A stretch of DNA of 47,157 bases, from contig CANRPP010000009.1 in NCBI GenBank assembly GCA_947632545.1, forward strand, positions 1 through 47,157, read 5' to 3'. The notes below the pieces were generated by a model. The model was given only the letters and a program-made list of their open reading frames with translations. It did no database searches and was not told the origin of the DNA. Positions within the stretch are counted from its first letter, which is position 1; every line of letters begins with the position of its first letter. Both the position numbers and the translations under genes were made by a program. The DNA comes from an uncultured Bacilli bacterium (GTDB lineage Bacteria; Bacillota_I; Bacilli_A; RF39; UBA660). Positions 1-47,157 of this stretch are shown here, piece by piece.

Positions 1-5
1 ACAAT

Positions 6-34
6 GAAAAAAGCCCATAACATCAAATGTTATG
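6..34 (-). terminator. Rho-independent terminator at window edge
   Basis: On the minus strand, CATAACA and TGTTATG form a perfect 7-bp stem with a 5-nt loop, followed by GGGC and six T. It ends a minus-strand transcript that includes the hairpin-rich block at 35-170. Confidence 0.6.
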
Positions 35-39
35 AACCT

Positions 40-165
40 ATATTCAAGAAATCGCAAAGGTGCGACTTTCAACCTCTATGGTGCGAATGACATAGTTATT
101 TACAGCTCTCACAAAGCACGAATGATATAAATATCACTCACTATTAGTGATATAACAAAAAAAGA
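40..165 (-). other. Hairpin-rich non-coding block, unassigned
   Basis: Read on the minus strand, this stretch folds into consecutive hairpins: ATATCACT/AGTGATAT, CTATG/CATAG, and GAAA-TCGCA/TGCGA-TTTC, just before the terminator at 6-34. It is visibly richer in G and C than its surroundings and has no ORF. It could be the 3' UTR of the nucleotidyltransferase gene, a small RNA, or the end of an insertion element continuing beyond position 1. I cannot assign it to a known RNA family. Confidence 0.3.
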
Positions 166-204
166 ACAAAAGTATCAATAACTTGAAAAAACTTTTATTA
201 ATTT

Positions 205-999
205 TCATTTTCTAACATTATTATTTCTACTCTTGATTAAAATTCTATATTCATTTTCATCTAGTTTTACATTACGCTTAGAATATTCAAACAAGGCCTC
301 AATTTTTGCAAGTTTTTCTTCATTATTAGATGTAGTATCATTTATTGCATTTATATACATTTCAACAAATTCTTTCTCTGGTATATTATCTTTATAAAAA
401 CTTTTTCTATATTCTTCATCTAAATAAACTCTATATACTTTCGAAGTTTGAACAGCGGGCAATCCATTTAATCTATGATAAAATTTTCTTATTTTTTCTA
501 TTGTTAGATGATATAAATGCGTAAAATTTGGACTATCTTCAAATGCTGATTTTCTTACTTTTTCCATTCTATTATTTAAAATAGATACATATTCTCTTGC
601 ATCTTCATCTTCAAGTTGTGGTAAAGGTTTAGAAAATTTTTTTAAAGCATAATCTTGTAGTTTCCTTAAACTACCATCTTTGTCAAATAGTATTTTTGAT
701 GTTCCTATTATAGATAGTGATGCGTTATTCTGATTAGAATACTCATTTTCAATAGTTAAATATACATCTTCAAGAGGTTTTTCAAAATACTCTATTCTAA
801 TCCCATCTACATATTTATTGCCTCTTATTAGTCGATTTGGATTTTCATCATCAAAAATTATTTGAATATCAATATCTGAATGCTTTTCATTGTAACCTGT
901 TAGAAAACTACCATAGAAAAAAGCACCTAAAACATGTTTGTTCTCAATATATTTCATTTCATCGATAAAGTTGAAAATTATTTTATTAATATCTGCCAT
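205..999 (-). CDS. Nucleotidyltransferase (MNT/aminoglycoside-type fold), substrate unknown
   Basis: 264 residues. The N-terminus carries the polymerase-beta-like nucleotidyltransferase signature GSFLTGYNEKHSDIDIQI (residues about 30-47): a Gly-Ser pair followed by Asp-x-Asp, which would bind Mg-NTP. The likely third carboxylate is the Glu in GIRIEYF. The rest is helical, as in kanamycin- or streptomycin-adenylyltransferase-like proteins, but the acceptor cannot be told. It has its own promoter (TTGAAA-17-TATAAT, 1047-1075) and the SD GGGAG 8 nt before the ATG. It sits alone between an unassigned block and a broken ORF, so it looks like accessory cargo. A toxin or tRNA-modifying nucleotidyltransferase is also possible. 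Confidence 0.75.
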   Translation of the reverse strand: MADINKIIFNFIDEMKYIENKHVLGAFFYGSFLTGYNEKHSDIDIQIIFDDENPNRLIRGNKYVDGIRIEYFEKPLEDVYLTIENEYSNQNNASLSIIGTSKILFDKDGSLRKLQDYALKKFSKPLPQLEDEDAREYVSILNNRMEKVRKSAFEDSPNFTHLYHLTIEKIRKFYHRLNGLPAVQTSKVYRVYLDEEYRKSFYKDNIPEKEFVEMYINAINDTTSNNEEKLAKIEALFEYSKRNVKLDENEYRILIKSRNNNVRK

Positions 1000-1046
1000 T
1001 TTTTAATCTCCCTAAAATTAATAATAAAATCCCTTTTGTAAGCTAT

Positions 1047-1075
1047 ATTATACATTTGCATAAATTATATTTCAA
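1047..1075 (-). promoter_or_regulatory. Sigma-A promoter of the nucleotidyltransferase gene
   Basis: On the minus strand, -35 TTGAAA (1070-1075), a 17-bp spacer and -10 TATAAT (1047-1052) precede the gene that starts at 999. The -35 overlaps the end of the small ORF upstream. Confidence 0.65.
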
Positions 1076-1285
1076 TATCAAAATCATCTTTTTCTTTGGC
1101 ATTACTATGTTCTTTAACAAACATATAATCATCACTAATATCTTTTATTGTTTCATTATTAAATATTCCATGTTCATAAAGATCTTTTGAAAAATACATA
1201 TAATCTTCTCAATCAAAAATACTATTAGCACAAATATTATAAACATTATTACTAATCCAAACAACATTCCTTTAACATCAACCAT
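1065..1285 (-). pseudogene. Small membrane protein, apparently frameshifted
   Basis: Two overlapping minus-strand ORFs appear to be halves of one gene. The first (ATG at 1285, stop at 1145, 46 codons) has GAAGG 11 nt upstream and encodes a hydrophobic helix, FGLVIMFIIFVLIVFLIEK. In another frame, a charged tail starting at the ATG at 1199 (KDISDDYMFVKEHSNAKEK...DDFDIEI) runs 44 codons to 1065. Upstream of that ATG its frame is closed by TGA. A single-base indel near 1205 would join the membrane helix to the acidic tail in a protein of about 70 residues. Two real small overlapping genes are the alternative. No family recognised. Confidence 0.35.
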
Positions 1286-1479
1286 TATTTCACATACCTT
1301 CAATATTTTATTTTTGCTTTTTTATACAAATCTATGATTTAATATTATAATAGTGCAAATTCAAGTGAACTTCCAACAGTATTATTAGTTTGTTAATTAT
1401 TTGTATTTTATTTTTGACAAAATATTTAACCCCCTAGGTATTTTGACAACATATCAAAATAACCTAAAGGACTATCTTT
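1286..1479. other. Intergenic stretch with an inverted repeat, no gene seen
   Basis: No credible ORF. It holds an 11-bp imperfect inverted repeat at 1436-1465 (AGGTATTTTGA against TCAAAATAACCT) next to AACCCCCT, and TTTTGACAA occurs twice (1413-1421 and 1441-1449). Neither arm is followed by a T-run, so this is not a clear terminator. Confidence 0.3.
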
Positions 1480-1507
1480 TTATATAAATACTCGAAAAAG
1501 TTCGAAT
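1480..1507 (-). terminator. Possible terminator of the tRNA-Leu/tRNA-Ile2 transcript
   Basis: Just past tRNA-Leu, the minus strand has a 7-bp stem ATTCGAA/TTCGAGT with a 4-nt loop, followed by ATTTATATAAA. The tail is AT-rich but not a clean T-run. Confidence 0.35.
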
Positions 1508-1518
1508 AGAAACGTCAC

Positions 1519-1603
1519 TGGTGCGAGTAACAGGAGTTGAACCTGCAAGCCTTGCGGCACTAGATCCTAAGTCTAGCGCGTCTGCCAATTCCGCCATACT
1601 CGC
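1519..1603 (-). tRNA. tRNA-Leu (anticodon UAG)
   Basis: Class II tRNA with a long variable arm (TGCCGCAAGGC). The anticodon stem is CTAGA/TCTAG around loop CTTAGGA, giving anticodon TAG for CUA. The acceptor stem is GCGAGTA/TACTCGC and CCA is encoded. It lies 11 nt after tRNA-Ile2 and is probably co-transcribed with it. Confidence 0.97.
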
Positions 1604-1614
1604 TTAAATAAAAA

Positions 1615-1691
1615 TGGTGGACCCTATTGGACTCGAACCAATGACCGTCCGGTTATGAGCCGGATGCTCTAACCAACTGAGCTAAGGGTCC
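1615..1691 (-). tRNA. tRNA-Ile2 (anticodon CAU, lysidine type)
   Basis: The anticodon loop CTCATAA gives anticodon CAT. The body (GGACCCTTAGCTCAG..., acceptor GGACCCT/AGGGTCC) follows the Bacillus tRNA-Ile(CAU) pattern rather than elongator Met, which is present separately at 20409-20485. By that resemblance it should be modified by TilS to read AUA. CCA is encoded. Confidence 0.85.
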
Positions 1692-1702
1692 ATTGCTATT
1701 TA

Positions 1703-1731
1703 ATAATAGCATACTTTTTTTAATAGTGCAA
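1703..1731 (-). promoter_or_regulatory. Promoter of the tRNA-Ile2/tRNA-Leu pair
   Basis: -35 TTGCAC (1726-1731), a 17-bp spacer and extended -10 TGCTATTAT (hexamer at 1703-1708), 11 nt before the mature 5' end of tRNA-Ile2. Confidence 0.75.
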
Positions 1732-1732
1732 C

Positions 1733-1760
1733 AAAAAAATAGAGTTTTTCTCTATTTTTC
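1733..1760 (-). terminator. Terminator of the gene at 1752-2168
   Basis: A 10-bp perfect stem AAAAATAGAG/CTCTATTTTT with a 5-nt A loop, running into T residues. The stop codon lies inside the stem. Confidence 0.85.
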
Positions 1761-2168
1761 TAACATATTTAATAAATTGATTTTAAACATATCTCTTTCA
1801 GGATCAGTTTTTGATACCATTACACCTTTATAGGTAGATAATTCTGCTCTATGTCCTTCATCTAATATTCCTTCTGGTGTAATATTTGTTAATAATATAA
1901 CTCCTTTATCAGAATATACAGTGTAATGTAATCTTATTTCTCCATGAACTTTTACAAATAATTCATCTGTAGGTAACTTTAACTCATATGAAATAGTTTT
2001 AGCTTTGTCATCTTTACTTATTTCTTCTCCCAAAAAATTACCTTTTCTTAATTCTGGATAATAACTAAATGTTAATTTTTTATAAGCTAACATATTATAT
2101 TTTCTTAATGATCTTTCTTTTTTTCTAAAATCATTCTCATCTAAATACTCAAATATATAAGTTTTCAT
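1752..2168 (-). CDS. Conserved-looking orphan protein, 138 aa
   Basis: No family recognised. The protein is soluble, starts MKTYIFEYLDENDFRKKERS, and looks like a mixed alpha/beta domain with a beta-rich centre (LFVKVHGEIRLHYTVYSDKG). It has its own strong promoter (2232-2260), a leader with two copies of TATAGGGGG, and a dedicated terminator, so it is a single-gene unit. The second GGGGG serves as SD, 11 nt before the ATG. There is no signal peptide or membrane segment. The elaborate 5' leader suggests regulated expression. Confidence 0.75.
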   Translation of the reverse strand: MKTYIFEYLDENDFRKKERSLRKYNMLAYKKLTFSYYPELRKGNFLGEEISKDDKAKTISYELKLPTDELFVKVHGEIRLHYTVYSDKGVILLTNITPEGILDEGHRAELSTYKGVMVSKTDPERDMFKINLLNMLEK

Positions 2169-2177
2169 ATATATTCA

Positions 2178-2215
2178 ACCCCCTATAATATTATAGTTTT
2201 AAGGATCCCCCTATA
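2178..2215 (-). promoter_or_regulatory. Leader with palindrome and repeated TATAGGGGG
   Basis: The leader of the gene at 2168 contains a perfect 14-nt palindrome CTATAATATTATAG directly before the GGGGG SD, and an upstream AGGAT/ATCCT hairpin whose loop holds another AGGGGG. The duplicated SD-like element could allow alternative folding around the ribosome site; this is inference. Confidence 0.35.
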
Positions 2216-2231
2216 TCCTCAAAGTACTGAT

Positions 2232-2260
2232 ATTATAGCATAATTAGACAATTTTGTCAA
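2232..2260 (-). promoter_or_regulatory. Sigma-A promoter with inverted repeat over the -35
   Basis: -35 TTGACA (2255-2260), 17-bp spacer, extended -10 TGCTATAAT (hexamer 2232-2237). The inverted repeat GACAA-AA-TTGTC overlaps the -35 and could be an operator. Confidence 0.8.
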
Positions 2261-2273
2261 GTTTTATACAATT

Positions 2274-4193
2274 TTATTTTTTATATTTTACTTTTGTTTG
2301 CTTAATAATAGTATTATCATTAGTCATTTTTTCTATTATTATATCTGCAATTTCTTCATTAGTATAACTATATGTATCATATGAATTAGGATCTGGTAAA
2401 GGTTCATTATGATCTACTGCTCCTGTTGGATCATCAGTAACATCTTTATATTCATTTTGTTTTGGCATATCTTGATTTTCTTCTTCAATATATTCATCAT
2501 CATCATAATCATATGAATCATCGTAATCATTATCATAGTAATCTGTTTCTTCTTCATCATTATAATCAATACTATCGCTATCATTATCATTGCTATTATC
2601 ATTATTTTTATTATTGTCATTATTCTTTTTAGTTTTATTATTTTTATTAGCTTTTTTTGAAGTTGAAGTTTTTTTACTAGTAGTTTTACTATTTTTGTTA
2701 TTTTCTTGTGTATTATCATTTTCTTCTACTTCTAAATCATCTGTATTATTATCAGTATCACTATCACTATCAGTATAATTATTGTAACTATCAGAATAAT
2801 TTTGATAATTATTATCATTTCTACTTGATTTAGATTTTAATATTGCTTTTTTATATGAATCATAAGTTGTTAAATTTCTATCTTGATTAGAAACATTATA
2901 TAAATTTTCTTTTTCTAATGATTCCATAGCAACTGTTTCTAAATCTTCGAATGTTATATCAAACTTTTCATTAAGTGAGTTATTTATTACTGCTATTTCT
3001 TCTAATTTAAGATCACTATTAGTTAATTTATTTTCTGCTTTTTCTATACAACTATTATAAAACCAGTTTTTTTCTTTTTTATTTAACATTCCGTTAATTT
3101 TAATATTTTTACATTTTTTCATCATTGCATCTACTATTGGTAAGATTGATGTTTTATATGTTTCTATATCAGATGCATCTTCGAAATTAATATCTTCTCT
3201 TAACTCTTTAAAGAATTCTTTTGCAATTTTTTTCTTTTCTGATTTTTTAAATTGTATATTGAATTTAATATTTAATTCTTCATATTTCTTATAAATTTTA
3301 TTAGCTTTTTTGCTTATTATTCCAGTTTTTTCAAGAGGACTAGTTTGTATTATATGTAGCATTGATTCTTGCTTTATACCTTCTAAATAAGCATTATACA
3401 TTATAGTACTATCTAAATCATAATAATCAAAAATATCACCTAATTCTTGTTTATTATAGTTATTAAATATAAGTTGTTGTGATACAATTTCATCCCATCT
3501 GTGAGCAGCTTTTACAGTAGTATTTTTTTCTGCATATTTATCTGCATTAGTTTTATTGTAATTATATAAATAATTAACTGTTTTAGTAACAAATTTTTTC
3601 TTATTTTTATTAATTCTACTATCATTTAATAAATTAATAATTTTATTTGGATTTTTTATTAATCCATTTGTATTTTTTAAATCGTCATCACAATTACTTT
3701 CTAATGAAGTATCATTAAATAATTTATTATATACAGCTGTACCTATACCTATAGTTGCTGCACATATTGAAACTATTGAAATTGTTAAAAATCTTTGTAA
3801 TCCTTTTTTTTCTGATTTTTCCTTTTTTTCTTTTTTTAACTCCTTGTTTTTAATTTTAGTTTCTTTTTTCTGTAATTTTTGTTCTTGTTTTATTTGGTTT
3901 TTCTTTTCAATATTTTTTAGTTTCTCCATGTGTTGTTTTCTTATATCTATTTCATGTTTATATTTATTTAAAAAATCTTCTTTTGTACAAAATTTTACTT
4001 TATTATAATTTTTTAAATTATTAACATTTATTTTTTCTTCTTCAAGTAATTTAATTAATTCTTCTTGTCCTTCTTTATATGATTTATATTCTAAAGTGTA
4101 GTCATCATAAAATATGCAGGCTTTTCTTTCATAATTATTATTATTTTTTGAACTTATAAATATTATTAAATCAATTTTCTTATTATTTATCAT
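2274..4193 (-). CDS. Single-pass membrane protein with long Asn/Asp-rich linker
   Basis: 639 residues, no family recognised. In order: a short N-terminal domain (1-95), a Lys/Glu-rich probable coiled coil (95-131), one transmembrane helix (about 132-155, LTISIVSICAATIGIGTAVY), a helical ectodomain (about 160-450), a low-complexity Asn/Asp/Ser/Lys stretch (about 465-590), and a short structured C-terminal segment. The basic N-terminal side predicts N-in, C-out. It is the second gene of an operon, 18 nt after the gene at 4212-5633, with SD GGGGGG. No signal peptidase, sortase or lipoprotein motif is seen. A two-protein envelope assembly with its neighbour is plausible but unproven. Confidence 0.75.
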   Translation of the reverse strand: MINNKKIDLIIFISSKNNNNYERKACIFYDDYTLEYKSYKEGQEELIKLLEEEKINVNNLKNYNKVKFCTKEDFLNKYKHEIDIRKQHMEKLKNIEKKNQIKQEQKLQKKETKIKNKELKKEKKEKSEKKGLQRFLTISIVSICAATIGIGTAVYNKLFNDTSLESNCDDDLKNTNGLIKNPNKIINLLNDSRINKNKKKFVTKTVNYLYNYNKTNADKYAEKNTTVKAAHRWDEIVSQQLIFNNYNKQELGDIFDYYDLDSTIMYNAYLEGIKQESMLHIIQTSPLEKTGIISKKANKIYKKYEELNIKFNIQFKKSEKKKIAKEFFKELREDINFEDASDIETYKTSILPIVDAMMKKCKNIKINGMLNKKEKNWFYNSCIEKAENKLTNSDLKLEEIAVINNSLNEKFDITFEDLETVAMESLEKENLYNVSNQDRNLTTYDSYKKAILKSKSSRNDNNYQNYSDSYNNYTDSDSDTDNNTDDLEVEENDNTQENNKNSKTTSKKTSTSKKANKNNKTKKNNDNNKNNDNSNDNDSDSIDYNDEEETDYYDNDYDDSYDYDDDEYIEEENQDMPKQNEYKDVTDDPTGAVDHNEPLPDPNSYDTYSYTNEEIADIIIEKMTNDNTIIKQTKVKYKK

Positions 4194-4211
4194 AAAGACC
4201 CCCCTAATATA

Positions 4212-5633
4212 TTATTTTTTCTTTTTATTACCGGTATAATAATATCCTTTATTTAGTAAATTTTTATCATTATATTTACTCCATTTTGTTATACTTGAAC
4301 CATTATTTATTATTTTTCTTGTTCTTTCACTTTTATAGCATACTGTAGCATAAAATTCTTCATTTCTACTAAATGTTATAGTTTCTATTTTTTTATTATA
4401 TATTGGTATAGTTTGTGATTTGTTTTTATTACATATATAACTTGAAACTCTAGTTATAGTTTTTCCATAAGTATATTTATCATATATATATTTTGGTGAT
4501 TTAGTACAGGTATTACCACAATTACTATAGTCTGCATCTACTAAAACATAATGTGTATTATATGTATCAGTAGGTGGAACATCATAACTTGCTCTACCAT
4601 TATAGATCCAGCTACCTACATTTTTTCTTGTATTTTTATTTATATTATTTACTTGTTTATAATCTGTACTACTAGCAAGTTGATATATTATTCCATCTAC
4701 TTTTATATAATTGTAATTTGTGCAGGCACCTGTTGTTATATTAGCATTATTTATAAGTGATGTTTTTTGACTTTTATAAGTATTATATTTATTTAATTTT
4801 TCTTTTCTATCTAATCTTTTTAATTCTTTTAAGCATGTTTTATCATTATTATTACAAGTTATTGCAGAGGTATTACAGTCAACAGTTACCCAATTACTCC
4901 ATAAACTCCAATCTGAAAATACTACATTTGATGTTTTTATATATTCATATATATAATTATCTGTTGTATTTTTTACTTTAATAGTTCCTTTTTGTGTTTT
5001 TGATGTTACTTTAGTTTTTCTTACTTTTTTCTTCTTTGTTGTTGTAGTTTTTTTAATTTTACTAGATTTAATTATTGAATTAGAAAAATTATTTTCTATA
5101 TTACTTTCTTCTATATCAGTAGATTCTTCTTCATTTTTATCTTTTTCATTATCTATAGTTTCTGATTTAATTTCACATAAATAAGTATCCTTGCAATATG
5201 AATTATTATTCAAGTGTGCAGTTATATAATCTTCTTCACCACTACAAAATAAATTTACTTTTAACTGGTATTCCTTATCTTTTTTAGTTAATTTAACATA
5301 CGATTTTTTATTATCACAAAGTTTATTATCTTTATCTTTAATTGGAGTTATTGCTTTAAGTGATATCATTTTTTCTAATGTTAATTTACTACTTTCCCCT
5401 ACTTCATTAGGAATATTATTTTCATTATAATATTTTATAGCGTGTTCTTTCATTTTTTCTAGATTTTCTGAAAATATTTCATCAGTATATCCTTCTGGTT
5501 CAATATTTTGATTTTTTTTAGAAATTGCAGTTACTATACATACTAAAATTGCAACTACTATAATTATTATTATGAATTTTAATAAAAAATTCTTATATGG
5601 AAAATCTTCTCTTTTATAGTCTTCTGTATACAT
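4212..5633 (-). CDS. Membrane-anchored Cys-rich surface protein
   Basis: 473 residues. A short cytoplasmic tail is followed by a transmembrane anchor (about 17-38, FIIIIIVVAILVCIVTAI). A module at about 55-160 (LTLEKMISLKAITPIKD ... SYVKLTKK ... YQLKVNLFCSG) resembles the C-terminal part of Gram-positive pseudopilin-like proteins. A Lys/Thr-rich linker leads to a Cys-rich C-terminal domain. That domain opens with FSDWSLWSNWVTVDC, a W-x-x-W-x-x-W pattern like thrombospondin type 1 repeats, with many paired Cys suggesting disulfides outside the cell. First gene of a two-gene operon with its own promoter; SD AAGGGGG. The exact family is not recognised, so this rests on topology and motifs. Confidence 0.75.
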   Translation of the reverse strand: MYTEDYKREDFPYKNFLLKFIIIIIVVAILVCIVTAISKKNQNIEPEGYTDEIFSENLEKMKEHAIKYYNENNIPNEVGESSKLTLEKMISLKAITPIKDKDNKLCDNKKSYVKLTKKDKEYQLKVNLFCSGEEDYITAHLNNNSYCKDTYLCEIKSETIDNEKDKNEEESTDIEESNIENNFSNSIIKSSKIKKTTTTKKKKVRKTKVTSKTQKGTIKVKNTTDNYIYEYIKTSNVVFSDWSLWSNWVTVDCNTSAITCNNNDKTCLKELKRLDRKEKLNKYNTYKSQKTSLINNANITTGACTNYNYIKVDGIIYQLASSTDYKQVNNINKNTRKNVGSWIYNGRASYDVPPTDTYNTHYVLVDADYSNCGNTCTKSPKYIYDKYTYGKTITRVSSYICNKNKSQTIPIYNKKIETITFSRNEEFYATVCYKSERTRKIINNGSSITKWSKYNDKNLLNKGYYYTGNKKKK

Positions 5634-5660
5634 ATATATACCCCCTTGGTAATGCTTGAT

Positions 5661-5689
5661 ATTATAGCATAAAACCTATTATGTGTCAA
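5661..5689 (-). promoter_or_regulatory. Promoter of the membrane-protein operon (5633 to 2274)
   Basis: -35 TTGACA (5684-5689), 17-bp spacer, extended -10 TGCTATAAT (hexamer 5661-5666). The stretch TTATGCTATAATATCA is identical to that in the promoter of the gene at 1752-2168. Confidence 0.8.
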
Positions 5690-5700
5690 ATATTATAATA

Positions 5701-5725
5701 AAGAAAAAAGACATATTATATGTCT
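5701..5725 (-). terminator. Terminator of the smr gene
   Basis: Stem AGACATA/TATGTCT with a 3-nt loop followed by T5-C-T3; overlaps the stop codon of the smr gene. Confidence 0.8.
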
Positions 5726-5970
5726 AATAATACGATAGTTTCTCCTGAATTAAAATTGTTTTGCTTATACTCTTTTACATGTTTATTTCTTTTTAGTTCT
5801 TCATAAACAGATTTTTTAACTATACCTTTACCAATACCATGTATTATAATAATGTATTTATTTTTTAATTTATAATTATCTAGTATGAATTCTTTTACTA
5901 AAATTTTTGAAATGTCACCTGTTTCACCATGAAGATCAATTTTTGGTACATTACTATATAACTTCATCAT
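5716..5970 (-). CDS. Small Smr-domain protein
   Basis: 84 residues forming a bare Smr domain, the fold found at the C-terminus of MutS2. Visible signatures are DLHGET near the N-terminus and HGIGKGIVKK in the middle. Family members are nucleases acting on DNA or RNA, or ribosome-associated; the exact role here is unknown. I chose the ATG at 5970: AAGGA lies 8 nt upstream, while a more upstream in-frame ATG (5994) lies deeper in the pfkB gene without an SD. It overlaps the end of the kinase gene by 17 nt, so it is translated from the same mRNA. The MutS core domains are absent. Confidence 0.85.
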   Translation of the reverse strand: MMKLYSNVPKIDLHGETGDISKILVKEFILDNYKLKNKYIIIIHGIGKGIVKKSVYEELKRNKHVKEYKQNNFNSGETIVLLDI

Positions 5971-6859
5971 TATAATTATCCTTAATAACTTCATTTAATT
6001 CAGGAATAGCATATCTAGAGCCTATTTTTGTTACTGATAAAGCTCCTGTTATTGAGGCTAATCTAATTGAATCTTTTAACGAATAATTATTGGCTATAAA
6101 ATATGTGAAGGCACCATGATATATATCTCCTGCACCTGTTGAGTCAACTGCTTTTACTTTAATGCTAGGAATTATCTCATATTGATCTATTTTTGTAAAT
6201 GAACCTTTAGCTTCTAATGTAATTATAATATTTGTTTTAAAGTACATTTTTAATATTTCATAAATTGTAATTAGTGATTCCATATTATTATAATCAATTT
6301 TTTGTTTAGTAAAATCTTCTGCAAAATCTTTTGAACATACTAAATATGTAACAATCTTACCTAATTCTATAGTATTTTCATTTACTCTACCTGCATCTAG
6401 TATACTAATTGCATTAGGATTATCATTTATAACTTTTAATGCTGTTTTATAATGCTCTCCATCTACTAAAATAACATCAGCATTTTTTATTTCTACAGGT
6501 TCAACTAATTCATCGATTGTACTATTTTTGGATGTTATTATAGTTCTACTTCCATTTTCTAAATTGGCAATTATATAACTACTATCTGTTTCAGTTTCTT
6601 TACTTTTTTCTATGTATTCAGTATTAACACCTACTTCATTAAATTCTTTTATAATATTTGTGCCATAATAATCATTACCGACAACTCCTATAAAGGTTGT
6701 ATCCATTCCCCATTTAGCAAGTAAATAAGCAGCATTAGAAGCTGGACCTCCACCACATTCTATTTTATTATTTATTCTTATTTTTTTATTTTCTGTAGGA
6801 AAAGTTGAAAGTGCAAGTGTTGTATCATAAGTTGCATGTCCAATACAAACAAATTTCAT
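5954..6859 (-). CDS. PfkB-family carbohydrate kinase
   Basis: 301 residues, the usual length for ribokinase-type enzymes. The first PfkB signature is GGGPASNAAYLLAKWG near residue 37, and the second is DSTGAGDIYHGAFTYF near residue 240, whose GAGD aspartate is the catalytic base. It would phosphorylate a sugar or nucleoside with ATP in the cytosol; the substrate (ribose, fructose 1-phosphate, adenosine or other) cannot be decided. It follows ppdK by 48 nt without a visible terminator, so a tdk-ppdK-pfkB-smr transcript is likely. SD GGGGTGAT lies 4 nt before the ATG. Confidence 0.9.
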   Translation of the reverse strand: MKFVCIGHATYDTTLALSTFPTENKKIRINNKIECGGGPASNAAYLLAKWGMDTTFIGVVGNDYYGTNIIKEFNEVGVNTEYIEKSKETETDSSYIIANLENGSRTIITSKNSTIDELVEPVEIKNADVILVDGEHYKTALKVINDNPNAISILDAGRVNENTIELGKIVTYLVCSKDFAEDFTKQKIDYNNMESLITIYEILKMYFKTNIIITLEAKGSFTKIDQYEIIPSIKVKAVDSTGAGDIYHGAFTYFIANNYSLKDSIRLASITGALSVTKIGSRYAIPELNEVIKDNYNDEVI

Positions 6860-6907
6860 ATAATCACCCCAATATTTAGAAAATACTACTATAATATTAC
6901 TTTATAT

Positions 6908-9526
6908 TTATTTGTTATTTATAGCTGCTTGCGCTGCAGCAAGTCTTGCTACTGGAACTCTATATGGTGAGCATGATACGTAACTAAGTCCTATTCTATG
7001 ACAAAAATCAATTGATTTAGGATCTCCACCATGTTCTCCACAAATACCTAATTGTAAATTTTTATTAGTTTGTCTACCAAGTGATGCTCCTACATTAACT
7101 AATTTACCTACTCCTTCTTCATCTATTGATGCAAATGGATCTTTTTCAAATACTTTTTTATCATAATAATCATTTAAAAATTTTGAAGCATCGTCACGTG
7201 AAAAACCATAAGTTAATTGTGTTAAATCATTAGTTCCGAATGAGAAAAATTCTACTTCTTTTGCAATTTTATCGGCAATTACTACCGCTCTTGGTATTTC
7301 TATCATTGTACCAATTTTATATTTTATATTTGAATTATTATTTTTAATTATATTATCTGCAGTTATAGTGATTATATTTTTAACATATTTAAGCTCATTT
7401 AAATCACTAATTAATGGAATCATTATTTCTGGTATTACTTTTATACCTAAATGTTCTACATTAATAGCTGCTTCAATTACTGCACGTGTTTGCATTTCAG
7501 CTATTTCAGGATATGTTATATCAAGTCTACATCCACGATGCCCCATCATTGGATTAAATTCTTTTAATGAATTAATTCTATCTTTTAATTTATCTGTAGT
7601 TATGTTTAAGGAAGATGCAAGTTCTATAATTTCTTTTTCTGTATGTGGTAAGAATTCATGTAATGGTGGATCTAAAAAGCGAATTGTTACTTCATAACCA
7701 TTCATAGTCTTAAATAATTTTTCAAAGTCATTTCTTTGATATGGTAAAATATTATTTAATGCAGATTTTCTTTCTTCTTTAGTTTCAGAACATATCATTT
7801 TTCTAAAATTAAATATTTTTTCTGGTTCAAAAAACATGTGTTCAGTTCTACATAAACCGATACCTTCAGCTCCAAATTTTCTTGCAATTAATGCATCTTT
7901 AGGAGTTTCTGCATTTGCTCTTACACCAAGTGTTCTTACAGCATCTGCCCATGCCATGAATGTTTTAAAGTCACCTGCTATATCAACATCTACAGTTGGT
8001 ATTTTCTCACCATATACATTACCTGTTGTACCATCTAGACTCATATAGTCACCTTCATGGAATATAGTATCAGATATTAGTAACTCTTTTTTAGTTTCAT
8101 TAATTATTATTTCATTACATCCTGATACACAACATGTTCCCATTCCACGTGCAACAACTGCTGCGTGTGAAGTCATTCCTCCTCTTACTGTTAATATACC
8201 ATGTGCAATCGTCATACCTTCTATGTCTTCAGGAGATGTTTCTAATCTTACTAGCAATATATCTTTTTCTCCATTATCAAATGCTTTTTTAGCATCATCA
8301 GCTGTAAAATATATTTTTCCGGTGGCTGCGCCAGGTGAAGCTGGTAAACCATGTGCAATAGGCTTTTTTAAATTTAGAATATTTTTATCAAATGTTGGGT
8401 GAAGTAGTTGTTCTAATTGTTTAGCTTCTACTCTTAATAAAGCTTCTTCTTTTGTTATTTTACCTTCATTTACTAAATCAACAGCAACTTTTACAGCAGC
8501 TTTAGCAGTTCTTTTAGCATTTCTTGTTTGAAGCATAAATAATTTTCCGTTTTCTATAGTGAATTCCATATCTTGCATATCTTTATAATGATTTTCTAAA
8601 ATATCACAAATTCTTTTAAATTCATCAAAACATTCTGGCATTATATCTTTTAAGGTATCAATACTTTTTGGAGTTCTAATACCAGCAACTACATCTTCTC
8701 CTTGAGCATTCATTAAAAATTCACCAAATAGTTGTTTATCACCTGTTGCTGGATTTCTTGTAAAGGCAACACCTGTTCCTGATGTATTACCTTTATTGCC
8801 ATAAACCATTTCTTGTACATTTACTGCTGTCCCCCAACTATCTGGAATTTCATTTAATTTTCGATATGTTTTAGCACGATCATTATTCCAACTTCTAAAT
8901 ACAGCTTTAATTGCTTCAATTAACTGTACTTTAGGATCTTGGGGAAATTCTTCATTTGCATGTTTATAGTATTGTTTTTTATAAATTTCTACTATTTCTT
9001 TTAAGTCTTCTGCAGTAAGTTCTGTATCATTTTCTATATGTTTTTGTTCTTTTATTTTATCAAATAGTCTTTCAAAATCACTTTTAGGAAATTCCATAAC
9101 AACATCTGAAAACATTTGAATAAATCTACGATAAGAATCATATACAAATCTTGGATTATTAGTTACTTGTGAAAATCCTTCTGCTACAACATCATTCATA
9201 CCTAAATTTAGGACTGTATCCATCATACCAGGCATTGATGCTCGAGCACCACTTCTTACAGAAACTAATAATGGATTAGTTTTATCACCTAATTTTTTAC
9301 CTGTAATTTTTTCTAATTCAGTGATTTTTTTTAATATTTGTTCAATAATCTCATTATTTAATTCTTTATTATCTTCATAATATTTACGACATGCATCAGT
9401 TGTAACAGTAAAACCTCTAGGAACAGGTAGTGAAAGATTTGTCATTTCGGCTAAATTTGCACCTTTTCCTCCTAGAGTTTCTCTCATATTTTTATTACCT
9501 TCTGTAAAAGCATACACGTATTTCAC
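6908..9526 (-). CDS. ppdK: Pyruvate, phosphate dikinase
   Basis: 872 residues, full length. It interconverts pyruvate + ATP + Pi with PEP + AMP + PPi. The N-terminal ATP-grasp domain starts with GGKGANLAEM. The phosphohistidine swivel domain contains GGMTSHAAVVARGMG with the catalytic His. The C-terminal PEP/pyruvate barrel includes GLCRTEHMFF, MMGHRGCRL and GICGEHGGDP. The start is GTG: AGGAG sits 8 nt upstream, and the only nearby ATG is closed at once by a stop. In anaerobic Bacillota this enzyme often serves PPi-linked glycolysis. It lies 46 nt downstream of tdk. Confidence 0.98.
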   Translation of the reverse strand: MKYVYAFTEGNKNMRETLGGKGANLAEMTNLSLPVPRGFTVTTDACRKYYEDNKELNNEIIEQILKKITELEKITGKKLGDKTNPLLVSVRSGARASMPGMMDTVLNLGMNDVVAEGFSQVTNNPRFVYDSYRRFIQMFSDVVMEFPKSDFERLFDKIKEQKHIENDTELTAEDLKEIVEIYKKQYYKHANEEFPQDPKVQLIEAIKAVFRSWNNDRAKTYRKLNEIPDSWGTAVNVQEMVYGNKGNTSGTGVAFTRNPATGDKQLFGEFLMNAQGEDVVAGIRTPKSIDTLKDIMPECFDEFKRICDILENHYKDMQDMEFTIENGKLFMLQTRNAKRTAKAAVKVAVDLVNEGKITKEEALLRVEAKQLEQLLHPTFDKNILNLKKPIAHGLPASPGAATGKIYFTADDAKKAFDNGEKDILLVRLETSPEDIEGMTIAHGILTVRGGMTSHAAVVARGMGTCCVSGCNEIIINETKKELLISDTIFHEGDYMSLDGTTGNVYGEKIPTVDVDIAGDFKTFMAWADAVRTLGVRANAETPKDALIARKFGAEGIGLCRTEHMFFEPEKIFNFRKMICSETKEERKSALNNILPYQRNDFEKLFKTMNGYEVTIRFLDPPLHEFLPHTEKEIIELASSLNITTDKLKDRINSLKEFNPMMGHRGCRLDITYPEIAEMQTRAVIEAAINVEHLGIKVIPEIMIPLISDLNELKYVKNIITITADNIIKNNNSNIKYKIGTMIEIPRAVVIADKIAKEVEFFSFGTNDLTQLTYGFSRDDASKFLNDYYDKKVFEKDPFASIDEEGVGKLVNVGASLGRQTNKNLQLGICGEHGGDPKSIDFCHRIGLSYVSCSPYRVPVARLAAAQAAINNK

Positions 9527-9572
9527 ACAACCATCTCCTATTTTATTCTTTATATTATTGTAACATACATAC

Positions 9573-10178
9573 CTAATTATTCATAGAGTCTTTTATTTTT
9601 TTATATTTATTTAATTTATTATAATAGCATTTTGGACAAAGACTATCATAAGTTACTTCATTTTCACCATCTATGGCTACTTGTCCACCTGTAAAAGCAA
9701 TTTTTCCATTTACTCTTCTCACATTATATGTTGCTTTATTACCACAACTACATATTGTCTTTAACTCTTCAATTGTATGAGCAATTTCTAATAGTCTTTT
9801 TGAACCTACAAATCCATTAGTTTGAAAATCTGTTCTTAATCCATAGCAAATTACAGGTATATCATAATTTACAACTATTTGCATTAATTCATCTACTTGA
9901 TTTGATTTTAGAAATTGTGCTTCGTCTACAAATATACATGATATGTTATCTAATTTATCTTTAAGTATATTATATACATTTTCATTACTTTTTATAAGAT
10001 GATCAATTTTTCTTTTTAATCCAATTCTAGATACTATATATTTACCACCTTTAGTATCAATTTCTGGTTTTAACACTAATACTTTCATACCTTTTTGTTC
10101 ATAATTAAAAGCTGATTGTAACAATATTGCAGTTTTTCCTGAATTCATTGCACCATATTTAAAATATAACTTTGCCAT
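9573..10178 (-). CDS. tdk: Thymidine kinase
   Basis: 201 residues, type II thymidine kinase. It phosphorylates thymidine with ATP for dTMP salvage. Visible: P-loop GAMNSGKTAILL at residues 9-20, Walker B-like FVDEAQFL, the lasso and substrate segment TGGQVAIDGENEVTYDSLC, and the structural zinc cysteines CSC and CPKC. SD is GGAGG 5 nt before the ATG. It follows the terminator of the surface-protein gene at 10196-10220 and appears to head the tdk-ppdK-pfkB-smr cluster. Confidence 0.96.
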   Translation of the reverse strand: MAKLYFKYGAMNSGKTAILLQSAFNYEQKGMKVLVLKPEIDTKGGKYIVSRIGLKRKIDHLIKSNENVYNILKDKLDNISCIFVDEAQFLKSNQVDELMQIVVNYDIPVICYGLRTDFQTNGFVGSKRLLEIAHTIEELKTICSCGNKATYNVRRVNGKIAFTGGQVAIDGENEVTYDSLCPKCYYNKLNKYKKIKDSMNN

Positions 10179-10195
10179 AATACCTCCTACCTTAA

Positions 10196-10220
10196 AGAAA
10201 ATACAGCATTTGCTGTATTT
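10196..10220 (-). terminator. Terminator of the surface-protein gene at 10226
   Basis: Perfect 10-bp stem AAATACAGCA/TGCTGTATTT with a 2-nt loop, followed by TCTTT, 5 nt after the stop codon. Confidence 0.8.
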
Positions 10221-10225
10221 AATTT

Positions 10226-11842
10226 TTATAATATTTCTATTTCTTCAATTTTATTTTTATTTTTATTAACTACCTTTGCAGAAAATATCAGTGCAAATGC
10301 TATAATTAAAATACTCGCTAGAATTATACCATATGATTTATTAGTCTTTTGGAATTTTATACTATTTCCAGTAGTAAGTAGTGAATCCTTTATTTTTGAA
10401 CTTGTCATTATATATTTTGATGTATGTGAAATATTAAATTCATAATATCCATCTTTAGTTTCAGTAATACCTTTTTGGATTAATTCAAATTTATTTTTTA
10501 TTTCATCAAAATAATATACATAAATATTAGTAGTTCCTACAGATTCTTTTAAGGCTTGACTAGTTCTTAATCTAACTTTTGCTTTAGCAGGTAAATCTTT
10601 ATTTGAAGCAAATGTTAATACAGTACCATTATTAATTAATTTACCTATTACTTTATCATCAATTACTCTATCATAATTCATTGATACATTAATATCTTTA
10701 ATTAAATTAATATTTTTTCCTTTAAATACGTATTGAACATCTTTATAGTTAATTAATAATTCTTTATTAGAACCTTTTATTGAATTAAATATATCAGAAC
10801 TAATAATTGAATTACTATCAGCATTTATTATTATTTTAGCATTATTAGTAGCATCATATACTTGACTTAAAATTGAATTACCATAATCTTCATTATTAAA
10901 ACTTACTTGTTTTCTTTCTGTGTTTTCTAATATTGTTAGTTTAGTATTAAAATCAAAATAAGTATTTGGATTTACTCCTGATGGATTATTAACATACATT
11001 TTTGTACCTTCATTGGTTGTTAAATATGCAACTGTTAAATTATATTCACCAGGTAATGTATTTGTTGGAATAATGAAATATGGCATCTCACTTATTTCTT
11101 TAACATAAGCAGTAAATGACTCACTACTATCAACTTTATTAAATATTAACTTCATATCAGTTAAATTTATATCTGCTTTATAATTTAAATATACTTTATC
11201 ATTAGTTTTTGCAGAAGTAGTTTTAAGTGAAATACTGTTTAATTTAGCTTTTTCTTTTACTTTAATATTTCCTTCATATTCAGTTAATTGTTGTGTTAAA
11301 TCAGTTACATCAGAATCATAGTATACTGTAAAAGTTGTTCCATTACTATTAAGACCAACTAACATAATTTCTTTAATACTATAATCTCCCGTAATAGCAT
11401 CATTAGGTACTATAAAATAAGCGCCATTTTTATCATAAATTATATCAACAGTAAACATTTCATTACTTGAATTTCTAAATGTTACAGAAGTATTAGCAAC
11501 TTTAGCACCAGTAAATTTAATATCTACATTTACTTTATCACCAGCTTCTGCTTCAGGATTTGTGATTTTAAAATTATTTAATATCAAAAAATTGTCAGAA
11601 GGTACTGATATATCTCCAGTAATAGTTGTTTCAGACGCATCTGAATTTGTTGCATTTGAATTTGTAGCATTAGAAGTAGTTGCGTATGAACTAGACATAT
11701 CTGATGATGACGCACTAAAACTTGTTAAGTTATTAAGTGAAGTTGTAATATAACTACCTATATTATCAATGAAACTTCCAAAAATAACTCCTATTACTAT
11801 TAAAACTACTGGATAAATTAATTTTTTACATACTTTTTTCAC
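10226..11842 (-). CDS. Ser/Thr-rich surface protein with N- and C-terminal membrane segments
   Basis: 538 residues, no exact family recognised. An N-terminal signal or anchor (about 8-26, LIYPVVLIVIGVIFGSF) is followed by a Ser/Thr/Asn-rich low-complexity stalk with short repeats (ATTSNATNSNATNSDAS). Several beta-rich Ig-like segments of similar layout come next (NFKITNPEAEAGDKVNVDIKF and SISLKTTSAKTNDKVYLNYK, each leading to a YFI(V/I)P strand). A C-terminal helix (about 504-524) and a short basic/acidic tail close it. There is no LPXTG motif, so it is held by the C-terminal helix. The start is GTG, with a weak SD (AGG, 8 nt). It has its own promoter and terminator, between sigE and tdk. Confidence 0.75.
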   Translation of the reverse strand: MKKVCKKLIYPVVLIVIGVIFGSFIDNIGSYITTSLNNLTSFSASSSDMSSSYATTSNATNSNATNSDASETTITGDISVPSDNFLILNNFKITNPEAEAGDKVNVDIKFTGAKVANTSVTFRNSSNEMFTVDIIYDKNGAYFIVPNDAITGDYSIKEIMLVGLNSNGTTFTVYYDSDVTDLTQQLTEYEGNIKVKEKAKLNSISLKTTSAKTNDKVYLNYKADINLTDMKLIFNKVDSSESFTAYVKEISEMPYFIIPTNTLPGEYNLTVAYLTTNEGTKMYVNNPSGVNPNTYFDFNTKLTILENTERKQVSFNNEDYGNSILSQVYDATNNAKIIINADSNSIISSDIFNSIKGSNKELLINYKDVQYVFKGKNINLIKDINVSMNYDRVIDDKVIGKLINNGTVLTFASNKDLPAKAKVRLRTSQALKESVGTTNIYVYYFDEIKNKFELIQKGITETKDGYYEFNISHTSKYIMTSSKIKDSLLTTGNSIKFQKTNKSYGIILASILIIAFALIFSAKVVNKNKNKIEEIEIL

Positions 11843-11875
11843 TTCACAAACCTACTCTCTATATTATCTAAAGAT

Positions 11876-11904
11876 AGTATATCACTATTATTTTTTATTG
11901 TAAA
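11876..11904 (-). promoter_or_regulatory. Promoter of the surface-protein gene at 11842
   Basis: -35 TTTACA (11899-11904), 17-bp spacer, -10 TATACT (11876-11881), 33 nt before the GTG start. Confidence 0.7.
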
Positions 11905-11970
11905 GATTAATAGAAAAAAATACTAATTTTTTTTAATTTTAATAATTAAAATCCTTATATTTAAAGGCTT

Positions 11971-12660
11971 TTAATAATTAACTAAAGCCTTTAATCTTTT
12001 TATAACTTTCTTTTCAATTCTAGATATATAGGACTGTGAAATTCCTAATTTTTCAGCAACTTCTTTTTGGGTTAATTCTTTTTTACCTAGAAGCCCATAT
12101 CTTAATATAATTATATCTCTATCTCTAGGATTTAATCTCATTACTTCATTAATCATAGCTTTTTTATCATTTTCTTCTTCAATACCTTTAGTTACTATAT
12201 CTTTATCTGTTCCTATTACATCTTCTAGATGTAGTTCATTACCTTCACTATCATATGAAAGTGATGCTTCAATACTAACTTCTGTTTTTAATTTTTTAGT
12301 TTTTCTTAAGTACATTAATATTTCATTATCAATACAACGTGATGCATATGTTGCTAATTTTATATTTTTACTTCTAGAAAAAGTATTTATACCTTTTATC
12401 AAACCTATTGTACCAATTGATACTAAATCTTCTAAATCAACATTTGTATTTTCATATTTTTTTGCTAAAAAGACAACCAATCTTAAATTATGCTCTATCA
12501 AAATATCTTTTGCTTTTAAATCTCCATCTTCCATAAGTGCTAAATAAAAATCTTCTTTTTCTCTTGATAAAGGCTCTGGTAATATATCAGTTGCACCTAC
12601 ATAAAAAATATTACTTACTTTTTTAAATAACTTTTTAAATAACTCTACTATTCTTAACAT
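11971..12660 (-). CDS. sigE: Sporulation sigma factor SigE (pro-sigma-E)
   Basis: 229 residues, the right length. The amphipathic N-terminal pro-sequence (1 to about 20) ends near NIFYVGA, matching the EVYYIGG region cut by SpoIIGA in Bacillus. Region 2 contains NLRLVVFLAKKYENT and DLEDLVSIGTIGLIKG, then KLATYASRCIDNEILMYLR. Region 4 ends with the helix-turn-helix LTQKEVAEKLGISQSYISR. In sporulating Bacillota it drives early mother-cell transcription. It overlaps spoIIGA by 7 nt and has SD AAGGAGG. sigG, often next in Bacillus, is absent; a surface-protein gene follows instead. Confidence 0.96.
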   Translation of the reverse strand: MLRIVELFKKLFKKVSNIFYVGATDILPEPLSREKEDFYLALMEDGDLKAKDILIEHNLRLVVFLAKKYENTNVDLEDLVSIGTIGLIKGINTFSRSKNIKLATYASRCIDNEILMYLRKTKKLKTEVSIEASLSYDSEGNELHLEDVIGTDKDIVTKGIEEENDKKAMINEVMRLNPRDRDIIILRYGLLGKKELTQKEVAEKLGISQSYISRIEKKVIKRLKALVNY

Positions 12661-13430
12661 AACTCCTCCTTAAATTTATTTGGTAATATGCAATCACTAT
12701 CATTTAGTTTTAATTTCTTATTAATTTTTCCTATTAAACAATTATTAAATTCAATATTGTTTATTATAACTTTATCTGGTTTTATACATCTTATAATACC
12801 AGTTGATGTTATAGTCTCATATGGAACTAAAATACTTTTTTCTATATCAATATTTATCTTATTATTACTAATTATAATAACAGGTCTATTTTTATATGGA
12901 TCTTTTAAAGTATTCCCTGTATCTAAATAACCTGTTAGAGAGTATTTATTATTCTTTATATAAATATCAATTATATATGTATTTTGATTTATACTTTTTA
13001 ATTCTTTTTTCTCCTTTATATAAAAATATATTATTATAGGACTTATTATCATCATAACTATTAAATTAATACTTAATCCATTTGAAAAGAATACTATTCC
13101 TTTATTTTTATATGAAAAAGTATCATTAATTAAATACATAACACCTCCTAAAAAGATACTTAATATATAAAAATAAAGATATGTTTTTTTAAAATTATTT
13201 AATCCAAAAGCTATTAATATCATAATAATACTAATTATAAGTTTTAATATAAAGAGTGAGATACTATTTATTTTAATAAATAAAAATAAAATACTTATAC
13301 TTCCAAAGACACTACTAATAATTAATCTATATAATTTAGCTCTTTTTTTTAAAAATATATTTACTCCAAATAATAGGATAAAATCAAAGAAAAAGTTAAT
13401 AAATAAAACTAAATCTAGGTATATTTTCAT
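12654..13430 (-). CDS. spoIIGA: Sigma-E processing peptidase SpoIIGA
   Basis: 258 residues from the ATG at 13430, chosen because GGTGAT lies 5 nt upstream; the in-frame ATG four codons earlier lacks an SD. The N-terminal half has five hydrophobic segments typical of the membrane domain. The C-terminal half carries the aspartic-protease motif GYLDTGN (Asp near residue 170) and PVIII strands. It would be activated by the forespore SpoIIR signal and release active sigma-E. It overlaps sigE by 7 nt, the classical pair. The promoter is not clear: TATAGT is just upstream, directly behind the preceding terminator. Confidence 0.93.
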   Translation of the reverse strand: MKIYLDLVLFINFFFDFILLFGVNIFLKKRAKLYRLIISSVFGSISILFLFIKINSISLFILKLIISIIMILIAFGLNNFKKTYLYFYILSIFLGGVMYLINDTFSYKNKGIVFFSNGLSINLIVMMIISPIIIYFYIKEKKELKSINQNTYIIDIYIKNNKYSLTGYLDTGNTLKDPYKNRPVIIISNNKINIDIEKSILVPYETITSTGIIRCIKPDKVIINNIEFNNCLIGKINKKLKLNDSDCILPNKFKEELC

Positions 13431-13457
13431 TGGTATCACCATAATTACTATAGCAAT

Positions 13458-13484
13458 AAAAAAACGACTTAATTGTCGTTTTTT
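13458..13484 (-). terminator. Terminator of the yitT-MBL-membrane protein operon
   Basis: 10-bp stem AAAAAACGAC/GTCGTTTTTT with a 6-nt loop and a T-run, 10 nt after the stop codon of the gene at 13494. It separates that operon from spoIIGA-sigE. Confidence 0.9.
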
Positions 13485-13493
13485 ACTACTTAA

Positions 13494-13808
13494 TTATATT
13501 TTTTTCTTTTTAAAGAAAATCTTACATATATATGATAAAAATATAATCATTATAACTACATAAGCCCAGCTTAAAATAGTTTGAATTACTCCTGATGAAT
13601 ACTTATCTATTATTCCTAATATACCTGTTGGAATATATTTATCAATTAATGCAGAAACATCAGGTAAAGGTAGATTATTTTTAATAAATGTAAGTATTCT
13701 AAGTATCATATCAAATATCGCAACGAAAAATACAAATGATGAAAATCTTTTAAAAAACATAATTACTAATACAAGTAAAATAATAAAAATTACTAAATCA
13801 ATATACAT
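13494..13808 (-). CDS. Small integral membrane protein, 104 aa
   Basis: No family recognised beyond topology. There are hydrophobic segments at about 4-18, 25-42 and 78-97, and an amphipathic middle with Pro/Gly (NNLPLPDVSALIDKYIPTG). The C-terminus is strongly basic (FFKKKKI), suggesting a cytoplasmic tail. It follows the metallo-hydrolase gene by 11 nt with SD AGAGGTGAT, and is the last gene before a strong terminator. The position directly upstream of spoIIGA may be coincidental. Confidence 0.75.
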   Translation of the reverse strand: MYIDLVIFIILLVLVIMFFKRFSSFVFFVAIFDMILRILTFIKNNLPLPDVSALIDKYIPTGILGIIDKYSSGVIQTILSWAYVVIMIIFLSYICKIFFKKKKI

Positions 13809-13819
13809 ATTATCACCTC

Positions 13820-14344
13820 TTATTTAAAATATGGATTATTTTTTTTCTCATAACCTAGAGTAGTTTTTTCTCCATGACCATTATATAATGTTATACTATC
13901 ATCATACTTTTTAATTATTTCAATACTTTTATTCATAGCAGCAAGATCACCTGTAGGTAAATCGCATCTACCAATACTTTCTTTAAATATAAAGTCTCCT
14001 ACAAACATTGAATTTATTTCTTTAAAGTAAAATGTAACCGAGTCAGCAGAATGTCCTGGCGTGTATATACATTCAAAAGTAAAATCACCTATTTCATATT
14101 CTTTTTCTAGTGTATTACTCTTTTTAAAAATTTTAACACTTTTTTTGGCTAAAAAATTTCTTAATGCACCCACATGATCAAAATGGGAATGTGTAATTAA
14201 TACACCTAATACTTTATTATCACCAATAGCATCTTTTATTTTTGGATAATCTGCACCTGGATCTATTACTAAACATTTATTATTTTTTATTAATACATAA
14301 CAATTTTCTTCTAGTGTTCCTGTAATTATTGTTTTAACTTCCAT
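13820..14344 (-). CDS. Metallo-beta-lactamase-fold hydrolase (glyoxalase II-like)
   Basis: 174 residues. The zinc-binding motif is THSHFDHVGAL near residue 50. Further ligands are in TPGHSADSVTFY, FVGDFIF and NGHGEKTT, and the ending KKNNPYF matches YqgX/GloB-like proteins (NPY/F). Family members hydrolyse thioesters or related substrates in the cytosol. It is somewhat shorter than the usual 200-210 residues but keeps every visible metal ligand. It lies between a YitT-type gene and a small membrane protein gene in one operon; SD AAGGAAGGA. Confidence 0.9.
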   Translation of the reverse strand: MEVKTIITGTLEENCYVLIKNNKCLVIDPGADYPKIKDAIGDNKVLGVLITHSHFDHVGALRNFLAKKSVKIFKKSNTLEKEYEIGDFTFECIYTPGHSADSVTFYFKEINSMFVGDFIFKESIGRCDLPTGDLAAMNKSIEIIKKYDDSITLYNGHGEKTTLGYEKKNNPYFK

Positions 14345-14373
14345 TATATCCTTCCTTACTATTAATTATTAAT

Positions 14374-15270
14374 TTATTTTACTTTTTTTGATAAACGTTT
14401 TCTTATAAACTTTCTTGGTCTTTTATTTGATTTAATGTGATTACCAATTATTTCTGATACATCTGAAATAGATATAAAACTACTTTCATCCATCTCATTA
14501 CATATCTTTTTTAACTCAAATACTTCCATTCTAGTTAGAACGCAATATAAAACTTCTTTTTCTCCACTTATTAAGCCATTACCTCTTATTTTAGTAACTG
14601 TTCTACCTAATCTTTTAAATATTTCATCTGCCATATCAGTACCTTTTTCTGTAATAATTAAAGCAGATTTAGTTTGATCTATTCCTTCAGATACAAAATC
14701 AATTACTTTAAATGTTATAAAATATGTAAGTAATGAATAAAGCGCTCTATCAATACCAAAAATTAAGCCTGCTACTAAATAAATTATTAAATTGAATGCT
14801 AATACTACTTGCCCTACTGAAATAGAAAATTTTTTACTAATTACTAGCGCTACTGATTCCGTTCCATCAATGCATCCCCCAAAATGAATAATTAAACCTA
14901 CTCCAACTCCTAATAATGCTCCTCCATATACAGTTGCAAGTAAAATTTGTTCTGTAACACTTTCAAAATATGAAAAATATGATAGTGAAAGTGAAAATAA
15001 AATCATAGAGTATACTGTTCTTATTAAAAAACTTTTTCCCATATTTTTATATCCAATATAAATAAGAGGAATATTTAGTACTAATACTAAAATTCCTAAT
15101 GGAATACTAGTTAATTTAGAAATAATAATTGATATACCTGTTATACCACCATCTAATATTGTATTAGGAATTAAAAATGTTTCTAGAGAATAAGCTGCTA
15201 GTACTGAACCTATTGTTAACATTATAAATGATATTAAAGCTTTATATTTTTTTAATTTTAGTTTCTCCAT
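14374..15270 (-). CDS. YitT-family membrane protein (DUF2179 C-terminus)
   Basis: 298 residues from the ATG at 15270, chosen because AAGGA lies 5 nt upstream; the in-frame upstream extension has no SD and an atypical sequence. The N-terminal two-thirds have five or six membrane helices with the family's characteristic glycines (TFLIPNTILDGGITGISII, HFGGCIDGTESVALV). The C-terminal soluble domain (from about 215) has the DUF2179 pattern GTDMADEIFKRLGRTVTKI and GEKEVLYCVLTR. Function is unknown; transport or regulation has been proposed for relatives. First gene of a three-gene operon. Confidence 0.9.
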   Translation of the reverse strand: MEKLKLKKYKALISFIMLTIGSVLAAYSLETFLIPNTILDGGITGISIIISKLTSIPLGILVLVLNIPLIYIGYKNMGKSFLIRTVYSMILFSLSLSYFSYFESVTEQILLATVYGGALLGVGVGLIIHFGGCIDGTESVALVISKKFSISVGQVVLAFNLIIYLVAGLIFGIDRALYSLLTYFITFKVIDFVSEGIDQTKSALIITEKGTDMADEIFKRLGRTVTKIRGNGLISGEKEVLYCVLTRMEVFELKKICNEMDESSFISISDVSEIIGNHIKSNKRPRKFIRKRLSKKVK

Positions 15271-15298
15271 TTTTATCCTTCTTCCTCTCCCTATTATA

Positions 15299-15327
15299 AA
15301 TATAAAATATTTTTTAATTTGTTGCAA
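15299..15327 (-). promoter_or_regulatory. Promoter of the yitT operon
   Basis: -35 TTGCAA (15322-15327), 17-bp spacer, -10 TATATT (15299-15304), immediately after the preceding terminator. Confidence 0.55.
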
Positions 15328-15330
15328 GAA

Positions 15331-15358
15331 AAAAAGAAAAACTATTATTTTTCTTTTT
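15331..15358 (-). terminator. Terminator of the orphan gene at 15396
   Basis: 11-bp stem AAAAAGAAAAA/TTTTTCTTTTT with a 6-nt loop; the right arm itself supplies the T-run. Confidence 0.75.
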
Positions 15359-15395
15359 ATTATATAGATAAATTTATGTAAAATATTATGTAAAA

Positions 15396-16040
15396 TTACT
15401 TTTTCTTTTTATAATTTTTAATATTATAATTAATACCATTTAATTTAGTATATGATTCAATAGTATCCATAGCTTTTAAAACTTCTTCATAGTTTTTACC
15501 ACCATAATAGTATATTGTACTATCTTTTGTAAAAATCATTCTTACACATATAGCTTTATCATTAGCGTAGTCTTCAAAATCCATAAAACTTGGATTATCT
15601 AATTCTCCTCTATATTCAATGAAAACATCTGATTTTCCAATAGATTTTTCTATACTTTCAAATACTGAAGTTAATCCATTACTAAAATCTAGTAAGTTTT
15701 CATTATTATCTAGTACATTAATTTCTACTAAATTATTATCTTCATCACAAATTTTTATATTTCGTTCATTATATGTACAATTTAACTCTTTCTCAATTAA
15801 ATTAAAATATTCTTTACTATTATTGTATCTTAAATTTTTATTATTATCATCTAATTCTTCATAAAACTTTATATCTTCTGCATATAAATTTTCATCATAA
15901 CTATATTTTTGCAATAATTTATATGAAACTAGTATTTTATTAATTAAAGCTTCTTTATTCTCTTTACTTTCATTTAATAATTTTTCTAATAAAGATATAC
16001 GTGTTTTGATAGTATTTATTATTTCATAATTTTTTTTCAT
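15396..16040 (-). CDS. Orphan protein, 214 aa
   Basis: No family recognised. The first 75 residues are helical and charged (coiled-coil-like, KTRISLLEKLLNESKENKE). The C-terminal half looks alpha/beta (SDVFIEYRGELDNPSFM, AICVRMIFTKDSTIYYYGG). No membrane segment or signal. The start at 16040 fits GAGGTG 6 nt upstream; a GTG three codons earlier would sit on the SD itself. It has its own promoter (16068-16096) and terminator, so it is a single-gene unit. Confidence 0.75.
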   Translation of the reverse strand: MKKNYEIINTIKTRISLLEKLLNESKENKEALINKILVSYKLLQKYSYDENLYAEDIKFYEELDDNNKNLRYNNSKEYFNLIEKELNCTYNERNIKICDEDNNLVEINVLDNNENLLDFSNGLTSVFESIEKSIGKSDVFIEYRGELDNPSFMDFEDYANDKAICVRMIFTKDSTIYYYGGKNYEEVLKAMDTIESYTKLNGINYNIKNYKKKK

Positions 16041-16067
16041 ATATTTCACCTCTTTTTACTTCGTCAT

Positions 16068-16096
16068 ATTATACTATTTTATAGTTAATTTGTCAA
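16068..16096 (-). promoter_or_regulatory. Promoter of the orphan gene at 16040
   Basis: -35 TTGACA (16091-16096), 17-bp spacer, -10 TATAAT (16068-16073). The -35 abuts the tRNA-Glu terminator. Confidence 0.75.
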
Positions 16097-16122
16097 TATA
16101 AAAACTAGATATAACATCTAGT
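16097..16122 (-). terminator. Terminator of tRNA-Glu
   Basis: Stem ACTAGAT/ATCTAGT with a 5-nt loop followed by TTTTTATA, 9 nt after the tRNA 3' end. Confidence 0.8.
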
Positions 16123-16131
16123 AATTTTTAA

Positions 16132-16208
16132 TGGTAGCCTGTACGGAATTCGAATCCGTGAATGCTGCCTTGAGAGGGCAGTGTGTTAAGCCACTTCACC
16201 AACAGGCC
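16132..16208 (-). tRNA. tRNA-Glu (anticodon CUC)
   Basis: Anticodon stem CTGCC/GGCAG around loop CTCTCAA gives CTC, reading GAG. The body GGCCTGTTGGTGAAGTGG and T-arm CACGGATTCGAATTCCGT fit tRNA-Glu. CCA is encoded. Pair 1-72 is G-U. Confidence 0.93.
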
Positions 16209-16234
16209 AAATATTTATGTCAAATGACTTAATA

Positions 16235-16263
16235 AGTATAGCATAAATATTTAATTTAAACAA
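16235..16263 (-). promoter_or_regulatory. Promoter of tRNA-Glu
   Basis: -35 TTGTTT (16258-16263), 17-bp spacer, extended -10 TGCTATACT (hexamer 16235-16240), 26 nt before the mature tRNA. Confidence 0.6.
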
Positions 16264-16279
16264 CATCTTACTTATATTT

Positions 16280-17284
16280 TTAATTATCAATATAAAAATT
16301 AGGTCTAATTACTTTTTGAAGCATTTTATTTGCATCAGTTGGAGTGGTATTTTCTAATTTAGTGGCACCAGAATATATATTACCTCCACCACCTAATTGT
16401 TGCATAACTTTACCTACATCTATTTTTCCTTTACTTCTTGCACTAATTGATACTGTATTATCTTCTAAACTAGTACTACCAATAGCAAAACCTGCATCAA
16501 TTCTATATTTTAATAAATAATCAGCTGCTTTGGCTATTTCTTCTTTTGTATATTCATTTCCAATATCACCTATTACTGTTGCAATTGAATATGAAGAAAC
16601 TGTAGCATGACTAATTAATTCAAGAATTCTCTGGTCACTTGCAATATCTTCTGAGAAAAAATCTGTAACTTTATTTAAATCAGCACCATTTTCTAACAAT
16701 TTACTTATAAGTTTCATAGTATCACTAGAAATATTTTGACTAAATCTTTTTGTGTCCAAATAAATTCCTGCTAGTAAATAGTTTGCAATATCTTCCTTAT
16801 ATTTTATTTTTAAAGTGCATAGTAATTTTGTTACTATTTCAGATGCACTTGATACATGAATATCATTATATTTTTTTTCAGTATTAAAAGTATTTATATC
16901 CTCATTATGATGATCTATAATTATAATGTCTTTATCCTTTAAATCTTCTTTTTCTAAACATATTAAATTACTTTTATTTACATCAGTTAATATAATTAGT
17001 TCGTTTTCTTTTGTATTTTCTAAATATTTATTTTTATTAATATAATTTGTTCCTAATTTTTCTATTGATTCATCAATAATTATTTTTACACCAGGGTCTA
17101 TTTTATGAATTGGATCATCAACTAATATAAATGATTCCTTTTTATACTTTGTTGCAATTAATGATAATCCAATAGCTGAACCTATTGCATCAAAATCAAT
17201 GCCCATATGAGGAATAATAATAACATTTCTATCTTTTGATAATTCTTCATCTAATGTTATTTTTAAATTTTTGATATTTAACAT
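16280..17284 (-). CDS. Stand-alone DHH-DHHA1 phosphodiesterase, GdpP-like
   Basis: 334 residues. Metal-binding motifs of DHH enzymes are intact: HMGIDFDAIGSAIG near residue 26, LTDVN, IIIDHHNED near 125, and AGIYLDTKRF. The DHHA1 part ends with SISARSKGKIDVGKVM and QLGGGGNIYSGAT. The layout from the DHH box through GGGG closely follows the C-terminal catalytic half of GdpP, which hydrolyses c-di-AMP, but the membrane, PAS and GGDEF parts are missing. It could be a c-di-AMP or pApA phosphodiesterase, or an NrnA-type oligoribonuclease. Own promoter at 17319-17347; SD AGAGG. Confidence 0.88.
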   Translation of the reverse strand: MLNIKNLKITLDEELSKDRNVIIIPHMGIDFDAIGSAIGLSLIATKYKKESFILVDDPIHKIDPGVKIIIDESIEKLGTNYINKNKYLENTKENELIILTDVNKSNLICLEKEDLKDKDIIIIDHHNEDINTFNTEKKYNDIHVSSASEIVTKLLCTLKIKYKEDIANYLLAGIYLDTKRFSQNISSDTMKLISKLLENGADLNKVTDFFSEDIASDQRILELISHATVSSYSIATVIGDIGNEYTKEEIAKAADYLLKYRIDAGFAIGSTSLEDNTVSISARSKGKIDVGKVMQQLGGGGNIYSGATKLENTTPTDANKMLQKVIRPNFYIDN

Positions 17285-17318
17285 ATTATCAGCCTCTTTT
17301 ATTTCATATTAATATGAT

Positions 17319-17347
17319 ATTATAGCACAACAATTTAATATATTCAA
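17319..17347 (-). promoter_or_regulatory. Promoter of the DHH phosphodiesterase gene
   Basis: -35 TTGAAT (17342-17347), 17-bp spacer, extended -10 TGCTATAAT followed by ATCA (hexamer 17319-17324). Confidence 0.7.
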
Positions 17348-17376
17348 TAATTTGTACTAGTATATTATTTTATTTC

Positions 17377-17397
17377 TTATATATTCCCAATATATAA
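17377..17397. repeat. Perfect 9-bp inverted repeat after gltX
   Basis: TTATATATT-CCC-AATATATAA lies 9 nt after the gltX stop codon. Neither side has a T-run, so it is at best a weak terminator or an mRNA-end stabiliser. Confidence 0.4.
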
Positions 17398-17405
17398 AAA
17401 GATAG

Positions 17406-19064
17406 TTATTTTAATACTACCTCTTTATATAAATTAATTCTTTCTTTAATTCTTTCTTTCCCTAATATTTTTAAAATAGAATATAAATCAGGTGATTTAG
17501 TTCTTCCTGTTACAATAACTCTTATGGCTTCACATATATCTCCTACATGTCCTTTATATTTATCAGGTTCTTTTTTATAATCTTTTGGACTTGCAGCATA
17601 ATTATTTGATAATGCGAATTCTTTAACATCATTAAACCATTCTTCATTACTACAATTAGTATTTAATATATTTAAATAATTTTCAATCAAATCAGTATCA
17701 TATTTTTTATCACCATCATATTTTTTATATGCTTCTTTTATGAATAATTCATCTATAGCATATGAAAATTCTTCTTTAACTTCACTATATTTAGATATAT
17801 CTTTACGAGGTCTTGGACCATCTTTTTCAATACTTAAAAACTTTATCATATCTTCTTTATTAGCCTCTAATAGTTTTGCATACTCTAAATCATATTTTTT
17901 AGCATATTCTAATGTTTCATTATATACTTCTTCTCCACTTTTACGAGAAAAATATGTTTTACATAAATTATTTAATTTTGATTCATCAAAAGAAGTTCCA
18001 CCTATTGCTTGCTTTGTAAAATCAAATGTAAAATCTGATATAGATTTATCCTGATTATTTAAATACCATTCTTCAAAGTTGGTATTTGCAATTGTTGCTA
18101 AATAAAGATGAAGTGCATCTATTGGAATACCCTCTTCTTCATAAAATTTTGCTCCTGCCCAAGGATCTTTTCTTTTACTTAATTTCCTAATAGTTCCTGT
18201 TTCTTTATCTTTTATTGTAATAGGCGCAATATGAGCATATTTTACTGGTTCAAAACCTAATACCTTAAATAATTGTATGTGTAAAGGTATACTTGATACC
18301 CATTCATCTCCTCTAATTACATGAGTTGTATGCATTAAATGATCATCTATAACATGTGCAAAATGATATGTAGGAGTTTTATCTTTTTTTAATAATACTG
18401 TATCAATATCATGTTCTGGAAATTTCATTTTACCTTTTATACAATCTATAATTTCTACTTGTTTATTTGCATCACCTGGAGATTTTAATCTTATGACATA
18501 TTCTTCATTATTTTTTAATTTTTCTTTTATTTCAGCTAATGATAAATCTCTATCAACGGCATAATGTCCATAAATACCTATTTTGGTCTTAAGTAATTCT
18601 TGTTCTTCTCTTATTGAACTTAATTCTTCTTCAGTCATAAAACAAGGATATGCATAACCATCTATTATTAACTTTTTTATATAAGTTTGATATATTAAAG
18701 TTCTTTCACTTTGCTTATATGAACCATATTCACCACCATAACTATATCCTTCGTTTGGTAAAATATTAAATCCTTTTAAAACTCCTGTGATATTTTCAAT
18801 ACCACCTTCTACTGCTCTTTTTTGATCAGTATCTTCTATTCTTAAAAAGAAAATACCACCTGATTGTTTGGCATATATCATATCACAAAATGCAGAAAAC
18901 AAATTTCCAAGATGAACACTACCAGTAGGACTTGGACCATAACGAGTAACCATAGCACCTTCTTTTAAATTTCTTTTTGGATATTTATTTTCATAATATT
19001 CAATATTTTCATTTATATTTGGAAATAATAATTCTGCTAATTCAATTCTTTCTTCTTTATTCAT
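17406..19064 (-). CDS. gltX: Glutamyl-tRNA synthetase
   Basis: 552 residues, longer than the usual 480-490, with about 40 extra residues before the HIGH region. Class I signature 1 is YGPSPTGSVHLGNLFSAF (HIGH = HLGN) near residue 43, FFLRIEDTDQKR follows, and the KMSKS loop appears as RKLSKRKDP near residue 295. It charges tRNA-Glu and, where no GlnRS exists, also tRNA-Gln for later amidation. tRNA-Gln lies 36 nt upstream in the same direction. SD AGGAGAG lies before the ATG. No GlnRS or gatCAB genes are in the window, so discriminating versus non-discriminating activity is undecided. Confidence 0.97.
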   Translation of the reverse strand: MNKEERIELAELLFPNINENIEYYENKYPKRNLKEGAMVTRYGPSPTGSVHLGNLFSAFCDMIYAKQSGGIFFLRIEDTDQKRAVEGGIENITGVLKGFNILPNEGYSYGGEYGSYKQSERTLIYQTYIKKLIIDGYAYPCFMTEEELSSIREEQELLKTKIGIYGHYAVDRDLSLAEIKEKLKNNEEYVIRLKSPGDANKQVEIIDCIKGKMKFPEHDIDTVLLKKDKTPTYHFAHVIDDHLMHTTHVIRGDEWVSSIPLHIQLFKVLGFEPVKYAHIAPITIKDKETGTIRKLSKRKDPWAGAKFYEEEGIPIDALHLYLATIANTNFEEWYLNNQDKSISDFTFDFTKQAIGGTSFDESKLNNLCKTYFSRKSGEEVYNETLEYAKKYDLEYAKLLEANKEDMIKFLSIEKDGPRPRKDISKYSEVKEEFSYAIDELFIKEAYKKYDGDKKYDTDLIENYLNILNTNCSNEEWFNDVKEFALSNNYAASPKDYKKEPDKYKGHVGDICEAIRVIVTGRTKSPDLYSILKILGKERIKERINLYKEVVLK

Positions 19065-19100
19065 AAAATATACTCTCCTGTATTATTTTTATATAATTAA

Positions 19101-19175
19101 TGGCTGCCCCAGTTAGATTCGAACTAACGCGTCGTGCGGTCAGAGCGCACTGCCTTACCACTTGGCTATGGGGCA
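19101..19175 (-). tRNA. tRNA-Gln (anticodon CUG)
   Basis: Anticodon stem GTGCG/CGCAC around loop CTCTGAC gives CTG, reading CAG. Acceptor TGCCCCA/TGGGGCA, discriminator G, CCA encoded. It lies 36 nt before gltX with no terminator between, so it may be processed from a gltX leader transcript. Confidence 0.93.
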
Positions 19176-19206
19176 AAATATATACATTATACATTTTATA
19201 CCATTT

Positions 19207-19240
19207 TATAAAAAAAATAAAGCATTATTTTGCTAATGCT
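19207..19240 (-). terminator. Terminator of the orphan pair 20224-19225
   Basis: Stem AGCATTA/TAATGCT with a 6-nt loop, then TTATTTTTTTT; the stop codon is inside the stem. Confidence 0.85.
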
Positions 19241-19821
19241 ATATTTCTTGATTGATTTTTTTGACTCATTTTAATTAAATTATTTTTAGCTAAACTATAA
19301 ATAAATTTTGTATTTTCTTTTGCAGATGATATTTCAGTAATTAATCTTTCAATTGAAGTTCTATCATCAGATGATAATTGTCTAACTTTTGTTTGTCTAA
19401 CAATTGCATTTATTTCATCATCAGTATAATTTTCTTTAGCATTAATTTGAAATAAATCGAAAAAGCTAGTTATAGTAGCGCCAGCTGCTAATTTATTAAA
19501 ATGTCTATTTTGATCTTCTATATCTTTATCTTGAAATTCATTTTCTAATAATTCCATATCATATGTATCTGATAAACCTGATAAATTAATAATATCTGAA
19601 TCAAGTATTTTTCTAAATTCATTTATTAAATCTCCAGTAGATTTTTTATCTGCAAATGTTCTTTTACTACTATATCCTGTATCAAGTTTCATTGAATATA
19701 AAAATTTAAAAAAACTATTGATATCTATATCTTTTATACTATCTTTTAAACTTAATGCAAGAGTTACATATGTTTCTGTTTCAACATCATAATATGTAAA
19801 TGTTTTATTATTTTTTCTCAT
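19225..19821 (-). CDS. Orphan protein, 198 aa
   Basis: No family recognised. Soluble and mostly helical, starting MRKNNKTFTYYDVETETYVT. The middle is acidic (LLENEFQDKDIEDQNRHFNK) and the C-terminus basic (LAKNNLIKMSQKNQSRN). It has no signal peptide or membrane helix. It is second in a two-gene operon, 13 nt after the orphan gene at 19835-20224, with SD GAAGGG. The pairing suggests a joint function that the sequence does not reveal. Confidence 0.72.
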   Translation of the reverse strand: MRKNNKTFTYYDVETETYVTLALSLKDSIKDIDINSFFKFLYSMKLDTGYSSKRTFADKKSTGDLINEFRKILDSDIINLSGLSDTYDMELLENEFQDKDIEDQNRHFNKLAAGATITSFFDLFQINAKENYTDDEINAIVRQTKVRQLSSDDRTSIERLITEISSAKENTKFIYSLAKNNLIKMSQKNQSRNIALAK

Positions 19822-19834
19822 CTTTATCCCTTCT

Positions 19835-20224
19835 TTACTTTCTATTATATTGCTTATATTTATTATTTTTTCTTAAATTTTCTTCATACATATAATATTC
19901 ATCGAAATAATTTTTTCTTATTTCAGAGGCATTATATGTATTTACAATAACTTTTTGTCTTTTAGTATCAATTCTTGCTACTGAATCGGAAAAATATTTC
20001 TTTTTATATTCATCACTTGTTACACTAATTCCTTTTCTTTCTAATGATAGTACAAGTACTGCATCGAAATACTTTTTAGTAAATTCTATTGCTTTATCTA
20101 AATCTAATAATCCATTAGTAATAGCAACAATATTATATTTACTATTTTCTTCATCCTCTAATACACTTATTTTACTATTTTCATAGTCAAATAAATATTT
20201 ATATTTTTTTTCATTTGATTTCAT
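19835..20224 (-). CDS. Orphan protein, 129 aa
   Basis: No family recognised. I chose the ATG at 20224 because AAGGAG lies 7 nt upstream; the in-frame upstream extension overlaps the promoter region and has no SD. The sequence has an alpha/beta feel (YNIVAITNGLLDLDKAIEFT, FDAVLVLSLERKGISV) followed by a charged helix (SEIRKNYFDEYYMYEENLRK). First gene of a two-gene operon with a strong promoter at 20266-20294. Confidence 0.72.
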   Translation of the reverse strand: MKSNEKKYKYLFDYENSKISVLEDEENSKYNIVAITNGLLDLDKAIEFTKKYFDAVLVLSLERKGISVTSDEYKKKYFSDSVARIDTKRQKVIVNTYNASEIRKNYFDEYYMYEENLRKNNKYKQYNRK

Positions 20225-20265
20225 ATTAATTCTCCTTTTCCAATAATACGCAACAAACTGGGCAT

Positions 20266-20294
20266 AGTATATCATATTTTTAAATAAATGTCAA
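20266..20294 (-). promoter_or_regulatory. Promoter of the orphan pair 20224-19225
   Basis: -35 TTGACA (20289-20294), 17-bp spacer, -10 TATACT (20266-20271). Confidence 0.75.
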
Positions 20295-20370
20295 TATTTT
20301 TTGTAAGTTATTAAATTACTAATAAATATATATACATATTATTAAAAATATATTAATCTTTTTTTCATAT

Positions 20371-20402
20371 TAAAACTCGAACTATAAAGTCCGAGTTTTT
20401 TA
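20371..20402 (-). terminator. Terminator of tRNA-Met
   Basis: Stem with CTCGG-ACT/AGT-TCGAG core extended by AAA/TTT and a T-run, 7 nt beyond the tRNA. The hairpin has A/T-runs on both sides and may work in both directions. Confidence 0.75.
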
Positions 20403-20408
20403 TCAATT

Positions 20409-20485
20409 TGGTAGCGACGGAGGGAATTGAACCCACGACCTTCCGGGTATGAACCGGACGCTCTAGCCAGCTGAGCTACATCGCC
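20409..20485 (-). tRNA. tRNA-Met, elongator (anticodon CAU)
   Basis: Anticodon stem TCCGG/CCGGA around loop TTCATAC gives CAT. The body GGCGATGTAGCTCAGCTGG and acceptor pairing at 1-72 fit elongator rather than initiator tRNA. CCA is encoded. Confidence 0.9.
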
Positions 20486-20502
20486 ATTTAATAGGCATTA
20501 TC

Positions 20503-20531
20503 AGTATATCAAAAGTGTAAAATAATTTCAA
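20503..20531 (-). promoter_or_regulatory. Promoter of tRNA-Met
   Basis: -35 TTGAAA (20526-20531), 17-bp spacer, -10 TATACT (20503-20508). It diverges from the plus-strand promoter at 20551-20579. Confidence 0.7.
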
Positions 20532-20550
20532 GTATTTTATAAAGTTTTTA

Positions 20551-20579
20551 TTTACATTATTATATTAATATCATATAAT
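20551..20579 (+). promoter_or_regulatory. Plus-strand promoter of the gene at 20601
   Basis: -35 TTTACA (20551-20556), 17-bp spacer, -10 TATAAT (20574-20579). Confidence 0.75.
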
Positions 20580-20600
20580 AGTATGCACGAGGTGATTTTT

Positions 20601-20939
20601 ATGGCAACTAAAATATACTATACAGCTCCTATTAAACAGATAGTAGCAACTAATGGGAGAAAAAATAAAAATGGATACTACGAATATGATAAAACTATAA
20701 ATATAATTAAAGAACAGGAAGAATTTTATAAAAACAGATGGGGTAATAGATATATTAGCTCTAATGGTTTTCCTCATAATACTGAAAGTGAAGTATGTGA
20801 TATGCTAAATCATTGTTTTGATGTAAATCCAAATGGTATTTATTCATATACTTACTTTGATGAAAATGAGTTAAAGCCATTTCATAAAGAAGAGGAAAGT
20901 AAAGTTAAATCACTAATTAAACGTTTTAAGCGCAAATAA
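20601..20939 (+). CDS. Orphan protein, 112 aa, on the plus strand
   Basis: No family recognised. One of only two plus-strand genes in the window. The start at 20601 follows GAGGTG by 6 nt; an ATG at 20583 lies upstream of that SD. The protein begins MATKIYYTAPIKQIVATNG, has an aromatic-rich centre (YKNRWGNRYISSNGFPHNTESE), one conserved-looking Cys pair (VCDMLNHCF), and a basic C-terminus (VKSLIKRFKRK) suggesting nucleic-acid or membrane-surface contact. Promoter and SD are strong, so it is a real gene. Confidence 0.72.
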   Translation: MATKIYYTAPIKQIVATNGRKNKNGYYEYDKTINIIKEQEEFYKNRWGNRYISSNGFPHNTESEVCDMLNHCFDVNPNGIYSYTYFDENELKPFHKEEESKVKSLIKRFKRK

Positions 20940-20965
20940 TTATAGATATTTATTAATATCTTTTT

Positions 20966-21754
20966 TTATCTATATAATAATAAATATATTTTTGCAAAAA
21001 TACTTTGTAGTAAAGGTACTCTAATTTTAAATTTAGGATTATCCTTTTCTACTTCTTTTACTATTTTATTAGTTAGTTTCTCATAACTCTTTTTTTCTAT
21101 TAATGCAAATAGATTTCTTTGTAATCTATTTATAGAATTTCTATTTTTATAAATTTTTGAATTTTTATTTATAAATATATTTTTATTATCAATCATAATT
21201 TGATTAAAACCTGTGTAATATGCACCTGGTTCTATCAGAGAAATTTTAATATTACTATTTAAATATTTTAATTCTTGTTTTAAAGTAAATACTAACATTG
21301 ATATAGCTGCCTTTGATGATGTATAACATCCTAAATATGGTATTGGTAGCATACTTGCTATTGAAGATGTTACAAATATTTTAGCACGTTTATTTTCTTT
21401 TTTCTTAATATTATAATATTCTTGCAATAATTCAAATGATGAAAATATATTAGTTTCATAATTATCTCTTAACATTTGAATGTCCATTTCTAAAATACTT
21501 CCACCTATACCAATACCTGCATGATTCATTAGTACATCTATTTCTAAATTCTTTATTAATTTTCTATCTTCTTTTTTAGTTATATCCATTTTAAAACATA
21601 ATATATTTAACTTTTCTTCTTCTATCTTTTTCTTTGTAGTTAGTAGTTCTTCTTTAGTGTGAGTTGTAAGATATACAGTATGTTTTCTTTCAGATAATTT
21701 CTTTGCTATATCAAATCCTATATTTGATGCTGCTCCAGTTATTAAAATTCTCAA
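20966..21754 (-). CDS. Short-chain dehydrogenase/reductase
   Basis: 262 residues, classical SDR. The cofactor motif is TGAASNIG near the N-terminus, MNHAGIGIGG replaces the usual NNAG, and the active site has TSSIASMLPIPYLGCYTSSK with catalytic Tyr-x-x-x-Lys. It would oxidise or reduce a carbonyl/alcohol with NAD(P); the substrate is unknown. I prefer a TTG start at 21754 because GGTGAT sits 4 nt before it and the protein then begins directly with the beta strand RILITGA. The longer reading adds nine hydrophobic residues without an SD. Single gene after the surface-protein terminator. Confidence 0.88.
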   Translation of the reverse strand: MRILITGAASNIGFDIAKKLSERKHTVYLTTHTKEELLTTKKKIEEEKLNILCFKMDITKKEDRKLIKNLEIDVLMNHAGIGIGGSILEMDIQMLRDNYETNIFSSFELLQEYYNIKKKENKRAKIFVTSSIASMLPIPYLGCYTSSKAAISMLVFTLKQELKYLNSNIKISLIEPGAYYTGFNQIMIDNKNIFINKNSKIYKNRNSINRLQRNLFALIEKKSYEKLTNKIVKEVEKDNPKFKIRVPLLQSIFAKIYLLLYR

Positions 21755-21781
21755 TATAATCACCAATAATAGTATTCCCAA

Positions 21782-21817
21782 AATAAAAATAAAAAATACT
21801 ATAGTTAAATAGCATTT
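21782..21817 (-). terminator. Terminator of the phase-variable surface-protein gene
   Basis: 9-bp stem AAATGCTAT/ATAGTATTT (one G-U pair), 6-nt loop, then a T-rich tail, beginning at the stop codon. Confidence 0.65.
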
Positions 21818-22746
21818 TATTTATTTATTTCTACTACAGCACGAGCACCATATGCTCTCGACATAGTTTGATTAATAGCCAAACAACCATCATTGCGCAC
21901 AAGCCACGCATCACTATTATTTCCATTAGAAGCCGACATAGTCCAATAACCATAATCACCTGATGTATCGTCATAACTACCGTCATAACTTGTGGATTTA
22001 TATAGGTAGTTATACAACCACTCTGGACAGGAAACATTATTTACTGTACATCCTGTTTTTTTTGCTTCTTGAAATGTTATCATTCTTGCTCTGGCTTTCC
22101 TTTGTGACATAGTATACTTATTATAATTGCAAGTTAAACCGGATATAGAACAACCTGTATATTGATTTTCATATAATATTGTTACACCAGGTTGATATTC
22201 TATTACATTTACATTTGTCCAAGTTTTAGTCGCATCTTCTAATTCCGGTAATATTGTTTCTGGTCCATACCAATTGTCATCTTCTTCTTTATACCATTCT
22301 TTACTTTTTATTATATTTTCTCTTTGTTGCATTGTTATTTTATCCCCATCATCATGTAATACATAAAAATAATGCTCTTCATTCTCTTTTACACGATATT
22401 TTATTATTGTACCTACAGAACAACTATTTGCATTTTTATCTTTATAACATTCTGTTTTTTGACAAGTATTTTCTTCACCATTTATACATTTATTATTTCC
22501 ACTTTCACTATATGTATAAGCAAATACTATGTTCTTATTACTATTGCTGCATAAATTTGCTTTTTCATATAATTCATCTATTGCTCCTTGGATATTATTT
22601 TTACTTCCATGACTTGTTTCAGTATTATATGATACATCACTTCCTGTTAATATATTCTCTGCTCCATATGTTACTGTTGTTGATATTATTATTCCTATTA
22701 CTATACCTACTAATATTTCATAATTTTTCTTTACTATTTTTTTCAT
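21817..22746 (-). CDS. Exported surface protein with variable-type C-terminal domain
   Basis: 309 residues. An N-terminal signal or anchor (about 10-28, EILVGIVIGIIISTTVTYGA) is followed by a segment SHGSKNNIQGAIDELYEKAN, a pattern recurrent in surface and phage proteins of gut Bacillota. A Cys-rich middle with several pairs comes next. The C-terminal domain contains ARMITFQEAKKTGC, PEWLYNYLYKS, YWTMSASNGNNSDAWLV and YGARAVVEINK, resembling lectin-like or DUF1566/DUF6273-type endings. The last 300 nt are visibly richer in G and C than the rest of the gene. Expression appears to depend on a promoter with a G10 spacer tract (22781-22811). SD is GGAG 7 nt before the ATG. Ligand unknown. Confidence 0.8.
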   Translation of the reverse strand: MKKIVKKNYEILVGIVIGIIISTTVTYGAENILTGSDVSYNTETSHGSKNNIQGAIDELYEKANLCSNSNKNIVFAYTYSESGNNKCINGEENTCQKTECYKDKNANSCSVGTIIKYRVKENEEHYFYVLHDDGDKITMQQRENIIKSKEWYKEEDDNWYGPETILPELEDATKTWTNVNVIEYQPGVTILYENQYTGCSISGLTCNYNKYTMSQRKARARMITFQEAKKTGCTVNNVSCPEWLYNYLYKSTSYDGSYDDTSGDYGYWTMSASNGNNSDAWLVRNDGCLAINQTMSRAYGARAVVEINK

Positions 22747-22780
22747 AACTACGCTCCGTATTTTTTTATCTTATAATACA

Positions 22781-22811
22781 ATTCTACCCCCCCCCCAGAG
22801 CGTTTTGTCAA
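22781..22811 (-). promoter_or_regulatory. Promoter with a poly-G spacer, likely phase variable
   Basis: On the minus strand, -35 TTGACA (22806-22811) and -10 TAGAAT (22781-22786) are separated by AAACGCTCT plus ten G (22787-22796), a 19-bp spacer. G8 would give the optimal 17 bp. A second -10-like TATTAT (22773-22778) lies further downstream, but with a 27-bp spacer. Slippage in the tract would change spacing and promoter strength, as known for porA in Neisseria meningitidis. Confidence 0.7.
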
Positions 22812-22833
22812 CTAAAAATTTTTTTCAAAATTT

Positions 22834-22867
22834 TGTAAAAAATAAATACGTTTTTATACGTATTTAT
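22834..22867 (-). terminator. Terminator of the comN-murC operon
   Basis: Stem ATAAATACG/CGTATTTAT with an A-rich loop followed by TTTTTT, just after the murC stop codon. Confidence 0.85.
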
Positions 22868-22871
22868 AAAT

Positions 22872-24176
22872 TTAATTTAATTCTTTTTTTAAATTTTCTA
22901 TTAAATGGGATACTGATGCACAACTCATAAAGCATATTACATCATCTTTATATTCAAGTAATCTTTTCATTTTATCTTCACTAATAATTTCACTATTTTT
23001 AATTTTATCAGTTATCATTTTTGATGAAACACCTGGATAATCTTCTTGTTTTTCACGGTCAGAATCTATTTCAGTTAAAAATGTTTTATCTGCTTTTGAT
23101 AATACTTCTATAAATTCATTAGTAAAATCTTTTGTTCTTGAATAAGTATTTGGTTTAAATACTGCTACTATTTTTTTATCAGGATATTTTTGTTTAGCAG
23201 CTTCTAATGTCGCATTTATTTCAGTTGGATGATGAGCATAATCATCTATTATAATTGTATTGCCTACTTTTTCTTCTGCGAATCTTCTTTTAGCATTATG
23301 AAAGGTTTTTAATAGTTCATTTATTTTCTCTTCTTCAATACCTAAATTTTTACATACAATTATTGAGGCAGTAACATCTAATACCATATGTTTCCCGTAT
23401 AATGGTACAGTAAATGATCCATATTTTTTATCATTCTTATATAAATCAAAATTAGAGCCTGTATTTGTAAGTTTCATATTTTTTATTACGATATCATTAT
23501 TTTCATTAAAACCATAAAAGATAACTTTTTTCTTATAATTAATTTTTCTTATTTCTTCATTATCTCCACATGCTACTACAAACTCTTTTGTTTGATTTGC
23601 AAATTGTTCAAAAGTATTTCTTATATCATCAATTCCACTGTAGCACTCTAAATGTTCTTTTTCAATATTAGTTATAACTGCATATTTAGGATGATATGCT
23701 AAAAAATGTTTGTTAAATTCATCACTTTCTATAACAAAATATTTATTATTTTTATCTACATATCCATCACCTGCACCAATAAAATAATTGCATTTTACTG
23801 TATTTTCTAAAATATGTTTTATAACTGATGATGTAGTTGTTTTACCATGAGTACCAGAAACACCTATTGTATCAAATAAATCTACTATATCTCCTACTAT
23901 TTCATTGTATTTTTTTATAGTTAGTCCTAAATCTTTAACTCTTTTTATTTCTTTATGATCAGGTTTAAATGCCATAGAATGAGTTACAATTACATCCTTA
24001 TCAAGCTTCATGCTACTATCATAATATATAGGTATATTTCTTTTTTCTAAACCTACTTGTGTAAATTTATAATCTTTTTGATCATCATATCCAGATACAT
24101 CATTACCTAAATCACTTAATATTTGTGCCAATGTAGACATACCTGTTCCTTTTATTCCGATACAATAATATTTCAT
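22872..24176 (-). CDS. murC: UDP-N-acetylmuramate--L-alanine ligase
   Basis: 434 residues, full length. It adds L-Ala to UDP-MurNAc with ATP, the first amino acid of the peptidoglycan stem peptide. Visible: N-terminal Rossmann motif GIKGTGMSTLAQIL, ATP-binding loop GVSGTHGKTTTSSV, IESDEFNKHFL, and DDYAHHPTEINATLE near residue 293. The C-terminal Mur ligase domain includes AVFKPNTYSRTKDF. SD AGGAGTGAT. Last gene of the operon, 45 nt after the permease gene. Its presence argues against a wall-less mollicute. Confidence 0.97.
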   Translation of the reverse strand: MKYYCIGIKGTGMSTLAQILSDLGNDVSGYDDQKDYKFTQVGLEKRNIPIYYDSSMKLDKDVIVTHSMAFKPDHKEIKRVKDLGLTIKKYNEIVGDIVDLFDTIGVSGTHGKTTTSSVIKHILENTVKCNYFIGAGDGYVDKNNKYFVIESDEFNKHFLAYHPKYAVITNIEKEHLECYSGIDDIRNTFEQFANQTKEFVVACGDNEEIRKINYKKKVIFYGFNENNDIVIKNMKLTNTGSNFDLYKNDKKYGSFTVPLYGKHMVLDVTASIIVCKNLGIEEEKINELLKTFHNAKRRFAEEKVGNTIIIDDYAHHPTEINATLEAAKQKYPDKKIVAVFKPNTYSRTKDFTNEFIEVLSKADKTFLTEIDSDREKQEDYPGVSSKMITDKIKNSEIISEDKMKRLLEYKDDVICFMSCASVSHLIENLKKELN

Positions 24177-24221
24177 GAAATCACTCCTACTTAATTTTAT
24201 TATAAAATAATTTATATATTA

Positions 24222-25280
24222 TTATATATTACCTTTAATTTTTTTCATACCTTTTTTTAAATCATTACTGAAATAATGATATGTCGCTCTTAATAAAATG
24301 TATAATGGTAAGGCTACTACTATACCTGTAACTCCAGCTAGAGTTCCACCTATTGATACTACAATAATAGTAGCTAGTGGATTTACATTATTTGTTTTAC
24401 CATATACTCTTGGTGATATTATATAACCATCTAATTGTGGGAAAATTATACATATAATTATAGTACCTATTAATACTTTAGGGGCTACAACTGATGCTGT
24501 AATTATTCCAATTATATTAGTAATTAAACCACCAAAATAAGGAATTACTGTAGTAATACAAGCAAGTATTCCTAAAAGTAACCAGTTAGGATGACCTACT
24601 ATAAAAAATAAAATTGAATATTCAAATAATTGTATAACCATGAATATAGCTAATCCTTTAATATAATTTCCTAATTCATTATCTAATAATTTAAAATAAG
24701 AATAACATCTTTTAGATATATTTATAGTTATCTTTTTAAATTTATCTCTAATATTATACATATCAGATAAAAAATATACCCATGAAATAAAACCAACTAA
24801 AAATTTTGTTAAAAAGTTCAAAGATTTATTTACTACATTAATAGTACCACTACTTACAATATTTCCTAAATTACCAATTATTGTATTTAATTGATCTGTT
24901 AATTTAACTTCAAATGTACCTAAATTTAAATTTAAATGTTCTCCTAAATCTCCAATTATATCTATGATATTTTTAGAAAATAATATTAATTGGTCATATA
25001 CAAGAGGAAGTGTAACTACTAATAAAGCTGCAATAATTAAAACTGCTGATACTGCAATAATTAAAACTGCTAAAGGTTTTTTTATGCCTTTATTTGTTAA
25101 AAAATCTAATATTGGCATTAAAGCATAGGCAAAAGCAAAAGCTATTATAAATGGTGCTAAAACAGATAAAGTTGTACATATTATATTCCACCACATACCT
25201 ATATTTGAAAAACTTATATATAAAAGTAACATTAGTACAGTAAAATTAATTAATTTATAATTTAATTTATTATTAAACAT
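24222..25280 (-). CDS. AI-2E family permease (PerM/YdbI-like)
   Basis: 352 residues with about eight membrane helices: a pair near the N-terminus, another at 70-95, then a long amphipathic external region (QLILFSKNIIDIIGDLGE), and a C-terminal bundle with the family's conserved IPYFGGLITNIIGIITA and QLDGYIISPRVYGK. Family members are proposed transporters (autoinducer-2 export, Na+/H+ antiport); the substrate here is unknown. It begins 4 nt after the dtd stop codon, with SD AAAGGTGAT, so it is translated in series with rel and dtd. Confidence 0.92.
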   Translation of the reverse strand: MFNNKLNYKLINFTVLMLLLYISFSNIGMWWNIICTTLSVLAPFIIAFAFAYALMPILDFLTNKGIKKPLAVLIIAVSAVLIIAALLVVTLPLVYDQLILFSKNIIDIIGDLGEHLNLNLGTFEVKLTDQLNTIIGNLGNIVSSGTINVVNKSLNFLTKFLVGFISWVYFLSDMYNIRDKFKKITINISKRCYSYFKLLDNELGNYIKGLAIFMVIQLFEYSILFFIVGHPNWLLLGILACITTVIPYFGGLITNIIGIITASVVAPKVLIGTIIICIIFPQLDGYIISPRVYGKTNNVNPLATIIVVSIGGTLAGVTGIVVALPLYILLRATYHYFSNDLKKGMKKIKGNI

Positions 25281-25284
25281 ATAA

Positions 25285-25719
25285 TCACCTTTCTAATATA
25301 ATTGTTACAGGTCCATCATTTGTTATATTAACTTTCATATCACTACCAAAAATACCTGTTTCTACTTTTATTTTTTCACTTAATTTTTTATTAAATAAAT
25401 TATATAATTTTTCTGCTTCCGTATTTTTCATAGCATTAATATAACTTGGTCTATTACCTTTAGTAGTATCAGCATATAAAGTAAATTGTGATATTGATAG
25501 TATTTCTCCTTTTATATCTATAACTGATTTATTCATTATACCATTATCATCATCAAATATTCTTAATTTTAATATTTTATTTATCATATAATCTAATTTT
25601 TCTATAGTATCATCTATATTAAATCCAACTAATAATACTAGTCCTTTAGAAATTTTACCTACTATTTTATTATTAATAGAAACACTTGAAGATAGACTTC
25701 TTTGTACTACTACTCTCAT
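25285..25719 (-). CDS. dtd: D-aminoacyl-tRNA deacylase
   Basis: 144 residues, the usual length. It removes D-amino acids, typically D-Tyr, or glycine from mischarged tRNA. Motifs: N-terminal MRVVVQRSLSSSV, active-site loop SQFTLYADTTKGNRPSY, and C-terminal NDGPVTIIL (Gly-cis-Pro motif is GP). Overlaps rel by 4 nt (ATGA), the Bacillus rel-dtd arrangement. The window also holds two tyrosyl-tRNA synthetases, but far away. Confidence 0.96.
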   Translation of the reverse strand: MRVVVQRSLSSSVSINNKIVGKISKGLVLLVGFNIDDTIEKLDYMINKILKLRIFDDDNGIMNKSVIDIKGEILSISQFTLYADTTKGNRPSYINAMKNTEAEKLYNLFNKKLSEKIKVETGIFGSDMKVNITNDGPVTIILER

Positions 25720-27866
25720 CTCATAAGCCTTTCTATATTATAAATATATTGTAATTTATTTAAGTCTAGTATTAATTTATTTAACTGTTCTAAACCTCTT
25801 ACATAGATCCCTAATTCATATATCATTTCATCTGTTTTAGGTATTGCTTTTATACTATCTATATTAATATTTAACATTGAAGTTTTTTGTACTATTTCAG
25901 CCATTTTATTATCTTTAATATTGGAATAAATTAAAATTAATGTAAGATATCTTTTATCTGGTACTATATCTTTATTCCAATCTACAGGCACAATTCTATT
26001 TTCAAGAGTTTCTAGATTACGGCAATTTCTTCTATGAACACTTATACCATTTCCTTTTGTAATATACCCAATAATATCATCACCATATATTGGATTACAA
26101 CAATTAGCTAGATTTACTTTTACTTTATCTATTCCTGATACAATTATATCTGTATCTAAATTTTTAGGTATGGCTTTAACTATTTTAGGCGCTACTACTT
26201 CTTCATATTTATCAATTACATTTATAATTGTATTAGGACTTATTTTACCATTACCTGCTGATAAATATATATCATCTAATGAATTAAGTTTAAAATTTTC
26301 ACATATTTTTTTGACATTTTCATCTTTAATAAATTCTGATATTGATAATTTTCTTTTTCTTAATTCTTTTTCTAAATTATATTTACCTCGTTCAATATAA
26401 TTTTCTTTTTCATTTTTACTAAAATAACTTCTGATTTTATTTTTAGTTTGTGTAGCTTTAGCAATATTTAACCACTCTTTTGAAGGAGTTGAATTTTTAT
26501 TTGTATTTATTTTTACTATATCATTATTTTTTAATTCATAGTTTAGAGGTACTATATTATTATTAACTATAGCCCCTACCATAGTTTCTCCAACTTTAGT
26601 ATGTACTTTATAGGCAAAGTCTATTGGAGTAGCACCTTTTGGTAATTCAAATATATCTCCTTTTGGTGTAAATACATAAATATTATTATTTAATACTTCA
26701 TCTTTTACACTATGAACAAAGTCTTCACTACTCATCTTATCATTTTTTAAGTCCATTATAGATTTAAAAAACTGTAATTTTTGTTCTGTAGTTGATTGCA
26801 TATTTGCTTTTGCGTCTTTATTTTCTTTATAAGCCCAGTGGGATGCTATACCATTTTCTGCTACTTCATCCATATCATGCGTTCTAATTTGAATTTCAAA
26901 TAAATAACCATCTAGACCAAAAACAGTTGTATGTAGAGATTGATACATATTTGGCTTTGGCATTGCTATATAGTCTTTAAATCTTCTTGGTAGAGGTCTA
27001 AATTTTGAATGAATTATTCCTAATGCAAGATAACATTCTTGTTCAGTATTTACAATGATTCTTAATGCTAGTAAATCATATATATCTGAAAATTTTTTAC
27101 CTTTATTTAATTTATTATAAATACTATATATACTTTTACTTCTACCTTTAATTTCGTGAACAATATCATGATTTGTCAAAAGATTAGTAACTTCATTCAT
27201 CATTTGCATTACTGTTTTATCACGTTCTAGTTTAGTATTGTTTAATTTTTCTACAATGTCATAAAATACATCTGGTTTTAAATAACGAAGTGATAAATCT
27301 TCTAGTTCACTTTTTATTTTGTGAATACCTAAATGATGAGCAATAGGTGCTAAAATTTCTAATGATTCTTTAGCGATTTTATGTTGTTTTTCTACTGGAA
27401 GTGCCCATAATGTTCTCATATTATGTAGTCTATCTGCTAATTTTACAATAATCGCTCTAACATCTTCAGAAATTCCCACTATAATTTTTTTATAGTAGTC
27501 TATTAAATATTCATTTTCTGTAGAAAAGTGAATTTTAGATAATTTAGTTACTCCTAAAACTAATTTAGTAACTTCACTACCAAATTCTTCTTCCATTTCT
27601 TCTTTAGTACAATCAGTATCTTCTAATACATCATGTAAAAGTGCGGCTTCTATTGTTTCAGAATCCGCATATATTGAAGTTAATATAATTCCAACATTTA
27701 ATGGATGGATTATATATTCTTCTCCACTTTTTCTATATTGTCCAAGATGTTTCTTTTTAGCAAAAAGATAAGCTTTTCTTATCTTTTCTTTTTCTAAATC
27801 ACTATCAAGATATGTTAATCTAACAATTAAATCTTCAATAGTTGTATTATTTTTTTCTTTTGTCAC
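25716..27866 (-). CDS. rel: Bifunctional (p)ppGpp synthetase/hydrolase Rel
   Basis: 716 residues. HD hydrolase domain with intact HDVLEDT (near residue 80) and KLADRLHNMRTL. Synthetase domain with GRSKSIYSIYNKL, YDLLALRIIV and EIQIRTHDMDE followed by SHWAYK. TGS domain begins FTPKGDIFELPKGATPIDFA. Then a zinc-finger/helical part with NCCNPIYGDDI and a C-terminal ACT domain. It makes and degrades (p)ppGpp in response to amino-acid starvation on the ribosome. The start is GTG, 10 nt after AGGAG. It lies 18 nt after secDF. Confidence 0.97.
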   Translation of the reverse strand: MTKEKNNTTIEDLIVRLTYLDSDLEKEKIRKAYLFAKKKHLGQYRKSGEEYIIHPLNVGIILTSIYADSETIEAALLHDVLEDTDCTKEEMEEEFGSEVTKLVLGVTKLSKIHFSTENEYLIDYYKKIIVGISEDVRAIIVKLADRLHNMRTLWALPVEKQHKIAKESLEILAPIAHHLGIHKIKSELEDLSLRYLKPDVFYDIVEKLNNTKLERDKTVMQMMNEVTNLLTNHDIVHEIKGRSKSIYSIYNKLNKGKKFSDIYDLLALRIIVNTEQECYLALGIIHSKFRPLPRRFKDYIAMPKPNMYQSLHTTVFGLDGYLFEIQIRTHDMDEVAENGIASHWAYKENKDAKANMQSTTEQKLQFFKSIMDLKNDKMSSEDFVHSVKDEVLNNNIYVFTPKGDIFELPKGATPIDFAYKVHTKVGETMVGAIVNNNIVPLNYELKNNDIVKINTNKNSTPSKEWLNIAKATQTKNKIRSYFSKNEKENYIERGKYNLEKELRKRKLSISEFIKDENVKKICENFKLNSLDDIYLSAGNGKISPNTIINVIDKYEEVVAPKIVKAIPKNLDTDIIVSGIDKVKVNLANCCNPIYGDDIIGYITKGNGISVHRRNCRNLETLENRIVPVDWNKDIVPDKRYLTLILIYSNIKDNKMAEIVQKTSMLNINIDSIKAIPKTDEMIYELGIYVRGLEQLNKLILDLNKLQYIYNIERLMR

Positions 27867-27884
27867 AAAGGATCATCTCCTTAT

Positions 27885-30164
27885 CTAGCAATTAACTCCT
27901 TTTATTTTCTTTTCATCAAATTCATCTGTATATATTCTTTTTTTCTTTTTTGGTTTACTTAAACTTCTTTTTTCTAATTCAATAAATAATACTGTTGCAA
28001 TGAAAAGAGATGAATAAGTACCTGAAATAAGTCCAAATAACATTGCTAAATTAAATGTAAGTATACCACTAGAACCTAAAAATATTAATGCAATTACTGG
28101 TAAAAGTGTTGTAATTGATGTATATATAGTTCTAGTGAATGTTTCTCTAATACTTTTATTACAAATATCTTTTAAATTATCTTTCGTAATTTTTTCTTTT
28201 CCTATATTTTCTCTGATTCTATCAAAACATACTATCGTATCATTTATTGAATAACCAATTATCGCAAGGATAGCTGCAATAAACATAACTGATACTTCTA
28301 AATTAAAGATTGAGAATAATGCAAATATAATAAATACATCGTGTACTAGAGCAACAACAGATGCTACTGCATAGCTAAATTTAAATCGAAGTGATATATA
28401 AATTATTATTCCTAACATAGATAGTAATACTGATAAAATAGCATTTTTTACAAGTTCTTTTTTTACTATATTAGATACTACACCTATATTTACTTTAGCA
28501 TCATATTTATCTTCAAAATATTTATTTACTTTCTTTATTTTATTAGGTCCTAAAACATTATCAACTTTAATTATTATTTCATTATCATTTTTATTGATAT
28601 CTGAATATTTTAAATCTAACTCTTTAATATCTTGTTTAATTTCTTTAGTTGTTACTTTTTTATCTGTTGCTATTGTTATATCACTACCTGATTTATAATC
28701 TATTCCAAGATTCATACCTCTAACGCCAATTAATATACCACCTGCTACAATAATTAATATTGAAAGTGTTATAAATATTTTAGCTGGTTTAAAGAAATCA
28801 ACATTTTTAAATGGTATTACTTTAACTTTTTCATTTTTATCTATATTAGGAATATTTTCTTTTTTAACATTTATAAATAATCTAGTTTTATCATCAAAGA
28901 ATCCTGTTTTTACAAAAATACCTAATAATATTCTTGTTATAAATACCATAGTTAACATAGTAACAATAATTGTTATAATTAACATTGTAGCAAAACCTTT
29001 AACACTACTTTCTCCAAATATAAACATAATTACTGCAACTAAAAATGTTGTTATATTTGAATCTAGTATTGTTCTTAAAGAAGATTTAGATCCTTCTTTA
29101 AAGGCATATTGTAAATTTTTACCTTTATGTAGTTCATCTTTTATTCTAGAGAAGGTTATAACATTTGCATCTACTGCCATACCTATACCTAATACTACTG
29201 CAGCAATACCTGGTAATGTTAAGACTCCTCCTACTAACCAAAATAGACCAAATACTAATAATGTATATAATAACATAGCAGCACTTGATATAAACCCTGC
29301 AAAATGATAAACGATTAATAATATTAAAACTATTAAAGATATACCAATAATCCCTGCTACTAATGTTTTTGATAATGTTTCATCACCAAATGAAGCGCCT
29401 ACTGTTTTTGAAGATATTTCAGTTAATTTTGATGGAAGTGAACCACTATTAATTAAATCAACTAAATTTTGGACTTCATCTTCTGTGAAACTACCTTGAA
29501 TTATTACGTTTGACGCAAAACCTTCTGATACTGTAGCACTACTTAAGCAGTTTGATTCTTCTGTACCACATGATTGTCCTTCATTACTATAGCTATCTTC
29601 ATCTTGATTATAATCTAACCATATTACAATACTATTATTTTGTTGTTTACTAATTTTATTTGTTACATTGTAGAATTTATCTTTATCTTTTACTGTAAGC
29701 AAAACAGCTGGATTACCAGATGAATCTTCTGATACTTTAGCACCACCTGCTGATAATACATCGCTTGTCATTAATAAATTATCTTCAGTATCTCTAAATG
29801 ATAAAGTAGCAACTGTAGATAATTGTTTTCTAGCTTCATCAGGATTTTTAACTCCTGCAAGTTTTACTCTTATTTTATCATTACCTTCTAGAATAATTTC
29901 TGGTTCACTTACTCCTAATGAATCAATTCTCTTACTTAATGTTTTATATGTAGCAGTAAGTTTTTCTTTATTCATTTTAGAACCATCTATACTATCAACT
30001 TTATATAGTACTTCAAATCCTCCTTGTAAATCTAAACCAAAGTTTAAATTTTTAAATATAGGAATAAAACTAAAACATATTCCTACAACTAATAATACTA
30101 AAATTGTTATAGATATTATTACTTTACTAATAACCTTTTTTTCTTTATTTTTCTTTTTCTTCAT
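27885..30164 (-). CDS. secDF: Fused protein-export membrane protein SecDF
   Basis: 759 residues from the ATG at 30164, which lies just past the comN stop codon (TAACATG) and 6 nt after AAAGGTG. The SecD half has FGLDLQGGFEVLYKVD, the large external P1 domain, and SLPSKLTEISSKTVGASFG, then six helices with GIGMAVDANVITFSRIKDE. The SecF half has MNLGIDYKSGSDI and the matching GYSINDTIVCFDRIRENI. It uses the proton motive force to help Sec translocation. The SecD-SecF fusion is standard in Bacillus. Second gene of the operon. Confidence 0.97.
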   Translation of the reverse strand: MKKKKNKEKKVISKVIISITILVLLVVGICFSFIPIFKNLNFGLDLQGGFEVLYKVDSIDGSKMNKEKLTATYKTLSKRIDSLGVSEPEIILEGNDKIRVKLAGVKNPDEARKQLSTVATLSFRDTEDNLLMTSDVLSAGGAKVSEDSSGNPAVLLTVKDKDKFYNVTNKISKQQNNSIVIWLDYNQDEDSYSNEGQSCGTEESNCLSSATVSEGFASNVIIQGSFTEDEVQNLVDLINSGSLPSKLTEISSKTVGASFGDETLSKTLVAGIIGISLIVLILLIVYHFAGFISSAAMLLYTLLVFGLFWLVGGVLTLPGIAAVVLGIGMAVDANVITFSRIKDELHKGKNLQYAFKEGSKSSLRTILDSNITTFLVAVIMFIFGESSVKGFATMLIITIIVTMLTMVFITRILLGIFVKTGFFDDKTRLFINVKKENIPNIDKNEKVKVIPFKNVDFFKPAKIFITLSILIIVAGGILIGVRGMNLGIDYKSGSDITIATDKKVTTKEIKQDIKELDLKYSDINKNDNEIIIKVDNVLGPNKIKKVNKYFEDKYDAKVNIGVVSNIVKKELVKNAILSVLLSMLGIIIYISLRFKFSYAVASVVALVHDVFIIFALFSIFNLEVSVMFIAAILAIIGYSINDTIVCFDRIRENIGKEKITKDNLKDICNKSIRETFTRTIYTSITTLLPVIALIFLGSSGILTFNLAMLFGLISGTYSSLFIATVLFIELEKRSLSKPKKKKRIYTDEFDEKKIKGVNC

Positions 30165-30165
30165 G

Positions 30166-30411
30166 TTATACACCTTTCTTTTCACTTAAGTAATTATTTA
30201 ATATTTTAACATCTAAATGAATTATATCACTAACTATATCAGAAAGTGCTAAATTATTAGATTTAGACCATTTAATCTCACTTAAATAATTCCATATATC
30301 TTCTTCTTTAATATTAGGATAATTAAGTCTTCTAAATTCTTCAAGTTTTGCATGAAGAGCTGGTCTTACTCTAATATATAATTCCTCTTTAGTCTTAAAA
30401 TCATATTCCAT
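30166..30411 (-). CDS. ComN-like post-transcriptional regulator
   Basis: 81 residues. The pattern IRVRPALHAKLEEFRRLNY, then EEDIWNYLSEIKW and LSDIVSDIIHL, matches the post-transcriptional regulator family typified by Bacillus ComN (YrzD), which lies next to secDF there too. In Bacillus it acts on comE mRNA and localises with DivIVA; whether it does so here is unknown. Promoter -10 TATAAT is near 30447-30452; SD AAGGAG. First gene of the comN-secDF-rel-dtd-permease-murC operon. Confidence 0.82.
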   Translation of the reverse strand: MEYDFKTKEELYIRVRPALHAKLEEFRRLNYPNIKEEDIWNYLSEIKWSKSNNLALSDIVSDIIHLDVKILNNYLSEKKGV

Positions 30412-30458
30412 AAGAACTCCTTATTTCTTCAACATATTTATTATACATAATATTTATA

Positions 30459-30507
30459 AAAATTTAAAGTAAAACTATAAAATTAAAGGTAATTTGTATT
30501 TTACTTT
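30459..30507 (-). terminator. Possible terminator of the xer gene
   Basis: Stem AAAGTAAAA/TTTTACTTT with a 24-nt loop, followed by AAATTTTT. The long loop makes it uncertain. Confidence 0.35.
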
Positions 30508-31400
30508 TCTTTTTTTGCTCGTGGAAAACTATTATAATAGACATCTTTTAATCTATCTGTTGTTACATGTGTATATATTTGAGTAGCACTTATACTTTCA
30601 TGTCCTAATAATTTTTGAACACTTAACAAGTCACATCCTTCATTTAATAAATGAGTAGCAAAAGAATGTCTTATCATATGAGGTGATATATTTTTAGAAA
30701 GGGAAGTTTTTTTAATTAACTCACTTAAGATATATCTTACTCCTCTTTCTGTAAGTTTTTCTCCTAAATGATTTATAAATAAGTAATTACTATTATTTTT
30801 ATTTAATAATATTCTACCATCCGAAATATATTTATTTAAAATATCTTCACAATATTCTCCATATATAACATTTCTTTCTTTATTACCCTTACCAAGTATT
30901 ATTATTTTTCTATTACTTTTATCAATATCATTTAATTTTATATTTACAAGTTCACCTACTCTTATACCAGTTGCATATAACATTTCTAATATTAGTAAGT
31001 CTCTTTGACCTTTTGGAGTATAAATATCAGGTACTTTAAATAATTCTTCTAATTCATTATATTCAAAATATCTAGGTAGTTTTTTCGCTTTTTTAGGTCC
31101 ATTTACTAATAAAAACATATTATTTTTTATAATACCTTTATTAACTAAATATTTATAAAAACCTCTTAAGGAACTTAATTTTCTATTTATAGAAGTATTA
31201 TTATCTTTTTTTTCTTCCTTTAAATACATTAAATATATTCTTATATCACTATACTCTATATCTAAATAATTAAGTGATTCTTTAGTACAAAATGAAAAAA
31301 ATTCTTCTATATCTTCTTCATAACTTTTAATTGTATATTTAGAATATGATTTTTGATACTCTAAATATTCCATATAATCATTTAAATAATTATTTTTCAT
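30501..31400 (-). CDS. Tyrosine recombinase XerC/XerD-like
   Basis: 299 residues, the canonical Xer length. The N-terminal SAM-like DNA-binding domain begins YLNDYMEYLEYQKSYSKYTI. The catalytic domain has Arg in ATGIRVGELVNIKL, Lys in the beta hairpin KGNKERNV, HMIRHSFATHLLNEG, LLGHESISATQIYTHV with the His and nucleophilic Tyr. It probably resolves chromosome dimers at dif; XerC versus XerD (or XerS-like) cannot be decided. It stands alone rather than beside integrative genes, which favours the housekeeping role. Confidence 0.9.
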   Translation of the reverse strand: MKNNYLNDYMEYLEYQKSYSKYTIKSYEEDIEEFFSFCTKESLNYLDIEYSDIRIYLMYLKEEKKDNNTSINRKLSSLRGFYKYLVNKGIIKNNMFLLVNGPKKAKKLPRYFEYNELEELFKVPDIYTPKGQRDLLILEMLYATGIRVGELVNIKLNDIDKSNRKIIILGKGNKERNVIYGEYCEDILNKYISDGRILLNKNNSNYLFINHLGEKLTERGVRYILSELIKKTSLSKNISPHMIRHSFATHLLNEGCDLLSVQKLLGHESISATQIYTHVTTDRLKDVYYNSFPRAKKEK

Positions 31401-31427
31401 ATAATCACTACCTATTATGATTATAAC

Positions 31428-31462
31428 ATAAAAATAAGAACTATAGTTTATAATTCTTATTT
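31428..31462 (-). terminator. Terminator of the orphan gene at 31441
   Basis: Stem AAATAAGAA/TTCTTATTT with a 13-nt loop and following T-run; overlaps the gene's end. Confidence 0.7.
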
Positions 31463-32559
31463 ATATTTTTTTGTTTTACTATACCTATTTTTTTAGCATC
31501 ATTATCTATTGATAAAATTTGATCCAAGTCCATTAAATTCATAACCTCTTCTATACCACCTGTATTATATAAATATTGGAGTTGTTCATTTTGAAAACTA
31601 GTTATTTCATTAGAATCGTTATAAATACTATAAATTTCTTCTTCATCTATAAATAAATATTCATCTGGATCTTTTTTATCATTTATATATTCATGTACCA
31701 TATCAATTTTTTTTATTTGTAATTTAATTATCTCTTTTTGTTTATTATCTAGGTTATCATCATCTATATGATTTAATAATACTTCTTTATAATGTTCTTG
31801 CCATTCAACCATTTTTCTTAAGTTTCTGTAGTTGCTTCTAAAAAATGTATTTATATTTTTATCTACTCTATTTAATTCTCTTTCAATATCTAATGTTGAA
31901 ATATTTAGATTTGAATTTTTTATATATAAATTATAATATCTATCATATTCAAATAATAAACTTCTTAATCCCTGTCTATTTAATTTATCATCTTTATATA
32001 TATCATTTAATACATCACTTTCTAAATATAATCTTTCTTCATAAGTTAAATATGATATGCTTTTAGGATTTAATATAAAATATTTAGTTGTTTTATTTAA
32101 TACTAAAGATTTCATAAATTTTATATAAAAATTTAGTTTATCAGAATTTTCTGTTAATATTTTATTATTAGAATTTTTATTTTTCTTGGCATTACGAAAA
32201 CTAATAGCTTGTTCAAAAAGTAGTAAGTTATCAAATATAATTGGAGCTTCTTTAGTTTGTTTATTGTTATGATATGTTAAAGTTAAAGTAGAACTTAATT
32301 TTTCTTGTTCAGATAAGTATGATATATTATGTTTTTTTAATTCGTTTAAAAAACTTTGTTTATCTTTATAACTACATAATAAAGCATCTATATCTTCTAT
32401 TTTAAAACTATCTTTTACTTTACCAAATATTTTAAATCTTAATGGTGTTACTTTATCGTATAATCTTTTTACTCTATTTCTAGTTTTTGCAGGTAGGTGT
32501 TGGAATTCATCATAATATTTTATTGATAAAATATCGTTTAAATATAATCTATATGCCAT
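31441..32559 (-). CDS. Orphan protein, 372 aa
   Basis: No family recognised. Soluble, charged and mainly helical. The N-terminus is basic (LPAKTRNRVKRLYDKV), the middle Asn/Lys-rich (NAKKNKNSNNK), and the C-terminal half acidic (NHIDDDNLDNKQKEIIKLQ, DPDEYLFIDEEEIYSIYND). No signal, membrane helix or Cys cluster. It has its own promoter (32588-32616), SD GGGAGGGTGAT and terminator. Its neighbours topA and xer offer no functional hint. Confidence 0.72.
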   Translation of the reverse strand: MAYRLYLNDILSIKYYDEFQHLPAKTRNRVKRLYDKVTPLRFKIFGKVKDSFKIEDIDALLCSYKDKQSFLNELKKHNISYLSEQEKLSSTLTLTYHNNKQTKEAPIIFDNLLLFEQAISFRNAKKNKNSNNKILTENSDKLNFYIKFMKSLVLNKTTKYFILNPKSISYLTYEERLYLESDVLNDIYKDDKLNRQGLRSLLFEYDRYYNLYIKNSNLNISTLDIERELNRVDKNINTFFRSNYRNLRKMVEWQEHYKEVLLNHIDDDNLDNKQKEIIKLQIKKIDMVHEYINDKKDPDEYLFIDEEEIYSIYNDSNEITSFQNEQLQYLYNTGGIEEVMNLMDLDQILSIDNDAKKIGIVKQKNINKNYKL

Positions 32560-32587
32560 ATTATCACCCTCCCATTTAGTTTTGCAT

Positions 32588-32616
32588 ATTATATCACAAA
32601 TTTATAAAAAAATCAA
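32588..32616 (-). promoter_or_regulatory. Promoter of the orphan gene at 32559
   Basis: -35 TTGATT (32611-32616), 17-bp spacer, -10 TATAAT (32588-32593), just after the topA terminator. Confidence 0.65.
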
Positions 32617-32627
32617 TATATTAATAA

Positions 32628-32652
32628 GAAAAAGAGAATTATTTTTCTCTTT
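32628..32652 (-). terminator. Terminator of topA
   Basis: Stem AAAGAGAA/TTCTCTTT with a 6-nt loop, then TTCTTATT; includes the topA stop codon. Confidence 0.7.
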
Positions 32653-34666
32653 CATAACTACATTCACTACATTTTATTTTATCTTTTTTTTCTACTAAAA
32701 TTTTACCACATTCTGGACATTTTTCATTAATTGGCATATCCCATGATGCAAATTTACACTTTGGATAGTTACTACATCCATAAAATATTTTTCCTTTTCT
32801 TGTTTTTCTTTCAATAATTTTTCCATCACAATTTGGACAATCCATTATTTCTTTAACTTCTTTAGGTTCCTTTTTGATATATTTACATTCAGGATAATTA
32901 CTACAAGCAGTAAACTCACCATATCTACCTTTTCTAATTACTAGAGGGTTACCACATTCTGGACAAATTTCACCTGTTTCTACTGGGGCTTTCTTTTCCA
33001 TTTCATCAAAAGCATTTTTTACACGTGGTTCAAATAATTTATAAAATTCTTCTAATACTTTATTCCAAACTAACTTACCTTCTGCTATGTCATCTAACTC
33101 TTCTTCCATATCTCTTGTATATTCTACATTTATTAAATCAGAGAAAAATTCTTGTAATTTATCAGTTGTTTCTATTCCTATTTCAGTTGGTTTGAATTTC
33201 TTTTCAACTAATTCTACATAATTTCTTTGTTTTATTGTATCTATAATTGTTGCATATGTAGAAGGTCTACCTATACCTAATTCTTCTAATTCTTTTATTA
33301 ATTTAGCTTCTGTATATCTAGCAGGTGGTTTTGTAAAATGTTGTTCTTTTAATACATCATTAGTTGTTAGTATCTCACCTTCTTTTAATTCAGGTAGAAT
33401 TTTATCTTCACTTGATTCATAATCTTTATATACTTTTAAATATCCATCAAATATTAAGACTTGCCCATTAGTTTTAAATTTATAATCATTATTATTTAAT
33501 ATAATTGTAGTTTGGTCTACTTTAGCATCTGACATTAAAGACGCTAAAGTTCTTTTATAAATTAGACTATATAATTTAAATTCATCATTTGATAAATATT
33601 CTTTTACTTTTAATGGTTCTCTCATAATACTAGTTGGTCTTATAGCTTCATGGGCATCTTGTACATTTTCAGTTTTTTTACTTTTTTTAATATATCCTAC
33701 ATATTCGTTACCATATTTTTCTTTTATATATTTATATGCAGGTTTTGTAAAATCATCAGATAATCTAATAGAATCTGTTCTCATATAAGTAATTAAACCG
33801 ACAGTTTCATTTGCTAGATCTATTCCTTCATATAACTTCTGTGCTATTGACATAGTCTTTCTAGCAGGAAATCCTAATTTAGTGGATGCTTCTTGTTGTA
33901 ATGTACTTGTAATAAATGGAAATTTACTTTTCTTATTCTTGGCTTTTTGATCTATACTTTCTATAGTATAATCTTCTCCTATACTATCTAAAACTTTATT
34001 AGCATCATCTTCACAAGTTAATTCTATATCTTTATCTTTATATTTAAATAAGTTAGAATCAAATTCATCAAATTTTGAAGTTATTGTCCAATATTCTTCT
34101 GGGTTAAATGCATCTATTTCTCTTTCTCTATCGACAATTAGTTTTAAGGCAACACTTTGAACACGTCCAGCTGACTTAGCGCCTATTTTATTTTGTAATA
34201 GTTTTGAAAGTCTAAAGCCTATAATCCTATCTAATATTCTTCTAGTTTCTTGACTTCTTACTAAATTATCATCAATAACTGTAGGATTATTAATCGCAGC
34301 AATTACTTTATCATGAGTTATTTCGTTAAATAAGACTCTTTTATAATTTTTATCACTAATTTTTAATGCATCTTTTAAATGCCATGCGATTGCTTCTCCT
34401 TCGCGGTCTGGATCTGATGCTAGATAGACTATATCACTATCTTTTACATCTTTTTTTAATTCAGTGATTACTTTCTTTTTACCAGATATCGGAATATAAT
34501 TAGGTTTAAAACCATTTTCGATATCTACTCCAAGACCATATTTACCAGATGTTGCTAAATCTCTAATATGACCTTTAGATGATACAACTTTATAATCACT
34601 ACCTAAATATTTTTCAATTGTTTTACTTTTACTAGGACTTTCCACTATTACTAAATGTTTGCTCAT
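32639..34666 (-). CDS. topA: DNA topoisomerase I
   Basis: 675 residues from the ATG at 34666 (AAGGAA upstream; the longer in-frame reading has no SD). It relaxes negative supercoils by a transient 5'-phosphotyrosine bond. Toprim domain: HLVIVESPSKSKTIEKYLG, and SDPDREGEAIAWHL with the acidic metal triad. The active-site Tyr is in GLITYMRTDSIRLSD. C-terminal zinc ribbons: CPECGNPLV...CSNYPEC, CPNCDGKII...CSNYPKC, and a final CPECGKILV...CSEC. Full length for Bacillota. Confidence 0.98.
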   Translation of the reverse strand: MSKHLVIVESPSKSKTIEKYLGSDYKVVSSKGHIRDLATSGKYGLGVDIENGFKPNYIPISGKKKVITELKKDVKDSDIVYLASDPDREGEAIAWHLKDALKISDKNYKRVLFNEITHDKVIAAINNPTVIDDNLVRSQETRRILDRIIGFRLSKLLQNKIGAKSAGRVQSVALKLIVDREREIDAFNPEEYWTITSKFDEFDSNLFKYKDKDIELTCEDDANKVLDSIGEDYTIESIDQKAKNKKSKFPFITSTLQQEASTKLGFPARKTMSIAQKLYEGIDLANETVGLITYMRTDSIRLSDDFTKPAYKYIKEKYGNEYVGYIKKSKKTENVQDAHEAIRPTSIMREPLKVKEYLSNDEFKLYSLIYKRTLASLMSDAKVDQTTIILNNNDYKFKTNGQVLIFDGYLKVYKDYESSEDKILPELKEGEILTTNDVLKEQHFTKPPARYTEAKLIKELEELGIGRPSTYATIIDTIKQRNYVELVEKKFKPTEIGIETTDKLQEFFSDLINVEYTRDMEEELDDIAEGKLVWNKVLEEFYKLFEPRVKNAFDEMEKKAPVETGEICPECGNPLVIRKGRYGEFTACSNYPECKYIKKEPKEVKEIMDCPNCDGKIIERKTRKGKIFYGCSNYPKCKFASWDMPINEKCPECGKILVEKKDKIKCSECSYEREK

Positions 34667-34768
34667 TAAAACACTTCCTTCTTTTATATTTATACAAATT
34701 AAATTTATTTTTGTCAATTATATTTTATACATCTTACTATTATTATATTAGCTATTTGACATTTTTCC

Positions 34769-34802
34769 TAAAAAAAATAAATACTTTTTTGTATTTATTT
34801 TT
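34769..34802 (-). terminator. Terminator of the 80-aa gene, within a duplicated 3' segment
   Basis: 12-bp stem AAAAATAAATAC/GTATTTATTTTT with a 6-nt loop and T-run. It is part of a segment (34777-34829) that repeats the 3' end of the gene at 35231. Confidence 0.8.
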
Positions 34803-34829
34803 ATAACTATATTTTTTATACTTTATCTA
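34777..34829 (-). repeat. Degraded copy of the 3' end of the gene at 35231
   Basis: This stretch aligns over about 50 nt with 35211-35262, which covers the last codons and the 3' UTR of the 493-aa gene. Shared blocks include ATTTATTTTTATA, ACTATATTTT and ATACTTTATCTA. Small deletions destroy the reading frame here, so it is a non-coding remnant. Confidence 0.6.
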
Positions 34830-34853
34830 TTATTATAAATCATAGCAATTTTT

Positions 34854-35096
34854 TTACATAGATTTATATACACGTACTTTACTTTTATGATCTATGTCAT
34901 TTTTATGATCTATATCACTTTTATGATCTATGTCACTATTTGCTAAAATATCTTTATTATATGCTATTCTTTCTAAATCATTTCTTATAGTTTCATTTTT
35001 TTCATTTCGAATTGCTTCCATTGTTTTTAATTGTTCTTCTCTAGCTTTTTTTAATGCTTCTTCTATCATTTCATATCTCTTTAGAGTCATGGTCAT
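34854..35096 (-). CDS. Small coiled-coil protein with DIDHK repeats, 80 aa
   Basis: No family recognised. Residues 5-48 are a charged probable coiled coil (MIEEALKKAREEQLKTMEAI). The C-terminal part has three tandem copies of the 6-residue unit DIDHK(S/N), an 18-bp DNA repeat at about 34883-34939, followed by KVRVYKSM. SD is GGGG 8 nt before the ATG. The promoter (35129-35156) shares TTGACAAAATAGGT with that of the neighbouring 493-aa gene. A copy of that neighbour's 3' end lies downstream, so this gene seems to occupy a duplicated unit. Confidence 0.6.
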   Translation of the reverse strand: MTMTLKRYEMIEEALKKAREEQLKTMEAIRNEKNETIRNDLERIAYNKDILANSDIDHKSDIDHKNDIDHKSKVRVYKSM

Positions 35097-35128
35097 AATT
35101 TTATCCCCTTTCTAAAATTTATGCACAT

Positions 35129-35156
35129 ATTATATCACAAATACCTATTTTGTCAA
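35129..35156 (-). promoter_or_regulatory. Promoter of the 80-aa gene
   Basis: -35 TTGACA (35151-35156), 16-bp spacer starting AAATAGGT, -10 TATAAT (35129-35134). Confidence 0.7.
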
Positions 35157-35230
35157 GAATTTTTAAATATTTATCAACAGATATAACATATAATGTTAAT
35201 ACTTTTAGTAAATGTTTTTTGCATTTATTT

Positions 35231-36712
35231 TTATAGACTATATTTTGTTAATACTTTATCTAACCTAGATAAATCTATATCAGTCTTCTTATCTATTACT
35301 TTTTGTAATGAAGGCATCCAATTTCCAGCATGACATTTATAATTTATATCACCTTGAGGATGTAGTTTTACATATTCTCTAATTTCTCCAATAGATTTAG
35401 TAGAAAATTCATTAAAATTGTCTATAGTCATAATATATGCTGCCCCAGATTGGTTACTTATAGTTCCTGTTGTTTTATCAAATTTTTCAAATATAACATA
35501 ACCATTTTTTAAAACATGAGCTATATAACCATCAAATTTATTTTTACCCATTAATGTTTTATATATTTGTTCTTTGTTACTTGTATAAAACATTTTCTTG
35601 GCTATAGATATACTGTTATATTCTTCAACACTTTTTTTGGTATTTCTACTATTTCTTTTAACTTGTTTTCTTTCATTAGTATCACTTTCACTATTTGGAA
35701 TGTATACATCTTCAGTATTTATTATACTGAAGTTTTTTAAAGTTTCTTCATTTAGTGTAGTTAAGCAATCCTTTACTTCTTCTGGAGTCCACCCTTTAAA
35801 TGTATCTTCTTTAAATCTTTTCATTCCAATTGTAGGATGTTTTTGTAAATACTCTTTTAAATCTTTAGCAAAATTAGTAAAACTATAACTACTATTATCT
35901 ACTTTTATACTAATATTTGGAGTACTATCTTCTGTTTTATGTAAATAATAGTTAATTGCATAATAAATACTTGGTTGAACTTCTTCATATTTAGAACAAA
36001 TATATAATGTAGAAGATGCCAGATAAAATAGAAATTTTTCTTTATTAATATCTTGTAATATTTCTGTATTTAATTCTTTTTCATGAAAAAATTTTACTAG
36101 ATCTTTATTATGAACAATTATATCTGTTATCTGTTTACATAAAATTTCTTTAAAAATAACTTTTTTTGAAATAAGATTATTTATAAATTTATTATTATAT
36201 AATTCGTTACATTTTAAATAATAGTTATTTATATAATAATGATTTGAAATAAAATCATCTATTTCATCATTATTATCCATATGATTAAGTTTAGTTCTAA
36301 TTTCTTTTATATATTTATTTGTTAATAATCTTACAGTATCAGCATCATTATTTAAAATCGAATATATTAACTTATGTTCTTCATCTGTTTCTTCTTTATT
36401 TTTACAAACATAAAATTTAAGTAATTCATTCATAAGAACACGATAATTAAAATAAATACATTTTTCTTTTGAATTACTTTCATATGAAAAAATATTACCT
36501 TTATTGAAATATGATTGTACTACAGAAAAAGGTAATCCAAATCTTTCTATTAAATCATTACCTAACTCCACTACTCTTTTATGAAATGTTCTTCTTTTAT
36601 ATTTATCATCAAATAAACATTCTACTACATTAACATTTAATGGTATTGGAAAACTATAATTAATACCAAAATTCATTAATTCATTAATTGTTAAATTACT
36701 TTCATTAATCAT
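35231..36712 (-). CDS. Orphan protein, 493 aa
   Basis: No family recognised. Soluble, with a helical N-terminal half (KRVVELGNDLIERFGLPFSV, EKFLFYLASSTLYICSKYEE) and a Ser/Asn/Lys-rich linker near 350-375 (NERKQVKRNSRNTKKS). The C-terminal domain looks alpha/beta (KFDGYIAHVLKNGYVIFEKF, GAAYIMTIDNFNEFSTKS, ending DIDLSRLDKVLTKYSL). SD is AGGGGGAG. Its promoter overlaps the end of rnhB. Part of its 3' end is duplicated at 34777-34829. Confidence 0.75.
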   Translation of the reverse strand: MINESNLTINELMNFGINYSFPIPLNVNVVECLFDDKYKRRTFHKRVVELGNDLIERFGLPFSVVQSYFNKGNIFSYESNSKEKCIYFNYRVLMNELLKFYVCKNKEETDEEHKLIYSILNNDADTVRLLTNKYIKEIRTKLNHMDNNDEIDDFISNHYYINNYYLKCNELYNNKFINNLISKKVIFKEILCKQITDIIVHNKDLVKFFHEKELNTEILQDINKEKFLFYLASSTLYICSKYEEVQPSIYYAINYYLHKTEDSTPNISIKVDNSSYSFTNFAKDLKEYLQKHPTIGMKRFKEDTFKGWTPEEVKDCLTTLNEETLKNFSIINTEDVYIPNSESDTNERKQVKRNSRNTKKSVEEYNSISIAKKMFYTSNKEQIYKTLMGKNKFDGYIAHVLKNGYVIFEKFDKTTGTISNQSGAAYIMTIDNFNEFSTKSIGEIREYVKLHPQGDINYKCHAGNWMPSLQKVIDKKTDIDLSRLDKVLTKYSL

Positions 36713-36739
36713 ACTACCACTCCCCCTGAAATGTTATAT

Positions 36740-36768
36740 ATTATAACAGAAAGCACCTATTTTGTCAA
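36740..36768 (-). promoter_or_regulatory. Promoter of the 493-aa orphan gene
   Basis: -35 TTGACA (36763-36768) inside the last codons of rnhB, 17-bp spacer starting AAATAGGT, -10 TATAAT (36740-36745). Confidence 0.75.
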
Positions 36769-37581
36769 TTTTTCTAAATATTCACTAACCGGTCCATAGC
36801 TTTTTCTATGTTCTTTAATTATTCCGTATTTATTAATTGCATCTAAATGTTTTTTTGTAGGATAACCTTTATTATTTTTAAAATCATACATTGGATATTT
36901 TTTATCAAGTTCATATAACATTCTATCTCTTGTAACTTTTGCAATAACTGAAGCTGCTGATATAGTTATACTTTTTAGATCACCTTTAATTATAGATGTT
37001 GTTGGAATATCTATATCAAGTTTCATTGCATCAATTAATATGTGTTCAGGTTTTATTTTACAATTATTTATAGCATCAAGCATTGCTAATTTAGTTGCTT
37101 CATATATATTTACTTCATCTATTTTTTCTTCATCTATTATACCAATTCCTATAGAAAGAGCTTGTCTTTTTATTTCATCATAAAAATAATCTCGTTTTTT
37201 TTCAGATAATTTTTTAGAATCAGTGAGTCCATCTAAATTAAATTCATCAGGTAATATTACACATGCAGCAACAACTGGTCCAACTAATGGTCCTCTTCCG
37301 ACTTCATCAACACCTGCAATGAATTTTATATTTTTGGATTTTAATTTTTTTTCATATCTATAGTTATCTATTAATGATAAATATAAATCTATTTTTTCTA
37401 GTAATTTTTTATCAGTTTTTCTATTCATTACTTTTAATACTTCTAAACACTTTTCTAATGTATTAGTGTCATAAGTATTAGATAAAATTATATCTTCTTT
37501 AAATATGTCATTATAATTTTTCTTAAATTCAAAATCTATAATTAAATTATTTATTTTTTCAAATAGTTCTTCTTTATTCAT
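36757..37581 (-). CDS. rnhB: Ribonuclease HII
   Basis: 274 residues. It cleaves RNA in RNA-DNA hybrids and at misincorporated ribonucleotides. Catalytic signature [17 protein letters not shown] with the DE pair, then [22 protein letters not shown] and [16 protein letters not shown]. The roughly 85-residue N-terminal extension is typical of Bacillus RnhB. It overlaps rbgA by 8 nt, the conserved rbgA-rnhB order. No terminator is visible before the next promoter. Confidence 0.97.
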
Positions 37582-38467
37582 AATTATTATCCAATCTATC
37601 CAAAGTTATATTACCTAAATAACCATTTTTTAAGTCTTTTACTATTATATTTGCTACTTTATCATAATCAGCAATTCCACCTTTTGATAGGGCTCCTCTT
37701 TTTTTAGCTATTATATCAAATGTTTCTATAAAATCTTCATCTAGAAAACTAATACCATATCTTTCATATAAATTATTAGGATATAATTTCATCATTTTAG
37801 TTAAAATAAAACACGCTAAATCCATTATATCTATAATTTCTTCTTTAATAGATGAAAGTGCTGCTAAAATATGGGCTGATTCTTGATTTTCTATTTTAGG
37901 CCATAAAATACCAGGTGAGTCTAATAATTCTATATCTTTATTTATTCTAATCCATGATAAGTTTTTAGTTACACCAGGTGTGTTTCCAACGCCAGCCGAT
38001 TTTTTTCCTACTAATCTATTTATTAAAGTAGATTTACCTACATTTGGAACTCCTATAATTAATGCTCTAACACTTCTAGGTTTTAAGCCTTTAGATATTC
38101 TTTTATCATTTTCTTCTTTAACCAATTCTTTACTTATGGAAATTATTTTATCTGTAGGATTCTCATGCATTAAATCAACAGTTATAACAGTATATCCCTT
38201 ATCTTCATAATACTTGATAAATTTATCAGTTTCATTTTTATCACAGATATCATATTTAGTCATAATTAGAATTCTTTTCTTATTACCAATTAACTCATCA
38301 ATATCAACTATTTTAGAAGATATAGGCATTCTAGCATCAATTACTTCATATATAATATCAATTAAATTTAATTTTTCTTTTATTTCTCTTTTAGTTTTTG
38401 CCATATGTCCTGGATACCAATTGAGATGTAAATATTCAACCTCCTTATTTTTTGAATCTTTATTCAT
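37574..38467 (-). CDS. rbgA: Ribosome biogenesis GTPase RbgA (YlqF)
   Basis: 297 residues, circularly permuted GTPase needed for late 50S assembly. Motifs appear in permuted order: N-terminal [14 protein letters not shown]4 as MTKYDICD, then G1 [14 protein letters not shown], and G3 as DSPGILWP. The C-terminal domain is the ANTAR-like RNA-binding helical region. SD is GGAAGTGAT. The -10 of its promoter (TGTTATAAT, hexamer 38515-38520) overlaps the end of a dead recombinase gene upstream. Confidence 0.96.
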
Positions 38468-38515
38468 ATATAATCACTTCCTTTACAGTTTAAAATTAAG
38501 CTTTCTTAAATTTCA

Positions 38516-38767
38516 TTATAACACATTATTTTGATTTCTTAGATATTTTAATAAATCTTGATATTGATCTTTATATTTTAATTTAATTTCTATATTTTTA
38601 TTTTCATAAATAAAGATTTTATCTATAAATTGATTTACGACTCTCCTAGTAATATCAGTTATAATATTCTAGGTCTGAAAAATAGTAAGTATAACCATAA
38701 TTACATCACCTTCTTGAATTAATGTCTTAAATATTTTTAATGCATAATTTTCACAAGTGCTTTTATT
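38516..38767 (-). pseudogene. Serine recombinase remnant
   Basis: One frame spans 84 codons with an internal TAG. The part before the TAG (ALKIFKTLIQEGDVIMVI) resembles the catalytic-domain segment of resolvases around the EGDVI(V)V(x)KLDRL motif. The part after it, ITRRVVNQFIDKIFIYENKN then IEIKLKYKDQYQDLL, resembles the C-terminal end of large serine recombinases. Most of the catalytic and zinc-ribbon regions are missing, so an internal deletion is likely. A strong SD (AGGAGG near 38836-38841) followed by ATG GAT TAG may be the ancestral start, now closed. Confidence 0.55.
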
Positions 38768-39140
38768 CTACTATTTTTTGTTTAAAAGTCAATAAATATA
38801 GGTATGTAGACATTTCACTAATCCATAACTTTTTCCTCCTCTATTTACTCCACTTTACATTATTGTATCTCTTGACAACACCAAAGCCCATTCGTTTTTT
38901 TATCAAAATAATGTCAACGATTTATATACTTTTTTGTCAAATTATATATATAGAATAATGACTATTACTTTATATATATTTATTTTTAGATTATGAATAT
39001 ATACCTTTATATTGGTTAGCATATAAGTATATAAACTTAGTTATTCTTTAATTACTAAATATTTTCTTTCGTTTTACATATAAAGACATTATTTTCGCTC
39101 CATTATAAAATAATTTTATATTTAGATTGGAGGTAGGTAT
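38768..39140. other. Decayed intergenic region, no intact gene
   Basis: No ORF with a credible start and SD on either strand. It holds the apparent dead start of the recombinase (38818-38841), two TTGACA elements on the minus strand near 38895-38940, and the first copy of a 15-bp repeat (39059-39073) before the XRE gene. Confidence 0.4.
39059..39073 (+). repeat. 15-bp direct repeat, copy 1
   Basis: ATATTTTCTTTCGTT, identical to 40045-40059. It lies 68 bp upstream of the XRE gene. It could be an operator or the boundary of a small inserted segment. Confidence 0.5.
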
Positions 39141-39413
39141 ATGAAATTAGGTGAAATTTTAGCAATCAATCTTAAATATTACAGAAAAAAATATAACTTA
39201 TCCCAAGAAAAATTTGCTGAAGTATTAGGAACAACTCTTTCGTATTTAAATCAAATTGAAAATAAAAAAGTCGATGTTAAGTTATCAACAGTAGATAAAT
39301 TTGCTAAAAAATTAGAAAAATATGATTATAAATCAAATATAACATCTGAGGATCTAGTTTCTTACTATAGCGAAAGAATAACAAATTATAAAAGAATAGA
39401 TGAAAAAAAATAG
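39141..39413 (+). CDS. XRE-family transcriptional regulator, 90 aa
   Basis: 90 residues with a single Cro/C1-type helix-turn-helix in residues 5-60: LKYYRKKYNLSQEKFAEVLG, then TTLSYLNQIENKKVDVKLST. The C-terminal 25 residues are charged and may mediate dimerisation. It binds DNA, probably as a local repressor. SD is GGAGG 7 nt before the ATG. It is on the plus strand, convergent with the orphan gene at 39487-40011, next to a dead recombinase. A 15-bp sequence repeated at both outer flanks is a candidate binding site. Confidence 0.9.
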   Translation: MKLGEILAINLKYYRKKYNLSQEKFAEVLGTTLSYLNQIENKKVDVKLSTVDKFAKKLEKYDYKSNITSEDLVSYYSERITNYKRIDEKK

Positions 39414-39486
39414 AGGACTATAAAATATAAAGCCTTTATTTTTTTATAAGATATTAATTAGGTCTATCTTTCTTTATTATAATATA

Positions 39487-40011
39487 TTAGCTAATATCTA
39501 CTAAACTATTTATATTTGAATTCTTTAACATTTTATTTTTTTTTCTTAATTTTTCTTCTAAAAGCATTATAATTGTTGCATAATCTACTTCATCATTATG
39601 TGATTTTATATATTTATTACAAAGGTTTGGAATAGTTTCAAATATTGATTCATTTTTGTATTTATCGTTATTTTTAATAATTTCACTTGCAATTTGTTTA
39701 CTGACATTTATTAAGTCAACCTTAAAATATTTCTTTTTATATTCAACATATTTTAGAAGATGATTTGTTAGTTTATTTAAATCTACTTGTTCCCTATTAT
39801 AATCTATTCCATCTGATTTTTTGATACATAATTCTATCAATTTTAATTCTATATTTATATTAAACTTTTGATATTTTTTTTGAACTTTTTGAAATAATTC
39901 ATTACCAGTTTTACAAAATAAAAGAGATTGTTCATCATAACATATATTAACCAATCTTTTAGCTTCATTATATAATTCTTGTTCAAACACATTTAAAAGC
40001 ATATAATTCAT
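39487..40011 (-). CDS. Orphan protein, 174 aa
   Basis: No family recognised. Soluble, helical and charged (NEAKRLVNICYDEQSLLF, LLKYVEYKKKYFKVDLINVS, ATIIMLLEEKLRKKNKM). The start has GAGGGAG upstream. Its -10 (TATGTTATAAT, hexamer 40037-40042) is preceded by the second copy of the 15-bp repeat, in the place of the promoter spacer. The position opposite an XRE regulator suggests it is the regulator's partner or target, possibly part of a small mobile or toxin-antitoxin-like unit; the sequence alone does not show this. Confidence 0.7.
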   Translation of the reverse strand: MNYMLLNVFEQELYNEAKRLVNICYDEQSLLFCKTGNELFQKVQKKYQKFNINIELKLIELCIKKSDGIDYNREQVDLNKLTNHLLKYVEYKKKYFKVDLINVSKQIASEIIKNNDKYKNESIFETIPNLCNKYIKSHNDEVDYATIIMLLEEKLRKKNKMLKNSNINSLVDIS

Positions 40012-40044
40012 AATTACTCCCTCTTAACTATAAATAATTATAAC

Positions 40045-40059
40045 ATATTTTCTTTCGTT
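40045..40059 (-). repeat. 15-bp direct repeat, copy 2, in the promoter of the 174-aa gene
   Basis: Identical on the plus strand to 39059-39073. It occupies the spacer upstream of the -10 TATAAT at 40037-40042, where a bound protein would block transcription. Confidence 0.5.
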
Positions 40060-40230
40060 ATAATATAAAATAGTATTAGTTTTAGATTATATAAAGAAAA
40101 AATTATTTATATGTTTTCTTTTTCTATGTCAGAATATTCTAATTGTTTTGTTATTATATTATTCGTTTATTAAATACATTTTATCTTAATTTATAGATTA
40201 ACTATTTTGATACTTAACATTTCAATTATA
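40060..40230. other. AT-rich intergenic stretch, nothing recognised
   Basis: No ORF, tRNA, strong promoter or repeat is visible between the orphan gene's upstream region and the kinase terminator. Confidence 0.4.
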
Positions 40231-40268
40231 TAAAAAAATAGCAGCATAAATATTTTTACTGCTATTAT
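40231..40268 (-). terminator. Terminator of the ligase/kinase operon
   Basis: Stem AATAGCAG/CTGCTATT with a 14-nt loop that can pair further (TAAA/TTTA), followed by seven T. Confidence 0.85.
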
Positions 40269-40292
40269 TTATCTATAAGTTAATAATTTATG

Positions 40293-42254
40293 TTAAATAT
40301 CTGTTTTATTATCAGAAGTAATAACATATTCAGGAACATCTTTCCATTTATCTTCATTTATAATATTTTTATTAAAGATTTTTTCCAATTTTTCCTTTAT
40401 TTCTTCTTTGGTAAATGGTTTGGCAATATAGTCGATAAAACCTTCTTCTTTATATTTTTCTTGTGCTCCTGCTACTGCATCTGCAGTTAGGGCTATTACT
40501 GGAGTATTAAAATCTGATATTTCTTTTAACTTTGATAATGTAGTTTCTCCACTCATTTCTGGCATCATTATGTCCATTAAAATTAAATCGTATTTTTCAC
40601 CTTTGTTTATTTTATCTAAACATAATTGCCCACTTTCACTTTCATCTACACTATATCCTAAACTTTCTAGATGTTTTCTTGCTACTTTGATGTTTAACTT
40701 ATTGTCATCTACTACTAATATTTTCTTATTGTTATTAGTTTGTTGTTCATTTGTTTCACTTGGAGTAGATTGTTCTCTTTTTGTAATATTTATTTCTGAT
40801 TGTGATAAACTTGCACTTTCGTTTTTTTGCATCGAATTAATCATTTTACTTATTTTTTGTGGAATTTGTACTATAAACATTGAACCTTTTCCAAATTGTG
40901 ATTGAACATTGATATTTCCACCCATCATATCAACTAATGCCTTTGTTATTGCAAGTCCTAATCCTGTTCCTTCTGTTGTTGTATTTCTTTCAATATCAAG
41001 TCGTTCAAATTTTGTGAATAATTTATTTATATATTCTGCTTTTATTCCACGTCCTGTATCCTGTACACTTATCATTAACATACATTTATCATTTTGATTG
41101 ATACATTTTGTTGTTAAGGTTATTGTTCCTTTTTCTGTATACTTAATTGCATTAGTAAGTAAATTATTAACTATTTCTTTTACATATGATTTATCTCCTA
41201 ATAACTCATATGGAATATCTGGAGCAAAATTCATTTTAAAATCTATTGGTTTATCCCCAATTCTTGTTGCTGTAACACGTGCCATTTTTTCTATTTCTTC
41301 TACATAATTATATGGCATCTCTACGATTTCCATTTTTTCACTTTCAATTTTATTTATATCTAAAATATTACCTACTATTTCTAGTAATGTTTGTGATGCA
41401 TTTTGAATATCTTCTGTATCTTCAACAACTTCTTTTGGAACTTCTTCTTTATAACTTGCAATATCTTCAGACAAACCTACTATAGCATTTAGTGGTGTTC
41501 TTATCTCATGTGACATACTGGACAAAAAATCACTTTTAGCACGATTTGCTTTTTCTGCTGTATTTTTTGCAAGTTCCATTTCTCTTAACATCTTTAAATC
41601 TGGATTTTCTATTGTAAAATACATTGTATAGCATATAAACGTTCCTATCATGGTAGCAATTAAAATACTTGGTTCAACAGTTTGAATTACTGCATTTAGT
41701 CCTAACATTAAAATTATTAAAAATATTGGAATATATTTTTTCTTTTTAATTTCCTTTATATTATATAGTAGTAATGATACCCATACAATTAAATAAACAC
41801 AAAGAAAACCTTTTAATGCATCAACTGATGGCCCATAACTATACATTTTAGTAGCATCATAATATATTTTAGTAGGTAAAACAACAATAACTATAGATCC
41901 TATAATACTAAAAACTATATTTAAATTTTTAATTATTTTGTAGTGCATATTATATTTTTCTTCATTTTCTTTATTCATACATATTACAAAAGTATATATT
42001 GAAAATGCTCCAAACCAAATAAACATATATAAAAGATATAAGTCTGCAAATAGTTTTATTAAAATGCTATTTATATTCATCGTTCTAATAAAAATTTGCA
42101 ACAATATTTCCACTACATATCCAATTAAATTTAATATTGTTAAATATTTGAAATATTGATTTTCTTTAGATGGAAGTACCTCTTTGGATAAGAAAATAGC
42201 TAATAGTAATACTATGAATATAAATCCTGTTATTAAAAATATAATATTCCACAC
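40293..42254 (-). CDS. Hybrid sensor histidine kinase/response regulator
   Basis: 653 residues. About seven membrane helices fill residues 1-215, with no large external domain, so the signal is probably sensed in or at the membrane. HisKA domain: KSDFLSSMSHEIRTPLNAIV with phospho-acceptor His249. HATPase: NNLLTNAIKYTEKG, DTGRGI, GTGLGLAITKALVDMMGG. After a Ser/Gln-rich linker the REC domain (from about 515) has KILVVDDNKLN, phospho-acceptor Asp in LILMDIMMPEMSG, and ALTADA with IAKPF. There is no DNA-binding output, so a phosphorelay or protein-protein output is likely. The start is GTG with GAGGTG 8 nt upstream. It follows the ANL enzyme gene by 16 nt. Confidence 0.95.
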   Translation of the reverse strand: MWNIIFLITGFIFIVLLLAIFLSKEVLPSKENQYFKYLTILNLIGYVVEILLQIFIRTMNINSILIKLFADLYLLYMFIWFGAFSIYTFVICMNKENEEKYNMHYKIIKNLNIVFSIIGSIVIVVLPTKIYYDATKMYSYGPSVDALKGFLCVYLIVWVSLLLYNIKEIKKKKYIPIFLIILMLGLNAVIQTVEPSILIATMIGTFICYTMYFTIENPDLKMLREMELAKNTAEKANRAKSDFLSSMSHEIRTPLNAIVGLSEDIASYKEEVPKEVVEDTEDIQNASQTLLEIVGNILDINKIESEKMEIVEMPYNYVEEIEKMARVTATRIGDKPIDFKMNFAPDIPYELLGDKSYVKEIVNNLLTNAIKYTEKGTITLTTKCINQNDKCMLMISVQDTGRGIKAEYINKLFTKFERLDIERNTTTEGTGLGLAITKALVDMMGGNINVQSQFGKGSMFIVQIPQKISKMINSMQKNESASLSQSEINITKREQSTPSETNEQQTNNNKKILVVDDNKLNIKVARKHLESLGYSVDESESGQLCLDKINKGEKYDLILMDIMMPEMSGETTLSKLKEISDFNTPVIALTADAVAGAQEKYKEEGFIDYIAKPFTKEEIKEKLEKIFNKNIINEDKWKDVPEYVITSDNKTDI

Positions 42255-42270
42255 TAGACATGCACCTCTT

Positions 42271-44268
42271 TTACTTCTTAATTAACTGTTTATTATTTCC
42301 TTTTTCAATTTGTTTAATTTCATATTTGCCATTTTTAGGAATAAAACTAATATCTACTAAATTTCCATCAACTATCTGAACATAGCCTGTCGTTTGTTTT
42401 GAAAGTTTATTTTTATCCTTTTTTAAAGTTGTTGGAGAGTATGGCAACATTCCTTCATGAAAAGAATAACCTACGATATTTACATTTTCAGGTAAAGAAG
42501 ATTGTAGATTTTGATCCAAGTGTTCTAATAATGATGCTTTGGAATCTTCTTCTACTACTTCATTCCAAACAATATGAGCAACTAATGTATTTTCTTTTTC
42601 TGTTTCCATTGGAAGAACAATAGCATCATCAATAAAATCAGTATCTTTGATTTTATTTGCAACATCAAACAATCTTAATTTTTCTCCATTTGGTAAATCT
42701 ATTCCATCCTTTACTCGTCCCCAAATATATAAGAAACCATCTTCATCTATTTCTGCTAAATCTCCTGTATGAACCCAATCATCAACAATAATTTCTTGTG
42801 TAAGTTCAGGTTTATTATAATATTCTTTCATAGCAGAATTACTATTTACTCTTAACTCTCCACGTTGATTATATGATAGTTCTTTTCCCTCGTTATCAAA
42901 TATACCAATATTGATTCCTGCATAAGGAATTCCAACATCCATAATCTGTTTTCTAACTTTATGCTCTACACCTAATTTATCTACAGAAATTGCTGAAAAT
43001 AATTCTGATAAACCATAGCCACTAAATAATTCATTTGTAGCATTTGCTTTTCTCATTATTTCATTCCATCTATCAAATTTTTGAACATCAGTTCCTTCTC
43101 CACCAATAGTCCAACCTTTAGCACAACTAAAATCAAACTTTTTACCTTGTTTCATTTCATTATAAACTCTATTAAAAAATGCTTCCCACATACTACCTGT
43201 TGTTAAAGCAATATTTGGTTTTAAATTTACTATTTGATTATAGAAATCTTTTTCTGAAACTCTTGGATCTACTAGAACAGTTAATCCTTTGTACATAGCT
43301 AAAAAGAATAATACATTTAAAGATGTAGAAGCAGTAGGCGGTAAACTATTTAGACATCTATCTCCTGGAAAATATTGTACATCTGATGCTGTTGCCATTT
43401 GTAATTGTGTTAACGTAGATTCATTGGTAGCGACTGTTCCTTTTACAACTCCACCTACAGTTGTTCCACTAGAAGAAGTAATGAATGCACTTCTATTTGG
43501 AACAAATTTTTCTTTTACATTACCTGTATAATAATCTGCTATATCTTTTGCTTCATCTAGCCATATATATTTCTTATCATTAGGTATTCCTGATTTATCT
43601 TTTTTTGTTTGAATATAATTTAGAAAAGATACAATTTCTTTTTTTGGACTTGGCATATCTTCTGTGACTGTTGCAATCAAAACTTTTTTAAACTTATCTT
43701 TTGAAAATTCATCTTTAACATTATTCCACATTCCATCAAAAACAACTGCAATCTTTGAATTTCTAGTTTCTTCTTCTAATGCTTCAGGACTAATTGCTAA
43801 TTTTAGAAAATATGATGTTGCACCAATCATATTTAGTGCATATACCATAGCACATACATCTGGGAAGAATGGTCCATAAATTGGTACTACCTCATCTGGT
43901 TCAACTCCCATTGCTTTAAATGTTTTAGCCCAAGTATAAACTCTCTCTCTAAAATCTTCCCTAGACATTTGTTTATTAAAATACTCTATTGCTGGTATAT
44001 CATAATATTCTTCAAGCTTTTCTTCCATAACATCCCATACAGTTTTATTTAATGGTATATCATTAGCTTCATTAAAGGCTGTATCATGATAATACTTAGT
44101 CCACACTTTATCTATTGATGGATATCCAGTTAACCCTTTTGAAAAATATGCTTCCTGTTCTTTAGGAATATTTAATATCTTCTTTATTTCTTCTATTTTT
44201 TGAATATTTTTACTTCTTACTGCTTCAGCTAAGTCTTCTTTTAACTTAGTGTATAGTTCTCTATTCAT
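42271..44268 (-). CDS. ANL-superfamily adenylate-forming enzyme (acyl-CoA synthetase/ligase-like)
   Basis: 665 residues. A helical N-terminal extension (about 1-70) precedes the AMP-binding domain. The P-loop is ITSSSGTTVGGVVKG near residue 265, A5 appears as SGYGLSELFSAIS, A7 as HTGDLAEIDEDG, and the hinge as WGRVKDGIDLPNG. The C-terminal domain ends with PYSPTTLKKDKNKLSKQ, probably containing the A10 catalytic Lys. No carrier or thioesterase domain is present. It would activate a carboxylic acid as an adenylate and pass it to CoA or another acceptor; the substrate is unknown. It is co-transcribed with a hybrid histidine kinase. SD AGGAGGG. Confidence 0.9.
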   Translation of the reverse strand: MNRELYTKLKEDLAEAVRSKNIQKIEEIKKILNIPKEQEAYFSKGLTGYPSIDKVWTKYYHDTAFNEANDIPLNKTVWDVMEEKLEEYYDIPAIEYFNKQMSREDFRERVYTWAKTFKAMGVEPDEVVPIYGPFFPDVCAMVYALNMIGATSYFLKLAISPEALEEETRNSKIAVVFDGMWNNVKDEFSKDKFKKVLIATVTEDMPSPKKEIVSFLNYIQTKKDKSGIPNDKKYIWLDEAKDIADYYTGNVKEKFVPNRSAFITSSSGTTVGGVVKGTVATNESTLTQLQMATASDVQYFPGDRCLNSLPPTASTSLNVLFFLAMYKGLTVLVDPRVSEKDFYNQIVNLKPNIALTTGSMWEAFFNRVYNEMKQGKKFDFSCAKGWTIGGEGTDVQKFDRWNEIMRKANATNELFSGYGLSELFSAISVDKLGVEHKVRKQIMDVGIPYAGINIGIFDNEGKELSYNQRGELRVNSNSAMKEYYNKPELTQEIIVDDWVHTGDLAEIDEDGFLYIWGRVKDGIDLPNGEKLRLFDVANKIKDTDFIDDAIVLPMETEKENTLVAHIVWNEVVEEDSKASLLEHLDQNLQSSLPENVNIVGYSFHEGMLPYSPTTLKKDKNKLSKQTTGYVQIVDGNLVDISFIPKNGKYEIKQIEKGNNKQLIKK

Positions 44269-44282
44269 AAACCCTCCTAATT

Positions 44283-44303
44283 GGCCTAAAATACATTTAA
44301 GGC
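44283..44303 (-). promoter_or_regulatory. Leader hairpin before the ANL enzyme gene
   Basis: GCCTTAAA/TTTAGGC with a short loop sits just upstream of the SD (TTAGGAGGG). It has no T-run. It could affect mRNA stability or translation. A -10-like GATATAAT lies a little upstream, without a clear -35. Confidence 0.3.
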
Positions 44304-44398
44304 ACTACTACCTGAAATTATATCATAAAAATCTAAATTATACTAATATATAATAAATTTTTATTAAGTATATATTTTTCTGCTGATTGATTAAATTA

Positions 44399-45598
44399 TT
44401 ATTTAATTAAGACAATTTTCTTAAATTGTTTTTTTCCTTTTTGAACAATTAATTCATCATTACTAAAATCATTTAGTGTAATTAATTTATTAATATTTTT
44501 TTCTTTTATTCCATTTACACTTATTCCGTTTTGTTCAATCATTCTTCTTCCCTCTGATTTTGATGAAACAATATTTGATAAATTTAATAAGTCAGTTAGT
44601 AGTATTCCATTTTCCAACATAGTTTCTTTTATTTCAAATATTTCAATATCATCTGGTATACCACCTTTAGCTACTGTATTATATCTTTCTTCGGCCTGAC
44701 TAATAAATTTCTCTCCATGATACATTCTAATTATTTCTTCTGCATATTTCCTATGTGCCATTAATATATCATCATTCAACCACTTTTCTGCATCTTTCAT
44801 ATCTAAATCTGTAGTAAGTTTGAAATAATCTAGTATTACGTCATCAGGTATTCTCATAGCTTTTTCATACATTTTTTCAGGTGATTCATCTATTCCAATA
44901 TAATTTCCTAATGATTTAGACATTTTTTCTTTTCCATCTAATCCTACTAATAACGGAAAACACATTACATCTTGTGGTTCTTGGTCATAGTCTTTCTGTA
45001 ATTCTCTACCTACTAACAAATTAAATGTTTGATCTGTTCCACCTACTTCTATATCAGCATGTAAGGCAACAGAGTCGTATCCTTGCATTAAAGGATATAA
45101 AAATTCATGAATACCAATAGGAATATTATTTTTAAATCGATTATTAAAATCATCTCTTTCAAGAATTCTGGCTACTGTATATTTTCCTGTTAATTTAATA
45201 ACATCTTCAAATGACATTTTTCCTAACCACTCCGAATTATACACAATTCTTATTTTTTTAGGATCTAATATTTTAGAAACTTGTTTAAAATATGTTTCAC
45301 CATTTTTTCTTGTTTCTTCAAATGATAATGATGGTCTTGTCTTAGATTTTCCAGTTGGATCTCCAATCATTGCTGTAAAATCTCCTATAACAAAAACTAT
45401 GTCATGCCCTAATTCTTGTAAAACTTTCAATGCACGTAATGGTACTGTATGACCTAAGTGCAAATCAGGCCTTGATGGATCAGCACCAAATTTTATTATC
45501 AATTTTTTCCCACTATTTAATTTTTTTAATAATGTTTCTTTATTATGAATATCAACTGTTCTTCTCAGTATTAATTCAATTTTTTCATCTTTTGTCAT
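44399..45598 (-). CDS. tyrS: Tyrosyl-tRNA synthetase, T-box regulated
   Basis: 399 residues, class I. HIGH motif as PDLHLGHTVPLRAL near residue 45, IGDFTAMIGDPTGKSKTR, tyrosine-pocket region PLMQGYDSVALHADIEVGGT, and KMSKS in GLDGKEKMSKSLGNYIG near residue 230. The C-terminal S4 RNA-binding domain begins near 330 (IVSSKSEGRRMIEQNGISV). It is the second of two homologous synthetases in a row. This one lies behind a T-box leader with Tyr specifier UAC, which marks it as the tyrosine-responsive copy. SD AAGGAGGG. Confidence 0.95.
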   Translation of the reverse strand: MTKDEKIELILRRTVDIHNKETLLKKLNSGKKLIIKFGADPSRPDLHLGHTVPLRALKVLQELGHDIVFVIGDFTAMIGDPTGKSKTRPSLSFEETRKNGETYFKQVSKILDPKKIRIVYNSEWLGKMSFEDVIKLTGKYTVARILERDDFNNRFKNNIPIGIHEFLYPLMQGYDSVALHADIEVGGTDQTFNLLVGRELQKDYDQEPQDVMCFPLLVGLDGKEKMSKSLGNYIGIDESPEKMYEKAMRIPDDVILDYFKLTTDLDMKDAEKWLNDDILMAHRKYAEEIIRMYHGEKFISQAEERYNTVAKGGIPDDIEIFEIKETMLENGILLTDLLNLSNIVSSKSEGRRMIEQNGISVNGIKEKNINKLITLNDFSNDELIVQKGKKQFKKIVLIK

Positions 45599-45613
45599 TT
45601 TACCCTCCTTAAC

Positions 45614-45820
45614 AAAAAAACACGATAAACAATCCTTATAAGGACGATTTATCGCGGTACCACCTTACTTTATGAATAAAATTTCATACACTCAATAAGC
45701 TATAAAGTAGCAACCTCTAAACTCATAATGTGTATTTCAACTATATTATTTTGTCTATTTTCACCAAACATAAACTCTCTAAATTTAAAATAATATACTT
45801 TACTATCCATTAATCAACAT
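45614..45820 (-). promoter_or_regulatory. T-box riboswitch, tyrosine-specific
   Basis: The T-box sequence AAGGTGGTACCGCG lies at 45653-45666. Upstream, stem I shows AGAGAG, TTTGGTGAAAATAGAC and the specifier context GAAATACAC with UAC (Tyr) at 45732-45734; TAAAGTA near the start pairs with TACTTTA after the specifier. The terminator stem CGATAAA/TTTATCG (45623-45654) is followed by T7 (45614-45620). Uncharged tRNA-Tyr should stabilise the antiterminator and allow expression of the synthetase at 45598. Confidence 0.93.
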
Positions 45821-45844
45821 TTATAAATTAAATAATTCTATTAT

Positions 45845-45850
45845 ATTATA
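45845..45850 (-). promoter_or_regulatory. Probable -10 of the T-box promoter
   Basis: GATATAATATAAT upstream of the leader gives TATAAT at 45845-45850. A weak -35 (TTAATA) lies 17 bp upstream, next to the stop codon of the other synthetase. Confidence 0.5.
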
Positions 45851-45869
45851 TCATATAAAACGTAATTTA

Positions 45870-47153
45870 TTAAAGAGTTTTTGTTAATGTTTTATTTTTT
45901 TCTTGTTCTTTTAATTTAAAAACATTACCTTTTCCAACTTGAATTAACATTTCTTCTTCTGGAATAAATGAAAATTCACTTGTTCTTTCTCCATTCAACT
46001 TTACAGCACCCTGTTGAATTAATCTTCTTACTTCACTTTTTGATTTATATTTTCCCGTTGAAAATATACAATCTATTAAAGGATATAATCCTTTATCATC
46101 TATTAATTCAGAATTATAAAATAATTCAGGAAGTTCTACATCAATATCTTTCTTTTGAAAAATTGCTTGAAAATTAGCTTCTGCTTCTTTTAATTCTTCT
46201 TCTGTATGGTATAGTGAAACAATACTTCTTGCTAAATGCATCTTTATATCTCTTGGATTCACTTCACCTTTTTGCAATAATTCTTTAATATTTTTAACTT
46301 TATCTGGATGTATATCAGTCGTCAATTCATAATATGTAACTATTAAATCATCAGGTACTTTCATAACTTTTGTGTACATTGTTTTAGCATCTTCATTAAC
46401 ACCAATATAATTTCCTAATGATTTAGACATTTTTTCTTTTCCATCTAACCCCACTAAAAGTGGTATAAATACTGGAACTTGTTGTGCAATACCAAAATCT
46501 TTTTGTATATTTCTACCCATCATAACATTAAAAGTTTGATCTGTTCCACCTAATTCCAAATCTGATTTTACTTCAACTGAATCATATGCTTGCATTAGTG
46601 GATAAAAGAATTCATGAATTGCAATTGGTTTATGATTATTCATACGATTATTAAAATCATCTCTTTCGAGCATTCTTGCAACAGTAGTTTTGCTACATAA
46701 ATTAATAACATCTTTAAAGTTCATATTAGCAAACCATTCACTATTATAGTGAAGTTCTGTTTTATCTTTGTCGATAACTTTAAAAATTTGTTCTAAATAT
46801 GTTTGAGCATTATATTTTACTTGTTCATCAGTTAATTGATTTCTAGTTTTAGATTTTCCCGTTGGATCTCCAATAGCACCTGTAAAATCTCCAATTATTA
46901 CTATAGCTGTATGACCTAAATCTTGTAACTGTTTGATTTTTCTTAATGCAACAGCATGTCCTAAATGAATATCAGGTGCTGATGGATCCATTCCAAATTT
47001 TATTCTCAAAGTTCTTCCATCTTTACTTACTTCTTCTAATTTTTCTCTTAAAGCATTAACATCATTTTTATCTTCTTCTGTTGTAATAAAAGAATGGCAT
47101 AAAGCATCTCTCAAATTTTCCAGTGTTATATCGTCACAAAAATTTCCGCGCAC
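45870..47153 (-). CDS. Second tyrosyl-tRNA synthetase, possibly incomplete at window edge
   Basis: 427 residues visible. Class I TyrRS: PDIHLGHAVALRKI, IGDFTGAIGDPTGKSKTR, LMQAYDSVEVKSDLELGGT, GLDGKEKMSKSLGNYIG and a C-terminal S4 domain (KSKSEVRRLIQQGAVKLNGE). The segment before the catalytic core is longer than in its neighbour by about 30 residues. The visible start is a GTG 5 nt from the window edge with no SD in view, and the frame stays open upstream, so the true start may lie outside. Long identical blocks with the next gene show that the two are paralogues. Confidence 0.88.
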   Translation of the reverse strand: MRGNFCDDITLENLRDALCHSFITTEEDKNDVNALREKLEEVSKDGRTLRIKFGMDPSAPDIHLGHAVALRKIKQLQDLGHTAIVIIGDFTGAIGDPTGKSKTRNQLTDEQVKYNAQTYLEQIFKVIDKDKTELHYNSEWFANMNFKDVINLCSKTTVARMLERDDFNNRMNNHKPIAIHEFFYPLMQAYDSVEVKSDLELGGTDQTFNVMMGRNIQKDFGIAQQVPVFIPLLVGLDGKEKMSKSLGNYIGVNEDAKTMYTKVMKVPDDLIVTYYELTTDIHPDKVKNIKELLQKGEVNPRDIKMHLARSIVSLYHTEEELKEAEANFQAIFQKKDIDVELPELFYNSELIDDKGLYPLIDCIFSTGKYKSKSEVRRLIQQGAVKLNGERTSEFSFIPEEEMLIQVGKGNVFKLKEQEKNKTLTKTL

Positions 47154-47157
47154 TTTA

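Follow-up and report, generated by a model that had tools for sequence, protein, structure and literature searches.

The window, by which we mean the whole stretch of 47,157 nucleotides analysed here, has a G+C content of about 24% and belongs to the AT-rich draft genome (1.045 Mb, 42 contigs) of an uncultured Bacilli bacterium. On its minus strand, read from 22811 to 22781, lies a poly-G promoter (TTGACAAAACGCTCTGGGGGGGGGGTAGAAT). Its -35 hexamer is followed by nine nucleotides (AAACGCTCT), ten G (GGGGGGGGGG) and the -10 hexamer, so that the order is TTGACA-N9-G10-TAGAAT with a spacer of 19 bp, and a further 34 bp separate the -10 hexamer from the gene of a 309-aa protein (Table 1). A first-pass annotation of the same DNA had placed the ten G exactly between TTGACA and TAGAAT in a 19-bp spacer, which is confirmed by the sequence. 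It had also named this the longest G/C homopolymer of the window, and rightly so, as the tract is the sole run of seven or more G or C across the 47 kb. Dinucleotide shuffles of the window gave 0.08 matches on average versus four observed.

Table 1. Features at and around the poly-G promoter, in window coordinates.
Feature	Position	Strand	Basis and remarks
Short-chain dehydrogenase gene	20966..21781	-	35 bp downstream of the surface-protein gene
Gene for 309-aa exported protein (predicted)	21817..22746	-	N-terminal membrane/signal segment, NIQGAIDELYEK linker, predicted C-terminal C-type-lectin-like domain at about residues 97-309
Ribosome-binding site GGAG	22754..22757	-	Sequence; 7 bp 5' of the ATG; conserved in paralogs
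-10 hexamer TAGAAT	22781..22786	-	Sequence; TATATT or TATGAT in some paralogs
G10 homopolymer	22787..22796	-	Sequence; within the 19-bp spacer (22787-22805); 9 or 10 G in paralog promoters with identical flanks
-35 hexamer TTGACA	22806..22811	-	Sequence; same hexamer at other type-1 poly-G promoters of the genome
murC (cell-wall synthesis)	22872..24176	-	Identified by reading the protein, and by synteny; upstream neighbour and flank of the surface-gene cassette

Between the surface-protein gene and the dehydrogenase gene a terminator was looked for and not found. Because of this and of the short distance between the two genes, the dehydrogenase gene is possibly co-transcribed with the surface-protein gene and might be switched together with it. 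In two other genomes (G006 and G007) murC directly adjoins the dehydrogenase gene, with no surface-protein gene between them, while in a third (G005) the site which in the window holds the promoter and the surface-protein gene is taken by another gene. The unit of promoter and gene therefore looks like a cassette, and the murC-dehydrogenase interval (20966-24176 of the window) is, judged by gene order, a variable insertion site.

The exported protein and its predicted fold

The product of the downstream gene had been described at first pass as exported and rich in cysteine, which agrees with the N-terminal membrane or signal segment and with a Cys pattern that is conserved in an alignment with 28 relatives from the source genome and from G007, a genome of the same genus. 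In the same alignment the loop preceding the conserved last C-terminal strand is hypervariable among the paralogs. Searches of Pfam and NCBIfam with the window protein returned no family over the curated cut-off and no credible name. An AlphaFold2 model has pLDDT values above 85 from residue 70 on. Foldseek alone found nothing below 0.001 for this model (E of 0.0025 or higher). With VIA-align the predicted structure matched the IgA peptidase of Thomasclavelia ramosa (9qa6, residues 32-284) at Z 10.8, and the model of residues 97-309 matched the C-terminal domain of Legionella Lcl (8q4e; Z 8.1, rmsd 3.9 over 122 residues) and TvpA of Treponema denticola (2y3c; Z 5.8, rmsd 4.7 over 148 residues). 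Many animal C-type lectins match the model at Z 5-6.

A C-type-lectin fold of the Lcl/TvpA/FGE-like kind is thus predicted for the C-terminal domain, and a role as adhesin is plausible on the basis of the model. The window protein resembles Lcl and TvpA in this predicted fold and has in addition the hypervariable loop before the conserved C-terminal strand. However, there is no significant sequence match between them, and the fold alone does not show function.

Poly-G tracts in the source genome and its relatives

Genome-wide counts were obtained by pattern searches and by reading of individual stretches. The source genome contains 23 tracts of seven or more G, where a first-order model fitted to the window predicts about two; for tracts of nine or more the same model gives about 0.05 per genome. 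All 23 sit 3' of a -35 hexamer and are followed by a -10 hexamer unless a contig end intervenes. Four of them lie at contig ends which cut off the gene, and one of these four also lacks the -10 hexamer for the same reason. With 23 tracts in promoters against about two expected anywhere, chance is untenable.

The 23 promoters fall into two main types and one single case. Type-1 promoters have the form TTGACA-AAACGCTCT (or close variants)-G9/10-TAGAAT/TATATT, and the products of their genes begin with MKKIVKKNY..IGIVIGIIISTT..GAENILTGSDVSYN..NIQGAIDELYEK and then diverge. Twelve genes encode this N-terminus: nine have a poly-G promoter, which means every close paralog with an intact upstream region (9/9), the upstream regions of two more are truncated at contig ends, and a divergent copy (45% identity), located directly behind another gene, is without it. 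Type-2 promoters read TTGAC(T/C)(C/T)-G8..11-TAGTTATNGTATAAT. Their products have a signal peptide and mostly end in NPNTSDINLYLLLSLIAVSGCGIAYTVKRRFN, which is similar to a sorting signal. This C-terminus occurs in ten genes, eight of them with a poly-G promoter (8/8 of the close ones), one cut and one divergent and without it. The single case precedes the gene for a protein of 324 aa, which has a signal-like N-terminus and, at its other end, a membrane segment. Seven sortases are encoded in the genome, two of them close to type-2 gene clusters on contig 10, in keeping with anchoring at the surface. Signal and membrane segments, sorting-like C-termini and the sortases all point, at the level of sequence, to a surface location.

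The gene for another exported protein (MNSKNNKGIKIVGGSLLTLAIVALL...) on contig 34 has the promoter TTGACA-AAACGCTGGGGGTGGGG-TACAAT, in which the tract is broken by a T and the spacer measures exactly 17 bp. The related gene in G001, a congeneric Bacilli genome from rabbit gut, has TTGACA-AAACGCTC-G9-T-TAGAAT with 18 bp. We read the interrupted tract, a single example, as one in which slippage would have stopped at optimal spacing, as expected of a promoter fixed ON.

Mismatch-repair loss as a source of tract instability was ruled out, as MutS1 is encoded in the source genome and MutS in 369 of 386 genomes of the family. Slippage would therefore not be helped by such a loss, and no mutator background is shown.

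The family was searched with the pattern TTGACN-N{0,12}-G8-N{0,10}-TANAAT, with the reversed pattern as a control for chance. Matches were obtained in 94 of 386 genomes and 55 of 150 genera, and the reversed pattern matched once in all of them. At the level of the class, 44 of 394 genomes have matches, among them members of several other families (notably family f21), the reversed control giving zero. Further poly-G tracts between -35 and -10, for which the first-pass annotation had proposed a search, thus occur both at all 23 sites of the source genome and in these 94 family members. Some genomes are very rich in pattern matches, for example G421 (62), G087 (42) and G078 (37). G007 has 79 tracts of eight or more G, and counts in relatives go up to about 60-80 per genome, with about 80 in a genome of 1.3 Mb. 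The stretches of G007 that were read contain tandem arrays of dozens of lectin-like genes of about 1.05 kb. These genes are homologues of the window gene, and every one of them has a hypervariable C-terminal loop and a promoter of its own that is nearly identical to the others (TTGCAA-N10-G9-TATAAT).

Not every tract in the relatives is part of a spacer, because G9 tracts are also present in coding or 5' leader regions. Two genomes of the same genus have them, in G004 apparently inside a reading frame and in G003 beside a ribosome-binding site. These tracts would act on translation, so that translational phase variation is possible there. Nor are poly-G promoters limited to surface-protein genes, since by sequence reading one precedes an ABC-transporter ATPase-like gene in G005 and another a glycosyltransferase-like gene in G034.

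Two observations concern DNA of other origin. The viral contig IMGVR_UViG_2149837006_000031 has TTGACA-N10-G11-TATAAT (5051-5083) before the gene of a 284-aa membrane protein, located between terminase and portal in what is, by reading of the proteins, a tailed-phage region; this is a phage cargo gene with a possible poly-G switch. On WQWV01000036.1 (5547-7970), from a metagenome-assembled genome labelled Alphaproteobacteria, three sites resemble the poly-G promoters and share their design, one pair being divergent and placed back to back; this is an apparent convergent use outside the Bacilli.

Tract length, spacer geometry and alternative explanations

Tract lengths and spacers were analysed in 171 promoters from 50 genomes, among the matches listed. 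Tracts have 8-16 G, and spacers have 15-24 bp with a mode of 18-19 and one outlier of 10. The lengths compared stem either from paralogous loci of a single genome or from different species, rather than from individual cells of the same strain. Variable tract length had been named in the first-pass annotation as a sign of switching, and it is found among these paralogous loci: the number of G differs in 18 of 22 sets of same-genome promoters whose flanks are identical (among the matches listed). Examples are 11/12/13 in G018, 13/16/16 and 11/12 in G220, 11/12 in G303, 10/11 in G198 and 9/10 in the source genome. Two assembled versions of one locus, which would represent a direct length polymorphism, were not present in the source genome, where the upstream flanks are distinct. 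A search of viral contigs with the exact promoter words returned no variants of the same species, and a scan of GTDB contigs gave matches in other species only.

The position of the tract inside the spacer is free, and its flanks vary from genus to genus. Across 84 different combinations of flanks, the distance from the -35 hexamer to the tract and that from the tract to the -10 hexamer are strongly anticorrelated (rho -0.87), and the remainder of the spacer outside the G run is held at about 8.5 bp (SD 1.45 versus 4.69 when permuted, p=1e-5). As the tract position varies by genus while the total spacer stays close to that of a functional promoter, it is suggested that a slippery element has been placed there convergently. 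In promoters without a G run from the same DNA, the distance between TTGACA and TATAAT peaks at 17 bp, which is the value of 7 of the 15 strict matches (11 have 16-18 bp), an optimum which the poly-G spacers with their 15-24 bp straddle.

One may ask whether these promoters are static. A fixed spacer of 18-20 bp could need an activator, like the 19-bp spacers of MerR-type promoters, and the G run would then be a binding or DNA-shape element. To this would fit the spacer mode of 18-19 bp among the matches listed as well as the near-uniform tracts in two genomes: 26 of 27 sampled promoters of G007 have exactly nine G, and all seven copies with identical flanks in G042 have eight. This uniformity means either that the tract is stabler than assumed or that the assemblies report the majority length. 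However, copies with identical flanks vary in length, spacers extend over the range given above, and neither the place of the tract nor the flanking sequence is maintained between genera, so that we consider a static promoter improbable.

Alternatively, the G run could serve mainly recombination, as homology or as a G-rich hotspot for the shuffling or gene conversion of paralogs, with effects on the promoter being secondary. Promoter and the first ~230 bp downstream are indeed 80-96% identical among many paralogs with different C-termini, and the tandem arrays of G007 point in the same direction. Yet the downstream homology extends far beyond the tract, the upstream flanks are mostly unrelated, and a recombination site would need neither a position between -35 and -10 nor a constant spacer remainder; this explanation appears very improbable to us. 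That the tracts are artefacts of assembly or sequencing, such as the poly-G of two-colour chemistry, or products of chance, can practically be dismissed. Several of them are near contig ends, but others lie inside contigs with intact genes on either side, the identical precise context recurs across genera in many separate draft genomes, which refutes an artefact, and hardly any tract of nine or more G is expected per genome.

A putative phase-variation system of the cell surface

Anatomy, recurrence, length differences and spacing constraint together form the expected signature of slipped-strand phase variation in a promoter spacer. Very probably, therefore, the G tract is a contingency element, a random on/off dial for the cell coat, because all 23 long tracts of the source genome are in promoter spacers and because copies that match in all else have unequal numbers of G, both here and in dozens of related genera. 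DNA polymerase would slip on the G run and add or remove one or more G. Each gain or loss would shift the distance between -35 and -10 around an optimum near 17 bp, and the spacing would determine how well RNA polymerase recognises the promoter, if it does so at all. At ten G the window promoter, with its 19 bp, is probably weak or off, and would become more active once one or two G are lost. The same cassette, consisting of the promoter and a conserved N-terminus followed by a variable C-terminal domain, would drive about 20 surface-protein genes in the source genome, and a population would thus hold many random combinations of surface proteins.

The proposal of the first-pass annotation, that the tract is a phase-variation switch in a promoter spacer, is thereby supported by recurrence and length variation and greatly extended. 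The switching itself, meaning that a given locus changes its tract length within a strain and that transcription responds, we infer, since the lengths compared belong to paralogous loci or to different species and not to cells of one strain. The benefit would presumably consist in evading phages or host antibodies, or in changed attachment.

Promoter-slippage switching is known mostly from few genes in pathogens. In tp0126 of Treponema pallidum a poly-G tract lies between -35 and -10, and transcription is best at 17 nt (PMC7864442). This gene shares with the window promoter the poly-G in the spacer and the surface-protein product; however, few genes per genome are concerned and the product is a spirochaete outer-membrane protein, whereas here about 20 genes of one genome encode surface proteins of the Gram-positive type. 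The homopolymers between -10 and -35 of porA, fetA and opc in Neisseria meningitidis are thought to alter sigma-factor binding (PMC2791445). They are likewise located in the promoter spacer but belong to single genes, in contrast to the repeated promoter cassette found here, and lineage and proteins are unrelated. The vlp genes of Mycoplasma hyorhinis form a switching multigene family of surface proteins with a homopolymer in every promoter region (PMC10502178). They resemble the families of the source genome in their multigene arrangement and in the promoter homopolymer of most or all paralogs, although there the tract is poly-A, the products are lipoproteins and the host is wall-less, while here we find poly-G, sortase-type or membrane-anchored proteins and murC.

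In the open-access literature no report on phase variation in this lineage was found, subscription journals being outside the scope. On balance we favour the broader view that a major regime of phase variation has gone unrecognised in genome-reduced, uncultured Bacilli of at least 55 genera. It would act through poly-G in the promoter spacers of large, partly tandem families of surface proteins, with tract numbers up to that reported above for a 1.3-Mb genome, so that every cell would display its own chance assortment of lectin-like and sortase-type proteins; a switch of this sort would also be present on a cargo gene of at least one phage. Promoter slippage looks like a main control of the coat in this uncultured lineage of small genomes, where it would cover tens of genes in about 1 Mb, a scale that is rarely seen. 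If this is true, every host would hold these bacteria as a mosaic of surface states, with consequences for phage resistance and for antibody coating.
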